The notes under the pieces were generated by a model. That model ran no database searches. It was not told where the DNA came from and worked only from the letters and a program-made list of their open reading frames with translations. The translations under genes were made by a program, and so were the position numbers. From Picochlorum sp. 'celeri' (lineage: Eukaryota; Chlorophyta; Trebouxiophyceae), in contig JAACMV010000010.1 in NCBI GenBank assembly GCA_010909725.1, positions 907,501 to 971,500 of the forward strand: a DNA stretch of 64,000 nt, written 5' to 3'. Below are positions 1 through 64,000 of this stretch, in pieces. The first letter of the stretch is position 1; the number at the start of each line of letters is the position of its first letter.

Positions 1-1058
1 CCCATGATGGCAATATCATCAATCACCTTTTCGATTGGCACAGATCCAGTAGAGCTAGATGGATGTTGATGCTGCTGGGCAGGAGGAGGAGGCCCTGTTG
101 GCGGAGCTGGCTGATACGCGCTAGTATACCCTGGAGCATATGATCCACTCGTCGTAGCACTTGGCTGGGCACCATATGATCCTTGACCACTCGTCGTAGC
201 ACTTGGATGTCCAGTATACAGTGTTGACTGAGAATGCATTCCATCATGGGTCACAGGAGGAGGTGGTACACGCACGCCTTGACCATGAGGGTGTCCTCCA
301 GGCGCACCATATGAAGAGGAAGAAACAGGAGGCGGGTCTGGAGGAGGGGGAGGGCCCCGACCAGCAGGTGGGTGAGGAGGAGGAGGTGGGGGACCACCAC
401 TACTGCTGCTACTACCAGGCGCCACATGGTGATGATGTACTGGAGGAGGTGCTGCGCCGTACACGGTCGAAGCAGATGAAGGAGGTGGCACCGCCACACC
501 ACTCTGTTGTTGACGATACCCACCATCCCCATACAACAACATATTCTCGCCATCACCCTTCTTTTTCTTATTCTTCTTCTTTTTCGATTCCATCGCCAGC
601 TTTTGATTCAACAACGCCTGCAATTCTTCAATATCCAACCCACCCACCTCTGACTCTTCATCCTCCTCCTCATCGTTTCCTCCTCCTCCTTCTTCTTCTT
701 GCTCTTCCTTTCTCTCCCCCACAGCAGCACGCACACTCACCAATTCCTCCTTCATCTCATCCAATCCCTTCTTCAACCACACATCTCGCTCCCTCCCATC
801 CTCCTCCATCTCCTCCAACACCAGCTGCATCTGCTTCACCTTGCCATCCAACGCATCAATCTTCAACATCACCCTCTGAATCAACGGCACCAAACTCTCC
901 TTCACAACTTCCCTCACCACTTTCGACACATCCACCCCCTGAGGAGGCTCCTCCACCCTAACGTCACCTTCACCCTTGATGTCCTCTTTTTTCAAACCCA
1001 CCAAGTCCGAAAACATGGTCGCCTCACCACCACCACCACCCTGTTCAGACGTCGCCAT
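1..1058 (-). CDS. DUF1421-like protein with UBA-like C-terminus, cut by the left edge
   Basis: The frame is open on the minus strand from an ATG at 1058 to base 1, so the 3' end lies outside the window. The visible 352 residues have an acidic N-terminal half with a coiled-coil-like stretch (about residues 45-110), a Lys-rich patch near 150, then a long Pro/Gly/Ser/Tyr/Gln-rich low-complexity region. The last residues, around IEKVIDDIAIMG, match the start of the UBA-like C-terminal module of plant DUF1421 proteins. Plant members are poorly characterised. A ubiquitin-binding or condensate role is inference from composition. The family call rests on a short motif, because most of the module lies beyond the edge. 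Confidence 0.6.
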   Translation of the reverse strand, partial: MATSEQGGGGGEATMFSDLVGLKKEDIKGEGDVRVEEPPQGVDVSKVVREVVKESLVPLIQRVMLKIDALDGKVKQMQLVLEEMEEDGRERDVWLKKGLDEMKEELVSVRAAVGERKEEQEEEGGGGNDEEEDEESEVGGLDIEELQALLNQKLAMESKKKKNKKKKGDGENMLLYGDGGYRQQQSGVAVPPPSSASTVYGAAPPPVHHHHVAPGSSSSSGGPPPPPPHPPAGRGPPPPPDPPPVSSSSYGAPGGHPHGQGVRVPPPPVTHDGMHSQSTLYTGHPSATTSGQGSYGAQPSATTSGSYAPGYTSAYQPAPPTGPPPPAQQHQHPSSSTGSVPIEKVIDDIAIM

Positions 1059-1352
1059 ACCCAAGCCTTTGTGTGTGTTTTTTTTTAATATATTCAGAAC
1101 AACAGCTGATTGATTGATTGATAGACACGCTTGTCGATTCTTCGTCGTGACTGTTTGATCCACTGGATTTTCTCGAGAATATATGCAACACCTTGCTGGT
1201 ATTGGTAATGAATCCTCGTTTTTATCCTTATGTAGTAGTTCTGGGTAATACTACGTATTAGTTCTGAACGCCTGTCGACTCTTACGACGCGGTATGTCGT
1301 AAAAAAGCAAACAAACATGGCCCATAATCTCTCCCTCCATTCCACTCACCAC

Positions 1353-1360
1353 TATGTATA
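1353..1360 (+). promoter_or_regulatory. TATA-like element of the SRP RNA gene
   Basis: The TATGTATA stretch lies about 25 bp upstream of the inferred SRP RNA start near 1382. That is the spacing expected of a TATA box in plant-type polymerase III promoters. I did not find a convincing upstream sequence element. Confidence 0.4.
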
Positions 1361-1381
1361 CCCTTGCTCTTCCTCACAATT

Positions 1382-1692
1382 CCGCTGGACACGTGGCGAG
1401 TGCCTGTCACCTGTAGCTACATGCAGGAGCAAACAACGGGATTGCCATGTGGATTGATAGAGCCATTTGTTGGCCTGTTGACGAGACTGCCCCATGTGAG
1501 GTCGCGGTCGCCATTGTCTGTGACACCGGAGGGTATCATGGGCGTGGCGTCTAAATGCCGGGACACCGGGTCAGGAGGGAAACCTAGCAGCCCACCTCGG
1601 AGCCGTGATCGGCACAGGGATACCAGGCTTGAGGGTCACGGTGGAGTTACTCGATCATGTCTGCACTGGCGAGACTATTTTGTCTACCATTC
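1382..1692 (+). ncRNA. Signal recognition particle RNA (7SL RNA)
   Basis: This is the RNA scaffold of the signal recognition particle, which targets secretory ribosomes to the ER. Near the 5' end, GTGCCTGTCACC followed by GTAGCTAC resembles the Alu domain of 7SL RNA. At 1569-1592 a GTCAGG strand, an AGG-GAAA-CCT hairpin tip and an AGCAGCCC strand reproduce helix 8, with a GNRA tetraloop and the asymmetric loop that binds SRP54. Near 1660-1685, CTGCACTGG then GCGAGAC and TTTTGTCT match the 3' Alu strand. A run of six T at 1693-1698 is a polymerase III terminator. The length of about 310 nt is normal. The 5' and 3' ends are estimates to within a few bases. Confidence 0.85.
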
Positions 1693-1762
1693 TTTTTTCT
1701 TTGTTTTAAATCCGCACTACTAATACATACAAGGATTTATTTATTAGTGGGTTTTAGATAAT

Positions 1763-3067
1763 ATGAATCATTCAATGCATCAGAGGGTTGCAATTGGGAC
1801 TCGATCACGCACACCCAAGATCATCACCGTCGCAAGTCACAGCAGCAGACAGCCATGTGTTTCACATATTCCTCAAAAACATGTCGGTGTGTTTACAGGA
1901 GTAGGTGGATGTAAGGGTGATGGAGCCAGGCGGTCTACGTGTACTCGTGCTGCTGGAGCTCTGGAAGCAACGCTTCCATTGTCAGAGGCATTGCCTTTTG
2001 TGCTGTCGCACATCTACCCACACTACCTGCTGCCGCTGTTGGGTGGGTTGACGCTCGGTGTGCTTGTGGTGGGGCAGCTGATTATTAGTGGCAAGGTTGT
2101 TGGGATTAGCGGGGCTGTTAGAGGGCTGGTGGAAGGACAGAGGACTCCATGGAGGGTGTTGTTTGTGGGAGGGTTGATTGTGGGTGGTATGATGCTGCGG
2201 TTTTCTTTGTTTCCTGGAGCGTTTGGTCCGGATCCTATATATACGACGGCGGCCGAGTCTGCTGAATTGGTTGCGAGTGGGATGTGGAGGCTTGGTGCGG
2301 CTGGGCTCTTGGTGGGCGTAGGGACATCGCTTGGGAATGGATGTACCAGTGGACATGGGATTTGTGGGAACGCGAGGTTGTCTTTGAGGAGTTTTATTAG
2401 TACGTGTACGTTCATGTTGTTTGGGGCCATGGCGGCGGCAGCATTGAATACAACAAGGTTTGAAGGATTGCCTCTGGGATTTATTGTGCCTCCTGTTCCA
2501 GAGCAAGAGATGGTCACGTTGGCGACACGAGTGTTGGGAGCTGCGACGGCGTTTATTGTGACCATGGCATCTGTGATGCATCTGTGGGCTGATCAGGGGA
2601 AGGCAAAGGTTGTTGCGTTTGCTCAAGATGTGACTGATTTTGGAGTTGGGTTGTTCTTTGCATTAGGGTTGGGGATTTCTGGTATGACACAACCTAGTAA
2701 AGTGGCTGGATTTTTGGGTATTTTGGCTGGTACTTTTGATGCGTCGTTGATGTTTGTGATGTGTGGGGCGTTGTTGCTGGCGTTGCCTGGATATCAGTAT
2801 GTGCTTCGGTCTGGTCGAGTGAATCACCCCATGGCATGCTCTGCATTTTCTCTGCCAACCTCTAAAGAGATTAATTTGCAGTTGGTGGGTGGTTCTGCTA
2901 TATTTGGATTAGGATGGGGACTGGCTGGGTTGTGTCCTGGTCCTGGATTGGTTGGCTTGGCCAGTTTTTCAGCATCAAACTTGACATTTGTGGGATCCAT
3001 GTTGATGGGCATGGCATTGGTCAAGGCAATTCAGAGAATGCAAGCGGCATCGTTTACAAATGTTTAA
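1763..3067 (+). CDS. YeeE/YedE-family sulfur transporter
   Basis: 434 residues in one exon. The family forms membrane channels for sulfur compounds; bacterial YeeE (TsuA) imports thiosulfate. After an N-terminal extension of about 75 residues, possibly an organelle-targeting peptide, come two similar halves of hydrophobic segments. The first half carries the Cys-containing signature SGHGICG preceded by GNGCT (near residue 195). The second has the cognate GLCPGPGLVGL (near 390). These Cys/Gly-rich loops line the pore in YeeE structures. The stop lies 16 bp from the stop of the convergent NEMF gene. The substrate is inferred from the family, and the target membrane cannot be told from sequence alone. 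Confidence 0.82.
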   Translation: MNHSMHQRVAIGTRSRTPKIITVASHSSRQPCVSHIPQKHVGVFTGVGGCKGDGARRSTCTRAAGALEATLPLSEALPFVLSHIYPHYLLPLLGGLTLGVLVVGQLIISGKVVGISGAVRGLVEGQRTPWRVLFVGGLIVGGMMLRFSLFPGAFGPDPIYTTAAESAELVASGMWRLGAAGLLVGVGTSLGNGCTSGHGICGNARLSLRSFISTCTFMLFGAMAAAALNTTRFEGLPLGFIVPPVPEQEMVTLATRVLGAATAFIVTMASVMHLWADQGKAKVVAFAQDVTDFGVGLFFALGLGISGMTQPSKVAGFLGILAGTFDASLMFVMCGALLLALPGYQYVLRSGRVNHPMACSAFSLPTSKEINLQLVGGSAIFGLGWGLAGLCPGPGLVGLASFSASNLTFVGSMLMGMALVKAIQRMQAASFTNV

Positions 3068-3083
3068 ATATGTAATTGATTTT

Positions 3084-6000
3084 TTATTTTTTGTTTCCTT
3101 TGTTCTTCTTTTTGGCTTGGTGTAGCTTTTGAAGGCCAGCCACCTGAAGTTTTACTGATCCAATCATGGCATTGATGCCTTCCTGTTCTGGAATGGCTTT
3201 GATTAAACGCAACTCGACATGCTGAGGGGTTGCTTTGAATTTTGATGCGATGACGTCGACGGCCTGACGATATGCTTTACCCTTCTTTTGAGTTCCTGGG
3301 ACGAGTTTGACATGGTATTTGTAGGATGATGCGACGCTGTATGGTGCACAGACGGGGATGGCTGCGAGGATGGTGTCTGATGGCGTGGGAATGCCAGTGA
3401 GTTCATCCAGCATGGTCATTTTTGCCATCTCATCTTCGTTGAGGAGTGACACTCCTTCTTCCTGTAAAAGCTCCTCGATATTTTCCTTTTCTTCTTCTCC
3501 TTCTTCTTTTTTTGTATGATGTTGATTGTCCTCTAATGGTGGGATGTCATTCTCGTGGTCGACAGCAGATGTGACAGGTTCTTCTTCATGAGGAATTGGT
3601 TCCTCGTCTTCTGAACTGCTTCTGCTGCTGCTGTCGTGTAGATCGAGGCGAGCTGTGAGATTTTGAATGGCGTCCTCTGTTATCTCAGGAGCCTGGATGC
3701 CAGATGCTTGTGCTTTGCGGGCTGCCATGCGGGCTTTTCTCTCCTTTTTTCTCTCTTTTCTGTCCTTTGACTTTTTCTGTCCGTCTGGCTGGAGCAATGC
3801 CATGGCAAGTTCACGTTCTTCCTCGTCCTGGTCTTGGTACTTTTTCTTCTTCAATGCCTTTTTTTTATGTTTGCCCCTTTTGGGAGCCTGAGGTGGAGCT
3901 GCTTCTTCTTTCTCTTCTTCTTCTTTCTTATCTTCCTGGATGACATGTTGAGCAGGTTTCTTTTTATGTTCCTTGTGAGATGATTTTCCCTTGGCGCTCT
4001 TGCTCGTCACGATTGTGTAATCTTCATCCGTATTTATTGCTGTGTTTAAAAACTTTTCCAGCGCCGAGGTTGGCTCCGCAGCAGATGCATCATCATCTTC
4101 TTCTTCATGTTCCATGTTGTGTGGGCGCTCCTTCATCGCATGCGATGGCATCGAGTCTGGAACGATTGATCGAGGAGCTCGTTCACCTAAATGTGCCGCA
4201 ATCGAGCCCTGCTCGAGTTTAAAGAGCCATCCAATGCCCATGACTTGGGGCTGCGGCGGCAAATAGTTCTTTCTCCCTCGAATCATCATACTTCCTGTCG
4301 TGAGATATTCTCCACTCGGAGCTGTTTTGCTGACTTGTTCGGGATATACCCAATACGCTGATGCTACTATTTTGGCATCCCATGCAGCACTTCGAGCGAC
4401 ACATGCCTGACCAGCTTCGTTCAATGTCATCAGTGGAATTGGCTGAGTAGGGTTGTTGTTCTTGACAATGGTTGATGATGCTCCATGGAGTTCGGCATGG
4501 ACATACACATCCCCTTTTCGTAAATATCTCTTGACTAAAAGTTCATTCTGCTGCGCATCCCTTCCAGACAGCACCAAATAATTCTCTGAGGATATGAACC
4601 AATGAAACTTCTCAAACCAATATGGTTTCCGTGGTGCTTGAGAGCTTTCTGAAGCTTTTGATTTTTGCTTTTGAATCTTTTCCAGTTTCACCAGCACTTT
4701 ACTTTCAGCTGCAGCGAGCGCTTTATCATTCGATTCGATTGTCCTCCTGGCCTTTTCTGTGTGCTTCTTTTTCAAATCATAATATGCACTGACATTGGCA
4801 TGGGCAGTCAGAGATATGTCCACGTCAATGGCAATCATCTTTTCAACGTCGGGGTCAAACAAAGACAGGGCTATTGTGTTTTTTTCCAACTTGAGGGAAT
4901 GAATGAGCTCAGCTACAGGATTGCCAGCATCCTTTTCCATCTCAATCATCTCCCCCAAATCTTTCCAGCTTATCCCTGCAGCCAGCCCCTCACGTACCGA
5001 CTCGATTGCTGCATCTACTTTATCAAGATTACTCTGGAGAACGAGTGCTTTCTGTTCGGCAGCATCAATCTCCCTGGACAAGTTTTCTATTCTCTCCTTG
5101 TGCTGCTTCCTAATCGCTTCAAGTTTCTTTTGTGCTGCTTCTTCTCGCTGCATGATTTGAACCGACTCTCTATCACCCTCAATTTTAGAGTAAAACTCAC
5201 GGGCCGCATCGTCAAAACTTGGAAACTGAATCATCTCCATCTCATCATGCTGCACAAGCGGTGTTTCATGCACACATGGCTGGAAATCATTGTATCCATG
5301 TTTCGAACTGACAAAAATACATCCCTTTGGAGCTTTATCCTCACAAGAGTCGATCCATTTCTCAAACATGCGGATCGACTGCAGCAATGTCTCCTTCTCA
5401 CCCTCGGACAATGGTTCTTGAGCTGGCTTCCTTTTGACATTCAACCCTGCATGTTGAATGCAAAAATTTGATACCTGTGGCCCATACCCCAGCATCGACG
5501 TCACTGCATCTTTTAACGATCCACTGTCTGAGCAACTAGATAAAGCCTGCTCGACCGCCTCAAGCGATGTCGAGCTTCGCAGCCTGATTGTCTGAATTGG
5601 GTAGGCATGTTGTGACATTATTCCTATGCCTTTCGCATCGTCTCGATGCGACCGAAGCAACGAAAGAACCTGATATTTGCTATCCGCAAGAATAATATTT
5701 CCAGATGCATAGAATTCGAGCAAAAGCTTGACTTCAAGATCGCCAGTCCCAAATGTGAGCTGAACAACACGATCACTTCCCAACTGCTTGATATCCTCTA
5801 AACGCCTCGAACGAATGTGCTTTCGAAGCTTCAATGTAAAGTTTGAAGGTACATCTGACTTTTCAGGCATCTCATCAATAGTGTGCAGGCGCACTCCGCT
5901 TTCAATGAGCAGAATGGCCTTTTCACCATCCTCCCCACTCCTGGCCAGTCTCAGCGCGTACAACTGCACACAACCGGCACTTTATGAGATGTATCGCAAT

Positions 6001-6142
6001 ACCTGTATACATGATAATGAATTCAATGTACCTTGGGACCTATATCGTAGACATTTGTGACGCGCATTCCCACCAAACCTTTCTTCCTCAGGGCACCAAC
6101 TTCAGCCCCAATGTCGGCAGTTGACATTCGCTGCTTTACCAT
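3084..6142 (-). CDS. NEMF: NEMF/Rqc2, ribosome-associated quality control factor (2 exons)
   Basis: Two exons: complement 6032-6142 and 3084-5963, with a 68-bp intron at 5964-6031 (donor AAG|GTACAT, acceptor GTGCAG). The join gives about 996 residues and restores the conserved N-terminus, in which MSTADIGAEV and GMRVTNVYDI match NEMF/Tae2 proteins. NEMF binds 60S subunits that hold stalled nascent chains, recruits the Listerin ligase and directs C-terminal tailing. The order is NFACT-N, a long coiled coil (about 290-460), the NFACT-R domain with KFHWFISSENYLVLSGRDAQ near 487, a Lys/Glu-rich linker and NFACT-C from about 885. Length and order are normal for the family. Confidence 0.93.
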
Positions 6143-6351
6143 GGCTGTCTGTAAATTATGTTTTATAAAATCCAAAATGTGCCGTCAATGAACTGATACC
6201 TCTGGCTCATGTGCTTTGTTTGGTTACTTTGAGCAAAATTGCTGCATCCAATTCAAAACAGCGCGCTATTCTACGAATATATGTGCTATTTCAAAACATT
6301 TTACGAAAATAACATAATTATTATAGTAGAAAAATCAAAAATCTAGCGATT

Positions 6352-9300
6352 CTAGTCCTGTTGATGCTTTTCATCATCCTCACTCAACAGGTGCCAGGAT
6401 TGGACTTGCAATGTTCCAGTCTCGTCCTGTGCCCATTGAATGGCATACACGGCGCCAGTTTCGGCATGGACAGCTGTATTGGATCCAACAGGGACTTCCA
6501 AGATGGAGCCGTCTTCTAAGCGAACATCTTCTGTGCATTCCCCAGCCTTGGAAGCTTCAATCTCTGCCTTTTTGGCAATGTTCAAGAAGACTTCCTCCAA
6601 GGATGTCATATGAATCTGAATATCTGTAATACCAAGTGTGTCTTTGTTGTCCTCCAACTTTTTAAGAGAACGTGCTAGGTCTTCTTCTAGTTCTTTCGGC
6701 AGAGAGTATACCGCATAGGAGCCCTTGATTTCATCAGGTGATTTGATGTTGAACTCCTCGTGTAAGAATGTCTCCAGCATGTCAAACTTGGACTTGATGA
6801 ATGAAATCGACAGCTGATATCCACTACCAAACTTTTGCTTCAGTCGGATGGAAGATCCAAGCGCGCGAACTTTTCCACGAGCCATAATGGCAATCGAGTC
6901 ACCCAAAATATCTGCTTCTTCCATGCTGTGTGTGGTCAAGACAATCACCCGCCCACTCTTGGCAGCTTCAATCGCATCCCACACATGCCTTCGAGATATC
7001 GGATCCATGCCTGTAGTTGGTTCGTCAAGATATACGACGAGAGGATCTCCCAGCAGCGAGAGAGCCACAGACAAACGGCGTCTCATTCCTCCACTGTATG
7101 CACCAGTGCGGACTTGGGCAGCGTCAGTCAATTTCACAGACTCAAGCAACTCGGTAGCCTGCTCGTTCACCTCTTTCTTACTCAGGCCTTTGATCCTACC
7201 GTATATCTTCATGTGTTCTATACCTGTCAGTTCTTTCCATAAGACATCAAATTGCGGGCAAACACCCATGGTTGATCGAATCCTGTCAAGGCCTCCAGTG
7301 GCAACAATGGATTCCCCACGGACAAGTGCATCTCCTCCGGTAGGAGGCAGCACACCCGTCAAACAATTGATTGTCGTTGTTTTACCAGCTCCATTGGGAC
7401 CCAATAAGCAGAAAATATTGTTCTCCTTGATACTGAACCAGGAGCCTCTGATTGCCCAAAAGTCCTCTGCCTTTTTGGACTTTTTCTTCTTATTATTCTT
7501 CCTACGCAGGCAAGACATCTTCGCCCACATAGCTGCTAGAAGAGAACGTGGAAACATTTTTTGCAAGCCAAACACTTGAATAGCGAGATCTTGGTGAAAG
7601 ATTCCAGACGTCTGCCTTTCATCTGAAATCTTGCGCATTTTGTCTTCCTCAGCAATGACATCATCATCATCCTCACCATCTTGAATTGGGCAAGGGACAG
7701 ATTTCTGCAGACCTCTCTTCATACTTTTAGATCTTCCGAATCCCCAATAGGACGGAGAGAACAAATACCATAATTTCTTCTTGACACCGTTTTCATTTGC
7801 CAAGACATTGTCCAAGTAGATGCCAATGAGCGTGTAGACAATAAATTCCAATGCAAGAATACCCATGGATGTTCCAATGGGAAGAACACAGTCAAAATCC
7901 CAATATGTATCTGGATTGGACCGGTACAATTTATCTTCCTCGACAACATTATCAAGGTTCTGGCAGTACTGATTTCGTCTGGACCATGATATTCCATATC
8001 CAGCTTCAGACGCTGCACCCAAATCTGCTGCGCTCTTTGCCAGGAGATTGGACGGGATCAGCGTAAATATAGCAGTGACAATCGGGATACTGCCAATGTA
8101 TTCTGGCGAGTATGGAAAGTCAAACGCAATTGCAGCCTGGAAAATCCACCCCACCAAGAAGACAACAAATCCTGTATTAATTGCTCCATTTGTGGTTCCT
8201 ATGAATGGCGCTAAGAAGAATGCGAGACCAATCATTGCCCACTGGAATAGAAGAAACAATAGGAAAACCACTCCAAACGAATTCTTGAGGAAAAAGTCAA
8301 ACTGGAACATGGCACCAAATGCAACCAGCAGCAGGGAGAAGAGCACTGAGATGATGATTTCAATGAACAACCAGGAGCACCAAAAAGCAGAATCAAGCAT
8401 TCCACTCGTCGTCATTGCTTGTCGAAGACCCTTTTCTCGCTCTGCTACGACAGAAGACATCTACAAGACATATAGTATTATTGTGTGAATCATCTTGCAT
8501 CATTTCTCTATGATGCCATCATCATACATACCAAGAGAACAAAGTTGAACATATTCGCTGCAAAAATAAATGGACCAATAGCCTGACCAACAATATTAAT
8601 CGACTGTACCGTCGGATGCGCGAATTGAGAGTACGAAACATTCCAACCAACATTTCCAGTACGCCCAGCCTTTCTCCACTGGAATGCAGCAATCTCCTGT
8701 TCAATCAATACCTGCATCGGCACGGTGAAGAAAAACGTCGGATCTTGGAACTGATCTCTAAAGAACTTCACAGTGACGTTCGACAAGAGCACGAAATCCA
8801 CTGGAGCCGTGACATCCCCCTGTGGATCTTGCTCATCAAACAGAAAATGAACCCCTCCCAGCACCCTCTCTGGGTTGTCCGCTAAAAACCCATTCGCAGC
8901 CTCAATGCTCTCAAACCCAAGAACCTGATCTTCTTCTATAGCACGATATGGGTTATTCAATCTCATCTGGTCAACAATTTCCTTCGCCACAACACTCGTA
9001 TTCGGTGTATACAAAAAGTCCCAGCAGGGTTTGTTGATGAACAAATCCTCCTCACACGACGGGATACCCTTTACAGGATACACTGTCGGATTTGGATTAT
9101 TCACAAAAGCAGAAATATTTTGATTATCCGTTCGGAACGCAATATCGAGCAACCACAAGAGAAACATGAATATCAGGGGTGAGAACACCCGCAACAACGT
9201 TGCCTGTATATTCCGCCCTGCAGACATTGTACCCACGCAGTCAGCAAATGAACATCAGCATACCACATTAATGAATCATCGAGTACCCACCATACACTAA

Positions 9301-9534
9301 TATCTGCTTGAAGCACAGCGCCAAAAACTGATCAGAAAACCTTGCCCTCCAAGGTCTAATTCCACTCAACTGGTCAGACGGTGGCGCTGACCCACCCTTC
9401 GGCGCCATTCCATCGCCCTTGTCGCCATTAATTTTTTTAGATACTGTACGAACATCATCAGTGCCGCTTTCCATGCCTAACAGGGCACCATTTCCCTGGA
9501 CAGTAGTACCACTACTACCGTTCTCCATGCTCAT
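6352..9534 (-). CDS. ABCA-type (half-size) ABC transporter, 3 exons
   Basis: Exons are complement 9291-9534, 8532-9217 and 6352-8460; introns of 73 and 71 bp restore phase and give about 1012 residues. ABCA proteins move lipids or amphiphiles across membranes. One membrane domain is visible, with a first helix near LIFMFLLWLLD, a large lumenal loop, then about six helices in exon 3. One nucleotide-binding domain follows: Walker A GPNGAGKTTT near 663, signature YSGGMRRRLS near 763, Walker B VVYLDEPTTG near 785 and an H-loop TTHSMEEAD. One membrane domain plus one NBD is the half-size, plant ATH-like layout. The ATG at 9534 is the first in the open frame; 9528 is an alternative. It diverges from a second ABCA gene across 329 bp. 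Confidence 0.9.
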
Positions 9535-9863
9535 TCGATTATACGACAGAATATCGACTATCCACAATCATAGATGCACCTAATGTTGTCAAAAAATCAT
9601 ATAATATACAATGTGGGCCTTGCTATGGGCTACCTGCGATGTTTTCTCCAGCCTTGGGTCTTTCATCAGCTGTAACCATGACTTGACGCTGGTTGGACGT
9701 CCAACGTGAAGATGTATTCCCCATCAAGCTGCTCGGTGTGTCGGACCAAAGGGGAGCATATATTACATTCTTAATACGGAATTCTACCCTACGCGGTATT
9801 TTTGTCCATACATGGCACATTGGGCTTGGATAGGGTTGAAACAATTAGAATTTCTCAACTGAC
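9535..9863. promoter_or_regulatory. Shared divergent promoter region of two ABCA genes
   Basis: 329 bp separate the start codons of the two head-to-head ABCA genes, so it must hold both 5' UTRs and both promoters. It has an AT-rich stretch (9590-9615, including an ATATAATATAC). I see no convincing ORF or RNA gene. Confidence 0.4.
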
Positions 9864-12800
9864 ATGAATGTCCATTCGAATGGCGATACCTCTGTCGAGG
9901 AAGGAGGCTCCATCGATTTGAAGCATGGGAGAGTCGCTGGTAGCAACAGCAACCATACCATGGATTCCAATGGAGCAGATACAGCGATGCATAATGGTTC
10001 AAAGAGATCAATGAAGTCTGATACGAGTTCATCTAGGACGAAGCAACGGACCTATGGAGTGCAAGCCAAGGCTTTGCTCAGGCGTAATATGGCGAACCAA
10101 AGGCGTTCGCCTTGCGCCAATTTGTTCATTATATTGACACCGATTTGCTTGTGTGTTCTTCTGTATGTGCTTCAGACCCTTGTGAATGTGGCAATTGATA
10201 CTCCGGACTCAAAGTGTGGGTGTCTGTGTTTGACCTGCTGTGATACCTTTGATGGAGAAGAGGTGTGCAGGGATGCCACGGAAGAGAACCCATGTCTGGT
10301 GTATGATACATGCAAAACCTATGATGAAAATAAATGTGGGTTTGAGTATAGTAATGCGAGGCAAGCGTCGTTTTGTCCTGTTGAAAACCCATCTATTTGG
10401 CCTCCTGTGGCTCAGGTTCCCAGTGAAGGGTTTTTAGCGCATCCATTTTCTCCCAAAGCTGCCATGCTCATGACAGGGGATGATGCCAGTATTGTGGATG
10501 ATGTTGATCTCTTTCCGGTACCAGAGGTGACCGTGCAAGGTGGGGCTCAAGCTCGGGCATTCGCAGAGGAAGGTCGCAGGCTGGATGCTGTGTTCCTAGG
10601 GACGTCATTCCTTGGGGTGACGCTGGGAACGTTTCAAAAGTTTCCAAATTTGAACTATTATATTGAGCCTGCGTTTTATCCTACAACTGACTACAATGGG
10701 ACATTGTCGTTGTTGACATCGGATGCGAATGATCCAGGGACCCGTGCTGCGGTGGTGGCGGTGAATGCAGCACTGAACTCGTCTCAGTCTGAGAATGCGC
10801 CTCAATTGTCTGTGGTGCCCTTGGAGACTGAGCAGGTCTATCTGGACTCAGTCGATGCTATAAATGAGAAGTTATATTGTGGATACAAGCAGGCTAGGTG
10901 TAATGGGACGAGCGAGATTAACGAGTTCACAAATGCATGGGATTTTTCTGGCACTGATTTTGACAATGGAAAGTATCAGATGAGGCTTTGGTACAATGCG
11001 ACCGGTAGATTCCCTGGTGTCGGGAATGCTCCGTCAGAGATTGTTCGTGTTCAGGCGGCTATTAATGCAGGGACGAATGCGTTTTTGCGAAAAGTACTGG
11101 GACCTGATGCCATTGCACGGTTTGTTGGTGTGATGACAATGCCAAAGCCAGGATCACAGCTGACGCTGGATATCGCATCGTTAGTTGGAACGCTGTTTTA
11201 TACGTGGCTTTTACAGTTACTATTGCCCATGATGTTGGCAACTCTTGTCTCTGAAAAGGAGAATAGGCTCAGAAACATGATGAAAATGCATGGACTGGGT
11301 GATGGTGTATACTGGAGTGTGCAATACGTGTGGTATTTTGTGATGAATTTCATTTACGTGTGGATTCTCATCGGTATTGGATCGGCAATAAACCTTGCAT
11401 TCTTTACAGAGACCTCATACTCGTTTCAGTTTGTGTTTTATCTCTTGTGGATTAGTTGTTTGGTTGCCACAACATTTTTGTTGTCTGCACTCTTTGCATC
11501 GTCCAGGACGAGCACAGTGACGGCATTCTTGTATGTGTTTGCGACAGGGCTGATTGGATATCTTTTATTGACAAATTTAGTGGCAGCAGGATACTGGTGG
11601 GTGATTTTCATCGAGTTGATACCTGGTTTTGCCTTGTATAGAGGGCTGTATGAAATTGCCCAGTATGCATTTAAAGCTGCGTATGGAAGCGGGCAGGGTA
11701 TTACGTGGAGTAACTTGAACGATACCGATAATGGTATCATTCCTGTGATGATTATATTTGCTGTCGAATCTGTCGTCTTTTTAGTCCTGGCATGGTACGC
11801 ATTATTTTATCTGAATAAATGAATTGTGTGTTGATCCCAGTGGTTGATTTCTCCAATCTTTTGTACTGCAGGTATATTGAGCAAATATATCCTCAAGGAT
11901 GTGGTGTTCCACGCCATCCGCTCTTCTTTTTAGGAAAAAAATACAATGCCGAGAAGAGAGATAAAAAGCACAAAAAAAATGGCAAAAAGGATGATCATCT
12001 AGCATCATCTGATAATGATTTGAAACTCGACATGACTGCTCCTGATGTTGAAAAAGAAAAGAACCGAGTAGACGGCATTTTCAGCAAGATGGCTGAAAAT
12101 GGTGGTCAGATTGATCGCAACTATTCCATTGTGACATCTGGATTGCGAAAAGTGTTCCCAGGCAAGAAGAAAAAGGTTGCTGTCCAAGATCTGACCCTGG
12201 CAGTCGAAAAGGGCGAATGTTTCGGACTGCTTGGACCCAACGGCGCTGGCAAGAGTACCTCTCTCAATATGTTGACTGGATTTTTGACACCAAATAGTGG
12301 GACAGCAGTGGTGGAAGGACACGACCTCACCAGTGACATGGACATGATCTATCGTCTCATGGGTGTCTGCCCACAAGACAACCTGTTGTGGGAGAAACTC
12401 ACGGCGAGAGAGCACCTTCTCTTTTACGCTCGTTTGAAGCGATTCTCCGGTAAACAGCTGGAAAAAGCCGTCACAGATGCATTACGATCTGTCAATCTAC
12501 TGAACGGCGGAGTTGCAGACAAACAAGTCAAAACATTTAGTGGCGGAATGAAGCGAAGGCTGTCTGTCGCCATTTCATTCATTGGAAACCCTTCCGTCGT
12601 ATACTTGGACGAGCCTTCGACAGGGCTAGATCCTGCAAGCAGACAAAATCTGTGGAAGGTTGTCAAACATGGCAAATCAGGCAGAGGCGTCATTTTGACC
12701 ACGCATAGCATGGAAGAAGCCTCAGTCCTATGCGACAGATTGGGTATTTTTGTCAACGGCGAGCTCGTCTGCATTGGTGCACCAAACGAACTCACCGCTC

Positions 12801-13093
12801 GATACGGAGGATTTTTTGTCTTCACCATCACCGTACACGAGAAGAACCACGAGAAGATTAGCGAATTCGTCAAAGAGCTATGCCCTTCATGCAGACTCAC
12901 ATACTCTGTTGCAGGAACCGAAAAGTACGAGCTCCCAACTAAAGATGTGACGCTAGACAAGGTATTCGAAGCAATCAAACACTCTCCAAAAGCCAAAGAC
13001 CTCGGCATCATAGATTGGGGCATCTCCAATGCCACCCTAGAGGAAGTCTTCATCAAATTTGCCAAAGAAGCTGGTGTGCAAGGCGGCCATTAA
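9864..13093 (+). CDS. ABCA-type ABC transporter, second copy (2 exons)
   Basis: Exons 9864-11794 and 11872-13093, with a 77-bp intron (donor CATG|GTACGC, acceptor TGTACTGCAG). Splicing turns the membrane-domain end into the usual LAWYIEQIYPQG step into the NBD and gives about 1050 residues. There is a first helix near 90-115, a long Cys-rich lumenal loop (about 120-435), six helices (about 435-645), then the NBD: Walker A GPNGAGKSTS near 765, signature FSGGMKRRLS near 866, Walker B VVYLDEPSTGLDP near 887. It has the same half-size architecture as the neighbour at 6352-9534, but the lumenal loop differs strongly, so the duplication, if that is the origin, is old. Confidence 0.9.
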
Positions 13094-13168
13094 TTCATTC
13101 TTATTTTGTTTCGTTCACAATTACATTGTACTACTATAATAATCATGCTACACAAATAACTGATTGAA

Positions 13169-14275
13169 TTACACCCAGTTTCTTGGGTTTTTGCATGCAT
13201 CCATAAACTCAGCCTCTGGGGTTCCTGGTGCTGGAGTATGATCATACTCCCATCCAGCAGTCTTTGGCAGAGACATCAAAATAGACTCTATTCTTCCACC
13301 AGTCTTCAATCCGAAAGTTGTACCACGATCATACACCAAATTGAATTCAACATAACGTCCCCTACGCAACTGCTGCCATGCCTTCTCTTCCTCTGTGTAT
13401 GGATCATTCATGTGCTTCTTCACAATTGGGACATATGCATTGGCTACATTATTCACGCATTCAGTGGAGAATGCAAGAATCTTCTCTGGATCCCTGTCGT
13501 TCAAATCATCGAAGAAAATTCCACCCAATCCTCTCATTTCCTGTCTGTGCTTGATGGTGAAGTACTCATCGCACCATGACTTGAACTTGGGGTAAAATTC
13601 TGGATCATGCTTGTCACAGATATCCTTGTATGTTCCATGGAAGTGCTTCATATCCTCCTCCACGACATAGGATGGGGTGATATCGGTACCTCCACCAAAC
13701 CACCACTGTCCTGGAATACCATTCCAGTCATCAGTCTCGAAATAACGGTAGTTGAAATGCATGGTTGGGCAGTGTGGGTTCCATGGATGCATCACAGAAG
13801 AAATTCCAGCAGCAAAGAATGGGACTCTATCGGCATCCTTCAAATCCTTCACATCATGCCCAATAGCAGCCCTGTATGCCTCGGCAGGCATGCTTCCATA
13901 CACCACAGACACATTCACACCAGCCTTCTCCCACACATTACCGTCCTTCAACACACGGGTGATACCTCCACCTCCTCCAGCACGGGTCCACGCATCCTGA
14001 TGGAATGGCTGACCATCCACCTCACTGATGGCTGCACAGATGGAGTCCTGAGCATCACGAATCACACGCTCAAACCTCCCCCGCATGCTGTTTGGATCAT
14101 CAATACCCTCTCTCAACAGAGAATTAGGCACCTTGTCCACATAATCTTCCTTCTCAATCGCAGCAGCTGAAACCCGCCACGATGCTCTCTGAGCAGCCTT
14201 GTGCTTGAACACAGCAGTTGGCACAGCTCTGCTGGCAGCAGCAGACTTGTGCTGCACAGTCGTCGTCTTCAACAT
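13169..14275 (-). CDS. HEMF: Oxygen-dependent coproporphyrinogen III oxidase, plastid
   Basis: 368 residues from the ATG at 14275; the frame stays open further upstream but family length and a plausible transit peptide favour this start. It decarboxylates coproporphyrinogen III to protoporphyrinogen IX in heme and chlorophyll synthesis. The first 45 or so residues are Ala/Ser/Lys-rich and transit-like. The core has [10 protein letters not shown], the metal- or substrate-side motif [10 protein letters not shown], and the C-terminal signature [16 protein letters not shown] followed by [12 protein letters not shown]. Its 3' end converges with the ABCA gene across 75 bp. It lies next to two plastid-targeted LTD genes and a YGGT gene, a neighbourhood of chloroplast functions. 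Confidence 0.95.
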
Positions 14276-14857
14276 GATGATGCTTATGAAACTCCTGCAG
14301 CACCAACAACCATTAGTATTCGTCATATATCAATACAACAACAAGGGTATCCATGTATCAAGATATCCAAGACGGTATCGGCGTGACCCGAGTGATTTAT
14401 ACATACACAAGAACACACAAACCCACCTTTGGATGGATGAAAGATTGCTATATGTTGTCAGAAACCTACAACATATATATTTAAATAATTATAATGCTTC
14501 TGAATGCCCATGAGCAGCCCGTAAATGCAAATGCCAATCATCATCCCCATCCGGATAATGGCCCGTGTCGAGGATGATCGTGTCACGTCGCCAATATCGA
14601 CATATATCCTCGGTCCAACTATCCCTTTGATAGGACCCATCCATCCCTTTCACCCCATGCGTGCAGCGAGAGAGACGTGTCACAAGAGGGGTACTACTTT
14701 TGATGAACACGTGTCCTTTTTTTCTTCTCGGTCACCGTGATATGATCCAGATGTTGTCGGTTCATACCTGCATTGGTAATCAATAGTACATCTGCTTGCA
14801 CTCTATATAGAACGAGAGGTTTTTTCATCACACATTCTAGTTACTACTCATAATACT
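14276..14857. promoter_or_regulatory. Divergent promoter region, HEMF and LTD copy 1
   Basis: 582 bp between two plastid-protein genes transcribed away from each other. A CTATATAG box near 14802-14809 lies about 50 bp upstream of the LTD ATG and is a reasonable TATA element for it. An AT-rich ACATATATATTT is at 14470-14481. No ORF here looks real. Confidence 0.35.
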
Positions 14858-15301
14858 ATGATTGGTCATACCACCACCACCTTGGCAACTGTGAGAGCAG
14901 CACCACGGTGCTATGCTCGCCGCTCGACACCTCATCGCATGATGATGACCAACGCATCATCAATGAGATTGAGAGCTGTGTTTGGTAAGAATGATTACAG
15001 AGATCTCAAGGGAGAGCAGAGATCGGACTACGAATATCAGGATGCAGATGACTACTTCAACTGTATGGGTATGTTGGCAGCAGAGGGAACGTACGATCGA
15101 TTAGAGGAGTGGTCTGATGCAGGTGTACATCCAATTGATATGATTCTTCTCATGGCATGCGAAGAGAGTGATGCGCCAAAGGTGGAGGAAGTTTTAAATG
15201 CAGGAGCCCAACCAACAGTACAGGATCCAAGGACTGGAATGGGGCCCATGGATGTCTGTACTGATGACGACATCATGGCAATGCTCCGCGCCAAAGCATA
15301 A
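14858..15301 (+). CDS. LTD: LTD-like plastid protein, copy 1 (LHCP translocation defect)
   Basis: 147 residues, one exon. In plants LTD (GDC1) hands light-harvesting proteins from the inner-envelope translocon to the chloroplast SRP pathway in the stroma. A transit-like N-terminus of about 45 residues precedes the conserved region. That region has DDYFNCMGMLAAEGTYDRLE, then HPIDMILLMACEES and an ankyrin-like APKVEEVLNAGAQPTV stretch ending in GPMDVCTDD. These match the LTD core order. A second copy lies 369 bp downstream on the same strand. This copy is the more diverged: it has C where copy 2 has Y in YFNYMGM. Confidence 0.82.
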   Translation: MIGHTTTTLATVRAAPRCYARRSTPHRMMMTNASSMRLRAVFGKNDYRDLKGEQRSDYEYQDADDYFNCMGMLAAEGTYDRLEEWSDAGVHPIDMILLMACEESDAPKVEEVLNAGAQPTVQDPRTGMGPMDVCTDDDIMAMLRAKA

Positions 15302-15670
15302 TCGTGATGATTATAATGGTGGTCGTCGCAGTGGAAGCATCTTGATTGTCGTTGGAGGCATCATTCTCTCATTGACTTGGCATCTGGACAATCTGGATAA
15401 GATGGAGACGACCATCGCGGTGGCATTGCATTTTCAGGATGGGCTCCAGCCCTCCTTACCCATTAATTATAATTATTAGTAGTAGTATATCTGTAATAGA
15501 GGTTCCGAATCTGCACAAGTATAGTTATCTACTGACAAAGGTATGTACATGTCACACATCCGTGGTATCACCACGAATGGTGTTCACCCTCTGGATACGC
15601 CGATATTAAGGCGAATAACTCCTAATAACCCTCTTGTTACTCTTGATATAGATATATATATAGTATAAGG
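15302..15670. promoter_or_regulatory. Intergenic region between the LTD paralogues
   Basis: 369 bp holding the 3' UTR of copy 1 and the promoter of copy 2. A TA-repeat, GATATAGATATATATATAG (15646-15664), ends just before the ATG of copy 2, so the TATA-like region is unusually close to the coding start and the 5' UTR may be very short. No gene is seen. Confidence 0.35.
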
Positions 15671-16132
15671 ATGATGATAGTAAGAGGAATACAGATGACC
15701 AGGCGGAGTATGCCTCTGGTGTCTGCCACACAACAGAGAAGAAGAACAAGGTTGGTGACAGCACGACGAGGCAGGGAGTCGTCGATGCGCTGCCACGCAT
15801 TCTTCAACTTTAATAAGAATGCGGCTGAAGCCAATGTCACGACCAAGTCGAGGTCTGATTTTGATATGCAAGAGGTTGAGGATTATTTCAATTACATGGG
15901 CATGTTGGCAGCTGAAGGGAACTATGATTCTTTGGATGTGCTCATGGAGTCTGGGTTGGAGCCTGTGGATCTTCTCTTGTTGATGGCGTGCAGTGAGGAT
16001 GATTTTCCCAAGGTGGAGGAAGTGTTGGGTGCTGGGGCGAATGTTGGTGTGAAGAATCCAGCTGATGGGAAGACACCCATGGAGATGTGTACCAAGGAAG
16101 AGATTAAGGAATTGTTACAGGCAAATGCCTAA
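15671..16132 (+). CDS. LTD: LTD-like plastid protein, copy 2
   Basis: 153 residues, one exon, starting at the first of two adjacent ATGs. An Arg/Thr/Ser-rich N-terminus of about 50 residues resembles a chloroplast transit peptide. The mature part has VEDYFNYMGMLAAEGNYDSL, then EPVDLLLLMACSED and the ankyrin-like FPKVEEVLGAGANVGV, ending in MEMCTKEEIKELL. This copy keeps the canonical YFNYMGM motif of LTD/GDC1. By eye about half of the core residues match copy 1. Same-strand adjacency implies tandem duplication. Whether the two copies split cargo or conditions is unknown. Confidence 0.85.
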   Translation: MMIVRGIQMTRRSMPLVSATQQRRRTRLVTARRGRESSMRCHAFFNFNKNAAEANVTTKSRSDFDMQEVEDYFNYMGMLAAEGNYDSLDVLMESGLEPVDLLLLMACSEDDFPKVEEVLGAGANVGVKNPADGKTPMEMCTKEEIKELLQANA

Positions 16133-16359
16133 GAGTGCATCATTCATTAGTATCTACGAATAGGAATTATAGTATAGTATACATGTATATAGATATGAAC
16201 ATCGTCGTCATGTCATTCTTCGCCTTCTAAAGGCACACACAGAACTCTGTGCCATCTTCTCATCCACAGATGATGTTTCCTGATCACAAAACGCATCATG
16301 CCTCGTCTCTCTGACCCATTAAATAAACATTTCATACATAGATATAACTAATTGTCGCC

Positions 16360-17045
16360 ATGAATACAATCTTTTCGATGAAGAATACGGTGAACAACGC
16401 AGCTGTGTTGGAAGAACGGACAAGGTACGCTTTGGTTCCATCTACGCAAGAGAGCCACCGTTGCCATTCCACGTGTGTAATTACAACAATTATTTCATTA
16501 TTATTTGTAGATCGGATGGTGGATTTGAAGTCTCTGTGAAGAATGTCGGTCCATTGCCACACGTTCACTTTCTCAGACACAGACCTTTTGCTGCCATCAT
16601 CCCGGGCGATGGGGTTGCTGAGCAGGTCATCACGACTGGGTTGAACCAGTTTCTGAGCTTGTATAACGCAGCGTTGATTGGTCGTTTGGTGTTGACGTGG
16701 TTCCCAAATCCACCTCAGGTTATTGTGACTCCCTTAGCAACGATATGTGATCCATATCTCAACTTGTTCAGAGGAATCATTCCACCCTTGGGAGGCACGA
16801 TTGATCTGTCTCCCATCTTGGCATTCGTGGTATTGGATGTACGTTTGAAATGATTTTTTTACCTGATCACGATGACAATGATAATCATGATGATTATAAT
16901 GATGTTGCAGTTGTTTACCAATTCTGCTGCGGCATTGCCAGCAGAGATGGACATGGTAGAAAAGAACAAGGTACATACAACATCTAGAAGACAAACTCAA
17001 GCAAAGGCGTGGTGGGCAAAGGTGATGAGCCACCGCGAATGTTAA
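16360..17045 (+). CDS. YGGT/YlmG family membrane protein, plastid (3 exons)
   Basis: I join 16360-16424, 16511-16838 and 16911-17045. Introns of 86 and 72 bp have GTACG donors and TTTGTAG / GTTGCAG acceptors; phases agree and give about 175 residues. YlmG/YGGT proteins are small membrane proteins; in plastids they act in nucleoid distribution or cytochrome b6 maturation (CCB3). Two hydrophobic YGGT segments surround RLVLTWFPNPP (which matches the W-[FY]-P signature) and GGTIDLSPILAFVVLD. The second intron is needed to reach LFTNSAAALPAEM, which matches plant YlmG1 C-termini. The last about 25 residues (after KNK) are unusual, so a different 3' splice choice there is possible. Confidence 0.75.
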
Positions 17046-17161
17046 TGAGAGAGATGCAAAAGATAGTTGTTGGAGATGAAGAATAATCATGGCATTGTAT
17101 GGCGTCATTAGTAGAAGATTGTAATACTATTTAATACGAGTATCAAATTATATTTTTACAT

Positions 17162-18769
17162 ATGGGTATATGGATGAATCCATCTCGGCCACGCGTGGTC
17201 ACTGTGAATCACATGGGTACCCACAACATGTCCAAGTGTTGTTTACGCTGTCGATACAAACATGCTGCGACGAGGATTCCTTCTTCTTATCAACACGTGT
17301 GTTTATATAAAATTCGTGGGCATCATCGCGGACAACATGATGGTAGGAGAGGGCAGCTGACGATTGTTGCCTGCAACGAAGAGCCAGCCTCGAATACTAC
17401 CCATGGGCATGTGTCTCACAGCAAGAGTGGAGAAGGCGCTCAGCAAGACACAGCCATGGCGTCTTCTTCTTCTTCTTCATCATCTAGTACAACATCGCCT
17501 CTCGTGTACGATGGCATCATCTTTGATATGGATGGGACCTTGTCTGTCAGCTGTATTGATTATCAGTTGATGCGTCAATCATTAGATATACCCCAGGGAG
17601 ACTTGTTCACAGTCATGGAAACATGGGATGACGGTGACCGTATTCTTCGCAGCATGGATACGATTTTGGAGATTGAGGATGTGGCTGCAGGACAGTCAAA
17701 AGGCATGCCTGGCTTGGAAGAGCTGCTCTTGTATTTACAGGAGCACCCTGTCAAGGTTGGGTTGGTGACTCGTAATACAGAGTATAGCGTGAATGCATTC
17801 TTCGAGTCGATTGGGCATGACTACAGAGATGTTTTTGATATCATCATGACGAGAGAGTTTCCATATGTCAAGCCAGATAAGAGATGCCTGACCCATTTTG
17901 CAGACGCATGGGGCATCTCTCCAGCTCGCCTTCTCATGGTTGGAGATTCAACAGAAGATGTAGAGTGCGGTAATGCAGCTGGAACAGCGACATGTCTCAT
18001 CAGTGGTGGAGGAAATGAGATTACCAGCGAGGATGACAAAACAAAGCCCCCTCGGGGTACAATTCCCTCCTTTCAGGTAGACTCGCTGTATGAATTACAG
18101 CAGCGATTGGAAAAGAGGGATACAAAGCTGGGTTGGAATGAACTCTCACTCGATGATAGGGCCATGGATGCTGGGGCACCATTTCAAGGCCTTGAGTTTT
18201 TCAACTTTATGTTTGAGAGCGGTGCTGTGCAGGCTCCTGCCTGCTCCTTCCCTCGCCTCAGATCAACCATACTCGAGACAGACGTAGATAACATGCACCC
18301 AGGAGATCGTATCCTACATCTTGGCTGTGGTGACGGATCATTGACCAAAATGCTCTTCAGTGCTGGTTTCAACTGTGTTGGTGCGGATGTGGGCACATCT
18401 GCCGAAAAGGCGCGCACGCGTGGCCTCGCCACCATGGCCATAGACCCAACACTCTCCAAGATAGAAGAGGAGATCAAGGAACAGATGGGCGACGCCCTCT
18501 TCGACGCTGTGGTCTTCCTTCAGGACCACCCACACAACAGCTCAACTGCCACAGCACTCATCTCCTCCACACAAGCCCTGTCGTCACTCCGAGCCTTGAC
18601 CGCAAAAGGAACCGGCACCTGCATTTTTGAAGTCAATGTACCATCAAATGATGGCACTGCATTCTCAAAAGAAAGCTTTGTATCCACAGTAGCGACACCG
18701 TCTGGTTGGACAGTCATGTCTGTCGACCAGTCTGAAACGACCCTACGGTGCATTCTCCTCAACGCATAA
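17162..18769 (+). CDS. HAD-family phosphatase fused to a class I SAM methyltransferase-like domain
   Basis: 535 residues, single exon. A basic N-terminus of about 80 residues may target an organelle. Residues about 115-290 form a HAD hydrolase: motif I FDMDGT with nucleophile Asp near 122, motif II VTRN in place of the more usual S/T-N, motif III Lys in YVKPDK and motif IV MVGDSTEDV. Residues about 345-535 start with a glycine-rich SAM-binding motif ILHLGCGDGSLT near 385 followed by an acidic VGADVG. They end in strands typical of class I methyltransferases. The substrate cannot be inferred. No stop or splice signal separates the halves, so the fusion appears real within this sequence. Confidence 0.8.
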   Translation: MGIWMNPSRPRVVTVNHMGTHNMSKCCLRCRYKHAATRIPSSYQHVCLYKIRGHHRGQHDGRRGQLTIVACNEEPASNTTHGHVSHSKSGEGAQQDTAMASSSSSSSSSTTSPLVYDGIIFDMDGTLSVSCIDYQLMRQSLDIPQGDLFTVMETWDDGDRILRSMDTILEIEDVAAGQSKGMPGLEELLLYLQEHPVKVGLVTRNTEYSVNAFFESIGHDYRDVFDIIMTREFPYVKPDKRCLTHFADAWGISPARLLMVGDSTEDVECGNAAGTATCLISGGGNEITSEDDKTKPPRGTIPSFQVDSLYELQQRLEKRDTKLGWNELSLDDRAMDAGAPFQGLEFFNFMFESGAVQAPACSFPRLRSTILETDVDNMHPGDRILHLGCGDGSLTKMLFSAGFNCVGADVGTSAEKARTRGLATMAIDPTLSKIEEEIKEQMGDALFDAVVFLQDHPHNSSTATALISSTQALSSLRALTAKGTGTCIFEVNVPSNDGTAFSKESFVSTVATPSGWTVMSVDQSETTLRCILLNA

Positions 18770-18866
18770 TACTATTAAAATGCTGTAATATTACAAGAAC
18801 AAAAAAACAAAGTATACCTCACAGACATGGCCAAAAGAAGAATGTCCCGAATGTTCCACGGACACG

Positions 18867-19022
18867 TTACGCTTTGCTTTGTCTGTCAAACTCCGCTTGG
18901 GTGGATGCTTTGCACTTGCATCGATCTTGTTCTGGTACTCCATTCAAAGCAGTGTCAATATGACGACCGCACCCACTCCAGGTGGCTTTAGAGCAACTTC
19001 CGCATGTCGACTTGAAACACAT
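18867..19022 (-). CDS. Conserved small Cys-rich protein
   Basis: A 51-residue ORF from an ATG at 19022, too short for usual ORF filters. It carries MCFKSTCGSCSKATW, then GCGRHIDTALNGVP and CKC. This Cys spacing (C-x4-C-x2-C, then GCG-[RQ]-H, a VP pair and CxC) is the layout of a widespread family of uncharacterised small proteins in plants and fungi, presumably metal binding. It sits between two convergent larger genes, 97 bp past the HAD-methyltransferase stop. The opposite-strand ORF over the same bases lacks any recognisable pattern. The call relies on motif recall without an alignment. Confidence 0.6.
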   Translation of the reverse strand: MCFKSTCGSCSKATWSGCGRHIDTALNGVPEQDRCKCKASTQAEFDRQSKA

Positions 19023-19361
19023 TGTGAATTCTTCCTTCTTCTTTCTTTCTTTCTTTCTTCTCACGTATATATGAAATGATAAAATAAACACTATTACCGT
19101 ATGGTTGCAGTAATAGTAATACGAATGTGAATTAATTCTGAGCCCTAGGGAGGGGACGAGGCCCTGTTGTAGAGCCCTTCATCCGACAATCATGACGAGA
19201 GTGCTCTCGAGAGAGAGAGACAAGAAGAAGAAAAGACATACCTCTGGATGAATGTTCTTGTTGTTGTTGTTGTTACAATTGTTGTTGTGACAAAAGATTG
19301 CATTTCAAAGACCTGAATATACATATACATAGAGTAGAAACTAGAGAAAAAAAGAGAGAGA
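19023..19361. other. Intergenic region with microsatellites
   Basis: 339 bp between the small Cys-rich gene start and the permease stop. It holds a CTT/CTTT run (19035-19058), a GTT trinucleotide run (19259-19274) and an AGAG run (19208-19221). It must contain the small gene's promoter and the permease 3' UTR. No other gene is visible. Confidence 0.4.
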
Positions 19362-20987
19362 CTAGGCAAACAATGTGGTGTTCTTGGCAGCTTCAATCAT
19401 GCTCTCCACTGATGCCACAATGACTGCCAAGGTGATGAGGAAGCAGAACAGATCAATACAACGCAAGAAGATTCTGTATGCCCTGCTAGGCCTGAACACA
19501 CGGATGTAGCACGCAATTGGGAAATATACTGTCATGGGCCAGAACCCAATGGCTCCAACAAAGCCCAGGATGGACTGGAAGAAGGGCAGTAAGACTGCCA
19601 AGAATGTCAGTAATAGCACATATATTGTTCTGTATACCAATCTGAGACCAAGTCCCCGTGTACACCACCTGAGATATTTGTTTTTCACGTCTTTGCAGAC
19701 TTTGAATTCAATCCATTCTTCCACCAAGACGAAATGAGGCTGTGACCACACCTGGTAGGCAGGAATCATGTGCAGTACAACCATCACATTGGCCATATCC
19801 AATACCCATTGAGGTGCGATACCAGCATAATCAGTCAGAATGTATCCTGTGGGCATGTTATATCCCAGGCTTGCAAAGCCAGCACAGGATACTGCAATAT
19901 AAAAGCCAGTCATGACGGCAACAGAATAGTTGACTGCTCTCTTCATCGATGTAATAGGCCCAGTATTCTTCCCCTTCGCATTTTGAAGAGTATCTTGAAT
20001 TTCCAACAGAATAATAGCGAACGAATAGGCAAAGAGCACAGCTCCAATCGAGTTTAAAATATTCCAGACCTGTTTTGCTGTGGTGTTGAATTGCATGGGT
20101 GAGATTCCACCATTGGTGCCATGATACCCAACTGTAATACCGAACGCAATGATACTGTATCCAAATGACATGACAGCCCCGAATGCAGACGCCCACCAGA
20201 AACTCTCCAACGTGGGAACTTGGGATAAGAATATTTGAACACCTCCAAAGATAATTCCCATGGCCCACTGTTGGTTGAAACACCCACTCTCCCCTCCACA
20301 AGCTCCATCTGCAATGGCTTTCATTGACTCAGCAGCTGTAATAGTATACGCGAGAGCTGTGAGAACCAGATTGGCTTGCTGAAGGATGGCAAGGATGATC
20401 ATTCCAGGAACTCCCATGACTGTCCTGACCATCTGGGGGAAGGTACGCTGACGGACACCATCTATGATGTAAAGATCAGCCAATAATTGACCGGTAAAAA
20501 CAGTAATCCATGCGAACAAGACAAAGCATATGGCCCCGAGGATCCACCCTAAACTGGCCATGGCATATGGGAGCGCCAAGACACCGGCACCAATCACGGC
20601 TGTGATGATATGCCCAAACGCAGTCCATGTATTCCCAGAACGCTTCACACCATCTTCGTGAATCCAGTTGCTCGATCTCAGAGTTTCAACACTGGGAAGT
20701 TCTCCAACGAGAGAGTTTAAACGATCTCCGTATGCAAGGTCTGCAGAGACCTTTCCTGAGGAGATGGGAACGCTCTGTATGGGCACGTCGTCCGTGTTAA
20801 ACTCCTGCAGCACGTCATCACGAATCGACGTTAGATTCGCAATGGCAGCAGAGTACCCCGACGTGAGTCGTGTACTCCCCATGCCAGATCCTCCATTCTC
20901 CAGCCCAGGCCCGTATCGAGAGCCCGTCGACCCTCGGCGCCTGACAGCAGCAGAGTCGCGTGACTCTTCCTTCCCGTTCAATTCCAT
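19362..20987 (-). CDS. Amino acid permease, AAAP family (plant AAP-like)
   Basis: 541 residues, one exon, starting at the ATG at 20987. AAAP carriers co-transport amino acids with protons across the plasma membrane or vacuole. A hydrophilic N-terminus of about 115 residues leads into some eleven hydrophobic segments. The first has the family signature GAGVLALPYAMASLGWILG, followed by FTGQLLADLY. The later SCAGFASLGY and GAIGFWPMTVYFPIACYI match the conserved helix and the C-terminal P-x-YFP motif of plant AAPs. The cytosolic N-terminal extension is longer than in land-plant AAPs and may be regulatory. Substrate preference cannot be read from sequence. Confidence 0.88.
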   Translation of the reverse strand: MELNGKEESRDSAAVRRRGSTGSRYGPGLENGGSGMGSTRLTSGYSAAIANLTSIRDDVLQEFNTDDVPIQSVPISSGKVSADLAYGDRLNSLVGELPSVETLRSSNWIHEDGVKRSGNTWTAFGHIITAVIGAGVLALPYAMASLGWILGAICFVLFAWITVFTGQLLADLYIIDGVRQRTFPQMVRTVMGVPGMIILAILQQANLVLTALAYTITAAESMKAIADGACGGESGCFNQQWAMGIIFGGVQIFLSQVPTLESFWWASAFGAVMSFGYSIIAFGITVGYHGTNGGISPMQFNTTAKQVWNILNSIGAVLFAYSFAIILLEIQDTLQNAKGKNTGPITSMKRAVNYSVAVMTGFYIAVSCAGFASLGYNMPTGYILTDYAGIAPQWVLDMANVMVVLHMIPAYQVWSQPHFVLVEEWIEFKVCKDVKNKYLRWCTRGLGLRLVYRTIYVLLLTFLAVLLPFFQSILGFVGAIGFWPMTVYFPIACYIRVFRPSRAYRIFLRCIDLFCFLITLAVIVASVESMIEAAKNTTLFA

Positions 20988-21462
20988 CCGTTGTAAATCC
21001 TCAAATATTCGACAACAAAGTCTTCAAAATAGTATGCTTCAAAGATTGGCTCTACTATTGGAATACTTGGGAACCCTGGATATCAAGGGCCCACCGCTTC
21101 CTCCGAAACCCTAGTTCTCTTGCCACGAGGAGACTGTAACAGTTCAGGAATAGATCCTGACTCCTAGAATTGATTTACTAAGAAAATATATGTATGTTGA
21201 GAGTGAAGTAGCAGTGCATGACATGCGATGCAACCAGATTGCATGCTCTGGCGATGTAGATCTCCGGAGATTGGCTTTGGAAATAAAAACAAGGGAGACG
21301 GGGAACAGAAACCCCATCAAGACTACCCATTGATAGGACACATGAGAATAACACCAAGATACGTGATACGAAATATCTTATTAGTCAAGAGCAAGGGAAT
21401 TAACACGCTGTCTATTAAAAGATTCATCAAAGCTGAATCAAGTATAATAATAAGACAGTGTG
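20988..21462. promoter_or_regulatory. Divergent promoter region, permease and carotenoid dioxygenase
   Basis: 475 bp between two genes reading outward. AT-rich patches occur at 21181-21195 and 21370-21380. A local ACATGCGATGCAACCAGATTG segment is GC-richer but forms no gene that I can support. Confidence 0.35.
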
Positions 21463-23184
21463 ATGAATATTTCTGTATCCATCATCAGTCCCTCGAGGGC
21501 ATTGTCGCTCTTTGATCGGCATGGAATTGAAAAATGTCGACAGTCTGTACCAAGAACAACGTGTATTCCATGTGGGCGGAACAAGAGGACCAAGGCATTG
21601 TCATCTGCGACTGATTCTCCCAGTACATCAACTAGGAATGACTATAGCAGTTGGCCGAGCGAGGCAGCACGTCGTACGGCATTTGGAACAACCCCAGGGG
21701 AGGTTGTCAACCACAGAGTTTCCGAGATTCGCGGTTCATTGCCTTCCTGGCTGCATGGGACGTATTATAGAAATGGCCCTGGTACATATGAGAATGGAAC
21801 GGATGGAGGGATGTTGCATTTGTTTGACGGCTATGGCATGGTTGTCAAAATCGACATGGATGGGAGGACGAACGAGGCGACGATTTCGAATGCATTCGTC
21901 AAGTCCAAGGCATATACGAGGTATAAAGAAACAGGTGTGATGGAGTGGAGGGAATTTGGGACGCCCAAGGTGGTGGGTGGTGTGTTGGAGGAGATTCGGA
22001 ATGTTGTGAGGACAATTGTAGGGAGCATTGGGATTGGGCAAGGGGTGACGGATAATGCGTCGGTGCATGTGATTCCGAGGGGAACTGAGATGTGGGCGAT
22101 GACAGAGACGGTACCTGGGACGTACCGTATTGATCCAGAGACCCTGGAGACTATGGGGCGAGTTGAGTATGATGACAGCATGGAGGGAACGCTGACCACA
22201 GCACACCCGCATGTCCTCAGCGATGGGCGTCTCGTGAATATACTCTCCGAGCCCGGGAAGGGATTCACAGTGTATGTGTGTGATGGGAATGTGAGGGAAA
22301 AGATTGCGTATGTTCCGCATGCGAGGCCATTAAGCCCAGCGTGGATTCATGATTTCCCAGGAACAGACAGCTGCATTGTCATTCCAGAGATGCCCTTGTA
22401 CTTTAATTTATCGGCATTGACGCTTGGTACGAATGCGTCTCATTTATTTTTAGATTGGATACCAGAGGATGGGACTACTCTGCATATCGTGGATGTAGCC
22501 AGCGGGTCTGTGCATCGCGTCAAGGATGTGCCTCCTTGCTTTGTCTTCCACTGGGCCAATGCCTTCAGCTCGGGTGATGATGGTCAATACCTGAACATCG
22601 ATGCGACTGTATATGATGATCCGGATATCGTGAAACATCTTTTATTGGATTCTGTTCGGGCAGGGCCGGATACTGGACGGGAACTCCCCCCGAGTGCCCT
22701 GAGGAGATTGGTGCTGGAACGGTTGCCGAATGGAGATTTCTCTCTGGTCCGCAGCAAGGGTGGTGATGGCTCTGGTGCATGGCACCCACTGTCGAATGAT
22801 GAGAATCGAGATTTTGGAAATTTCACGGACTTTCCCACCGTTAATCCGTCGAAAAAAGGCAAACAGCACCGCTACGTGTGGCTCTCTGCTGCACAGAGAC
22901 CCACAAACGTGACGAATGCATTGGTCAAATTTGATACTGAAACATCCCATGCCCTGCGATGGCATGAGCCCGGATCCCTCCCTGGAGAGCCATGCTTTGT
23001 TCAAAATCCATCGAGTGATGACGAAGATGACGGCGTGATCTTGTCGATGCTGATTGAAGGCGATTCTGGGGCATCCAGCGTGCTTGTCCTTGATGCCAAG
23101 TCCATGACGGAGCTGGCACGAATCCCATGCCCAATTCCAATAACCTCGGGCTTCCATGGATCATTCGTTTCCCATACTTCATAA
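21463..23184 (+). CDS. Carotenoid cleavage dioxygenase
   Basis: 573 residues from the ATG at 21463. These enzymes use non-heme iron and oxygen to cut carotenoid double bonds, giving apocarotenoids. The four iron-ligand histidines are visible: in TTAHPH (near 248), PAWIHDF (near 296), CFVFHWANAF (near 363) and GFHGSFV (near 565). The N-terminal motifs LPSWLHGTYYRNGPGTYE and LHLFDGYGMV are typical. The first 50 or so residues are Arg/Ser/Thr-rich and may be plastid targeting. The VIPEMPLYFN stretch after the second His recalls CCD8-like enzymes more than CCD1 or NCED, but that subfamily call is only suggestive. Confidence 0.9.
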   Translation: MNISVSIISPSRALSLFDRHGIEKCRQSVPRTTCIPCGRNKRTKALSSATDSPSTSTRNDYSSWPSEAARRTAFGTTPGEVVNHRVSEIRGSLPSWLHGTYYRNGPGTYENGTDGGMLHLFDGYGMVVKIDMDGRTNEATISNAFVKSKAYTRYKETGVMEWREFGTPKVVGGVLEEIRNVVRTIVGSIGIGQGVTDNASVHVIPRGTEMWAMTETVPGTYRIDPETLETMGRVEYDDSMEGTLTTAHPHVLSDGRLVNILSEPGKGFTVYVCDGNVREKIAYVPHARPLSPAWIHDFPGTDSCIVIPEMPLYFNLSALTLGTNASHLFLDWIPEDGTTLHIVDVASGSVHRVKDVPPCFVFHWANAFSSGDDGQYLNIDATVYDDPDIVKHLLLDSVRAGPDTGRELPPSALRRLVLERLPNGDFSLVRSKGGDGSGAWHPLSNDENRDFGNFTDFPTVNPSKKGKQHRYVWLSAAQRPTNVTNALVKFDTETSHALRWHEPGSLPGEPCFVQNPSSDDEDDGVILSMLIEGDSGASSVLVLDAKSMTELARIPCPIPITSGFHGSFVSHTS

Positions 23185-23285
23185 AAGTGTTTTATTCTTT
23201 GCGTACACTAATGTAATGAAACTTGATATACTGTTCTTAGTTAAAGCAGAGAATCTGTAATTCATAAATAGGTCGTCCTAGCAAG

Positions 23286-24587
23286 ATGAAACTGACACCC
23301 AGAGAATTTGCGGAATATACTGATCATGATGAGGACACCCTTGAACAAGCGACCAAGCTTAAATGCACGGGTAAAAATGTGACATCGGTACGTCTTGTTG
23401 TTATATATATTGGGTGCATGCCATGCCATTTTTACTATTTTTCTGTGGCTTCTTCTTTGGAGCATTCATCGATGGCAGTGACTAATACATTATTGATTTA
23501 TTCTCCCTAATAACAGATTACTGGATTGGATGTATGTAAAAGGTTGATTCGGATCGATTTGTCCAACAACAACTTGACACTGGTGGATCCCATTGCTGCT
23601 TGTGACAGTCTTCGGTGGCTGAATGTGTCCAAAAATGACATCACTTCTATAAAACCACTTCAATCTTTGGAGTCTTTGGAGGTTTTGAACGTGTCGCAGA
23701 ACAAGCTTTGCGGAAAAGTTGGGGTGGGGAGGATGCGGCAGTTGAAAGCCTTGGTGTTGAATGGAAATGATATTGAGACCGTCGGTGGACTGGAGAAGGT
23801 GACGCGGTTGGAGACGTTGATTATATCTCATAATTCTATTCGATCGTTTGGAGGATGGATATCGCAGGCTACGTCGCTGCAGAAACTGAGTGCTTCACAC
23901 AATCCAATAGAGTGGGATCAAGGCGAGTCCTGTGTGCAAGGGCTGTCAACACTGGTGCACATGAAGGAACTGAGGCTCAATCATACGGGATTGCGGAGAG
24001 TTCCTGCTTGCCTCGCGTCCATGAAGAGACTTCGGATTTTAGAGCTTGGGAGCAATAGAATTGAAAGTGTTCAAGATGTGCAGGCACTCAAGGCACTCCA
24101 GTCCATATGGCAGTTGAATTTGAAGGGCAACACGGTGCAGTCGATTCCAAACTATCAGAGCACGATATTATCTCTTGTATCTGGTATTGATGTTCTAGAT
24201 ACGAAACGACTCAGACCCAAGAACAAAAAGATGGAGGCAAAGAACCTCCATCTTGGAGTGGTCCATCATGGAGAAGAAGAAGAAGAAGAACAACAACAAC
24301 AACCACCGCCCAAGGAGCCAGAAGAAGAAGAAGCACAGCCAGAACAAAAACACAACGATGACAGCGTAGAAAAAGAAGAAGAAGAAGATGTTCTTTCAGA
24401 AAAGGAATTCACTGCTCCTCTGGCCAAAAAACTGAAAAAGGAGAAGAAAAAAAAGACATCAAAAAAGAGTGAGGCATCTGCCACAGAAAAGTCAACCAAA
24501 AAGAAGACCGCACATACAAAGAGAGGAAAAGAAGCATTACAAGCAATCTTACAAGGGGGTTCTAGATCTTTAAACACAACTGTATAA
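23286..24587 (+). CDS. Leucine-rich-repeat protein with charged tail (2 exons)
   Basis: Exons 23286-23387 and 23517-24587, with a 129-bp intron (donor TCG|GTACGT, acceptor CTAATAACAG), giving about 390 residues. The exon 1 end TGKNVTS joins ITGLDVCKRL to complete the first repeat. About eight LRRs of 22 residues follow (LIRIDLSNNNLT, LEVLNVSQNKL, LETLIISHNSI and others) of the SDS22-like kind, closing with a cap near 265-290. The last 110 residues are Glu-, Gln- and Lys-rich with KK[E/D] clusters. Such proteins are adaptors. The partner is unknown, and nucleolar or nuclear localisation is a guess from the basic tail. Confidence 0.85.
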
Positions 24588-24599
24588 TACTGACTACCA

Positions 24600-25127
24600 T
24601 CACAGAGTCTTGTAAGGATAAATGTCGCCAATGGAGACTATCACTCCATCCATACTCTTGTCCAACACAATCCTACTACCCAAACGAGAGTGTTCATCCA
24701 ACGCATATGGATCAGCAACCTCCTTCATCCACTGCTCATCATCCCCACGAGGAGCAGGGATTGCATCAAACAACTCTGTTGGAATCTTCACATGAGCTTC
24801 CACTCGGCCCCTGCCCTCTGGACTATCTGCTACCGCTGCACCATTAATTGAACAATACACATGATATATAGTTCCACTCTGTACATGGATGCACAGAACC
24901 GTACCTTGAGGACCCAGAACGTCCGTATGCTCCCGAATCAACTCGGCTAAAGTCTGCCCTTCAATCCCAGTGAAGGAGTGTCGATGCCCCTCTCCGTCAA
25001 TAACCTTGATATGAACAAGATGGTCATAGACGGTGCTCGTTGCCATGGAGCGTAATGGGTTTCCAGCCAGGCTCCATTGCCGCACCAGTCTCCCAATGGA
25101 AGAGGCGATGCGCTGCTCTTGTACCAT
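24600..25127 (-). CDS. Ferredoxin-like protein, probable mitochondrial complex I bridge subunit (C1-FDX)
   Basis: 175 residues with a likely mitochondrial presequence of about 30. The fold pattern of adrenodoxin-type ferredoxins is present, including LDEHSRLGSRIVLDKSMDGV near the C-terminus. The usual Cys-x5-Cys-x2-Cys cluster motif is absent; the mature part has only two Cys (in VLCIHV and VYCSIN). In plants and green algae a divergent ferredoxin of this kind (C1-FDX) bridges the membrane and matrix arms of complex I and does not hold a normal 2Fe-2S cluster. The missing ligands support that assignment over an electron carrier. Its stop lies 12 bp from the LRR gene stop. Confidence 0.68.
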   Translation of the reverse strand: MVQEQRIASSIGRLVRQWSLAGNPLRSMATSTVYDHLVHIKVIDGEGHRHSFTGIEGQTLAELIREHTDVLGPQGTVLCIHVQSGTIYHVYCSINGAAVADSPEGRGRVEAHVKIPTELFDAIPAPRGDDEQWMKEVADPYALDEHSRLGSRIVLDKSMDGVIVSIGDIYPYKTL

Positions 25128-25488
25128 GGTAGTGATATTAAATAATGGTGGGTGTTTGTTCCATGGCCGATGCCATGTATTCGGCAGATTCGGAAATGAA
25201 ATCTATATTCATATTACGGAGTTGACTCCGGGAGGGGGGATGCGAGAGTACGGGTACAACCCTGCGTAAGGAGCCTTGCGGGCTGTATAAAAAACGAATA
25301 CAGATATTTTTGCCAACAAGGTGCAGTCTGGTATACCTGCAGACAAGAAAGAACGCGTAGGCGAGCCAACCTTGTTTGTCAACGCTCGAACACGACGGCA
25401 CCGTCTCATACTCTCTGTATACAAAGGCGTTTACCAATATATCTATTTTTCTTCTTCTCATGGGTGTTGTATGTGAGGGACCACGTTG
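25128..25488. promoter_or_regulatory. Divergent promoter region, ferredoxin-like gene and RR-WD40 gene
   Basis: 361 bp between two outward-reading start codons. An inverted GGAGTTGACTCC (25219-25230) palindrome is visible and could be a transcription-factor site. No gene is seen. Confidence 0.35.
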
Positions 25489-27546
25489 ATGGATGAAAAC
25501 GGGAACCCAGGCACTGTAGTCTCATCCATGAACAACAGTATGGGTGGTGGGGATGGCGTCGAGGGTATGGAGCAGAGGTTGACGTCCTGTATAGAAAAGG
25601 CTCTCCAGGGGGTGGTGGTGGAACGGCAAGAGCATGAAGGGCCTTCGCCAGGTGGAGACGCGCGTGAGGTGGATTCGTCGCAGCCAGCCACAGATGTTGC
25701 TAGTGCGTTGGCGCACCAGACTCGTCATGGCTTGCGTCCTGAAGATCTTCATGTGTTGGTCGTGGATGATGAGCGTATGTCAAGGACGATTGTATCGTCT
25801 CTTTTGAAAAAGTGCAAGTATTCTGTGACAACAGCAGAGGATGGAGCTGAGGCTATGGAGTTGTTGAGGTCACACCCTCCCGGGACGTTTCATCTGGTTT
25901 TGACGGATGTTCAGATGCCTCACATGAACGGATTGGAGTTATTACAGTATATTAGAAGTGAGGAGACGCTGCGCTGCGTCCCAGTGGTGATGATGTCGTC
26001 GTATGATAACGGCAATGTGGTGTATGATTGTGTGGAGGGTGGAGCTGAAGAGTACTTGGTGAAGCCAGTCACGCAAAAGGAGGTGCAGCGCATTTGGCAG
26101 CATGTATTGAAGAAACGAAGTGTGGCGACGACAGTGCCGCAGGCGGATGCGAAAATGATGCAGAATGTGGCATTGACAAAGGAGGTTGACACATGTACGA
26201 GCGGTGAGACTGGCCGGGAGGGCAAGAGTACTGTGACGAGCGACTTTTTGAAAATGATGAGGAACAAACGAATTCAAGAGATTGCCGAGCTGAGGAGTCA
26301 AGTGAGCCAGCTTGAGAAGGATTGCAGCTTGGTGGAACGTATATGTGGCATGGAAATGAATGGTCATGATGGAAAACGCCAAAAGTTTGACTCGGCAGTA
26401 CTGGATAAAAAGAAGGAATTGGATAATGTGTACTTTACCAAAATACACAATGAACACAAAGAAGATGCATTGAAGCATTTTGCAAGAGATTTGAATGTGA
26501 TGTCGCAGATGAATGCCTTCCATGTGACATCTGTGATTCGCTCAGGGAATTTGGCAAACCCGCAGGAAATGGTTTGCTGTGCGGATTTCGATGCAGATGA
26601 TTTACATTTTGCTACTGTGTCAGTATCTCGATCTGTCAAGGTGTTTGATTTCGAAAGTATGATGACTACTCCAGATGCCTTGCAGTTTCCAGTGTGGCAG
26701 GCAACGACACGGGCAAAATTGAGTTCAGTTTCTTGGAATTCTTACATTCGATCTCATTTGATCACATCTGATTATGATGGGTGCGTTCAGTTGTGGGATG
26801 TTTCCAGTGGGGCGACGAATGAGTTGACTCAGTTTGAGGAGCATTCAAAAAGAATTTGGAGCATTGATTTTTCTCGATTGGATCCTCTCCAGTTTGCGTC
26901 TGCATCGGATGATTCCACCGTCAGACTTTGGAATTTACAGCAGTCTTCATCCATCGACTGTTTGAAAACCCCAGCGAATGCATGCTCTGTACATTTCTGT
27001 CCCTTCAAAGCAACAACTCTTGCTGTTGCATGCGCAAATCATAATAGTTACATATTTGATACTCGCAAAACTGCGAGCCCAATTTCAGTGCTCACGGGAG
27101 CAAGTCGAGCCGTGTCGTATGTTCGGTTTTTGGATCGCCATACTGTCATTGGTGCATCCACAGACAATACTGTTCGGGCATGGAATCTGGACACGGAAGG
27201 AGATGTGGTGCCACCTGCAGAAGAGTACAAGGGCCATGCCAACGAGAGAAATTTCGTTGGACTGAGTGTCCATCAGGATGGATTTATCGCCACGGGATCA
27301 GAAGACAACTCTGTCTGCTGTTATTATAGAGCATTTCCATTCCCCATCACCCAACACATGATTGACGCTGGCGATTCAGAGTCCGACAAAAAGCCCATGA
27401 GCTCAAACAACCCCAGAACATTCGTGAGCTCAGTTTCATGGGCACGCCATTCAAAGCACCTCTTGGTAGGAAACAGTGAAGGCGTGCTCCAAGTATTACA
27501 CATGAAAGAATTCAAGAACGATATGAATACTACGTTGCCAAAATGA
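25489..27546 (+). CDS. PRR-type receiver domain fused to a COP1/SPA-type WD40 propeller
   Basis: 685 residues from the ATG at 25489, single exon. Residues about 85-205 are a receiver domain: acidic pocket VVDDE, phospho-acceptor Asp140 in LTDVQMP, the hydroxyl residue in VVMMSS and Lys in LVKP. VPVVMMSSYDNGNVVY and IWQHVLKK closely follow plant pseudo-response regulators (PRR), but the Asp is kept. A coiled coil lies near 255-285. Residues about 345-675 are a seven-bladed WD40 with the COP1/SPA hallmarks KLSSVSWNSYI, ASDDSTVRLW, AVSYVRFLD, ASTDNTVRAW and NFVGLSV. There is no RING or kinase domain. COP1/SPA propellers bind VP-motif light-signalling substrates, so a phospho-regulated adaptor is a reasonable inference. 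Confidence 0.85.
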   Translation: MDENGNPGTVVSSMNNSMGGGDGVEGMEQRLTSCIEKALQGVVVERQEHEGPSPGGDAREVDSSQPATDVASALAHQTRHGLRPEDLHVLVVDDERMSRTIVSSLLKKCKYSVTTAEDGAEAMELLRSHPPGTFHLVLTDVQMPHMNGLELLQYIRSEETLRCVPVVMMSSYDNGNVVYDCVEGGAEEYLVKPVTQKEVQRIWQHVLKKRSVATTVPQADAKMMQNVALTKEVDTCTSGETGREGKSTVTSDFLKMMRNKRIQEIAELRSQVSQLEKDCSLVERICGMEMNGHDGKRQKFDSAVLDKKKELDNVYFTKIHNEHKEDALKHFARDLNVMSQMNAFHVTSVIRSGNLANPQEMVCCADFDADDLHFATVSVSRSVKVFDFESMMTTPDALQFPVWQATTRAKLSSVSWNSYIRSHLITSDYDGCVQLWDVSSGATNELTQFEEHSKRIWSIDFSRLDPLQFASASDDSTVRLWNLQQSSSIDCLKTPANACSVHFCPFKATTLAVACANHNSYIFDTRKTASPISVLTGASRAVSYVRFLDRHTVIGASTDNTVRAWNLDTEGDVVPPAEEYKGHANERNFVGLSVHQDGFIATGSEDNSVCCYYRAFPFPITQHMIDAGDSESDKKPMSSNNPRTFVSSVSWARHSKHLLVGNSEGVLQVLHMKEFKNDMNTTLPK

Positions 27547-27825
27547 TTGCTCCTTTCCTTCTTTTTATACCAGGTTTTTTTCATCTTTTTCTTCTAGCTT
27601 CTGTGTAAAAGGAATGCATACACTTCATGTGCCCTTCCAGCGCAGGAACGGCCTTGTGTCATGATAAAATGGGTTGATATCATTGTATCAAACACATTTA
27701 TTATCTGAAATTCATGTTTGCCAGAGTATTTTGCGTCACTTTTGAGGGTAGAGAGTCAGAAAAAGACATTTTTGACTATATATGTAACAGAAAATTCAGA
27801 AATGAACAGTCGATTTTGCTAATAT

Positions 27826-27929
27826 ACAGAGGGTCGGGGGTTCGATTCCTCCCAGCTCCACGTTTCGAGGGTTAAACAGTATTCGAATCATTGGGGCTGT
27901 GGCTCAGTGGTAGAGTATCTGTTTCGCAA
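27826..27929 (+). tRNA. Circularly permuted tRNA-Ala (CGC) gene
   Basis: The 3' half lies first and the 5' half second. 27826-27860 holds the anticodon 3' strand ACAGA, variable loop GGGTC, T arm GGGGG-TTCGATT-CCTCC, acceptor strand CAGCTCC and discriminator A. After a 32-nt spacer, 27893-27929 holds acceptor strand GGGGCTG, D arm GCTC..GAGT, A26, anticodon strand TCTGT and loop TTCGCAA. Acceptor (7 bp), D, anticodon (5 bp) and T stems all pair across the two halves. The acceptor contains G3-U70, the alanine identity pair. The anticodon is CGC (27925-27927). TTGC in the leader (27816-27819) can pair with GCAA (27926-27929), as splicing-endonuclease processing might need. Confidence 0.88.
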
Positions 27930-28150
27930 CCGGTTTTTTTTAATCTTTTTACATTATCTTGTTCTTCTATACGTTTATATTCATCTGTAATCGCATTACA
28001 AGTCGATTTTGACCAAGAGAGTCTCACATCTCCTAACATATCTTCTATCGCCGGTCAAACGTTCCTTTTGATGGGAAATATATTCCACTCCCTTCTCGGG
28101 GAAGGGTTTCCCACGATCCCTTTAAAAAGAGCCTTTGACATGGCATGTCA
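27927..28150 (+). repeat. Left direct repeat of the 27.9-31.8 kb element
   Basis: About 224 bp that recur at 31576-31795. Both begin CAACCGG plus a T-run and end GGCATGTCA. The first 130 bp are nearly identical; the rest differs by small substitutions and indels (roughly nine in ten bases match by eye). The first three bases, CAA, are the end of the tRNA anticodon loop. Near its end TGACATG-G-CATGTCA is a short hairpin. Confidence 0.85.
27934..27941 (+). terminator. Polymerase III T-run terminator of the permuted tRNA
   Basis: Eight T residues begin four bases after the 5' tRNA half ends, which is where a polymerase III transcript of a permuted tRNA should stop. The same T-run (seven T) recurs in the right copy of the flanking direct repeat at 31583-31589. 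Confidence 0.7.
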
Positions 28151-28579
28151 CTCGAATTCGCGAATTGCTTGCCGCAGCCAACATGTCAAGGAATTCCTGC
28201 CGCAGAGTCTCTTCTAGGATTCAATGGTATCTTACCAAGACGTCCTGATAACGGCGTACAGCATGAAGATTTGCATCTGGTGCAGCCAGAAGGAAAAGTA
28301 TCTGGGATTGACATGTCATCAGTGCAGGGCTACAACAATGCCATCTTCGATGGGCTCCCTGACTCCATCTTGCCGCAGCCAACGTGTCAAGAAACTCCTG
28401 CCACAGAGTCTCTTCTAGGAGCCTATGGCCTCGTGGACGATGGCATCTTGCAGAATTCCACTCCAGGAACCCCTTTGTTTGTCAACGACAACCAGGATGG
28501 CTTTTTCATGGAGAGTTATGATTCATTTGCCGAGGCAAATCCCTTCATCTTCAATGACGATGAAAATCGTTCCCTATAA
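28145..28579 (+). CDS. Acidic ORF with an internal 57-bp duplication, element-borne
   Basis: 144 codons from an ATG that lies within the last bases of the left repeat. I recognise no family. The protein is acidic (rich in D, E, N), with two similar blocks containing LPQPTCQ and ESLLG about 67 residues apart. These correspond to DNA duplicates at about 28168-28224 and 28369-28428. The acidic, Phe-dotted C-terminus (FFMESYDSF, FIFNDD) resembles activation domains, which is only an analogy. The spare coding-like frames downstream (28659-29174) could be further exons, so the 3' end may not be the true one. Confidence 0.4.
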   Translation: MSLEFANCLPQPTCQGIPAAESLLGFNGILPRRPDNGVQHEDLHLVQPEGKVSGIDMSSVQGYNNAIFDGLPDSILPQPTCQETPATESLLGAYGLVDDGILQNSTPGTPLFVNDNQDGFFMESYDSFAEANPFIFNDDENRSL

Positions 28580-29143
28580 TCCCGATGATCGCATGTGCAT
28601 GATTTCTGAGAAGATAGATACATGAGAAGTACAGTTGAGATACTTCCAAGTTTACGTCATGAGAGGATGCTGTGTGTGTGGTGTTGAAAAGGAATGGAAG
28701 AGACTTATTGTTGTCAAGAAAATTTTGAGGATCTCTTCAGTTGGAGGCATGAAATATCAGGACAGGACGGCGGTGTTGATGTTTCGTTATGGGCTGCCTG
28801 CAGGTGGGTAGGTGGGTAGGTGGGTAGACCAGCCAGTGATCGAATGATGCTTCCAATTTTGAATGCGATGAGATCAAATGTCTCTCGTACACTGCTATCA
28901 TACGATGGAAAGAAGAGTTTTCAGATGGTAAAAGTCTTCAATAATAATTATATATACACAAGAGCAGGACATCAAAGACTGCTTGAATCACAACACGAGT
29001 GACGTGCTATTTCCAAATCGCTTTGTACACGACAGTGAAAATAGAAAAAGGTACGCTGGGTTGCTTATGCGATGCGAAATTACCCTTCTCTGTTTTAATG
29101 ATAGTTATTTGATCATTGTATATGTCACTTGCAGGTTTTCTCA
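28580..29143 (+). other. Element interior with coding-like fragments and a probable 5' intron
   Basis: A frame from ATG 28659 encodes a short CCVCG-containing, Lys-rich peptide that stops in the TGGGTAGG tandem repeat at 28804-28827. Two further open stretches (28820-28927 and 28968-29050) could be joined by a 40-bp intron. A good donor (AAAAAG|GTACGC, 29051) and acceptor (CACTTGCAG, 29134) frame an 84-bp intron just before the ATG of the nuclease gene, so at least part of this is probably 5' UTR. I cannot settle the exon structure. Confidence 0.3.
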
Positions 29144-30902
29144 ATGGGTCCGAAAGAAGAAGAGGCATCCTTAAACAACAGACTGATTACATTCTACTAT
29201 CAGCCTGTCGCATCATACCGTAGTCTTCCACAGCAGCCCATCAACAACAACAATGATGAAGATGATGTCACTCTGACCTATCGAGAGACCGATTCCTTGT
29301 ATGATGAGACCCTTGAGCATAGCAGTGGTGCAACAGTAGAGGTGGTGGATCTTACAGGAAGCCAGTCGGAGTCTCATGTTCCATGTTTAGAGGATGATGA
29401 GAATGATCTTGCGAATTATTCTCCAAGAACAGAAACACGCAAGGAGAATCAAGAAAACGCTGCTCCACAGGTTGCATATGGCCCTCGTGAAGCAAAGCGT
29501 CTCAAGTTACTAAACAATAATAGTACTTGCTTGTTTTCTGATGAGAGTTGCTGTGATGCATCTCCTCAAAGGATCTGTCCAGACGTGGTCAAGAGCACTC
29601 CAATGCAAGGACGTCTCACAGAGGTTCCTGTCAAGCTGGGAGTGCCATTCGCCCCTCTGGAGAATTCAGGTGACAGGTACGTCTATATCATAAACATAAC
29701 ACATTCATGTGTGTTTCATGACAGGAGAGGCTTAATTATGCTACATTGATTGACCATGTATATATTCTGCATGAAGGGTGCATGGAGAGGCCAAAGGCAA
29801 TAGCATCATAGATGCTCCTTCAAGATATGCGCAAGGCAAAAAGGATCTGGAATTAGTGGTCGAAGAAAAGAGAAACATCTTGCATGCCGTTTACGGTGAA
29901 AAATACAAGTCCAAGAAGGGCAAGTATGATGAGGAAGAGGAGAACTTGATCAGGGCAGCTGTGGCAGCCTATCTGAAAGATGGTCCAGAAAGAGAGTATA
30001 TAGATACAAAATGGGGGGGTCTGCGAGCATATTGCAGTAAGTATCTGATGCCTTGGAGGAATAGGGAATCCATCAAGAAGAAGATCAAATATGTCAGAGA
30101 ACAACAGTCAACAGAGTCGCCTTCAGAGCGGAGAGAATGGACATCCGAACAGAAAACCCTGCTATTGTCACTGTCACAAAAAAAAGAATATCATATCAAT
30201 ACATTGGGGCATACAGACTGGGCAAAGGTAGGTAAGGACTATTTCCCAGAGATTGACGGACCATGCACAGCCCTTCCTATTGTCCTCAGAAATTACAAAC
30301 GGCACCTTAAGGAGCACAGCGGCGCATATTCGGTCAAATCGACTCATTACACTGAGGATGAAGATTTACGTCTTTTGAAATCTGTTGAGGAAGTGGGAAA
30401 GTGTTGGGATTCACTTGTGGCCAGTGGGAAATTCAAAGGAAGGACTAAAGCATCTTTACACCAGCGGTATCGCAAGCTTACTGGGAACCCCACAACAACC
30501 AACCCAATATGCAATAAATGCAACACGATGACCGCATCGTATGGATATGAGGGCGAGGGAACCATGAGAAGTCGCTTGGAACGATGCAATGCATGCAAAG
30601 AGCCAGATATGGTGTATCTCCTCAGGTCAACCTGCAAGCACGAGGGGTGTACTGCCATTGCCTGGTATGGACTGCCAAGATATGGCGAGAAAATCCTGTG
30701 CTCAGCACATTATGATCAAACCAAGCATGTGGAAATCAGTAGAGCATGCAAATTATGCTTGAAAGAATGCCGGCAGAACCTAGCCGATGGGCCTGTGTAC
30801 AGGAGATTTCATGAACACTTGTGTGCTCGCCATTACCTCTGCGAGAATGAATCCAGTCTTGATCAAGCGACTGTAGAACGTATTCAGCGGTATATATCTT
30901 AA
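29144..30902 (+). CDS. SANT/Myb-like and EsV-1-7-motif protein, element-borne (2 exons)
   Basis: Exons 29144-29676 and 29777-30902; a 100-bp intron (donor ACAG|GTACGT, acceptor CATGAAG) keeps frame. After a disordered acidic N-terminus come about three SANT/Myb-like helical units (KYDEEEENLIRAAV; REWTSEQKTLLLSL; YTEDEDLRLLKSVEEVGKCW). A Cys-rich part follows. It contains C-x4-C-x16-C-x2-H (CKHEGC to CSAH), which is the EsV-1-7 motif known from Ectocarpus virus EsV-1 and the brown-algal IMMEDIATE UPRIGHT protein. A TAA at 30900-30902 then interrupts, but the same frame continues as a nuclease-like domain to 31499. The domain order suggests a sequence-specific DNA-binding nuclease. Confidence 0.65.
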
Positions 30903-31499
30903 GACAATACAGGCCGCAAAGTCAAGGAAGACACGGCAAATGCATGGCTCAATAATAATGTGTCAGACGTATTCAACATCAGGCGCGAGTCCCTAGGCAG
31001 GTGGTACCCTTTCAATCACAATATCACGGATCGTGCCTATAGAATCGACTTTTGCTTCGCAAGAAAAGAAAATTCTGCCCATAGGATTGCAGCAGCCTTG
31101 GAAGTGGACGAATGGCAGCATATGCATTATTGCATGCTGCAGGAGGCTCATCGCACTGGTGTGATCACTCGCGACTGGCTTGCCAAGAACATTCCATTCC
31201 TGCTGATTCGAATGAATCCAGATCATTATGTATTGAAGGGTACACACCAGGAAGGGGCTTTTTTCAAGAAGGCCTCTGTGCAGCGTAATGAATCTGAGAT
31301 GAACAAACGCATGACCATGGTCAAAAAGAATCTGGAGAAATTTTTCGCAAGATTCGATCGTTCCTCGACGTATTCTGAGAACAAACATGCTCCAGGCTAT
31401 ATGGTCAAGATTTGCTTTGATGGCGATTCTGTGGAGCAGTATTACCAGGCCAACAGAGAAACTGGAGCATGGGAACGTATTCAAGAGTGCCCATTTTGA
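30903..31499 (+). pseudogene. PD-(D/E)XK-like nuclease domain, in frame after a premature stop
   Basis: The reading frame of the preceding exon resumes directly after TAA at 30900-30902 and stays open for 198 codons. There is a YRIDFCF strand, then LEVDEWQHMHY and FLLIRMNPDHYVL. This D..ExDExQH arrangement, followed by an RxNPD strand, is that of the PD-(D/E)XK nuclease-like domain found in large algal DNA viruses and in algal genes with EsV-1-7 motifs. The catalytic-looking residues are kept. So either the stop is recent, or it is read through, or the two parts are expressed separately. No splice-site pair that removes the stop and keeps the frame was found. The first ATG-like start after the stop is weak. 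Confidence 0.6.
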
Positions 31500-31575
31500 T
31501 TTCACAAGATCCGATATGGTATATGTATACATAATCTGTCTATTTTTACCATCCTCAGGACTGTAATGAAAGACA

Positions 31576-31795
31576 CAACCGGTTTTTTTAATCTTTTTAC
31601 ATTATCTTGTTCTTCTATACGCTTATATTCATCTGTAATCACACTACTAAGTCGATTTTGACCAAGAGAGTCTCACATCTCCTAACATATCTTCTATGTC
31701 CGGTCAAACGTTCCTTTTGATGGGATACACACAGCCATCTCAGGGAAGGGTTTCCCACGATCCCTTCAAAAAGAGCCTTTGACAGGGCATGTCAA
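31576..31795 (+). repeat. Right direct repeat of the 27.9-31.8 kb element
   Basis: This is the second copy of the repeat at 27927-28150, in the same orientation. It begins ACAACCGG plus T7, without any tRNA half upstream, and ends TTTGACAGGGCATGTCA. Its last 80 bp are more diverged from the left copy than the first 130. Confidence 0.85.
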
Positions 31796-32241
31796 CGGAA
31801 TCCCAAGATTTGAATCTGAATTTACCCGCGCTTTGAAGGACACACGATTCGAGAATCAATCCGCAAAACTCCGCCATCATGAGACACTGCAGCATGCAAT
31901 AGCCCTCCAATTCATATTATATATCCAACAGCAGTAGTAATCATTCTCTGTTTAGGTACCGACTGTCTTTTCTTCTTCTCAAGTGCTGAGAGTAGAGCAG
32001 AGTAGTCGAACGCAAAGTCAACTTCAAACCGAAAAAACTCTTCTACGTGCTGTGACACGTCCAGCACGGTCATGCATACCATTGCTTTGATATATACTAC
32101 AAGCAGAAGAAAACGATGATGAAGAAGAAGAAATTCGTCGAATCGAATTCATTTAGAGGATACTAGTAGTCTTACAGCAGCAAAATACGAAATCAATACA
32201 CCCCAGGGGAAAAGAAGAAGAAGGCATGCATACATACTCTA
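31796..32241. other. Intergenic region beyond the element
   Basis: 446 bp before the stop of the complex I gene, AT-rich, with a GAA/AAG-rich stretch (32105-32132). I see no gene, RNA or obvious target-site duplication matching the tRNA side. Confidence 0.35.
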
Positions 32242-34548
32242 CTAGGCAGAGTTCTTCTTGTGTGAGACACATCGTGCCATTGTTTTACTGGCTCGACTGA
32301 TGGCATCCGTCTGATAAAACTGGCTGATCGAGGTCTTCAGTGGGTTGCTGTTGTCTACTTTTGTCTTCTTTGCCTTTTCTGCAGCAAGCTTGGCATACTC
32401 TCCTTTGGAGAACAGAGAAGACAGGGCTGGCTGGACAGTACCAGTGGAGACCAAGTGTGGTGCAACCTGAGCCAATCGTTGACGCATCTCGTCCAATGAG
32501 TTCGCTGGCAAGGTATGGCCGCACACCTCACTGAGGGCTCTAATAATCTCCCAATCATTCCTAGCCTGTGCAATAGGTGCCACTGCATTCTTTGTTGTCT
32601 GGGCACGTCCCTCTGTATTCACATATGTGGCATACTTTTCCGTGTATGCAGCGCCTGGAAGAACAATATCGGCGCGTGATGCACCTCTATCTCCATGGTG
32701 ACCCTGATAAATCACAAACGCATCTGCAGGGACATCCTTTTCATCAAAATCATCAGAGCCAAGAAGGTAGACAACCTTGGGGTCCTCCTGTTGCATTCTT
32801 GCCTTCACACTTGGAATGAACCCAACATCCAATGCAGTCACACTCGAAGCAGTGTCATGAAGGATATTCAGACCCGACCAATCATCTCTCACCACACCTG
32901 CCTTGTCGACAAGCTTGTGAACCTTGGCCATGACAGCGTCTCTATCATCCCGCCTGAGAACCCCAGACCCAACAATAACCACAGGGTTTGATGCACCACG
33001 CAAACGCTTGCACCATTCAGATGTTGTCTTTGAAATTGCATCCAGAGCGCTTGCCGTGTCACCCAGGTGCTCATATGGATATGTGAGATCCACCTCTGAA
33101 CCAACAACTCCAACTGGAACACCATACATGGCTTGTGCACGGATTCTAGCATTCAATACAGGACCCTCCACCCTTGGGTTCGTTCCAATCAACAATATAG
33201 CATCCGCCTCATCAATACCACTCAGTGTCGAATTGAACACATACGATCCACGGAGATCTGCATCCATATCCCCATATCCACTCTCATGCCTCACATCCCC
33301 ACAACCCATCCTATTCATCAAATCCTTCAACGCCACCATAGACTCCGCGTCCGCCAGCTTGCCTGCAATAGCTCTCATCGAATGCCCTGGTGTCTTGGCC
33401 AACACATCCCGCACTGCAGACAGTGCCGTCTGCCATTCACATTCCTCCAAATGCCCTTGTGCATTCTTCACCATTGGACTCACCAATCGCTGATACCGAA
33501 GCCCATCAAATTGATATCGAGTCTTATCCGATATCCACTCCTGATTAATGCTCTCATTCAAACGAGGCAGGATTCTCATCACTTCATTTCCACGAGCATC
33601 CACACGGATATTCGACCCCAACCCATCACTCGTATCAATACTATCCGTGCTCCTCAACTCCCAGCTTCGATACGTAAACGCAGTAGGTTTGGACGTCAAT
33701 GCACCCACCGGGCACAAATCCACCACATTCCCAGACAACTCAGACTCCATTGTCTTCTCCACATACGTCCCAATCTCTGCATCCCTCCCTCTCCCAGTAA
33801 TTCCCAGATCCTCAATCCCAGCAACCTCCTTTGCAAAACGAACACAACGAGTACAATGAATACATCTGGTCATCACCGTCTTCACCAACGGCCCCAGATT
33901 CTTATCCTGAACCGCCCTCTTCACCTCTGTAAACCTGCTCCTATCAGACCCAAACACCATGGCCTGATCCTGCAAATCACACTCCCCACCCTGATCGCAA
34001 ATCGGACAATCGAGAGGATGATTCGCCAACAAAAACTCCATCACACCCTCCCGAGCCTTCTTCACGAGAGGCGTATCCGTCTTGATGTTCATCCCAGGGT
34101 TGGCAGGCATGGCACACGACGCCACGGGTTTTGGCGATTTCTCCACCTCGACCAAACACATACGACAATTTCCAGCAATTGATAATCGCTGATGATAGCA
34201 AAATCTGCACAACCACGAGATACCGCATGAGGACATCCTTCCCACAGAGTTGAAGACACTCGGCATCTTCTACCAACATATGAAAAAACCATACCTTGGG
34301 ATATCAACACCGCCAGCTTCGCATGCCTGAAGGACATTGGACCCCTTTGGAACAGACACAGGTCGGCCATTCACAGTGACCTCGACCATGTCTTCCTTCT
34401 CCGCAGGTGCAGCCTCAGGCTGCGCAGAGAAACATCGACCATCAAATACAACCCCTCCATCATATTTTCCAAGCAGAGATGACCGAAGCAACGTCGCTCC
34501 CTTTCCCTGCCGAGCAGATGATCGCAGCAAGGCCTCGAGGCGCTGCAT
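32242..34548 (-). CDS. NDUFS1: NADH dehydrogenase (complex I) 75-kDa Fe-S subunit (2 exons)
   Basis: Exons complement 34295-34548 and 32242-34204, with a 90-bp intron (donor CCAAG|GTATGG, acceptor GTTGTGCAG). The join reads [20 protein letters not shown] and gives about 738 residues. NDUFS1 holds three Fe-S clusters in the N module of mitochondrial complex I. The cluster motifs are visible: FCYH..GNCRMC..C for the 2Fe-2S site; [18 protein letters not shown] for one 4Fe-4S site together with its histidine region; and TRCIHCTRC with a later C for the other. The molybdopterin-like domain follows. A mitochondrial presequence of about 40 residues precedes [14 protein letters not shown]. Confidence 0.96.
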
Positions 34549-34792
34549 TATTCTTCTTCAACGGTTTTCCAATATTTCAATAATAATAACTATTATACAG
34601 ATACTAACTAATGATGGCAATGCGCAGCCAGCAGAATTCTGCTGCTAGAGGATTACCAAGAAGATTTCTTCTTCAAAAGAAAGAAACAACAAGCCTTGAA
34701 GAGAGACAGATTTTTGTGTGATTGACTTGTGCAAAGAACCAACTTTGCACATCTACTCCTAATAATCATTATTACATTACTATGTGTGATAA

Positions 34793-35761
34793 TCATGGCA
34801 TGTATGGATCATCCTGTGCTGTTTGATTAATGTTTGATACCACTCGCATGGACGGAGGCAGGTCATTATTCACAATCTCAAAATTCTTCCTCTCCTCTCT
34901 CTCCTTCGCATCCTTCCTGATGCGAGCATTCAATGATGTTAATATCCGTAACACGACAGTCGCGGGGTCTGCAGCCGCGTCATCATCACCCGTCCCCTCC
35001 AAAGACACGGTCAGATCTGCATAGGCATACTGGGACCTCCGCGCCTCCAACAATGCCTCCAATCTGCCAACCGTCGCATCAAATATCTCCTCCTCTGACA
35101 TCGTCTCTGCCCCATCTATAGCAACCAAAGGCCTATCGTTGGATGAATCCCGCAGCACACGCTGCGCCAACATGGCCGGACGGCCATCCAACCATATAGA
35201 AATACCAGTCTGCATGTGCCCCCAGTTCTGACTCTTGCAAGCAGCGCCACCTCCCGTCGCCACAACACACCGAGCAAAAGGCGCTATTTCCTGCAACACT
35301 TCCGTCTCGAGCACTCTGAAATCCTCCTCCCCGTCCTCTGCGAAAATATCAGCCACGCTCTTGCCAGCCAATTGCTCAATCAGAGAATCAGAGTCCAAAA
35401 AGCAGTACCCCAGAGCCTGACCAAGCATTTTACCCACAGTCGATTTCCCAGTCCCCATCATCCCCACAAGAAATAGACTAGTCCCTTGAAGGTGTTCAAC
35501 AGCCTCAGCTGCCTCCTTTTCAATCGACTGAGACAAGGCAGCGTAGGCTTGATTCCCGGCCCTCAGCTTTTCTTCCTCATCCTCCTCCTCCTGACTGGAT
35601 GCATACAGCCTTGTAATCTTATTGCATGTATGCAGTTTCGAAGGAAAATGCAGTCCTCTTGGGCAATGCTGTCTACAGTGTCTGTTACTACAGACATGCG
35701 TCGAATGGCTCCATGCCGTTCGCCGTGGCACTGCGACTCTTCCTTGTAGGATCACCATCAT
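34793..35761 (-). CDS. Shikimate kinase, plastid
   Basis: 322 residues from the ATG at 35761. It phosphorylates shikimate at O3 in plastid aromatic amino acid synthesis. About 60 basic, Ser/Arg-rich residues look like a transit peptide, followed by an acidic linker. The kinase starts with Walker A GMMGTGKSTVGKML near 102, then the shikimate-binding DSDSLIEQ, FRVLETEVL, ATGGGA and the lid NDRPL. Order and spacing are those of AroK-type enzymes. A C-terminal extension of about 30 residues past the last strand is mildly unusual. Confidence 0.92.
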   Translation of the reverse strand: MMVILQGRVAVPRRTAWSHSTHVCSNRHCRQHCPRGLHFPSKLHTCNKITRLYASSQEEEDEEEKLRAGNQAYAALSQSIEKEAAEAVEHLQGTSLFLVGMMGTGKSTVGKMLGQALGYCFLDSDSLIEQLAGKSVADIFAEDGEEDFRVLETEVLQEIAPFARCVVATGGGAACKSQNWGHMQTGISIWLDGRPAMLAQRVLRDSSNDRPLVAIDGAETMSEEEIFDATVGRLEALLEARRSQYAYADLTVSLEGTGDDDAAADPATVVLRILTSLNARIRKDAKEREERKNFEIVNNDLPPSMRVVSNINQTAQDDPYMP

Positions 35762-35857
35762 CAATATCTAAATATCTAAAATATATAATTGTAAATCTAT
35801 TAAAAAATCATCGCTATACTCTCTGGCTTGTATAATTTGTTGCTACTAAAGTCTCTT

Positions 35858-36187
35858 TCAGCCCTCCTGCCCTGCCTCCCTCTTTGCCTGTAACATGGCC
35901 TTTATCTTTTGAAGAATATCAGCTTTTATATGATCAGGCACCCGTGTCTTTGCATCACTCTGTACACGAGCAACCAATGCCGATTGTTTCGGAATCCCTG
36001 TAGACTCTGCATTGGTGTTCATCATCATCAAACAGGTGTGCCTAACAGTATCCACCCACCCACTCTGTTCCAACGTCTCTCTAGCAGCGCATTTCACTTG
36101 AATCCATTCCTCGGATTGTTTTAGAGACATAGTCTTTGTGGATGTGTCATCGTCACCGCTGCTCGTGGCCATGTTGTTGTTTTCCAT
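35858..36187 (-). CDS. ENY2: ENY2/Sus1-like transcription and mRNA export factor
   Basis: 109 residues from the ATG at 36187. ENY2/Sus1 is a small all-helical subunit shared by the SAGA deubiquitinase module and the TREX-2 mRNA export complex. The conserved pattern is kept: a first helix leading to LEQSGWVDTVRHTC, a middle helix with ALVARVQSDAKTRVPD, and the last helix IKADILQKIKAML. This matches the ENY2 spacing of SGW, VP-[DE] and the C-terminal LL-x-I segment. The N-terminus is Asp/Asn/Ser-rich and longer than in animals. Confidence 0.85.
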   Translation of the reverse strand: MENNNMATSSGDDDTSTKTMSLKQSEEWIQVKCAARETLEQSGWVDTVRHTCLMMMNTNAESTGIPKQSALVARVQSDAKTRVPDHIKADILQKIKAMLQAKREAGQEG

Positions 36188-36532
36188 TGTGTCCACCTTC
36201 TGAACAACATGAAGAAGGAATGGTGTTACCCGTCAATATATGTATAGATCCATATCTTTGAATAATAAGAAATATATGTAGTATGTGAAAGAAAAGAATC
36301 CTTTCCGCATGAAACAACAAGATAACAGTACCATGTCTTTTTGGGGGGGCATTCGATTCGATTCAATCACGTCCTCCCAGCAAATTTGCTTTAAAGCGCA
36401 ACAGTTTCCTGATTCACATTGCTATTCTTGGAAGAATATTATTACTAATAGAGAATAATAATTGATATAGTAGTAGCGTCCTCAATGGAGGACTTTTCTT
36501 TTGCAAAAGCACTCAACAACATGCTTAATTAA
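36188..36532. other. Intergenic region, ENY2 promoter and GST 3' UTR
   Basis: 345 bp. It contains a TTTTTGGGGGGG switch at 36339-36350 and an AT-rich stretch (36435-36470) with ATTATTACTAATAGAG. No gene can be supported. Confidence 0.3.
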
Positions 36533-37708
36533 TCATGTAATACTCCATGCAACAGCTTGCTTTGTCATCTTGTATCGAGCATGATCATCCTCCCACCACG
36601 GATACCCATCCGCTGGGACAATAGCATATGGGTTGAGCGTGGGATGGCTGGCAAAGTAGTGATGTTTAATGTGCTTCATGTTGACACTTTGTCGAATCTC
36701 TGGCACCGAATAGAGATCCCTCACATAGTCTGACAAGGCTGGGTATTCCCTGATGGTCTTATTTGATGTTTTGAAATATACGACGTAGACCGTATCGAAT
36801 CGAATGAGGGTGACAAACAGACGGATATCTGCTTCAGTGATGGTATCCCCGCAGAGATACCTGGATCTCGTGAGTATGTCTTCACAGCGATCCAGAGCAG
36901 CAAACAGCTCTGCATTCGCCTCATCATACGCCTCTTGTGATTTCGCAAACCCGCATCGATAGACACCGTTATTGATCGACTCGTATACCATGTCGTTTGT
37001 AGCATTGATGGATTCTCTCAGATCAGGAGGGTAGAGATCCAGGGATGCCTTCTGGGGATCATCAATCAGCTGGTTGAATGATGCATTCAGCATTCTCACT
37101 ATATCCGCAGATTCGTTATTCACAATCGTTCGAGTCACAGAATCGAACAAGACTGGAACGGTGTATTTACCGTTGGTATCCCCGCTCATCTCGTACAAAT
37201 CGCGAATATACTTGACCCCATCCAGGTGGAGCGGATCTGGAATACATCCCTCACAGGAAAAACTCCCATATCCTGCTGGATTTGCCTTTGGAGGATCATC
37301 TGGATCCGCAAACTGCCACCCTGTGTGAGAATCCTTGTCCGGATTCGTTCGACCCCACACGGGGTGCACAATAGACAGTTGAATGACGCTGTCCAACCCC
37401 TTCATGTAGTACACTGCCAAGCATCGACACGCCCATGGGCAGGCAAGGGAGATGTACAAGCAATACCTATTCTTCTCCACTGGATGCGCATCTCCACCGA
37501 CAATGTCTCTATATGCGGAAGGTTTGCGTTTGAATGCCCCTGTGGATGTATCAACTTCGTCCAAGGCTGTTCTTCTTCTTCCTCCTTGCTGCACTTGTTG
37601 TTCTTCTTCTTGTTGTTGTTGTTGTTGGAGAATGGTAGAACCCATGCTGCTGCTGCTGCTGCTGCTGTGTACATATACATATAATAAGATTTCTGCGCTC
37701 TCTCTCAT
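36533..37708 (-). CDS. Xi-class glutathione transferase (glutathionyl-hydroquinone reductase)
   Basis: 391 residues if the ATG at 37708 is used; the ATG at 37645 (MGSTIL) gives 370 and is equally plausible, because the extra residues are a Ser run. The family (ECM4/YqjG) reduces glutathionyl-hydroquinones. Its active-site Cys is in ACPWACR near 89; the family usually has CPWAHR, so the H-to-C change is worth noting. Further family motifs are HPVWGRTNPDKDSHTGWQFA, a TVPVLFD thioredoxin-fold strand and TEADIRLFVTLIRFD. A Gln/Glu-rich stretch from trinucleotide repeats lies near the N-terminus. Confidence 0.88.
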   Translation of the reverse strand: MRESAEILLYVYVHSSSSSSSMGSTILQQQQQQEEEQQVQQGGRRRTALDEVDTSTGAFKRKPSAYRDIVGGDAHPVEKNRYCLYISLACPWACRCLAVYYMKGLDSVIQLSIVHPVWGRTNPDKDSHTGWQFADPDDPPKANPAGYGSFSCEGCIPDPLHLDGVKYIRDLYEMSGDTNGKYTVPVLFDSVTRTIVNNESADIVRMLNASFNQLIDDPQKASLDLYPPDLRESINATNDMVYESINNGVYRCGFAKSQEAYDEANAELFAALDRCEDILTRSRYLCGDTITEADIRLFVTLIRFDTVYVVYFKTSNKTIREYPALSDYVRDLYSVPEIRQSVNMKHIKHHYFASHPTLNPYAIVPADGYPWWEDDHARYKMTKQAVAWSIT

Positions 37709-38095
37709 GCCTCAAGTAGAAGCAGTGGAGACTGCGATTTGAATCACAAGTAGGTCGGTCTCTTGGAGTCCTTGATTGAATACATTTCATACACGAGTCT
37801 GATCCAAGGCAATGACAACGGTCAAGCAGCCAATCTGACCGAAAAAAGCGTGTGAGGATGGTGCTTCCAGGATGTCTCTAGAGACATCTCTTTTTTTTTC
37901 CTCGTGGATCCGGTACAGCAGTGTCTGCTGCTGTCTCAATACTTTACTACTAAAAAAAGGTATCCTCATACCCCAAAAAATTACTTTAGCTTTATGTACA
38001 TGAATCAGTTTGCATTATAGAGAAGAGAGAGGGAAACAAAAAAGAAAACGTCCAACGCGACTCAATGAATACTAATTACCCAGTCGACAAGCACA
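37709..38095. promoter_or_regulatory. Divergent promoter region, GST and bZIP genes
   Basis: 387 bp between outward-reading genes. There are a T-run (37891-37900) beside TCTCTAGAGACA, which is a short inverted repeat, and an A-run (37972-37980). No ORF or RNA gene is seen. Confidence 0.3.
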
Positions 38096-39589
38096 ATGAA
38101 TGGTAAAGGAAACGGTCGACACCCGAATCCATCGTATCAGATTGGAAATGTGGATTTGACATCGAATACACCGGAACAGTTGTTGAATTTCCCAGAAGAG
38201 TGCGTGGTGGAATTGAGGGACACGTCAATTGTTGTTTTTTATGATGCTGACGCTCTATGGCTGTGTTGCAGGTTGTATAACGTTGATGATTTTTTTACAA
38301 GCTATGTGAATGAGCTGTCGAGGGCGAGGCAGCACGGGGCGCCTGTTGTGGGTGGGGATGGGAATGGTCGGGGTGTGAAGCGAGGGTTGGACCAGCCCGT
38401 CATGGTGGATGCTCCGCCATCTGTGGAGGCGTTGCCTGTGGATATACAGCATCAAAAACAGCAAGGGAATGGCAAGTCTGGGAGGCAACAGGCTGCGAAT
38501 AAGGTGGCGCAACAGCGGTATAGGGAGCGGAAGAAGCAAAAGTATGCAGAGATGGAGAAGACTGTGGCAGAGTTGAAGGCGCAATTGTCGGATTTGCATG
38601 CACTGACGAGGAGGAATAGTATGCTTGAGCAGATGAATTCGGCGTTGCAGGCGCAAGTGGTGGCAAAGGAGACTGAGCTTGAGAGGTTGAAGGCGTCATT
38701 GGATGCGCAGTCGGATGCGTCATTGTTGAATTCGTCTGCAGGGAATGGATCAGAGGAGATGAAGAGGAATGGTCCGTGTGGGGAGGGGGCGTGTGGGCCG
38801 TGCGATGTGTTGCCACGGGATTTGACTGGGATTGATTTTCAGACTGGGTTTGCTGATCAGATTTCAGCACTGAGGACGTTTATGAAGGAGAAGGAGATTA
38901 CAGATGATGTAGAAGAGAAACATCTGAAGAAGGAGGATTATGATACGCTTGCATCGTTGGTCGGTCGGTGTTGTCAGTTGTGTCAGGCGGCGATTCGTGC
39001 AGAGGGTGTGCGGGTGCTGGATCTGATCAAGGGTAGTATGGAGGAGTGGGAGAACAAGGGTGGTGATCCGAAATGGGACGAGGCATTAGATCGGATTAAA
39101 GTGCGTCAGGATCAGGAGAGGGAAATGTTGCTACTGAGGGATAGCCATTTGGTGAAGATGCAAGAGATTTACTCCGAGCGAGAGCAGTTGAATCTGGATG
39201 CGATTGCCATGATGCTTCCGCATTCATCCAGAGAGCCAGAAAAAGATATGACGGTGAAGGGTCGTCTGACATCCATGTCTCGAGGAACATATTTGCCATT
39301 GGCAAGGAATAATGCTGAATTAAATGAGATATTGGAGAAGATTAAGCAGAATTTGCGACGAGAGCAGCGTGCCATGATGGAACTAAACTGCTGTACAATC
39401 TCCCAGATTTTGACGCCGTTACAGGCAGCGCGATACATGACGACAGTGTATCCATTGCATTGTGATGCACTGGCCTTGTCAAATGCTTTGTCAAGACGAG
39501 CTACTGTGAATGTGAAAAACTCCCAGGGACCTGGATCAAGCCACAGCAATGAAGGGGCAGCGGGGAATTGCTCCACTGCCTGTTGTTAG
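38096..39589 (+). CDS. bZIP transcription factor
   Basis: 497 residues, one exon. The basic region NKVAQQRYRERKKQKYAEME (near 140-160) carries the N-x7-R core, and a leucine zipper follows for about five heptads. The C-terminal half (about 245-480) is helical and contains ILTPLQAARYMTTVYPLHCD with downstream ALALSNAL. This resembles, in order and spacing, the ILT..QSARALL motif of plant TGA factors, so a DOG1-like sensor region is possible but unproven. A Cys-Gly-rich GEGACGPCDVL patch lies between zipper and C-terminal region and could be redox sensitive. Target genes cannot be inferred. Confidence 0.85.
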   Translation: MNGKGNGRHPNPSYQIGNVDLTSNTPEQLLNFPEECVVELRDTSIVVFYDADALWLCCRLYNVDDFFTSYVNELSRARQHGAPVVGGDGNGRGVKRGLDQPVMVDAPPSVEALPVDIQHQKQQGNGKSGRQQAANKVAQQRYRERKKQKYAEMEKTVAELKAQLSDLHALTRRNSMLEQMNSALQAQVVAKETELERLKASLDAQSDASLLNSSAGNGSEEMKRNGPCGEGACGPCDVLPRDLTGIDFQTGFADQISALRTFMKEKEITDDVEEKHLKKEDYDTLASLVGRCCQLCQAAIRAEGVRVLDLIKGSMEEWENKGGDPKWDEALDRIKVRQDQEREMLLLRDSHLVKMQEIYSEREQLNLDAIAMMLPHSSREPEKDMTVKGRLTSMSRGTYLPLARNNAELNEILEKIKQNLRREQRAMMELNCCTISQILTPLQAARYMTTVYPLHCDALALSNALSRRATVNVKNSQGPGSSHSNEGAAGNCSTACC

Positions 39590-39693
39590 ACGTAAACGTA
39601 ACTTTTTGTTCCACGGTTGATCGTGAGGATGATGGAAATGAAAAAAAGAAGAAGAAGAAGAAGAGTATTTTTTATTGTTTCGATACCGTAGTG

Positions 39694-42600
39694 TTACATG
39701 TATGTTTGCTTGTTGTTGATGTGATGAATTTGGGTATCAATCCCATGGATCCATCCCTGTTGTGAAAAGTATCCAAGGATGGTATCAAACAGGGTGAGAT
39801 TCTTCAAGGTGGATGAATCCCCGATGAGAACAAGCTTTGACTTTGCTCGTGTGATGGCGACATTGACTCGCCTGGCATCGTCCAGAAGTTTGCCTGGTGC
39901 TCGTGTGTCATTGGAGCGAACCAATGATACGATTACCATGTCCTTATCTTTTCCTTGTGCCTTATCAATGGTCAAACACTCGACGCCAAGGTTTTTATTC
40001 CGAACTTTGTCGATCAAAAGTGACACCTGACTTCTATATGGAGATATGACGGCCATGGATTCCTCTGGTACACCTGCAGAACGGGCCATCTCAATGAGTG
40101 TCATGGCAATGTTTGCCTCACCGTGATTCTCCACTGCTTCTCCTCTTGACAACTCTCTACATGCAGCTGCTTTTGTGTCTAAAAATACGACCGAGTTTTT
40201 CGGTTCAAGTGCTTGATACATCCATGCTGGTTGATCGTTTGGTATGCTCTGCATGCTGAGTTGAAGTTGGGACTCTGCCACCTCCTTGGTTCCACACTGG
40301 AGTGCACCACTGTACACGAATGTATTGGAGATGCTCTGAATATCTTTTGACATTCTATATTGTTTTGAAAGAGTCACGACAGCCCCTGGGTGCGCTTCAG
40401 CAAGGCGCGCAAATAGGGGAACTCCAAAGCCACCTTCCTCGGCAACCGGGTTTGACACAAGGGGTGGCAGCTGGTGGTGATCACCCACGAGTACAAATCG
40501 ATTTGCCTTTGTAAGTGGACCTAAAATTGCTGGCAGTGTTATCTGCCCGGCTTCATCCACAATGCACACGTCAAAGTCGCATCGCCTCAAAAGTGGATCT
40601 GTGATCCCCAGTGCCGAGACGCCAACCACTGGTGTGGATTTCATTAATGCATCAAAGTCCTCTGCGGTCTTTGCATTGTAGTGCGGCCCAGTTGGAAGGA
40701 AATTTAATAGGCCTTTATGAACTCGACCTTGTCGTCCGATTCGCACAAAATTGCTAAACCCTTGGGCTGCAAGCTTGAGCATGACATGATCGACAGCAGA
40801 GTTTGTGTAGGAAACCAACAGGACTCGCTTACCAATTTTTTCTAGAGCCCTGACCATGGCAATCACTGCAGTAGTTTTACCAGCTCCAGGCACGCCTAAT
40901 ATCAGAGAGTATTCTTGCTGCGTGAGAGAAATTCTAACTGCTTGCTCTTGCTCCTTGTTCAAGTTGAGATCAGAAACTTGCTCAGCAAGGACTGATGCCT
41001 GAAAAGATGATAGATCAGAGGAGCCATTAGGGGCTCGGAGGTCAACAATGAGCTCTCGAAGTTTTTTCCTCCTTTCATTGAGGCCAGGATTTTGGACATT
41101 ACTGAATAAACCAAACAGAAATGACCGCATTCGAGGAACCGTTGTGGCAACTTCTTCTCTATCCAATCTCCATGTCAAGTCCAACTCAACAATGCTTTTT
41201 CCAGAGTTCTTTGAATCTCCTGAAAGATCAACAACTTTCTTTCGTATGGGTTTGTCTGTGTGTACAATGACCTTGTCATCTTCCACTGCATGCAGGTGTC
41301 CTCTGGATACACCCACAGGTCCATTCTCGATACTAATCATAAGTGGCTCTCCATAGGGCATGGTGCTGGCCAGGATTTTGCCGCCGTTCCGTTTCATGAA
41401 CGTATACAGTCTACCTTTGATATTAAATCCGTTATGGCCTTTGCTAACCCATTCTGCATCCGCCACTTCGACAAGGGAAACATCTGCTATGCATCTGCCT
41501 AAACGCTCCCTTTCTCTGCCTGACATGGACCAAATTTCATGCCTATTTCCTGCGGTTGATTCTCCTTCAATATCAAGAAGTCTATCCCATTTAGCTAAAA
41601 ACATCTTATCGCTTTCACTGAGGTGGCCAGTTTCCATGTCATAGGCAGTTTTAAGGTTTTTGTAGGCTGAGCTTGTCTCTGGCAACCCTTCAAGAAATCC
41701 CTCCGCAGTTCCTTTGGAGCGAGATGCATGTGTAAGCGCACACGTGCTTCTTTCGTAGCAATACGTACACATGTGTTTTGTTTGAGAAAGAGGCGGGAGT
41801 TCGGACCGAGCTAGGGCAGCAGCTACGTCATTTCTATTTGCCAAAATGCAAGACAGCAGATTATCATCACGCTTTACCAGAGTCGGGGAGGCCGTCTCGG
41901 ATTTGTACAACAGCATTCCATATGGCACATGAGATCCATATCTCTCCTCGAGTGCAAGCAAATAGAGAAGTACTTGGGCAGCATCAGTATCTCTTGGCAA
42001 GCCAGACTTGATTTCCAAGGGAGCAAAACTCTCAACAGTTGAAGGGTTTGTCCCGATTGATGGATTTGTAAATTTCGCTTTCAACAAAAAGGTACTGTCG
42101 ATGAAACCTTTGAGTCCATACGAAGGAGATATGATGTACTCTTCAACATCTGCTATGTCTTGAATGCAGGCAACTGCACTCTGATTGCCAAAACCACTGT
42201 TTAAGTTGCATTTGTTGTTCGTCGTTGGTTCCTGACGAACAAATCTATTCAAAAAACTGCACATGAAACATAGACATCAGTTGTATTGGCATCGCAAAAA
42301 GCAAGAACCCTCCTTGCAACGAAACATACCTGAGTGTTGATGGGATGGTCTCATGAAGCCACGACGAGGCCTCCTCTGCGCTCAGTTCTGAATCAAGCAA
42401 CTGCTCAGGCATTGAAGACACAATCTCTTCAATTATACTCTTGATCTGTCCACTTCGTCGATACCCATGTAACAAAGCATGCTGCACTAATTGATGATAC
42501 ATCACACCTTTCACAGCTGCTGCAGTCGTCCCCTCACCTGTAATTCTCTCTGATAGATAGCCTTTTCGATGACATGCAGATGACTGCGTGACACGTGTTC

Positions 42601-44031
42601 CCCCCAATAAAATGTCTGGGAAATGAATCAAGAATCCGGGGTGGCCAATACCAATGGTACAATGTACCTCTGACCCAATCTCATACTGCTCTGCATTAAT
42701 CAAATTGACTGGATCACCTGCTCTGTAATCCCCGCCATCCCAAGGAGACAGGAGGCGAACATGCACCATTTTATTCTGCAAAAGATAGATATATGCCATG
42801 ATTAATAATGAAATGACATCATTCAATCATACAAAGAACGCACGTATTCGTTTGTCTTCCGCAAGGAAAGCAAATACCCTGAACTATCACATGCATATGA
42901 GGCAACAGTGCATCTGACCGTGGATATTATCTGGTGCCCCATAGTACCTTGTGCCTGTGCCTTTGAAACCTCCTCTCTCTTTACGACATCGGCAGTGGGT
43001 GTTGTATCATGTTCTTTATCCACACCTTCTTCCTTCTTCACAACACCAGGCCTGGCTGCCAGCGCTGCTGCTTCAATGGCATCCAAATCATGGGACAGAA
43101 TGTCTTCGTCAGAATCTGAATCATCACCCCATGACGCTCCAGCAGGAATCACCTCTTCTTTCACAGTCGTATTCGTTGTCTCTGTGCGTGTAGCATTATT
43201 TTTCTCCACAGACGTTTCAACATGTGATGCCTCCTGTCTCCCACCAGTCACCATCACATCTTTGCGCTGTTCAGATTTTTTCTCAGACGGCTGTGTGTGT
43301 GTCTTCATCGCCAATATTTTCGACTGCAGCGCATTGCAGCACTTCATGAGAGCGGCAGCAGCAGATTTTTTGTCATGGGGCTTGCTCTTCCCATCCAACA
43401 AAGGAGACTCTGATATTCCCATGGTCTCATCATCTTGACCCTTTTGTCTTTTCCGTGGCCCTTGCACAGCCATGGAAACATCCCCAACCACATGTTCAAC
43501 ATCAGCTATTGTATACAAATCCTGCAGACCATCTCGTCCACCCTCCCCAGCCATGCCCTGCTGCATCACAGGCTGACTGGACAAGAACTTTTTCTTCGAC
43601 GACGAAGGAACTGACACCAGGCTTGGCATTCCACCACCAGGCGTCTCCAATCTCCCCTGCCCACCAGAAACCCTCCGATCATATGGACTCCCATTCCATA
43701 CAACCCGTCCAGCATCCCCAAGAAGAATATCTTGTGTTGAAATCCCATCCCGTTCCTCCTTATCCCCCTTGTCTTCTACACATCCATCCTCCCTCTCAAC
43801 AACCTGACCAACGTTTTCCACAGGCTGATTCTCCTTGTTCCCAACCTCTTCAACATCCACGACCACCTGCTCATCATCCAACAAAGAAATCACAGTCTTA
43901 TCTTTACTGTTCTGCCCTTTGAGATCAAAGTAATTCAGTATCCCAATCTCAGAGTTCGCAGGAGGATGGCTGTCGACCTGTTTCTTCGCGTTTGTTCCTG
44001 GCTTCCGGGACAGCCTCGACCGCCTACCCAT
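39694..44031 (-). CDS. DNA2: DNA2 replication helicase/nuclease (3 exons)
   Basis: Exons complement 42844-44031, 42330-42775 and 39694-42256, with introns of 68 and 73 bp, giving about 1398 residues. DNA2 trims long Okazaki flaps and resects double-strand breaks. After a disordered N-terminus of about 360 residues come an OB-like region and the RecB-like nuclease: SACHRKGYLSER with the first cluster Cys, FIDSTF, the catalytic PLEIKSG near 622, and MCTYCYERSTC for the other three 4Fe-4S ligands. The superfamily 1 helicase has Walker A GVPGAGKTTA near 1000, DEAGQ, GDHHQLPPL, TIDKAQGKDKDMV and NVAITRAK. The weaker GTGCGT donor of intron 1 is the least certain boundary. Confidence 0.93.
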
Positions 44032-44210
44032 ATCACACAATCTTCTTCTTTCAACTATTGTCAAAACCAACTCAACGGATCAACTCAACGGAAACGATTC
44101 GACCTCAACAACCTATCAACACCTAATCTCATTCCACGGATACATCGACAATACGCTCCATGGCTGTACTATATGCTTTCTTGATATTATATAAAAATAA
44201 CAGTGTGTTT

Positions 44211-44390
44211 TTATGGACAAGAATCCATCATTTCTACGATATTGTACTCGCGTGGGAATTTCAAACTGACGCCAGGGCGCCTGTATACTCGCTGCCTGTC
44301 AACCAAGGCGTTTGATAGGAATTCTTTATTATTATGCTTGGGCATGAGAACCTTGAACAGCATGGCACCATGCCCAGACTTTTGAGGCAT
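44211..44390 (-). CDS. Possible small protein, unrecognised
   Basis: A 59-residue ORF on the minus strand from ATG 44390 to TAA 44211, between the DNA2 and bS16 genes. The composition is protein-like: basic, with SGHGAMLFKVLMPK and RQRVYRRPGVSLKFPRE. It could be a small organellar ribosomal or membrane-associated protein, but I cannot match it to a family. A longer overlapping minus-strand ORF in another frame (44261-44557) looks less natural. It is listed because the region has no other explanation. Confidence 0.35.
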   Translation of the reverse strand: MPQKSGHGAMLFKVLMPKHNNKEFLSNALVDRQRVYRRPGVSLKFPREYNIVEMMDSCP

Positions 44391-44647
44391 ATACCCTCAA
44401 GGAACGCATGCATCAGTGTCATCAGACCATTCTGAGACCCACGAGTGCCGCATTCTGTGGGGCCACCCACCTGTCGACTGCTGGTCGCATGCAAGGAACT
44501 GTGACCGCTGAGGCGTGCCCTTGGAAGGGATGGTCCTGTCGATCGGAGACTGGCCACTCGTTGCCACGATATCTAAACAGAGCATCCCCATCGCCAGCGA
44601 ATCATGCAAATTATTTTCGATACACGTGAGGAATAGAATAGATTGCC

Positions 44648-45235
44648 ATGAACGCATTGTCGATGAAAGCACATGTAGCCCAGACGCAGAGTCTGCAGAG
44701 GGTACAGGTATGTCTACTTTGATGTTCTTGCGCATGCATTGGGGCAATGCGTATCATATATTGGAAGAATTTAATATGTCATAATAATGTGGGGGGAGTG
44801 GGGGGATATCGTTGTGGGGGAGCGTGGTAGTAGGGGGGGCCTGTAGGCTGTGCCGACATTGCGCTGCGACATGTATCTCCCTGGACTGGGTATATTTTGG
44901 CACATCGGGGTACTATTTGACACATTTGATGATTTTATGTGTGAATGCAGGGTGCTGCAAGCAGGACTGTTGCCAGAACACCGCTCGTGGTGGAAAATAG
45001 AGTGGCTATTCGCTTCACGAGGATGGGGCGTAAGAAGCTGCCTTTCTACAGGATTGTTGCCATTGATTCCAGGAAACGTCGCGATGGTGCTCCATTGGAG
45101 TATCTTGGGTGGTATGATCCAATGAAGAAGGAAGCCAATCTCAATGCTCCAGCGATTAGAAAGTGGCTCTCAGATGGGGCCAAGCCATCCGAGACTGTGT
45201 CTGGGTTGTTGAAGAAGGCCATGGTTATTGAATGA
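44648..45235 (+). CDS. rps16: Ribosomal protein bS16, plastid, nuclear-encoded (2 exons)
   Basis: Exons 44648-44707 and 44951-45235, with a 243-bp intron (donor GTACAG|GTATGT, acceptor GTGAATGCAG). About 114 residues. bS16 is a bacterial-type small-subunit protein. [33 protein letters not shown] and [15 protein letters not shown] are the family hallmarks. The exon 1 product, [20 protein letters not shown], and the start of exon 2 form a transit peptide, so the protein is organellar; plastid is more likely than mitochondrial but not proven. The intron is two to four times longer than most others I could place and contains long G runs. Confidence 0.9.
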
Positions 45236-45533
45236 TTAGATTTTCGTAGTTATTGTATAGTGTAATCATGAACAAGTAATGCTATTATTATGTACACTAC
45301 TAATATGAAATCGGGTGTCATGACAACAAGTCTTAAATCGTCCTAATAATTTAGTCGAGTACAGTAATATTACATTTAATCGCGCTAGAATGGGAAGAAA
45401 ATGGTATGTGAAAGTACCAAAGGTATGAACAAGTCTCAAAATATCTAGGAAAAAAACAATAGTGTTGAGATGGTTGCAATGTCATCTCTCTCTCTCTCAC
45501 CTCTAGGTTGGCTTCTAGGGTAGTAGCATCTCA

Positions 45534-46700
45534 TTAGCATCGTGCCCGTTTGCGGGAACTGCTGTCATCAGACGCAAATTCCGGGTCCTTCTCCACCAGA
45601 ATGTGGATAATCCTCCTGTCCTCTGTCCACCGCTCGAAAATTATTTTGTCACCCACATCAAGTCCAATGCTTCGCGCTGCTGAGCACCATCCTGTGGTGA
45701 GTCTGTTATGTCTCTGTCTTGAAGACACAATGCCTTCATACTTGACATTGTGGTTCCTTCCAAAGACATCCACAAGAATAACATCATGTTTGAAAACGGA
45801 TTTGAATTCGTTTGATTTCTTCATTTCTTCAACGTGCTTTGGTATGGGGGGTAAAAGTTTGGATGCCATTTCTGCCGTAACGTTGAATCGAACCAAGTAG
45901 GATGAATTTGTCATTCTCTTTTCTACCCGTTCAATTGGACGGCCGTACTCACGAACCAAACGATCCCTGAGAATGTCAAAAGCAGGCGGACCCGATGTCT
46001 CCTTGTTGATCAGGGATTGATCAACTCTGTTTTCGTATGCTCCCGCCAAGACGGAATCAGCCAGCTTCTGCTCAACAGGATTCTTATATCCCTGCAATTC
46101 TTTCACTGGGCCACTCAAGAAACTGGGTCTGGCAGTATCGTCTCTCCTCTTCTCAGCGTTGCCCTCATTTTGCAATGATGATAGCTTTTCAGATACAAGA
46201 GATAGCAAGTCCATATTTCGCGTCTTACTGGCATCATTCATTCTCTCCTGTTGTTGAAGAGTGTGCTGGCCAGGATTTTGTGGCATAAAGTGCTGGGGGA
46301 CAGGACTGAACGCACCCATTCTTCCTGCCGCAGGCACGACGCCATTCCGCTTATGATCCTGACTTTGAGCAATTTGCTTTGGAGATGTACTTTCCAGCAA
46401 CTGCTGCGCCTGTTGCCGCTGTTGGGACAAGCCTATAAGCTCCACCATCTGCTCATAGTACTTCTTCTGCAGCATACTTTGATGATTCATTATCCTTGCT
46501 TGCTTCTCACGATAGTCTTGTACCGTTTGCAACACTGAAATCATATTTGGAATATCGATCGTCCCATACTCGTCTTCGATCCTCTTCAAAATCTGGAGCA
46601 TTCTCAGATGCGATTCCAAATCACTCTGCTCCTTCACCGGTTGCTGGTTTGGTCTATCGCCAACCATGGCTTTCTGCAGTTTCGACATGTAGCCATCCAT
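45534..46700 (-). CDS. B3-domain transcription factor
   Basis: 388 residues from ATG 46700. The frame is open to another ATG at 46850, but the intervening bases end in a TGCTTTTACAG acceptor and begin beyond an AAG|GTATGT donor (near 46868), so I read them as a 5' UTR intron. The C-terminal third (about 280-385) has the B3 fold pattern: HDVILVDVFGRNHNVKYEGI, LTTGWCSAARSIGLDVGD and KIIFERW. This plant-lineage DNA-binding domain places the organism in the green lineage. The N-terminal part is helical (LESHLRMLQILKRIEDEYGT) with Gln-rich stretches. Targets are unknown. Confidence 0.78.
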   Translation of the reverse strand: MDGYMSKLQKAMVGDRPNQQPVKEQSDLESHLRMLQILKRIEDEYGTIDIPNMISVLQTVQDYREKQARIMNHQSMLQKKYYEQMVELIGLSQQRQQAQQLLESTSPKQIAQSQDHKRNGVVPAAGRMGAFSPVPQHFMPQNPGQHTLQQQERMNDASKTRNMDLLSLVSEKLSSLQNEGNAEKRRDDTARPSFLSGPVKELQGYKNPVEQKLADSVLAGAYENRVDQSLINKETSGPPAFDILRDRLVREYGRPIERVEKRMTNSSYLVRFNVTAEMASKLLPPIPKHVEEMKKSNEFKSVFKHDVILVDVFGRNHNVKYEGIVSSRQRHNRLTTGWCSAARSIGLDVGDKIIFERWTEDRRIIHILVEKDPEFASDDSSSRKRARC

Positions 46701-47490
46701 CTTGTCACTGTAAAAGCAATATATATGACATATCGTTGCATTAGCACTCTCCTTGGGCTTGAGACGCGGTGTTAGGTTACCAAGTGGTGAGTCTCCCAGC
46801 CCGAGATTCACCAGGTCCCATGGTGCCAGTACACTCCTATCTGAACTCATAAAGACATACCTTATATGTTTATATATCAATTCAGGGGTCGCTTGGGTGC
46901 ATTATCTCCTCGCAGAGCGCAAGGTGGTGTAAATGTCGACTCGAGTTTTCCCGTACACAACGGGCTTGCTGCTGACGGCCCGAGGGATACGCGTCTGTGC
47001 AAATTCTCAAACCTTTTAATAATTTGAATTGATTTATGCGCTGCCATCGCACGATTGCGTGCATTAACATCGTGGCCAACCCCAAATATTCATCGTGGCG
47101 TCGTATTATTCCATTCCCACAAAACACTCGCTTCAATGGGACACGAATGCGTCTTTGCCCCGCAGGCGCATACAGGTGCTAACACCTAACACACCCCTAA
47201 CACTCTAGCACATCTATCGCCACATCTACACAGACGCGGGGAGAGAGATGGCACGAGAGATTATCCCTGGGTATGCTTTTGATGAATACAAGGGGCAGAA
47301 ACATACAACACATGTTGCTTGTTAGAAAGAGAAAACCGAGAGGAAACCGAGGGGAAACCGGGTGGAAACCGAGAGGAATCCGAGAGGAAACCACAAGGAA
47401 ACTAACAGGATGAAACCACAAGGAAACCAAACCAGCAGTATCCACACGTTCCGAAGACCAGATACCTTTTACATTTCAAATTCAACACGA
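46701..47490. other. Intergenic region with 5' leader and an 11-bp minisatellite
   Basis: 790 bp between the B3 gene start and the NDUFV2 stop, both on the minus strand. The first 170 bp probably hold the B3 gene's leader intron. At 47330-47430 lies an imperfect tandem array of an 11-bp unit close to AGGAAACCGAG. A CTAACAC tandem is at 47179-47204. Short ORFs here lack protein-like features. Confidence 0.4.
47330..47430. repeat. 11-bp minisatellite
   Basis: About eight to nine imperfect copies of AGGAAACCGAG (variants AGGAATCCGAG, TGGAAACCGAG, AGGAAACCACA). They lie about 60 bp downstream of the NDUFV2 stop, so probably in or near its 3' UTR. Confidence 0.7.
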
Positions 47491-48381
47491 TCACTTTTGC
47501 TCTGCTTCAGCTTCCAAATCTCTACAATATGGGCCAGGAGGAGGCCCAACAAGGGTCTGGGTACCTTGGCTGGGAACCCAAGCACCATTCGCAACAGCCC
47601 CAGCAGGCTCAGCTTTAGACCTATGCTGAGAGCCAGGCTTTGGTTTCTTCCCCGCCTTGATATCATCAATTATCTGTTTGGCATCCTGTGGAGTCAAATC
47701 CTCGTAATAGGTGTATGAAAATCCCTCCACACCTTGAGTATAGTCTGCAATGGCAATCATTGGAGCATTCACGCATGCCCCCATACACTCCATCTCACCC
47801 AGCGTAAACATCCCATCCGACGTTGTCTGCCCATAGTCGACACCTAGATGCTCCTTTAATGCCCCATAGATACCCTTGGCACCCTGGAGCATGCAGGGTG
47901 TTGTCCCACACACCATCACATGATACTTGGCAATCTTTGATCTATTGAACATGGTATAGAATGTAGCCACCTCAAACACACGTATCTCTGCCATGCCAAG
48001 AACCTCTGCCACCTTCCTCATCGCATTCAATGACAGCCAACCATCATTCTGCTGCTGTGCCAAATCCAACACAGGAATCACTGCAGACTGCTTCCAATTA
48101 TCCGGATACCTCGACAGTATCTCCTCAACCCGCTTGTAATTCTCTGGTGTGAAGTCGAATGGTGTATCGTTATTATTATGTGCCTCGTCCCTGTGGACAT
48201 TGAACACATCATGACTATTCGTTGCATACGACCTCCACACCCCAGATACACCTGCGCAAGCTTGACATGAGGAAGATGTCACAGTTGAATAAGATTTGAC
48301 TCCGCTCTCGGTGATTGCGCTCGAATACCAGGCCAGAGCTCTCCGTGCAACCTGGTTCCTCAGCAATCGAGACATACTCAT
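47491..48381 (-). CDS. NDUFV2: NADH dehydrogenase (complex I) 24-kDa Fe-S subunit
   Basis: 296 residues from the ATG at 48381, one exon. NDUFV2 holds the N1a 2Fe-2S cluster in the N module beside NDUFV1. A mitochondrial presequence of about 55 residues precedes [19 protein letters not shown]. All four cluster ligands are present, in CGTTPC and [19 protein letters not shown] is the family signature. It ends in a Pro/Gly-rich tail ([11 protein letters not shown]), as in other eukaryotic 24-kDa subunits. NDUFS1, the partner N-module gene, lies 13 kb away. Confidence 0.95.
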
Positions 48382-48865
48382 CTGCACTCGAGAACCAACG
48401 GTCGCGGTGTTATTTGAATTATTTCAGCAAATTTTCAGTATTTAGAGTGTGGGTATTCCGAGCTGAGTCGATGATACCGAAAACCCAGGGTACTTCCGTA
48501 CTTTGTATAATAAAAAAATCGACGCCATGTCCACTGGAAAGAAAGAAAGAATGCGTCAGCGTATTCTTAGCGTTGGGTCCTCGACAAACTGGTACATAGA
48601 TGAAATTCCTTGGTAAAATTTCTGTAGGAATAGTGGAACAGAAAAGGATACGAGCAAGAACGTGCGTGGATTTGGGAACACGTTCTTCCTAGATTAGGAG
48701 TCCCATTTCTCTGGGAACCAATACTCCGTCTTTGATGCACGCGTGCATAGAATAGAGGGATATCATACCATATATACCTAGATATTCGGTCACCCGGACT
48801 GACTGGCTGTCGTGAGGAGGATTGGAGTTCCGAAGACGGTCGAGCATTCGTAGTAGGAGAAAACA
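48382..48865. promoter_or_regulatory. Divergent promoter region, NDUFV2 and CUE-protein genes
   Basis: 484 bp between outward-reading genes, with a CATATATA box at 48769-48776 about 90 bp before the CUE-gene ATG. No RNA gene or convincing ORF is visible. Confidence 0.35.
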
Positions 48866-49693
48866 ATGAATATAGCAGTGGAATCTCCACCGACAGTACA
48901 CGAGAAGCGACGTAGTCTATTATTTGAGACGCAAGAAGAGCGAGTGCGAAGGCGGAAACGATTTGGGACGGACGTAGGAGTTGAGGGTGAGCAACTACCA
49001 CCAGGTGGTGGTCGGGTTCCGTTTGGAGAGCGGAGGAATCAGTTTGAGGGTGTTCATCACCCTGTGCAGAAGAGGTGCCGTGGAGGGGAAGAGTATAGTG
49101 TGAGTGCAAGGGAGCGGGTGTACTCTGTTCGCGCTGTTCATGAGACATTGTTGAAGGCGTTAAAGGGGTTGTTTCCTGGTATGAGTGACGAAACCATTGC
49201 AAATGTTTTGGAAGAGTTTGGGGAAGATGTAGATGCAGCTATTCGTCGATTGAATGAGTTGCAGATTTCGAATGCGGTGGAGTCAAAAGAGAGTGAAGAG
49301 CAGCATGAAGGAACGTCACAGAGTGCAGATGATTGGATTGATATGCTTGTACAGCAAATGTCAATGGCTAAAGATGTAGATGATGCGAAGCAAAGAGCGT
49401 CAGAGGTGTTGAAAGGGTTTGAAGGTGTAGTGCTGAGGCATGCTTGTCCACAAGGGGTGGAGTCCATGCAGAGGGAAAATACACTGCTGAAGCGGGCTGT
49501 TGGGATTCAGAATTCCAAGATTCACGAGTTGTCTGAAAAATGCAAGAATGTGGATGAAATGTTATTGAAGTTTGAGGAGCTGAAAGAGAAATGCCATCAT
49601 TTGGAGCTTCAGAATTACTCACTGCAGCTTCACTTGAAGCAAGCAACGTGTCAAGATAATGTTGCTGCGCACCCAAATCCTGATGTGTTTTGA
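48866..49693 (+). CDS. CUE-domain (ubiquitin-binding-like) coiled-coil protein
   Basis: 275 residues, one exon. A basic N-terminus of about 90 residues precedes a CUE domain at about 92-133: LKGLFPGMSDETIANVLEEF then GEDVDAAIRRLNEL, with the MFP-like FPGM and terminal LL-type motifs. Plant homologues with this layout (CUE plus a C-terminal coiled coil) are annotated as ubiquitin-system Cue proteins. The coiled coil here spans about 200-260 (ENTLLKRAVGIQNSKIHEL). Its stop codon directly abuts the stop codon of the convergent TTC27 gene (no gap), so the 3' UTRs must overlap the opposite coding regions. Confidence 0.85.
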   Translation: MNIAVESPPTVHEKRRSLLFETQEERVRRRKRFGTDVGVEGEQLPPGGGRVPFGERRNQFEGVHHPVQKRCRGGEEYSVSARERVYSVRAVHETLLKALKGLFPGMSDETIANVLEEFGEDVDAAIRRLNELQISNAVESKESEEQHEGTSQSADDWIDMLVQQMSMAKDVDDAKQRASEVLKGFEGVVLRHACPQGVESMQRENTLLKRAVGIQNSKIHELSEKCKNVDEMLLKFEELKEKCHHLELQNYSLQLHLKQATCQDNVAAHPNPDVF

Positions 49694-52180
49694 TTACATT
49701 TGTATATTAATGTCTGTAAGCAGTGCTTGCATTGATGAGTAGCGCTCGTCGTCTTCGAATTGTTCTTTTGATCTGTGGAGTGCATTCCTCAGAAGCATCC
49801 GTGCTTTCCCAATGTCATGTTTCGATCCATGGGCAAGATATGCACGCGAGAGCTCGAGACAAGCTGTCGAATAAGTAGTAAAATCTTCCGGATTCACGTG
49901 CCATGTGGATGTCTGGAGCATTCTGACTTGCTTGGCTAGACATTCTATGCGGGCATTTTGCTCGCCTGTCAGTGTGTAGTAGTCAGCATATATGCCCCAG
50001 AATTCCGCAATGCCAGAGCCTTTGGAGCTGGATGCAATCTTCTTGAGAATCTTGGATACGTATGATTTGGTCTGCTCCTCCGACTGAGGGGAGGTTTTGT
50101 TGGATTGTTCATTTGCCTCTTCATCTGTTGCAGCAGAAGGTTCTGCACTGGGACTCAGGCTCTCGACGAGGTTTCTCAAGAGAGAGACGTTGAAAGAGTC
50201 TCCTCGTGTGAGGCTAACCATGTGATCAAGTGCCCTGGCTGCAGTGGTATATTCTTTGAGCTGGCATGCGACGAGTGCATAGTTTTCCCAGGTTTGCCAT
50301 GTATCTCGAGAATGCTTTGATGCTTCACCAAATGCAACGAGTGCTTCCTGCCAATTTTTCATCTTCATATGAACGGTTGCAAGATTATTCCAAGCCCGGC
50401 CATCGTCGGGATCCATCTGGACCAATCTTGTGAGAGCCTTGATGGCCTCACTGTGGTCGTGTAATTTCATACTGCACCACCCTAGAGAAAACCAAGCCTC
50501 CAGATGTAATGGACTGAGTTCCAAGGCTTGTTTCCAATGAATTCTAGATTTATCAAAATCATCCCGTCGCATGGCAGATCTTGCGAGTGACCTTTGTGCT
50601 CGTGCACTTCTATGGCCAGAGCACTCCCACGCTGTTTCATAGTGCTCATCAGCATCAACCAAGTCTCCTAAAGAGCACCACAGTCGAGCATCAGAAGGGT
50701 TGATGTCAAGTCTTTCCCGAACAAGTTGCTCAGCAATTTCGTTCTTCTGGAGCAATTGATAGCATACAATTAAGCTGTCCCAGAGTTCTGCTGCTTCAAA
50801 CAATTTCATAGCAGCCCCAACAAGACCACATGCAACAAACGCTTCTCCCAATTCTTTCCACAGAACGGCTTTACATGGCATCTTGACTGAGAACACGTAT
50901 GATAATCGATCCAACATAGGAACGTCCGACGTTACATGAGACAGAGCCTCCTTGATGCCTTCTAATGTCACGAGTGCTCTTTCTCTTGTTCTCGATCTTG
51001 CAATTTCTAGCCTAGCCATTTCAATGTATGCATTCGTTCGGATCATAAACTCGGTTTTATTCTGACTCAATATTGCCTCGGTGTATGCGGCAAGTTCCCA
51101 TTGCTGTGTTCCATCTGGCGAAGAGCCTTTTTTCACCTGATTGCACAGTGCCAGCAGCAACACCTGATGAAGCGCTGTCAGATCTCTCCTCAACAATACA
51201 CCATCATCCTCGGACGAGATCAAACGAGGTCCATTTCGAAATACATCTGAATCTGTGTCCAGTCCAGATACATCGCTTTGTTTATTCACAACCATATTGA
51301 ACACATTTTCATCCAATGCACTCCCATCATACTTTCCACATGAATCATCAAACCCTGATTTCATATCATCATCAAGGGAAATTTTAAGCACAAGCTGTGC
51401 ATGTGCATCTTTTTGATGCACAGTTCGGGTTCCAAGTGCCCCTGTCAGCCGAGCATCAATACCAAGTGCAGCAGAAGCTTTGTCAATGTGTGTGGCAACA
51501 TTCTTCATCATCCCAAAATGCGTATATATATTCGCCGCTTCAACATGAATCGCCCCCAAAAGAGCTCTTTGTTCGTAATGTTTTCCTTCGTCAACAGCAT
51601 AGGTAGTCTCCAATCGCGCCACCAACCCATTGATCCTCTCTAGTAACACATGAGACCGCTCTGCCAAAATATACTGATTCCAACATGCCACTCGGAACTT
51701 CCACCAATCCCACACTCCACCATCAAGAGCATCAAGAGCAATCTTTGATAACAATAAATACTGCGGCAAGTAGACTTTGCCGATAACATCCTCTCCATTT
51801 TCAGCAATCTCCCTCAATGCCCAAGCATTGTCAGCATCACCACAGTGGTGCATGCCAAAAGGACTCTCTGCAACATCCTGCTGTGCCTCGAAAGGACCCA
51901 TAACATTACTTTGCATAAAAACCAGCAATGCACCAACCCCTACTTGACCCACCACGAATGGGTCACGGCAATCTTCCACCAGTGACTGCACCCCACTGAA
52001 TGCTGTGCCAATGTCCTGGCCTAGTGCATCATCTCGCTCCTCGAGCAGCCGTTCCATTGAATACTTGAATGCGAGATAATATTCACCGTTCTCTATACAC
52101 GACTCGAACTCATCACCATGGCTCACATTCCCATCTTCTCCCTTTTTCCACCACAAGGTGTATTGCAGTAGCCCATCCAT
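49694..52180 (-). CDS. TTC27: TTC27/Emw1-like TPR protein
   Basis: 828 residues, one exon. TTC27 (Emw1 in yeast) is a large TPR protein linked to cell-wall integrity in yeast and to complex or rRNA biogenesis in animals and plants. An N-terminal helical half (about 1-420) precedes an array of TPRs from about 470 to 680, with canonical W-x2-LG and A-x3-P patterns (LEAWFSLGWCSMKLHDHSEA, GRAWNNLATVHMKMKNWQEA, TWQTWENYALVACQLKEY). The overall size and the order of the repeats fit the family. Confidence 0.85.
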   Translation of the reverse strand: MDGLLQYTLWWKKGEDGNVSHGDEFESCIENGEYYLAFKYSMERLLEERDDALGQDIGTAFSGVQSLVEDCRDPFVVGQVGVGALLVFMQSNVMGPFEAQQDVAESPFGMHHCGDADNAWALREIAENGEDVIGKVYLPQYLLLSKIALDALDGGVWDWWKFRVACWNQYILAERSHVLLERINGLVARLETTYAVDEGKHYEQRALLGAIHVEAANIYTHFGMMKNVATHIDKASAALGIDARLTGALGTRTVHQKDAHAQLVLKISLDDDMKSGFDDSCGKYDGSALDENVFNMVVNKQSDVSGLDTDSDVFRNGPRLISSEDDGVLLRRDLTALHQVLLLALCNQVKKGSSPDGTQQWELAAYTEAILSQNKTEFMIRTNAYIEMARLEIARSRTRERALVTLEGIKEALSHVTSDVPMLDRLSYVFSVKMPCKAVLWKELGEAFVACGLVGAAMKLFEAAELWDSLIVCYQLLQKNEIAEQLVRERLDINPSDARLWCSLGDLVDADEHYETAWECSGHRSARAQRSLARSAMRRDDFDKSRIHWKQALELSPLHLEAWFSLGWCSMKLHDHSEAIKALTRLVQMDPDDGRAWNNLATVHMKMKNWQEALVAFGEASKHSRDTWQTWENYALVACQLKEYTTAARALDHMVSLTRGDSFNVSLLRNLVESLSPSAEPSAATDEEANEQSNKTSPQSEEQTKSYVSKILKKIASSSKGSGIAEFWGIYADYYTLTGEQNARIECLAKQVRMLQTSTWHVNPEDFTTYSTACLELSRAYLAHGSKHDIGKARMLLRNALHRSKEQFEDDERYSSMQALLTDINIQM

Positions 52181-52625
52181 CTTCTATCACCTAAATTCTT
52201 CACCTCCCCTTGGATTTTTATTGATTACCTTTCTCTAATAATCTATGTGCTCTGCAATGAAATCGATCAGAATGCAATCGTGTTGCTACTTGTCCATCAC
52301 ATGGCATGCCATGCACCTATGGACGGCATCCTGAGCCCTTTCTGACAGCTCTGGCTGGTGAAGTACTATTAAATAATCACATACAATATAATATCACCAG
52401 CAGACTGCAGCATTATCACCTGAGACTGAGCGTTCCCTCAGATCTCCATGTGCAACAGATCTTGATTAAGAGATCTTAATTAAGATCTCTTACAAGATCT
52501 CTAAATCTCTAGAGATCTGACCAAACACGGTCCACGCTCAGCATCACTTTGGCTTCACTGTTATTCGCAGGAATACGCATTATTTTATGTTGTATCTATT
52601 TCTTAGGTGATATTGTATCATTACA
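52181..52625. promoter_or_regulatory. Divergent promoter region with a long inverted repeat
   Basis: 445 bp between TTC27 (minus) and the TMBIM gene (plus). The main feature is the inverted repeat at 52428-52541 (listed separately). An AT-rich ATACAATATAATATC stretch lies at 52383-52397. Confidence 0.4.
52428..52541. repeat. Imperfect inverted repeat around a perfect 26-bp palindrome
   Basis: 52467-52492 is a perfect 26-bp palindrome (TAAGAGATCTTAA and its complement). Going outward both arms continue with CAAGATCT, GAGATCTGA and finally ACGCTCAG (right, 52534-52541) matched by CTGAGCGT (left, 52428-52435), with small loops between. The whole is about 114 bp. It contains repeated AGATCT cores. 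Confidence 0.8.
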
Positions 52626-53630
52626 ATGTCATATTACACGAATACGAACGACGATGGGTATTATTACCAACAACAACCTGCAGGTGCTGGGATGAACACT
52701 GCTCCACCTCCTCCTGCGGGGTATCCCGGTGGGCCTTCACAGCCAAACTATTATTATTATCAACAGCAGCAGCCACAGCAGTCTTCTTTTGGGGTGCAAA
52801 AGCCTGCAGCATATGGGTATGCCCAACAACAGCAACAGCAGGCTGATATTGAAGCTCAATATGCAGCCAATGCTGCTGCAGCATTTGCCGAACAAAAGGT
52901 TCGATCTGCATTTGTCAGAAAAGTGTTTCTTCTGGTGTTGTTAGAAATTGGTGTGACTGTTGGTATAGCATGTGTTTTCATGTTTGTTCAACCAGTCAAG
53001 GAGTATGTAGCTGGTAAGACTGTGCCATGCTCTGCTGCTCCTAATGTGTTTTTGAGGAACGATGGGACGTGCTACCAAGTTGGAGATGGTCGATGGGTGT
53101 TTTATACTTCGTGGGCATTGACGCTTGTGACGTTGATTGCACTCATGTGCTCTACTACCTTGAGGAGAAAGTTCCCATACAACTACCTTGCCATGAGCTG
53201 GTTTACGTTTGTCATGTCCGTCCAAGTTGGATGCATTGTTGCCTTTTGGGACCTCTCTGTTGTTTTAATAGCATTTGCGGTGACTACAGCGGCAGTGGTG
53301 GGTGTGACTGTGGCTGCTTTGGTCATGCCGTGGGATTTGACATCAAAGGGACATGTGCTGGGTGGAATTGCACTTGTGGTATTCTTCACCGCCTTGATCA
53401 CCTTTTTCGTGGGATTCTTCTATGTGAGCAAATGGTGGTATTTGACTCTGTCAGTCATTATCGCCCTGTTATTTGCAGCATTCTTAGTGTATGATATTCA
53501 AACTGTTGTTGGAAAGGGAAAATACAAGCTCTCTCCTGATGAATTTGTGTTTGCTGCTGTGCAAATTTATTTGGATATCATCATCATGTTTTTGAATATT
53601 TTGAATATTGTTGGAATTGCTAGTAGCTGA
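52626..53630 (+). CDS. TMBIM/lifeguard (Bax inhibitor-1 superfamily) membrane protein
   Basis: 334 residues, one exon. The family are ER or Golgi calcium-leak channels that dampen cell death. The first 85 residues are Tyr-, Gln- and Pro-rich, as in GRINA/lifeguard proteins. Seven hydrophobic helices follow from about residue 98. The C-terminal KYKLSPDEFVFAAVQIYLDI with IIMFLNILNI, preceded by FLVYDIQTVVG, holds the conserved D..YDIQ..G and YLDI..LFL motifs including the pH-sensing Asp residues. Lifeguard rather than BI-1 is favoured by the Pro/Gln/Tyr N-terminus. Confidence 0.92.
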   Translation: MSYYTNTNDDGYYYQQQPAGAGMNTAPPPPAGYPGGPSQPNYYYYQQQQPQQSSFGVQKPAAYGYAQQQQQQADIEAQYAANAAAAFAEQKVRSAFVRKVFLLVLLEIGVTVGIACVFMFVQPVKEYVAGKTVPCSAAPNVFLRNDGTCYQVGDGRWVFYTSWALTLVTLIALMCSTTLRRKFPYNYLAMSWFTFVMSVQVGCIVAFWDLSVVLIAFAVTTAAVVGVTVAALVMPWDLTSKGHVLGGIALVVFFTALITFFVGFFYVSKWWYLTLSVIIALLFAAFLVYDIQTVVGKGKYKLSPDEFVFAAVQIYLDIIIMFLNILNIVGIASS

Positions 53631-53640
53631 TGTAATAGTG

Positions 53641-56600
53641 TTACATTTTCCGATATTCGAGGAACAAACTTTTGAGGTATGATTTTAGTTGCCGGCCTTG
53701 CAGCTGAACAATTTGCTGGGTGAATTGTTGAGCAATGTCTGGCGACCATCCCAGCCGTGTTGTCGTCTCCTGATACAGAATTGACAGATACTCTTGCCCT
53801 GCGGTATCATATAAGGTTTTGATTTGGTTAGAAACTTCTGTCAGGAGTGAAATTGATGCCGCGTCTCGGATGTCAATACCTCCGGATTCAGGTTTGACCA
53901 GCAGAGAAAATATCAGAATGTCACACCCAAACTTTTTGTAGGCGAATTCCTTGATGTCTGCTTGGTTGAACACTTCTCCCTGAGTACCATTCTGTAGTGT
54001 TGAGATCCAGTGAATTGCAAGATTGGAGATTGTTGCAATGCATAGCTTTCTAACGCCAGGATCAATGTGTGCTGTCGCTCCTTGCAGCAAATCAGGAATG
54101 GCTGACGACTCCTTTGGGCTCATGAGTTCATCACGCACGCTGCACTGTGAAATTGTATTCAAAAACGTATAGTATTGTTTCTGTAAAACGGCTCGCTCTC
54201 GTAAATCTTCTGTGCTACCTGCAGGAGCTCCTGTGCTTTTCACTATTGGCTGGGCTGCTCGTGGAGAGGATGCCAACATGGCCGGTTGGGCCTCTGCTCC
54301 TGACCAGTCCCACGAGGGACCAAGGAACTGATGAACTTTGGCGACACACTCTGAAAATAGACTGGGAACGATAGATTGCAGGACAGCAATCTCATTCGCA
54401 AACTTGAGGATGATTTGGTTCAGTAGAACAAGAATGTCTGTGAAGTCATCCGCATCTATACTAGGATGTTGTAGCGCCCAAATAATTGCGGATAGACGTG
54501 GAACAAGATTGATTCCAAGACAGTCCACAAGTCGATGAACATATGCTAAGAATTTCGCACGTAAATCCTTGGCCAGAGGAAATGCATGGATTGCATGCAT
54601 TGCTGGCATCAGAGGATCCAACAATGCTTGAGATAGTTTTTGTCTCCCAGAGCACATTTTGGACGAAAACCCCTTGCTTAGTCGCGTCAAAGCTTCAATA
54701 CTCTGCTGAAGCAATAAAATTTCACGCACGTTGGTAATGTCATTGGAATGTGATTCCAATTGACTGGTCAGAGGTTGATTCAAAACTTTCAGCCATTCAA
54801 CTTGTTCATCTTCACTAGTATCAATAGTGCCTACCAGTAGTCCAGCGGCTTCAAAAGCAAACATTCTATCATCTGGAGTGGAAACGCCTGCCCCAGCCGT
54901 TCCTACTTGGCTGGATGCTCCGGCAGCAACAAGACCTACAGTCTTTCCTAAGGGAGTCACTGCAATGGACTGCAAATGAGGAAGCAGGGCTCTAAGAATG
55001 TCCCTTGCTATTGTTTTCATCTGACTCCGCAAAGATTTAGTGATTCTACAAAGTAAATACGCTGCTCTTGGAGGAACTGAGCTTGATGGATGTCCAAGTC
55101 CAGCCCTTCCAAAGAACTTGGATGCCAGCAATGGAACAAGATCTGTCTGGAACATTGTCACTTTTGAGTACCGAGCACAGGCTTCCAGCAGCGCCAAGGC
55201 CACTAATCTATGAGACGCAATACTTTCATCGATTCTAATGACAAAGGAAGCGATTTCTACGAGCGGCGCATTCGTCTCAGTTGCAGCCTTAAATGCTGCT
55301 TCAGTGGCTCCTTCTCCAATCTGGTACAACAGACTCAGAGCCAACTCAGCATCCTGCCATGACATTGTGCCCCCATGATGTATCAATGAACTCCGAGTCT
55401 TTTGAGCAACAAATTCAAAAGCTTCAGATGGGATCAGTTTCGCTGCATTTCTAAACAAGGCAAATACTTCCTGCCTCCTGGTGGAAACGTTATTCTCTTC
55501 CTCTTCTGACATGACCTTCTCTTCGCTGGAGGAGGGTTCAATCGGATATACAGATGATACATCATCAAACCTAGAGCATAATGCCGCTGCTTCAATTATT
55601 GCCATCACCTGAGACTTGTGAGCTGCAGATAAGTCACACTCCCCTTGCCGCTTTGCAATCAACTTTATTCTAGACACAAATGATAACATGAACGGAGCTA
55701 CAATGGGCGAAATTTCGTCATCAGGTATTTTAAACACCTCCACAACAGCAGGAAACAGCTGATCCATCATAGCAGCGGCTATACTACACGAAGTATTCGC
55801 TTCTGAGATGACATCATCATCCAACGCAACCCCAACAGCCTGCAGGCTTAGCACTCCATTCTCCACCTTTTTCCAAGCCTCAAGAATCTCAGTTGCCAAC
55901 GAGACGAGCAACTTGGACGACGCCACCGCCAACTCGTGATCATCATTTGATATCCCAGGCACACCAGATGTAGACCAACTTGCCGCTATTGGCACCAACC
56001 CCAGACCCTCTATGAGACTCAATTTTGGTCCTGCATCCATCCTCTTGCTCACAATCTCTCTCAAAACCGAAATTGCAGCCACCTGAGCTTCCGAGTCTTC
56101 ATCAAACGTATTCAATACATGAAACAAAAGTGGCATGAACTGGTCATTTGCGACCAAACCGATATCAATCCAGTGTACATATCTCTCAACAGCTCTGAGC
56201 AAGTTTGCCACAATCGCACGATCAGAATCTTTGAACATGGACAGTATCTGATACCAGGAAGAACAAATCTGCTCAAGAGCATTATCCCTCATCGCATCTT
56301 TAAATTCCATGCTCTGTTTCGCCTCCTCGGACGACCGTGGCACCTCTAAACTAATTATATCCTCGTGCACAGAAACAAGAATTCGACAGTAGCAATCAAT
56401 TGCAGATGGACTCTCATTCAGAGATCCCAGCACGTCCTGAAAAAAACTAGGCCATTCTTTCGGATATTCTATACTTGCTATTGACACGATGACCTGCGCT
56501 ATTTTATTCCGAATAAACCCAGGCAACTGCTCAGACCCACGAGCAGTCCCTTTTGCTAGCAAGACTTTTTTCACAGCATCCTTTGCACTCGCCTCCAGAC

Positions 56601-56829
56601 GAGAATACGAGTCACGAGATAGTATGATACTATGAAGCGTCTGAAGACACCAGAATTGAACTTCAGCATGCGACGTCGTTTCTATATGCCGCGCGCAGAG
56701 TTGCCAAGCGGTGGCATGCTCCTGTGCAACTTGACCGAGCAATAATTCCGCCTGACGTTTGATATCCTCAGACACAGACCCTGTTTGATCAAAAACACAC
56801 AATATTGCCCTTTCAAAATCCCCATCCAT
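53641..56829 (-). CDS. XPOT: Exportin-T (PAUSED/Los1), tRNA nuclear export receptor
   Basis: 1062 residues, one exon. It carries mature tRNA out of the nucleus with Ran-GTP. The N-terminal importin-beta region has VQFWCLQTLHSI, PGFIRNKIAQVIVSIASIEYPKEW, and the very characteristic VERYVHWIDIGLVANDQFMPL shared with plant PAUSED and human XPOT. HEAT-type helices fill the rest. There are no membrane or catalytic motifs. Its stop lies 10 bp from the stop of the convergent TMBIM gene. Confidence 0.93.
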   Translation of the reverse strand: MDGDFERAILCVFDQTGSVSEDIKRQAELLLGQVAQEHATAWQLCARHIETTSHAEVQFWCLQTLHSIILSRDSYSRLEASAKDAVKKVLLAKGTARGSEQLPGFIRNKIAQVIVSIASIEYPKEWPSFFQDVLGSLNESPSAIDCYCRILVSVHEDIISLEVPRSSEEAKQSMEFKDAMRDNALEQICSSWYQILSMFKDSDRAIVANLLRAVERYVHWIDIGLVANDQFMPLLFHVLNTFDEDSEAQVAAISVLREIVSKRMDAGPKLSLIEGLGLVPIAASWSTSGVPGISNDDHELAVASSKLLVSLATEILEAWKKVENGVLSLQAVGVALDDDVISEANTSCSIAAAMMDQLFPAVVEVFKIPDDEISPIVAPFMLSFVSRIKLIAKRQGECDLSAAHKSQVMAIIEAAALCSRFDDVSSVYPIEPSSSEEKVMSEEEENNVSTRRQEVFALFRNAAKLIPSEAFEFVAQKTRSSLIHHGGTMSWQDAELALSLLYQIGEGATEAAFKAATETNAPLVEIASFVIRIDESIASHRLVALALLEACARYSKVTMFQTDLVPLLASKFFGRAGLGHPSSSVPPRAAYLLCRITKSLRSQMKTIARDILRALLPHLQSIAVTPLGKTVGLVAAGASSQVGTAGAGVSTPDDRMFAFEAAGLLVGTIDTSEDEQVEWLKVLNQPLTSQLESHSNDITNVREILLLQQSIEALTRLSKGFSSKMCSGRQKLSQALLDPLMPAMHAIHAFPLAKDLRAKFLAYVHRLVDCLGINLVPRLSAIIWALQHPSIDADDFTDILVLLNQIILKFANEIAVLQSIVPSLFSECVAKVHQFLGPSWDWSGAEAQPAMLASSPRAAQPIVKSTGAPAGSTEDLRERAVLQKQYYTFLNTISQCSVRDELMSPKESSAIPDLLQGATAHIDPGVRKLCIATISNLAIHWISTLQNGTQGEVFNQADIKEFAYKKFGCDILIFSLLVKPESGGIDIRDAASISLLTEVSNQIKTLYDTAGQEYLSILYQETTTRLGWSPDIAQQFTQQIVQLQGRQLKSYLKSLFLEYRKM

Positions 56830-57411
56830 CCTGCCTAGCTCCCAAAATTCTGCCCTCCTTCCCTCTCAGCCAGTTTGAATGCCTCTCTAAATCAATTATT
56901 GGTATACCTGGCACCGCCGTGCCATTAAGTGATTAAAATAAAGTATAATGAAAACAGCTGTATCGATACCATGCGACAACAATGTGCTCCGGGACGAGAG
57001 GTGGCATGGCAATGTCATTTCTGGATTCAGCCAACTCCAGATGGTACCAATCTAATCCAATTTCTCATGCAAGAAGAAGGAATACGGTGGGCTCGCCCAC
57101 CAATCTTAATGAAAATAACAAAGAAAAAGTTCATATAAAGGTATAAGAATCATGGTAGTAGTATGTACAACCAAGAGAACACCGACATGTCAGTGAAGCA
57201 CGTGGCCGACTATCGGAACACGTTTAGAGCCTAACGAGAGCGTAGTTTAGCGTTTAGCGTGTTTTTTAACCATTTTCAGATATCCTTAACGCGAGAAAAC
57301 GAATCACGAGAGTGTCGGAGATTTTTTTTATCGGAGCTCCGAGTTCAACCAACAATTACTGCAAACGCAACGTTCGCCAATTAATACCGTACATGTATCA
57401 GGAATTGCATC
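56830..57411. promoter_or_regulatory. Divergent promoter region, exportin-T and HAD genes
   Basis: 582 bp. It holds GTTTAGC repeats near 57236-57262 (GTAGTTTAGCGTTTAGCGTG) and a T-run (57325-57332). An AT-rich segment runs over 56880-56950. The ORF at 56929-57138 has no protein-like features, so I see no gene. Confidence 0.35.
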
Positions 57412-58311
57412 ATGTTTGCAATATTTTCAGCAATAAAGCAATCTGACAAGCACAGTGTGGTTGGGTTTGCACGCCAAGTAGTTACGGAACACCAGTTTTC
57501 TTACAGAACATCTGCTGCGTGGCTGCGTTCAATGGGGACAGCATCAGCTCAACAGCAGCAACAGAAGAACACGGAGGAATCTGATCGAAGGGTAGCGGTA
57601 GCGTCGTCATCCAGGATGCAGCTGTCGGAATTTTTGCAACCGACATTTCAAGCCCTTCTGGTTGATGCAGCTGGGACATTGTTGAATCCGTCAGAGTCCA
57701 TGACTGATGTGTATTTGAGATATGGAAAACGATATGGTCTCAGTTTGACGCCACGTGAAATATTACGACGATACAGGGTAGCATACTCTACTCCATGGGC
57801 ACAGTCGAGCATCCGGTATGTGGATGATGGGCGGCCATTTTGGAGGTTTATTGTGAAAGAATCTACAGGAATTGAGAATGAAGAAATGTTTGAGGAAATT
57901 TACGAATACTATTCGCGAGCAGAGGCATGGGTTGTTGCTCCTGGTGCTGAGAAGGCACTGAGAAAGATCAGGCAGAGTGGTATCAAGACAGCCATTGTGT
58001 CAAATTTTGATTCCAGGTTGCACAGAATCATGGAGGAAATGGGGCTGAAAGATTTGTTCGATGCCATCATTGTGTCTGCGGATGTGTCAGCAGAAAAACC
58101 CAATCCAGTGATTTTCATGAAAGCGTGCGAAGAATTGCGTGTCAGTCCAGAGCATGTCATTCATGTGGGGGATGATCGAAGGAATGACTTGTTTGGAGCA
58201 CGAGATGCTGGATGTTTCGCATGGCTGTGGGGAGATGACGTGCTTTCATTTGATCACGTGCAAAAGCGCCTGGAGACAGGCAATCTTTTTGATAGTTTGT
58301 CTGATTTATGA
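57412..58311 (+). CDS. HAD-superfamily hydrolase, HDHD3-like
   Basis: 299 residues, one exon, with a Gln/Ser-rich N-terminus of about 75 residues that may target an organelle. Motif I reads LLVDAAGTLL: the nucleophile Asp is present, but the second Asp (acid/base) is Ala, as is common in HDHD3 and haloacid-dehalogenase-like branches. Motif II is IVSNFDSR, motif III Lys is in AEKPNPVIF, and motif IV HVGDDRRNDLFGA. A helical cap lies between about 95 and 180. Plant relatives are annotated only as haloacid dehalogenase-like hydrolases, and the substrate is unknown. Confidence 0.87.
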   Translation: MFAIFSAIKQSDKHSVVGFARQVVTEHQFSYRTSAAWLRSMGTASAQQQQQKNTEESDRRVAVASSSRMQLSEFLQPTFQALLVDAAGTLLNPSESMTDVYLRYGKRYGLSLTPREILRRYRVAYSTPWAQSSIRYVDDGRPFWRFIVKESTGIENEEMFEEIYEYYSRAEAWVVAPGAEKALRKIRQSGIKTAIVSNFDSRLHRIMEEMGLKDLFDAIIVSADVSAEKPNPVIFMKACEELRVSPEHVIHVGDDRRNDLFGARDAGCFAWLWGDDVLSFDHVQKRLETGNLFDSLSDL

Positions 58312-58381
58312 GCATGTTCCTTCGTATTGCACAATGTTAAAGAAATTAAAATCTGAAAGATTTTTTCACTTTCATCATAGC

Positions 58382-60637
58382 TTACCACAATTGCAGTGGG
58401 TTTCCGTATGCATGCGTCTGTTGCATTCCTGGTTGCTGTGCTGCAGGCTGATGATAGCCTGGTGCCGCTTGTTTCATTGGCACATTGAAATTTTGCTGAG
58501 GTGGATATGCCATTTCGCCTCTCTCCAATCGACTGATACCATCCAGAGTCCATGCTGTTTCTGATTTGAATGACATTGGGTCGACTCGTACCACGTTGAT
58601 TCTCAATCGCTTCTCCTCTTGATACTTGTCTTCAGATAATCGCAGCTTCACAATAAATTGCTTGAACTGTGCATCTCTAAAGACAGCTGAGAATTTCGGA
58701 TTTCCTTCGTTCATCCATTGGTTGAGTTGCCCAGCAGGTGTTCCCAGCAGATCTGGAGCTGTTTCATTGAATGCTGTGACCCATGACGCATCAGAATGAT
58801 CTCCAAGCTGGCATGAAAGAATGTACCGCCATTCAGGGGTGCAGTTGGCTGAGCATCGTTCACAGAACCAGCTTGTTCCATCTCCTGTTGTATCAGCCAA
58901 TTTTTTGTTGCATTGCTTCCCATTGTACGTGAGCGTGCATGCAGGATAACTGAAATTTTCATTCCGTGCATACGTCATGTAGCACACAGCCTGAACCCAA
59001 GCAGCTTGGTCGCCCAACCCCAGGCCTTCTCCGCGAATCTGCGAGATACAGATACGTCGATCTGCCTTTCTTCCGCCTTCTTTTATACCAGAGAGAGGTT
59101 TGACTTCCTGTGCAGATCCCCCGGATGCATACCACTGCTGCAGTTGAGGAGTTTCTGGCGCCTCTGGTGGGTTCAGTAGAACCGAGGAGGAGGATACAGT
59201 GGATATATTCTTGCCATTGAACTCCCCTACACGCCCTCCTTTGATCGCAACCACCGGATGCCGTGAGGATGCTATCTCAGCAGAAATCGTATCACCAGGG
59301 GCGGATGCAAACTCACCCCACAAGGTCACCTCAATGCTCCTTCCACTTGGATCCCTCAAAGACACAGACCTCTTCACAGCTTCAGATCCATCCTTCCGAG
59401 TGATGGTGGTCACTTCAGCGGCACTTTCCACAACACCGATAATATCTACAATAGATCCCTGAGGTGTATCTTCCAACACATTGATAGGGACAAAATTGAA
59501 GGATATTTTGGGAATACTAGTCTCATCTGGTGCCAGTTCAAGTCGACTCCCACTCTCAAGATGAATTTCAAACTGGTGACGGGTTTGGTTGTAATTTCCC
59601 CTCTTATTTCTCAAAGAGGCTTTGCTGATGTAATATACCCGCCCTTGTTCCACTTGATCAAAAAATCTATCGCACTGATCATTCCATCCAACAACCCGAA
59701 TTTCACCTCCATCAGCATCAAGCAGATCAAAGGAGAAGAACCTCCCTTCCCCACGAGCGTTCGAATACCTTTTGATTGGTGTCTTCGTTGTAACTCTAGC
59801 CTTGATTGTCCACCTGTTCTGGTACGAGTTCAGTGAATTGATTGGCGAGATTGACACTGGAGCCTCATTCCGTGCAATGGCACCACCTGCAGCAGGCTTG
59901 TACGATCCTGCATCCTGTGGCATCCCATATCCGGTTGCTCCATAATTTCCATTTATTTGAGGAGGGGGAGCACTACCATACATGCCTCCACCAGAAGTTG
60001 GAGGAGGAGCTGCACCCCCACCATACATGCCTCCACCTGCAGCTGGAGGAGGAGCTGCACCACCGCCATACATGCCACCTGGGCCAGACGTTGCAGGAGG
60101 AGGGCCCCCATACATACCGCCAGCATTCTGCGGAGCACCTCCATACATGTTTGGATACTGCTGTTGCTGCTGCTGCGCAGCAGCAGGAGGAGCCCCATAC
60201 ATACTTCCACCATGCATGCCATGGTGTTGCTGTTGTTGCTGAGGAGGAGGATGAGCAGCAGCACCTGCCCCCTCCTGCTGAGCACCCAACTTCAAAGAGA
60301 GCGTCTTTGGATCACCAATCTTGTAGTCACATGCACCCACAAATGTCATGGACAAAATGATCAAAATCCGCTTCTGATTCATCTCATTCTGTATACATTC
60401 ATGTACATCGACGATACTGTTCTCCTTGATCTGATTCGAATCAGCCATACTCGCCAATTGAGACGCAAGAATACAGCTCATAGCCTCCACCCCGTCAGAC
60501 AAGAGTACCTTGTACCTCGACCCAGACTGACCGGGCTGCTTCGACTCCAGCTTCTTCAAACCTAACACTTGCAGCCTCACATTTTTATTTGTAAATCCCC
60601 TGTACACCTCCTGAATCCCTCCAGGCGTTAAAGACAT
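58382..60637 (-). CDS. RPA1: Replication protein A 70-kDa subunit
   Basis: 751 residues, one exon. RPA coats single-stranded DNA in replication, repair and recombination. In order: the DBD-F N-terminal domain (1-110); a Gly/Pro/Tyr/Met linker with repeated GGMYGGGAAPPP units (about 120-240); DBD-A with ISPINSLNSYQNRWTIKARV (near 270); DBD-B; and DBD-C with the zinc ribbon C-TLTYNGKQC and FCERC near 570. The linker is longer and more repetitive than the usual Ser/Pro linker. The 5' end faces the accessory region with the hAT element. Confidence 0.95.
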   Translation of the reverse strand: MSLTPGGIQEVYRGFTNKNVRLQVLGLKKLESKQPGQSGSRYKVLLSDGVEAMSCILASQLASMADSNQIKENSIVDVHECIQNEMNQKRILIILSMTFVGACDYKIGDPKTLSLKLGAQQEGAGAAAHPPPQQQQQHHGMHGGSMYGAPPAAAQQQQQQYPNMYGGAPQNAGGMYGGPPPATSGPGGMYGGGAAPPPAAGGGMYGGGAAPPPTSGGGMYGSAPPPQINGNYGATGYGMPQDAGSYKPAAGGAIARNEAPVSISPINSLNSYQNRWTIKARVTTKTPIKRYSNARGEGRFFSFDLLDADGGEIRVVGWNDQCDRFFDQVEQGRVYYISKASLRNKRGNYNQTRHQFEIHLESGSRLELAPDETSIPKISFNFVPINVLEDTPQGSIVDIIGVVESAAEVTTITRKDGSEAVKRSVSLRDPSGRSIEVTLWGEFASAPGDTISAEIASSRHPVVAIKGGRVGEFNGKNISTVSSSSVLLNPPEAPETPQLQQWYASGGSAQEVKPLSGIKEGGRKADRRICISQIRGEGLGLGDQAAWVQAVCYMTYARNENFSYPACTLTYNGKQCNKKLADTTGDGTSWFCERCSANCTPEWRYILSCQLGDHSDASWVTAFNETAPDLLGTPAGQLNQWMNEGNPKFSAVFRDAQFKQFIVKLRLSEDKYQEEKRLRINVVRVDPMSFKSETAWTLDGISRLERGEMAYPPQQNFNVPMKQAAPGYHQPAAQQPGMQQTHAYGNPLQLW

Positions 60638-61814
60638 GATTCCTTGCTTCGGGTGTCAACAACACCAGATCTGTTCGGCGACACTGACCACGTCCTTCTC
60701 TCTTGAACAGACACTTCAATGAGTATCTATATCACTATGTGAGTATATAAAATTGACGAAATAGACGGTCGATACAGCACAGGACAAACGCGCGAGGTCG
60801 TTGGCCAGTCGATCAAATTCTATCAAAATATAATCTCCTCTCTGTATCTTTCCAGTAAAATATTTTATTACGTAGTACTATACTATGAGAACACAATGGA
60901 ACATAGTATTATTCGTCTAATCTGGCGGACACTGTGCGACGAGATTTGGTACATGCTCAAAATTCAAAAAGTTTTCATGTAACTTTCCAAAATTGGGAAT
61001 ATTTTCATCTTCGAACACCTCGCTATCTGAGCATATTGCCCATTCGTATGTGTTTAAATCAGCATTGTTTTCCCAATGGTAGATTGCACAAGATCGGCAA
61101 CTCTGCAAGAATTGTCAAAATACAAAATCAAAATCCACATGGATTTCATTGGCCAATGGCCGGTGAAATTCCACAGGGATCAGTCAGAGTCGAAACAGCC
61201 ACCACAACCTTTAAGCATGATGATATCTCTGACCCTCGCACTCTTCTCCTATGTATAACAAACTCTTCCAGAGGAGGCAACGTACTCCACCTGTACGGAA
61301 ACCCCGTCCCACCGTTCCTCAAAACTCTCAGAGCTGAAATTTGATTGAAATTGATCGAGTTGCTGAAGCCACCCTATACCTATGACTCGATTGGAGTAGC
61401 ATTAAAATGCGTAATACCGTGATTACCAGGGAGAACAAAACTTTTCGGTGGGCGAGATGCATCCCAGTGGATGCACTCTAATACATCCAATTTACCAGCC
61501 AACAAGAAGATGGGTCACTTACAGAAGAAGAGGAGACAGATCATGGAGACTCCAAACGTCATTCTTAAAATATTTCATATCATAGAAGATCAGTCTAGCG
61601 CAGAGGCTGATGAGGACAGTGAGGATGAAGTTGTGGAGTTGCTGGCAGCCTCATGCAGGGGCATTCCCATGCAGCCATGACAGGTGTCGCATGGAAAATG
61701 TGGGGCGCTAGCGAACCATTGCCTGCCCGAAACATCGGGGAGGAATCAAAGTGACGTAGAGCACTCGGCTGCTGTAAGACAACAAATGTGGATAGAGATG
61801 TAACTGTCCAGTAG
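60638..61814. other. Gene-poor stretch with coding-like minus-strand fragments
   Basis: No complete gene is supported. On the minus strand several open stretches look protein-like: 61384-61507 (LECIHWDASRPPKSF), 61270-61376 (QQLDQFQSNFSSESFEERW) and 60917-61103 (CRSCAIYHWENNADL). A phase-compatible 53-bp intron (donor CCCTG|GTAATC, acceptor GGTATAG) could join the first two. An acidic plus-strand ORF (61471-61680) overlaps partly. This may be a decayed gene or old transposon. I could not assign a family. Confidence 0.3.
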
Positions 61815-61841
61815 GTAGGGTTGGGTAATATGCTGGAAGGT

Positions 61842-61874
61842 GAAAACGGCATAGCGGCATGATATGCCGTTTTC
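61842..61874. repeat. Subterminal hairpin of the hAT element
   Basis: GAAAACGGCAT and its exact complement ATGCCGTTTTC are separated by 11 bases that again contain GGCAT. It is a likely transposase-binding site, by analogy with subterminal repeats in hAT elements. Confidence 0.6.
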
Positions 61875-62098
61875 AACATATTGATCGGTCAAAGGACCCC
61901 TTTGATGGGAGAGAGTGACATGAAATCGATATGCTGGAGCATATTTGCAGCATATTTGCCTTGTGTCTGCCACAAGAAGGGCATAATTCGTTTGGTAAAG
62001 GTTCCAAGGTATAAAACAAACATTTTGTAACGATTTGTGAGGGTTGTAAGAGGCTATGACTATCACTGGGGCGAGAAACAACCGACCAAAGACTGAAG

Positions 62099-64000
62099 TC
62101 ATCCATCATGAGGAGTTGATAGATAAAAGTCCTCCCCTTCCATTGTTATCTTGTCAGCGCTTTCTAATTGTTTGAGAATTTGAATGACATTTTCTCGTGA
62201 GACTCCTATGTTGCGAGATTTCAGCGTCTCAACCACTCCCGTGATTGATGTGCTACTGTTGTTTAACTGCCCAAGTTCCATCACAACCGATTGAATAATT
62301 TCACACTCCGATCCCGAGTCCTGATTTTCAGCCAAGTCTACTATTTCCTCAGATACCATGAAGTCAATATCAGCGTCATTTAGCCAGTCTAAATCCGCAA
62401 CGTCCACATCCAGGTCGATGAAATCAACATCTTCGTCTCCTTGGCAGGTTCTTCCCTCAAGGTAATTGGCAAGAGCCCTCTGGCTCCTTTTGAAATCTCT
62501 TCCCATAGTAATCATTAAAAGCTTTTTAGCTCTTTGAGGATCTAATCTATGTCTGGTAGGCTTGTATAAATGTCTCATTCTAGACCAAAGCCTTTCACAA
62601 CTGCAGGAGGTGACATGCATAGCAAAAAGGTTGCGAGTCACATAGTCAGATATGATGCGATAGCGAGGATGATCAATAGCCCTCCACAAGGAAGCGACAA
62701 TAAAATTTCCTCTGTCCCCTTCCTCTAATTTCCACTCGTTCTCCTGAGGCATCTTGCTCGATTCTATTAACTCTACCAGACTCTCTACATGGTCATAGTT
62801 CCTGATTTGAATCCCATCCTCCAGTAAGCGCTCTAGCTCCTTCAGCCCTTCATTCTTATCAGATTCTAGTATAAAGGACTTAAAAGCTACCTTAGCTTTC
62901 TCTAGTTGAGCTCGTGTCACATACTTAACGGGGGGCCTGAAGGTGTCGATAGCAATCCTCTCAAAAAATCTGAGATCCAAAAGGAAGGCCAGAGTGAAGA
63001 GATCAACGTTCGTGTACTCCATTCTTTTCCGTACTCTGACTGCCATTTCTTTTTCGACACCGAAAATTGTCTCCTGAGTTTTTTCTCCATTGAAACATAT
63101 GCTACCACCACCCTCAAAGGCAGGAAGTTCGCGAACCCGGAATTTATGGTCTAAGAACCGCCAAACAAAGTACATCTGAGTTATCATTGGCTTATCCTGC
63201 TCGATGTGGTGAATCATATCTACAACAGGCCCCAATATATCCACGAGTGTGGCCAGATTGGACCAAAACGAGTCTGAAAAAATCTTTGAGAATGCCAACC
63301 TCTGATCTTCTGTTGAGCTGTAAGTGTTATCTGGATTGAATTTGGAAAGCAATCTCTCGTTCCCAGCCATTTTTTTAATAGCTTCTTTAGATTGAATAAG
63401 ATCTCGCATTTCAGTCACGAAATATCCGAACCGTGTCTCGACTCCAAGCCTGAGAGGATAAGTCTTTTGGTACATTTCCTTTTGACATTCTTGCAAAATG
63501 GGACGACACTCTCTGACGTTGCACAGAAGCACCATCTTGTGAGATATCGAGAAGCAGTCTTCTAAGGTATCTATTTTGCTGATATCCTTCAACAGGAGAC
63601 TCAGAGTATGTGCCTGGCAGGTCATATGAATTGTTCCAGGGTATTTGGCCTGCAAGTCTTCTCCAGCTTTCCTGTATGCCATTTCTCCATCAAAAACACA
63701 ACCGATGTAACAGTCAGAACCCAACGCATCAATCATTGTTGTCATTTTATTGAACAAATACGATCGAGAAACCACCTCGTCATCTACTGTGGTGAAAATG
63801 TCACCCAGATGACTCCCTGTTGGAAAGTTCAAAGTTGCTCCTACCAGTTTACTGCCCTTGTTGGCATACTTTGATCTCCAAGAATCCGATGCTACCTGAA
63901 AGCACTTAAAATAGTTTATATTTGATTCTCTTGCAGCCAGAAACTCCTCGTACTTATTATCCAAAAATGATCCACAAAGAGTTTTCCTGCAGATACCAGA
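62099..64000 (-). CDS. hAT-type transposase with extra C-terminal winged-helix-like domain, partial
   Basis: The frame is open from base 64000 to the stop at 62099, so the N-terminus (probably a BED zinc finger) is missing; 633 codons are visible. The DUF659-like part has the catalytic Asp in GDIFTTVDDE and GCVFDGEMAYRK, with MTCQAHTLSLLLKDI after it. The C-terminal dimerisation region has the diagnostic SCSCERLWSRMRHLYKPTRHRL with catalytic Glu. An acidic linker rich in Asp leads to an extra domain of about 60 residues (LGQLNNSSTSITGVVETLKS to YLSTPHDG) with a winged-helix pattern. The visible reading frame has no internal stops, so the copy could be active. Confidence 0.85.
   Translation of the reverse strand, partial: SGICRKTLCGSFLDNKYEEFLAARESNINYFKCFQVASDSWRSKYANKGSKLVGATLNFPTGSHLGDIFTTVDDEVVSRSYLFNKMTTMIDALGSDCYIGCVFDGEMAYRKAGEDLQAKYPGTIHMTCQAHTLSLLLKDISKIDTLEDCFSISHKMVLLCNVRECRPILQECQKEMYQKTYPLRLGVETRFGYFVTEMRDLIQSKEAIKKMAGNERLLSKFNPDNTYSSTEDQRLAFSKIFSDSFWSNLATLVDILGPVVDMIHHIEQDKPMITQMYFVWRFLDHKFRVRELPAFEGGGSICFNGEKTQETIFGVEKEMAVRVRKRMEYTNVDLFTLAFLLDLRFFERIAIDTFRPPVKYVTRAQLEKAKVAFKSFILESDKNEGLKELERLLEDGIQIRNYDHVESLVELIESSKMPQENEWKLEEGDRGNFIVASLWRAIDHPRYRIISDYVTRNLFAMHVTSCSCERLWSRMRHLYKPTRHRLDPQRAKKLLMITMGRDFKRSQRALANYLEGRTCQGDEDVDFIDLDVDVADLDWLNDADIDFMVSEEIVDLAENQDSGSECEIIQSVVMELGQLNNSSTSITGVVETLKSRNIGVSRENVIQILKQLESADKITMEGEDFYLSTPHDG

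Follow-up and report, generated by a model that had tools for sequence, protein, structure and literature searches.

A circularly permuted tRNA-Ala(CGC) gene and its divergent alleles in the green alga Picochlorum celeri

The stretch of DNA analysed here, called the window, comprises 64 kb (C10:907501–971500) of Picochlorum celeri, a very small alga of marine origin. The assembly is described as that of a phased diploid, with 27.43 Mbp in two sets of 15 scaffolds, 46% G+C and 0.8% SNP heterozygosity (PMC7225527); our genome searches covered 27,412,692 bases in 30 contigs (C1–C30). On its forward strand the window carries the two halves of a tRNA-Ala(CGC) gene in reversed order, followed by a block of sequence that recurs beyond the remnant of one gene and a copy of another that has one in-frame stop (Table 1). 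The original prediction had the order of the halves and the 32-nt spacer right, and set each half one base off.

Table 1. Features of the window and further permuted tRNA genes of the genome (positions are those of the window unless a locus label is given)
Feature	Position	Strand	Basis or remark
Signal recognition particle RNA gene	1384–1681	+	Rfam Metazoa_SRP, 93.7 bits
Response regulator receiver domain fused to WD40 repeats	25486–27546	+	gene directly upstream of the tRNA
Region structurally different between haplotypes	27530–32159	+	length 4.6 kb, against about 2.4 kb on C16; flanks on either side 99.4–99.6% identical
TATA-like TATATA, candidate Pol III upstream promoter	27777–27782	+	48 nt before the 3' half; likewise placed on C16
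Leader bases i-8 to i-3, pairing with positions 37 to 32	27817–27822	+	5/6 pairs; anticodon–intron type of pairing used by the splicing endonuclease
3' half, tRNA-Ala positions 38–73	27825–27860	+	direct reading and both covariance models
Spacer between positions 73 and 1	27861–27892	+	32 nt; direct reading
5' half, tRNA-Ala positions 1–37	27893–27928	+	anticodon CGC at 27925–27927; direct reading and both covariance models
Downstream block, copy 1	27929–28157	+	adjoins the tRNA 5' half
T8 run, likely Pol III terminator	27934–27941	+	direct reading; T8 at +6
Gene X, truncated C-terminal remnant	28139–28579	+	family almost only in Picochlorum
Myb and EsV-1-7 protein gene	28694–31496	+	coding pieces 28694–28810, 29129–29677, 29754–31496 (tblastn with relatives)
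Downstream block, copy 2	31577–32050	+	its first bases, CAACCGG, resemble those that close the tRNA 5' half
ORF with DUF659 and hAT dimerisation domains (hAT-type transposase)	62099–63964	-	
Permuted tRNA-Leu(CAG)	L060 7377–7513; L061		
Permuted tRNA-Cys(GCA)	L064; L065		
Permuted tRNA-Arg(TCT)	L066; L067		
Permuted tRNA-Tyr(GTA)	L068		
Permuted tRNA-Arg(CCT)	L070; L071		

Read directly from 27813 to 27941, the leader is followed by T38, positions 39–43 (ACAGA), the variable loop (GGGTC), the T arm (GGGGG TTCGATT CCTCC), positions 66–72 (CAGCTCC) and A73. The spacer then runs from position 73 to position 1, CCA being absent from the gene, and the 5' half reads GGGGCTG TG GCTC AGTGGTA GAGT A TCTGT TT CGC A, succeeded by ACCGG and the T8 run that had been predicted 3' of it. 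Joined, the halves give a full cloverleaf with U8, G18G19, U33, the T-loop UUC and G15–C48 (bases read by eye). As the original prediction held, the acceptor, D, anticodon and T stems form across the halves; all of them close, including the acceptor stem GGGGCTG/CAGCTCC with G3–U70 and A73 and the anticodon stem TCTGT/ACAGA. The permutation places the B box upstream of the A box.

The position of the junction follows from comparison with five further permuted Ala genes described below. The base before positions 39–43 is T in all six (27825 in the window), whereas the base after A37 varies (A, G, A, A, G and C; 27929 in the window), which assigns position 38 to the 3' half and puts the junction at 37/38. 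Two covariance models, R1 and R2, place the gene ends 27825 and 27928 alike. Introns canonically lie at 37/38, which is also the usual junction among the green algal permuted genes listed in Table 1 of a review (PMC3978253).

Standard finders are blind to this gene, as anticipated: ARAGORN reported no genes in the 64-kb window, with introns allowed too, and the Rfam tRNA model matched nothing there over its cut-off. R1, a model of 16 sequences of which six are Ala genes of this genome, gave the window gene 84 bits. Since this training set includes the window's own gene, R2 was built from ten conventional tRNAs of the same genome, permuted in silico with random spacers and with no permuted gene in training. 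Its sole match in the 64 kb, on both strands and with E up to 10, was the window gene (59.2 bits, E 1.7e-18, E-values being rough). A stem-rule finder scored the gene at 26.18 with no other match in the window, and in 23 fetched loci it detected nothing but permuted tRNAs; when it was run on Markov-shuffled window sequence, 5.12 Mb over the two strands, no match reached 24. Once the halves were joined, ARAGORN called the window gene tRNA-Ala(CGC), and it returned the expected isotype for all 10 joined permuted genes tested (Leu left out).

Folding of the whole transcript was uninformative as evidence. The minimum-energy fold of the unprocessed window transcript is not the permuted cloverleaf, and its stability is no better than that of shuffles (z -1.27); for the bare gene the cloverleaf reaches -22.6 against a minimum of -33.5 kcal/mol. 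After joining, the cloverleaf is the minimum-energy fold of the window tRNA (-25.5). This holds for only 4 of the 11 joined permuted tRNAs, the window's included, which counts against the reading as permuted genes; the seven others include those of the C16 allele and both AGC Ala genes, and the Leu sequence lacks part of its long variable arm. The D stem has three of four pairs in three of the six Ala genes, the window's gene not among them.

All tRNA-Ala genes detected in the genome are permuted: CGC on C10 (the window) and C16, and both TGC and AGC on C4 and C30. A DNA search of this genome gave both TGC genes, the allele on C16 and two places with the block alone; fetching these regions and the matching part of C30 then brought the number of Ala genes to six. 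Each of the six carries G3–U70, A73 and an Ala anticodon. With one mismatch allowed, the 20 nt at the 3' end of the Ala genes match the genome at six places, which are the six permuted loci. The original prediction had named a conventional tRNA-Ala(CGC) elsewhere, supplying all reads, as part of what would speak against it; ARAGORN called none of 34 conventional tRNA hits Ala. A conventional tRNA-Ala is thus likely to be absent, though this is not proven because the census is incomplete: 63 of 866 candidates were scored and many isotypes were not recovered. The Ala DNA search missed both known AGC loci, and a generic plant-like tRNA-Ala query returned no candidates at all and is uninformative.

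These gaps leave some room for the permuted gene being real and expressed but redundant, next to a conventional tRNA-Ala that the searches missed. The confinement of the Ala 3' end to the permuted loci and the lack of Ala among the conventional hits argue against such redundancy, which we regard as unlikely, although a conventional gene whose 3' half differs would have slipped past these two checks.

Permutation in this genome extends beyond alanine. Permuted genes were found for Leu-CAG (C11, C19), Cys-GCA (C10, C16), Arg-TCT (C5, C20), Arg-CCT (C3, C23) and, on C4 only, Tyr-GTA, and all fit a 37/38 junction. With the three Ala loci, these five bring the genome to at least eight permuted tRNA loci. 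R2, blind to them all, scores 15 of 15 permuted gene places at 41–67 bits, and its eight weaker matches (up to 29 bits) all overlap conventional tRNAs.

The stems of these genes are maintained by compensatory changes. Among 11 permuted genes (one allele where alleles are identical), 97.8% of 231 cells are paired, compared with 67.8% in shuffles and 40–55% when the alignment is slid, and both sides change in 19 of 21 pairs; the alignment behind these counts was fitted to R1, which holds 6 of the 11, and leans towards structure, and its Leu row lacks part of the long variable arm. Another alignment, in which non-Ala rows were misaligned, was dropped. The Ala anticodon stems alone read TCTGT/ACAGA, TCTGC/GCAGA, TCTCT/AGAGA and CTTCC/GGAAG.

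The leader takes part in this pattern. In the eukaryotic splicing pathway, the partner of position 32 is the third base upstream of the 3' cut. All 11 permuted genes pair position 32 with leader base -3, and 10 of them pair position 33 with -4. Eight genes have U–A at position 32 and three have C–G, so that this pair covaries. When leaders were re-dealt among eight loci, the observed pairing at 32–34 was reached in 0.7% or 0.2% of permutations, depending on the Ala alleles used, and pairing at 32 alone in 1.8%. The pairing of anticodon and leader is imperfect (5/6 for CGC and TGC, 3/6 for AGC), and the junction motif is a relaxed rather than strict helix of the bulge-helix-bulge type. Pairs between anticodon and intron are described as important (PMC3978253, section 8). 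The genome encodes a splicing-endonuclease domain (C7/C24 pair, 69 bits) and RtcB. Seven further, equal matches to the tRNA splicing endonuclease domain PF01974 (49 bits, 112 aa open frame) lie on C9, C12, C26, C10, C16, C21 and C25, those on C9, C12 and C26 sharing the place 1564–1779 near the contig starts.

Both CGC alleles have a TATATA motif 48 nt before the 3' half, and a published proposal holds that permuted tRNA genes are transcribed in a TATA-dependent manner (PMC3978253). Only 5 of the 11 permuted genes have a TATA-like match within 60 nt upstream, so an upstream TATA is not general among the permuted genes of this genome. A Pol III transcript of the window gene would probably start at the upstream TATA-like site and stop at T8, and would run from the leader through the 3' half, the spacer and the 5' half into the trailer. 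Its leader would base-pair with the anticodon loop, tRNA-splicing endonuclease would cleave before position 38 and after position 37, and ligation of 37 to 38 would yield a circular RNA. RNase P and RNase Z would then remove the 32-nt spacer, after which CCA would be added.

The anatomy, the compensatory pairing and a design common to two haplotypes and three Ala isoacceptors are features of the DNA itself. They agree with the original prediction of a permuted tRNA-Ala(CGC) gene, as do the R2 match and the ARAGORN call, and we consider 27825–27928 to be a working type II circularly permuted nuclear tRNA-Ala(CGC) gene, with a probability of roughly 0.9; its product would be transcribed, circularised, processed and charged. 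The two halves could instead be a dead, unexpressed remnant of neighbouring conventional tRNA-Ala copies that lost their outer halves after tandem duplication, a duplication with change at both ends being a published scenario for the origin of permuted genes (PMC3978253). This is very improbable, given that compensatory changes preserve the stems in both alleles and at two paralogous isoacceptor loci, that the pairing of leader and anticodon covaries and that no other tRNA-Ala was found in the genome.

All six Ala genes are followed by a conserved block of 220–470 nt, directly in four cases and 0.6–1 kb away in both AGC genes. The two copies in the window lie 3.65 kb apart. Compared with the C16 block, copy 2 shows 95.1% identity over 467 columns, and copy 1 together with its tRNA 85.1% over 403 columns. 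The first 100 columns of copy 2 are closer to copy 1 (75/80) than to C16 (64/80), and the remainder is closer to C16 (334/339); the idea that copy 2 is simply the old resident block of C10 was ruled out by these first 100 columns. In parallel, block and gene X each occur twice after a single permuted tRNA at the TGC locus of C30, the second set being 98.6% identical to that of C4 and the first 89.4%. Recurrence of the block within about 1 kb after every Ala gene, and its duplication in the window, speak for a SINE-like gene, the tRNA-derived part of a mobile element without tRNA function. That reading is hardly credible: there are five other permuted loci, and at the four with two alleles these agree to 100% across tRNA and spacer; compensatory constraint acts on the stems; and the number of places with the Ala 3' end is six and not in the hundreds. 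An artefact of assembly or phasing, conceivable because the assembly was polished with long reads only (PMC7225527), is extremely unlikely in view of six separate Ala loci of one design and of flanks collinear between haplotypes; the genes next to the tRNA also have relatives in three further strains of Picochlorum.

The Ala loci differ strongly between the haplotypes. Tract for tract, tRNA and spacer are 81.6% (CGC), 70.6% (TGC) and 76.0% (AGC) identical, while the common flanks, which are collinear, reach 99.4–99.6% (CGC), 98.6–99.4% (TGC) and 97.3–98.8% (AGC, one side only). At the four other permuted loci with two alleles, tRNA and spacer are 100% identical and the flanks compared 94–100%. 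The AGC units of C4 and C30 lie in opposite orientation relative to the common flank. Among pairs of conventional tRNAs, presumed to be alleles and taken without a synteny test, 5 of 16 compared with flanks are less than 85% identical. Strong divergence of presumed alleles was noted for Lys-TTT (L028/L031), Trp (L040/L041), Gly-TCC (L045/L046), Ile-AAT (L003/L004) and Phe (L034/L037); it lies mostly in flanks or introns, Lys-TTT showing compensatory T-stem changes. Allelic divergence is therefore not unique to Ala.

Beyond the block, the Ala loci carry members or remnants of gene X. Among the best 7,992 candidates scored, relatives were confined to Picochlorum and one short metagenome contig. 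Thirteen of 17 gene X places are within 5 kb of a known tRNA, compared with 2.1% of random places, although six of the 13 are Ala loci, four of the tRNAs are known only from fetching those regions and allele pairs are not independent. The fetched 10-kb stretches around the places on C22, C2 and C27 contain no tRNA, and the C3 place is 5.5 kb from one. The gene X copy beside Ala-TGC on C4 (L017, C4:768330–769901) has two in-frame stops, TAG and TAA, and the C30 copy is open.

The gene for a Myb and EsV-1-7 protein has one in-frame TAA in the window (30900–30902). Its sole other full-length copy is on C4, at a distance of about 4.5 kb from Ala-AGC; two short fragments lie on C3 and C27, and the C16 locus and the AGC locus of C30 gave no match. 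A gene-bearing insert thus differs in presence between the haplotypes at the CGC locus (C10, not C16) and at the AGC locus (C4, not C30). Relatives occur in SENEW3, BPE23 and Picre1 (presumably P. renovo), and for the neighbouring genes together they are Picochlorum proteins and one metagenome protein. Myb and EsV-1-7 are the only Pfam domains over cut-off, and the sole PDB sequence match with E below 0.001 is a Myb protein. The motif EVDEWQH might suggest a restriction-type nuclease active site; as Pfam, PDB and a wider protein search lent this no support, we do not call the protein a nuclease. Structure models of two neighbour proteins were too poor to use (pLDDT 48.5 and 30.2; about 30 for the Myb/EsV-1-7 protein). 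No inverted repeats of 20 nt or more were found in 27500–32500, and the two copies of the downstream block are what forms the direct repeat on either side.

The coupling to an element noted in the original prediction is real as an arrangement, with downstream block and neighbour genes, while its meaning is unproven. The Ala loci look like the outcome of repeated replacement of a resident tRNA-Ala by a cassette bringing its own. The incoming unit would consist of a permuted tRNA with a different D arm and its spacer, the block, gene X and sometimes the Myb/EsV-1-7 gene; it would replace the resident tRNA-Ala and rescue the function that it destroys. Such replacement would account for alleles 71–82% identical inside nearly identical chromosomes, for the second block left in C10 and at the TGC locus of C30, for the opposite orientation of the AGC units and for the failure to find an unpermuted tRNA-Ala. 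That these loci are occupied by selfish cassettes forming a natural cleave-and-rescue system is nevertheless a speculative and rather doubtful proposal. No endonuclease, integrase or long target duplication was found at the locus; other tRNA loci show divergent presumed alleles as well, and hybrid ancestry or gene conversion could have the same effect.

Permuted tRNA genes are a rare arrangement but an established class, the latter as the original prediction stated: 34 had been tabulated by 2014, from six algae and one archaeon (PMC3978253). The type II genes of prasinophytes and of the Bigelowiella natans nucleomorph (Maruyama et al. 2010, cited in PMC3978253) resemble the window gene in having the 3' half first and a 37/38 junction. 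Spacers of 5–64 nt and a relaxed bulge-helix motif at the junction are tabulated for them, which the window gene matches with its 32 nt. The cases listed there are Leu, Ser, Cys, Arg, Asn and iMet, none of them Ala, in contrast to P. celeri, where all detected Ala genes are permuted. Cyanidioschyzon merolae (Soma et al. 2007, cited in PMC3978253) shares with the window an upstream TATA-like element and a T-stretch, with spacers of 7–74 nt; it has a permuted Ala(TGC) gene, but with the junction at 59/60 in the T loop (type IV) (PMC3978253). Auxenochlorella UTEX 250-A, like P. celeri a diploid trebouxiophyte with a streamlined genome, also has permuted tRNA genes, and its tRNAscan-SE set is described as incomplete until these were found (PMC12633428, PMC12636532). 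A search by title and start of abstract, with subscription journals mostly outside it, found no report of permuted tRNA genes in Picochlorum; papers that mention both include an Auxenochlorella paper and PMC13353863. The class being known, also from another trebouxiophyte, the unusual part here is the setting of the Ala genes, with divergent alleles inside otherwise nearly identical chromosomes. The relation of disrupted tRNA genes to mobile elements is presented as an open question in the 2014 review (PMC3978253).

Picochlorum, a fast-growing biotechnology alga with genetic tools, thus joins the organisms having permuted tRNA genes, and Picochlorum tRNA sets obtained with tRNAscan-SE, such as that described for SENEW3 (PMC11092101), may be incomplete. 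The divergent, rearranged alleles make a link between permuted tRNAs and mobile elements testable within one diploid genome, and if cassettes do replace resident genes, this would connect permuted tRNA genes with mobile elements that target tRNAs. In this alga one amino acid, alanine, appears to depend for all of its decoding on tRNA circularisation; if so, knock-down of splicing or ligation should impair alanine decoding.
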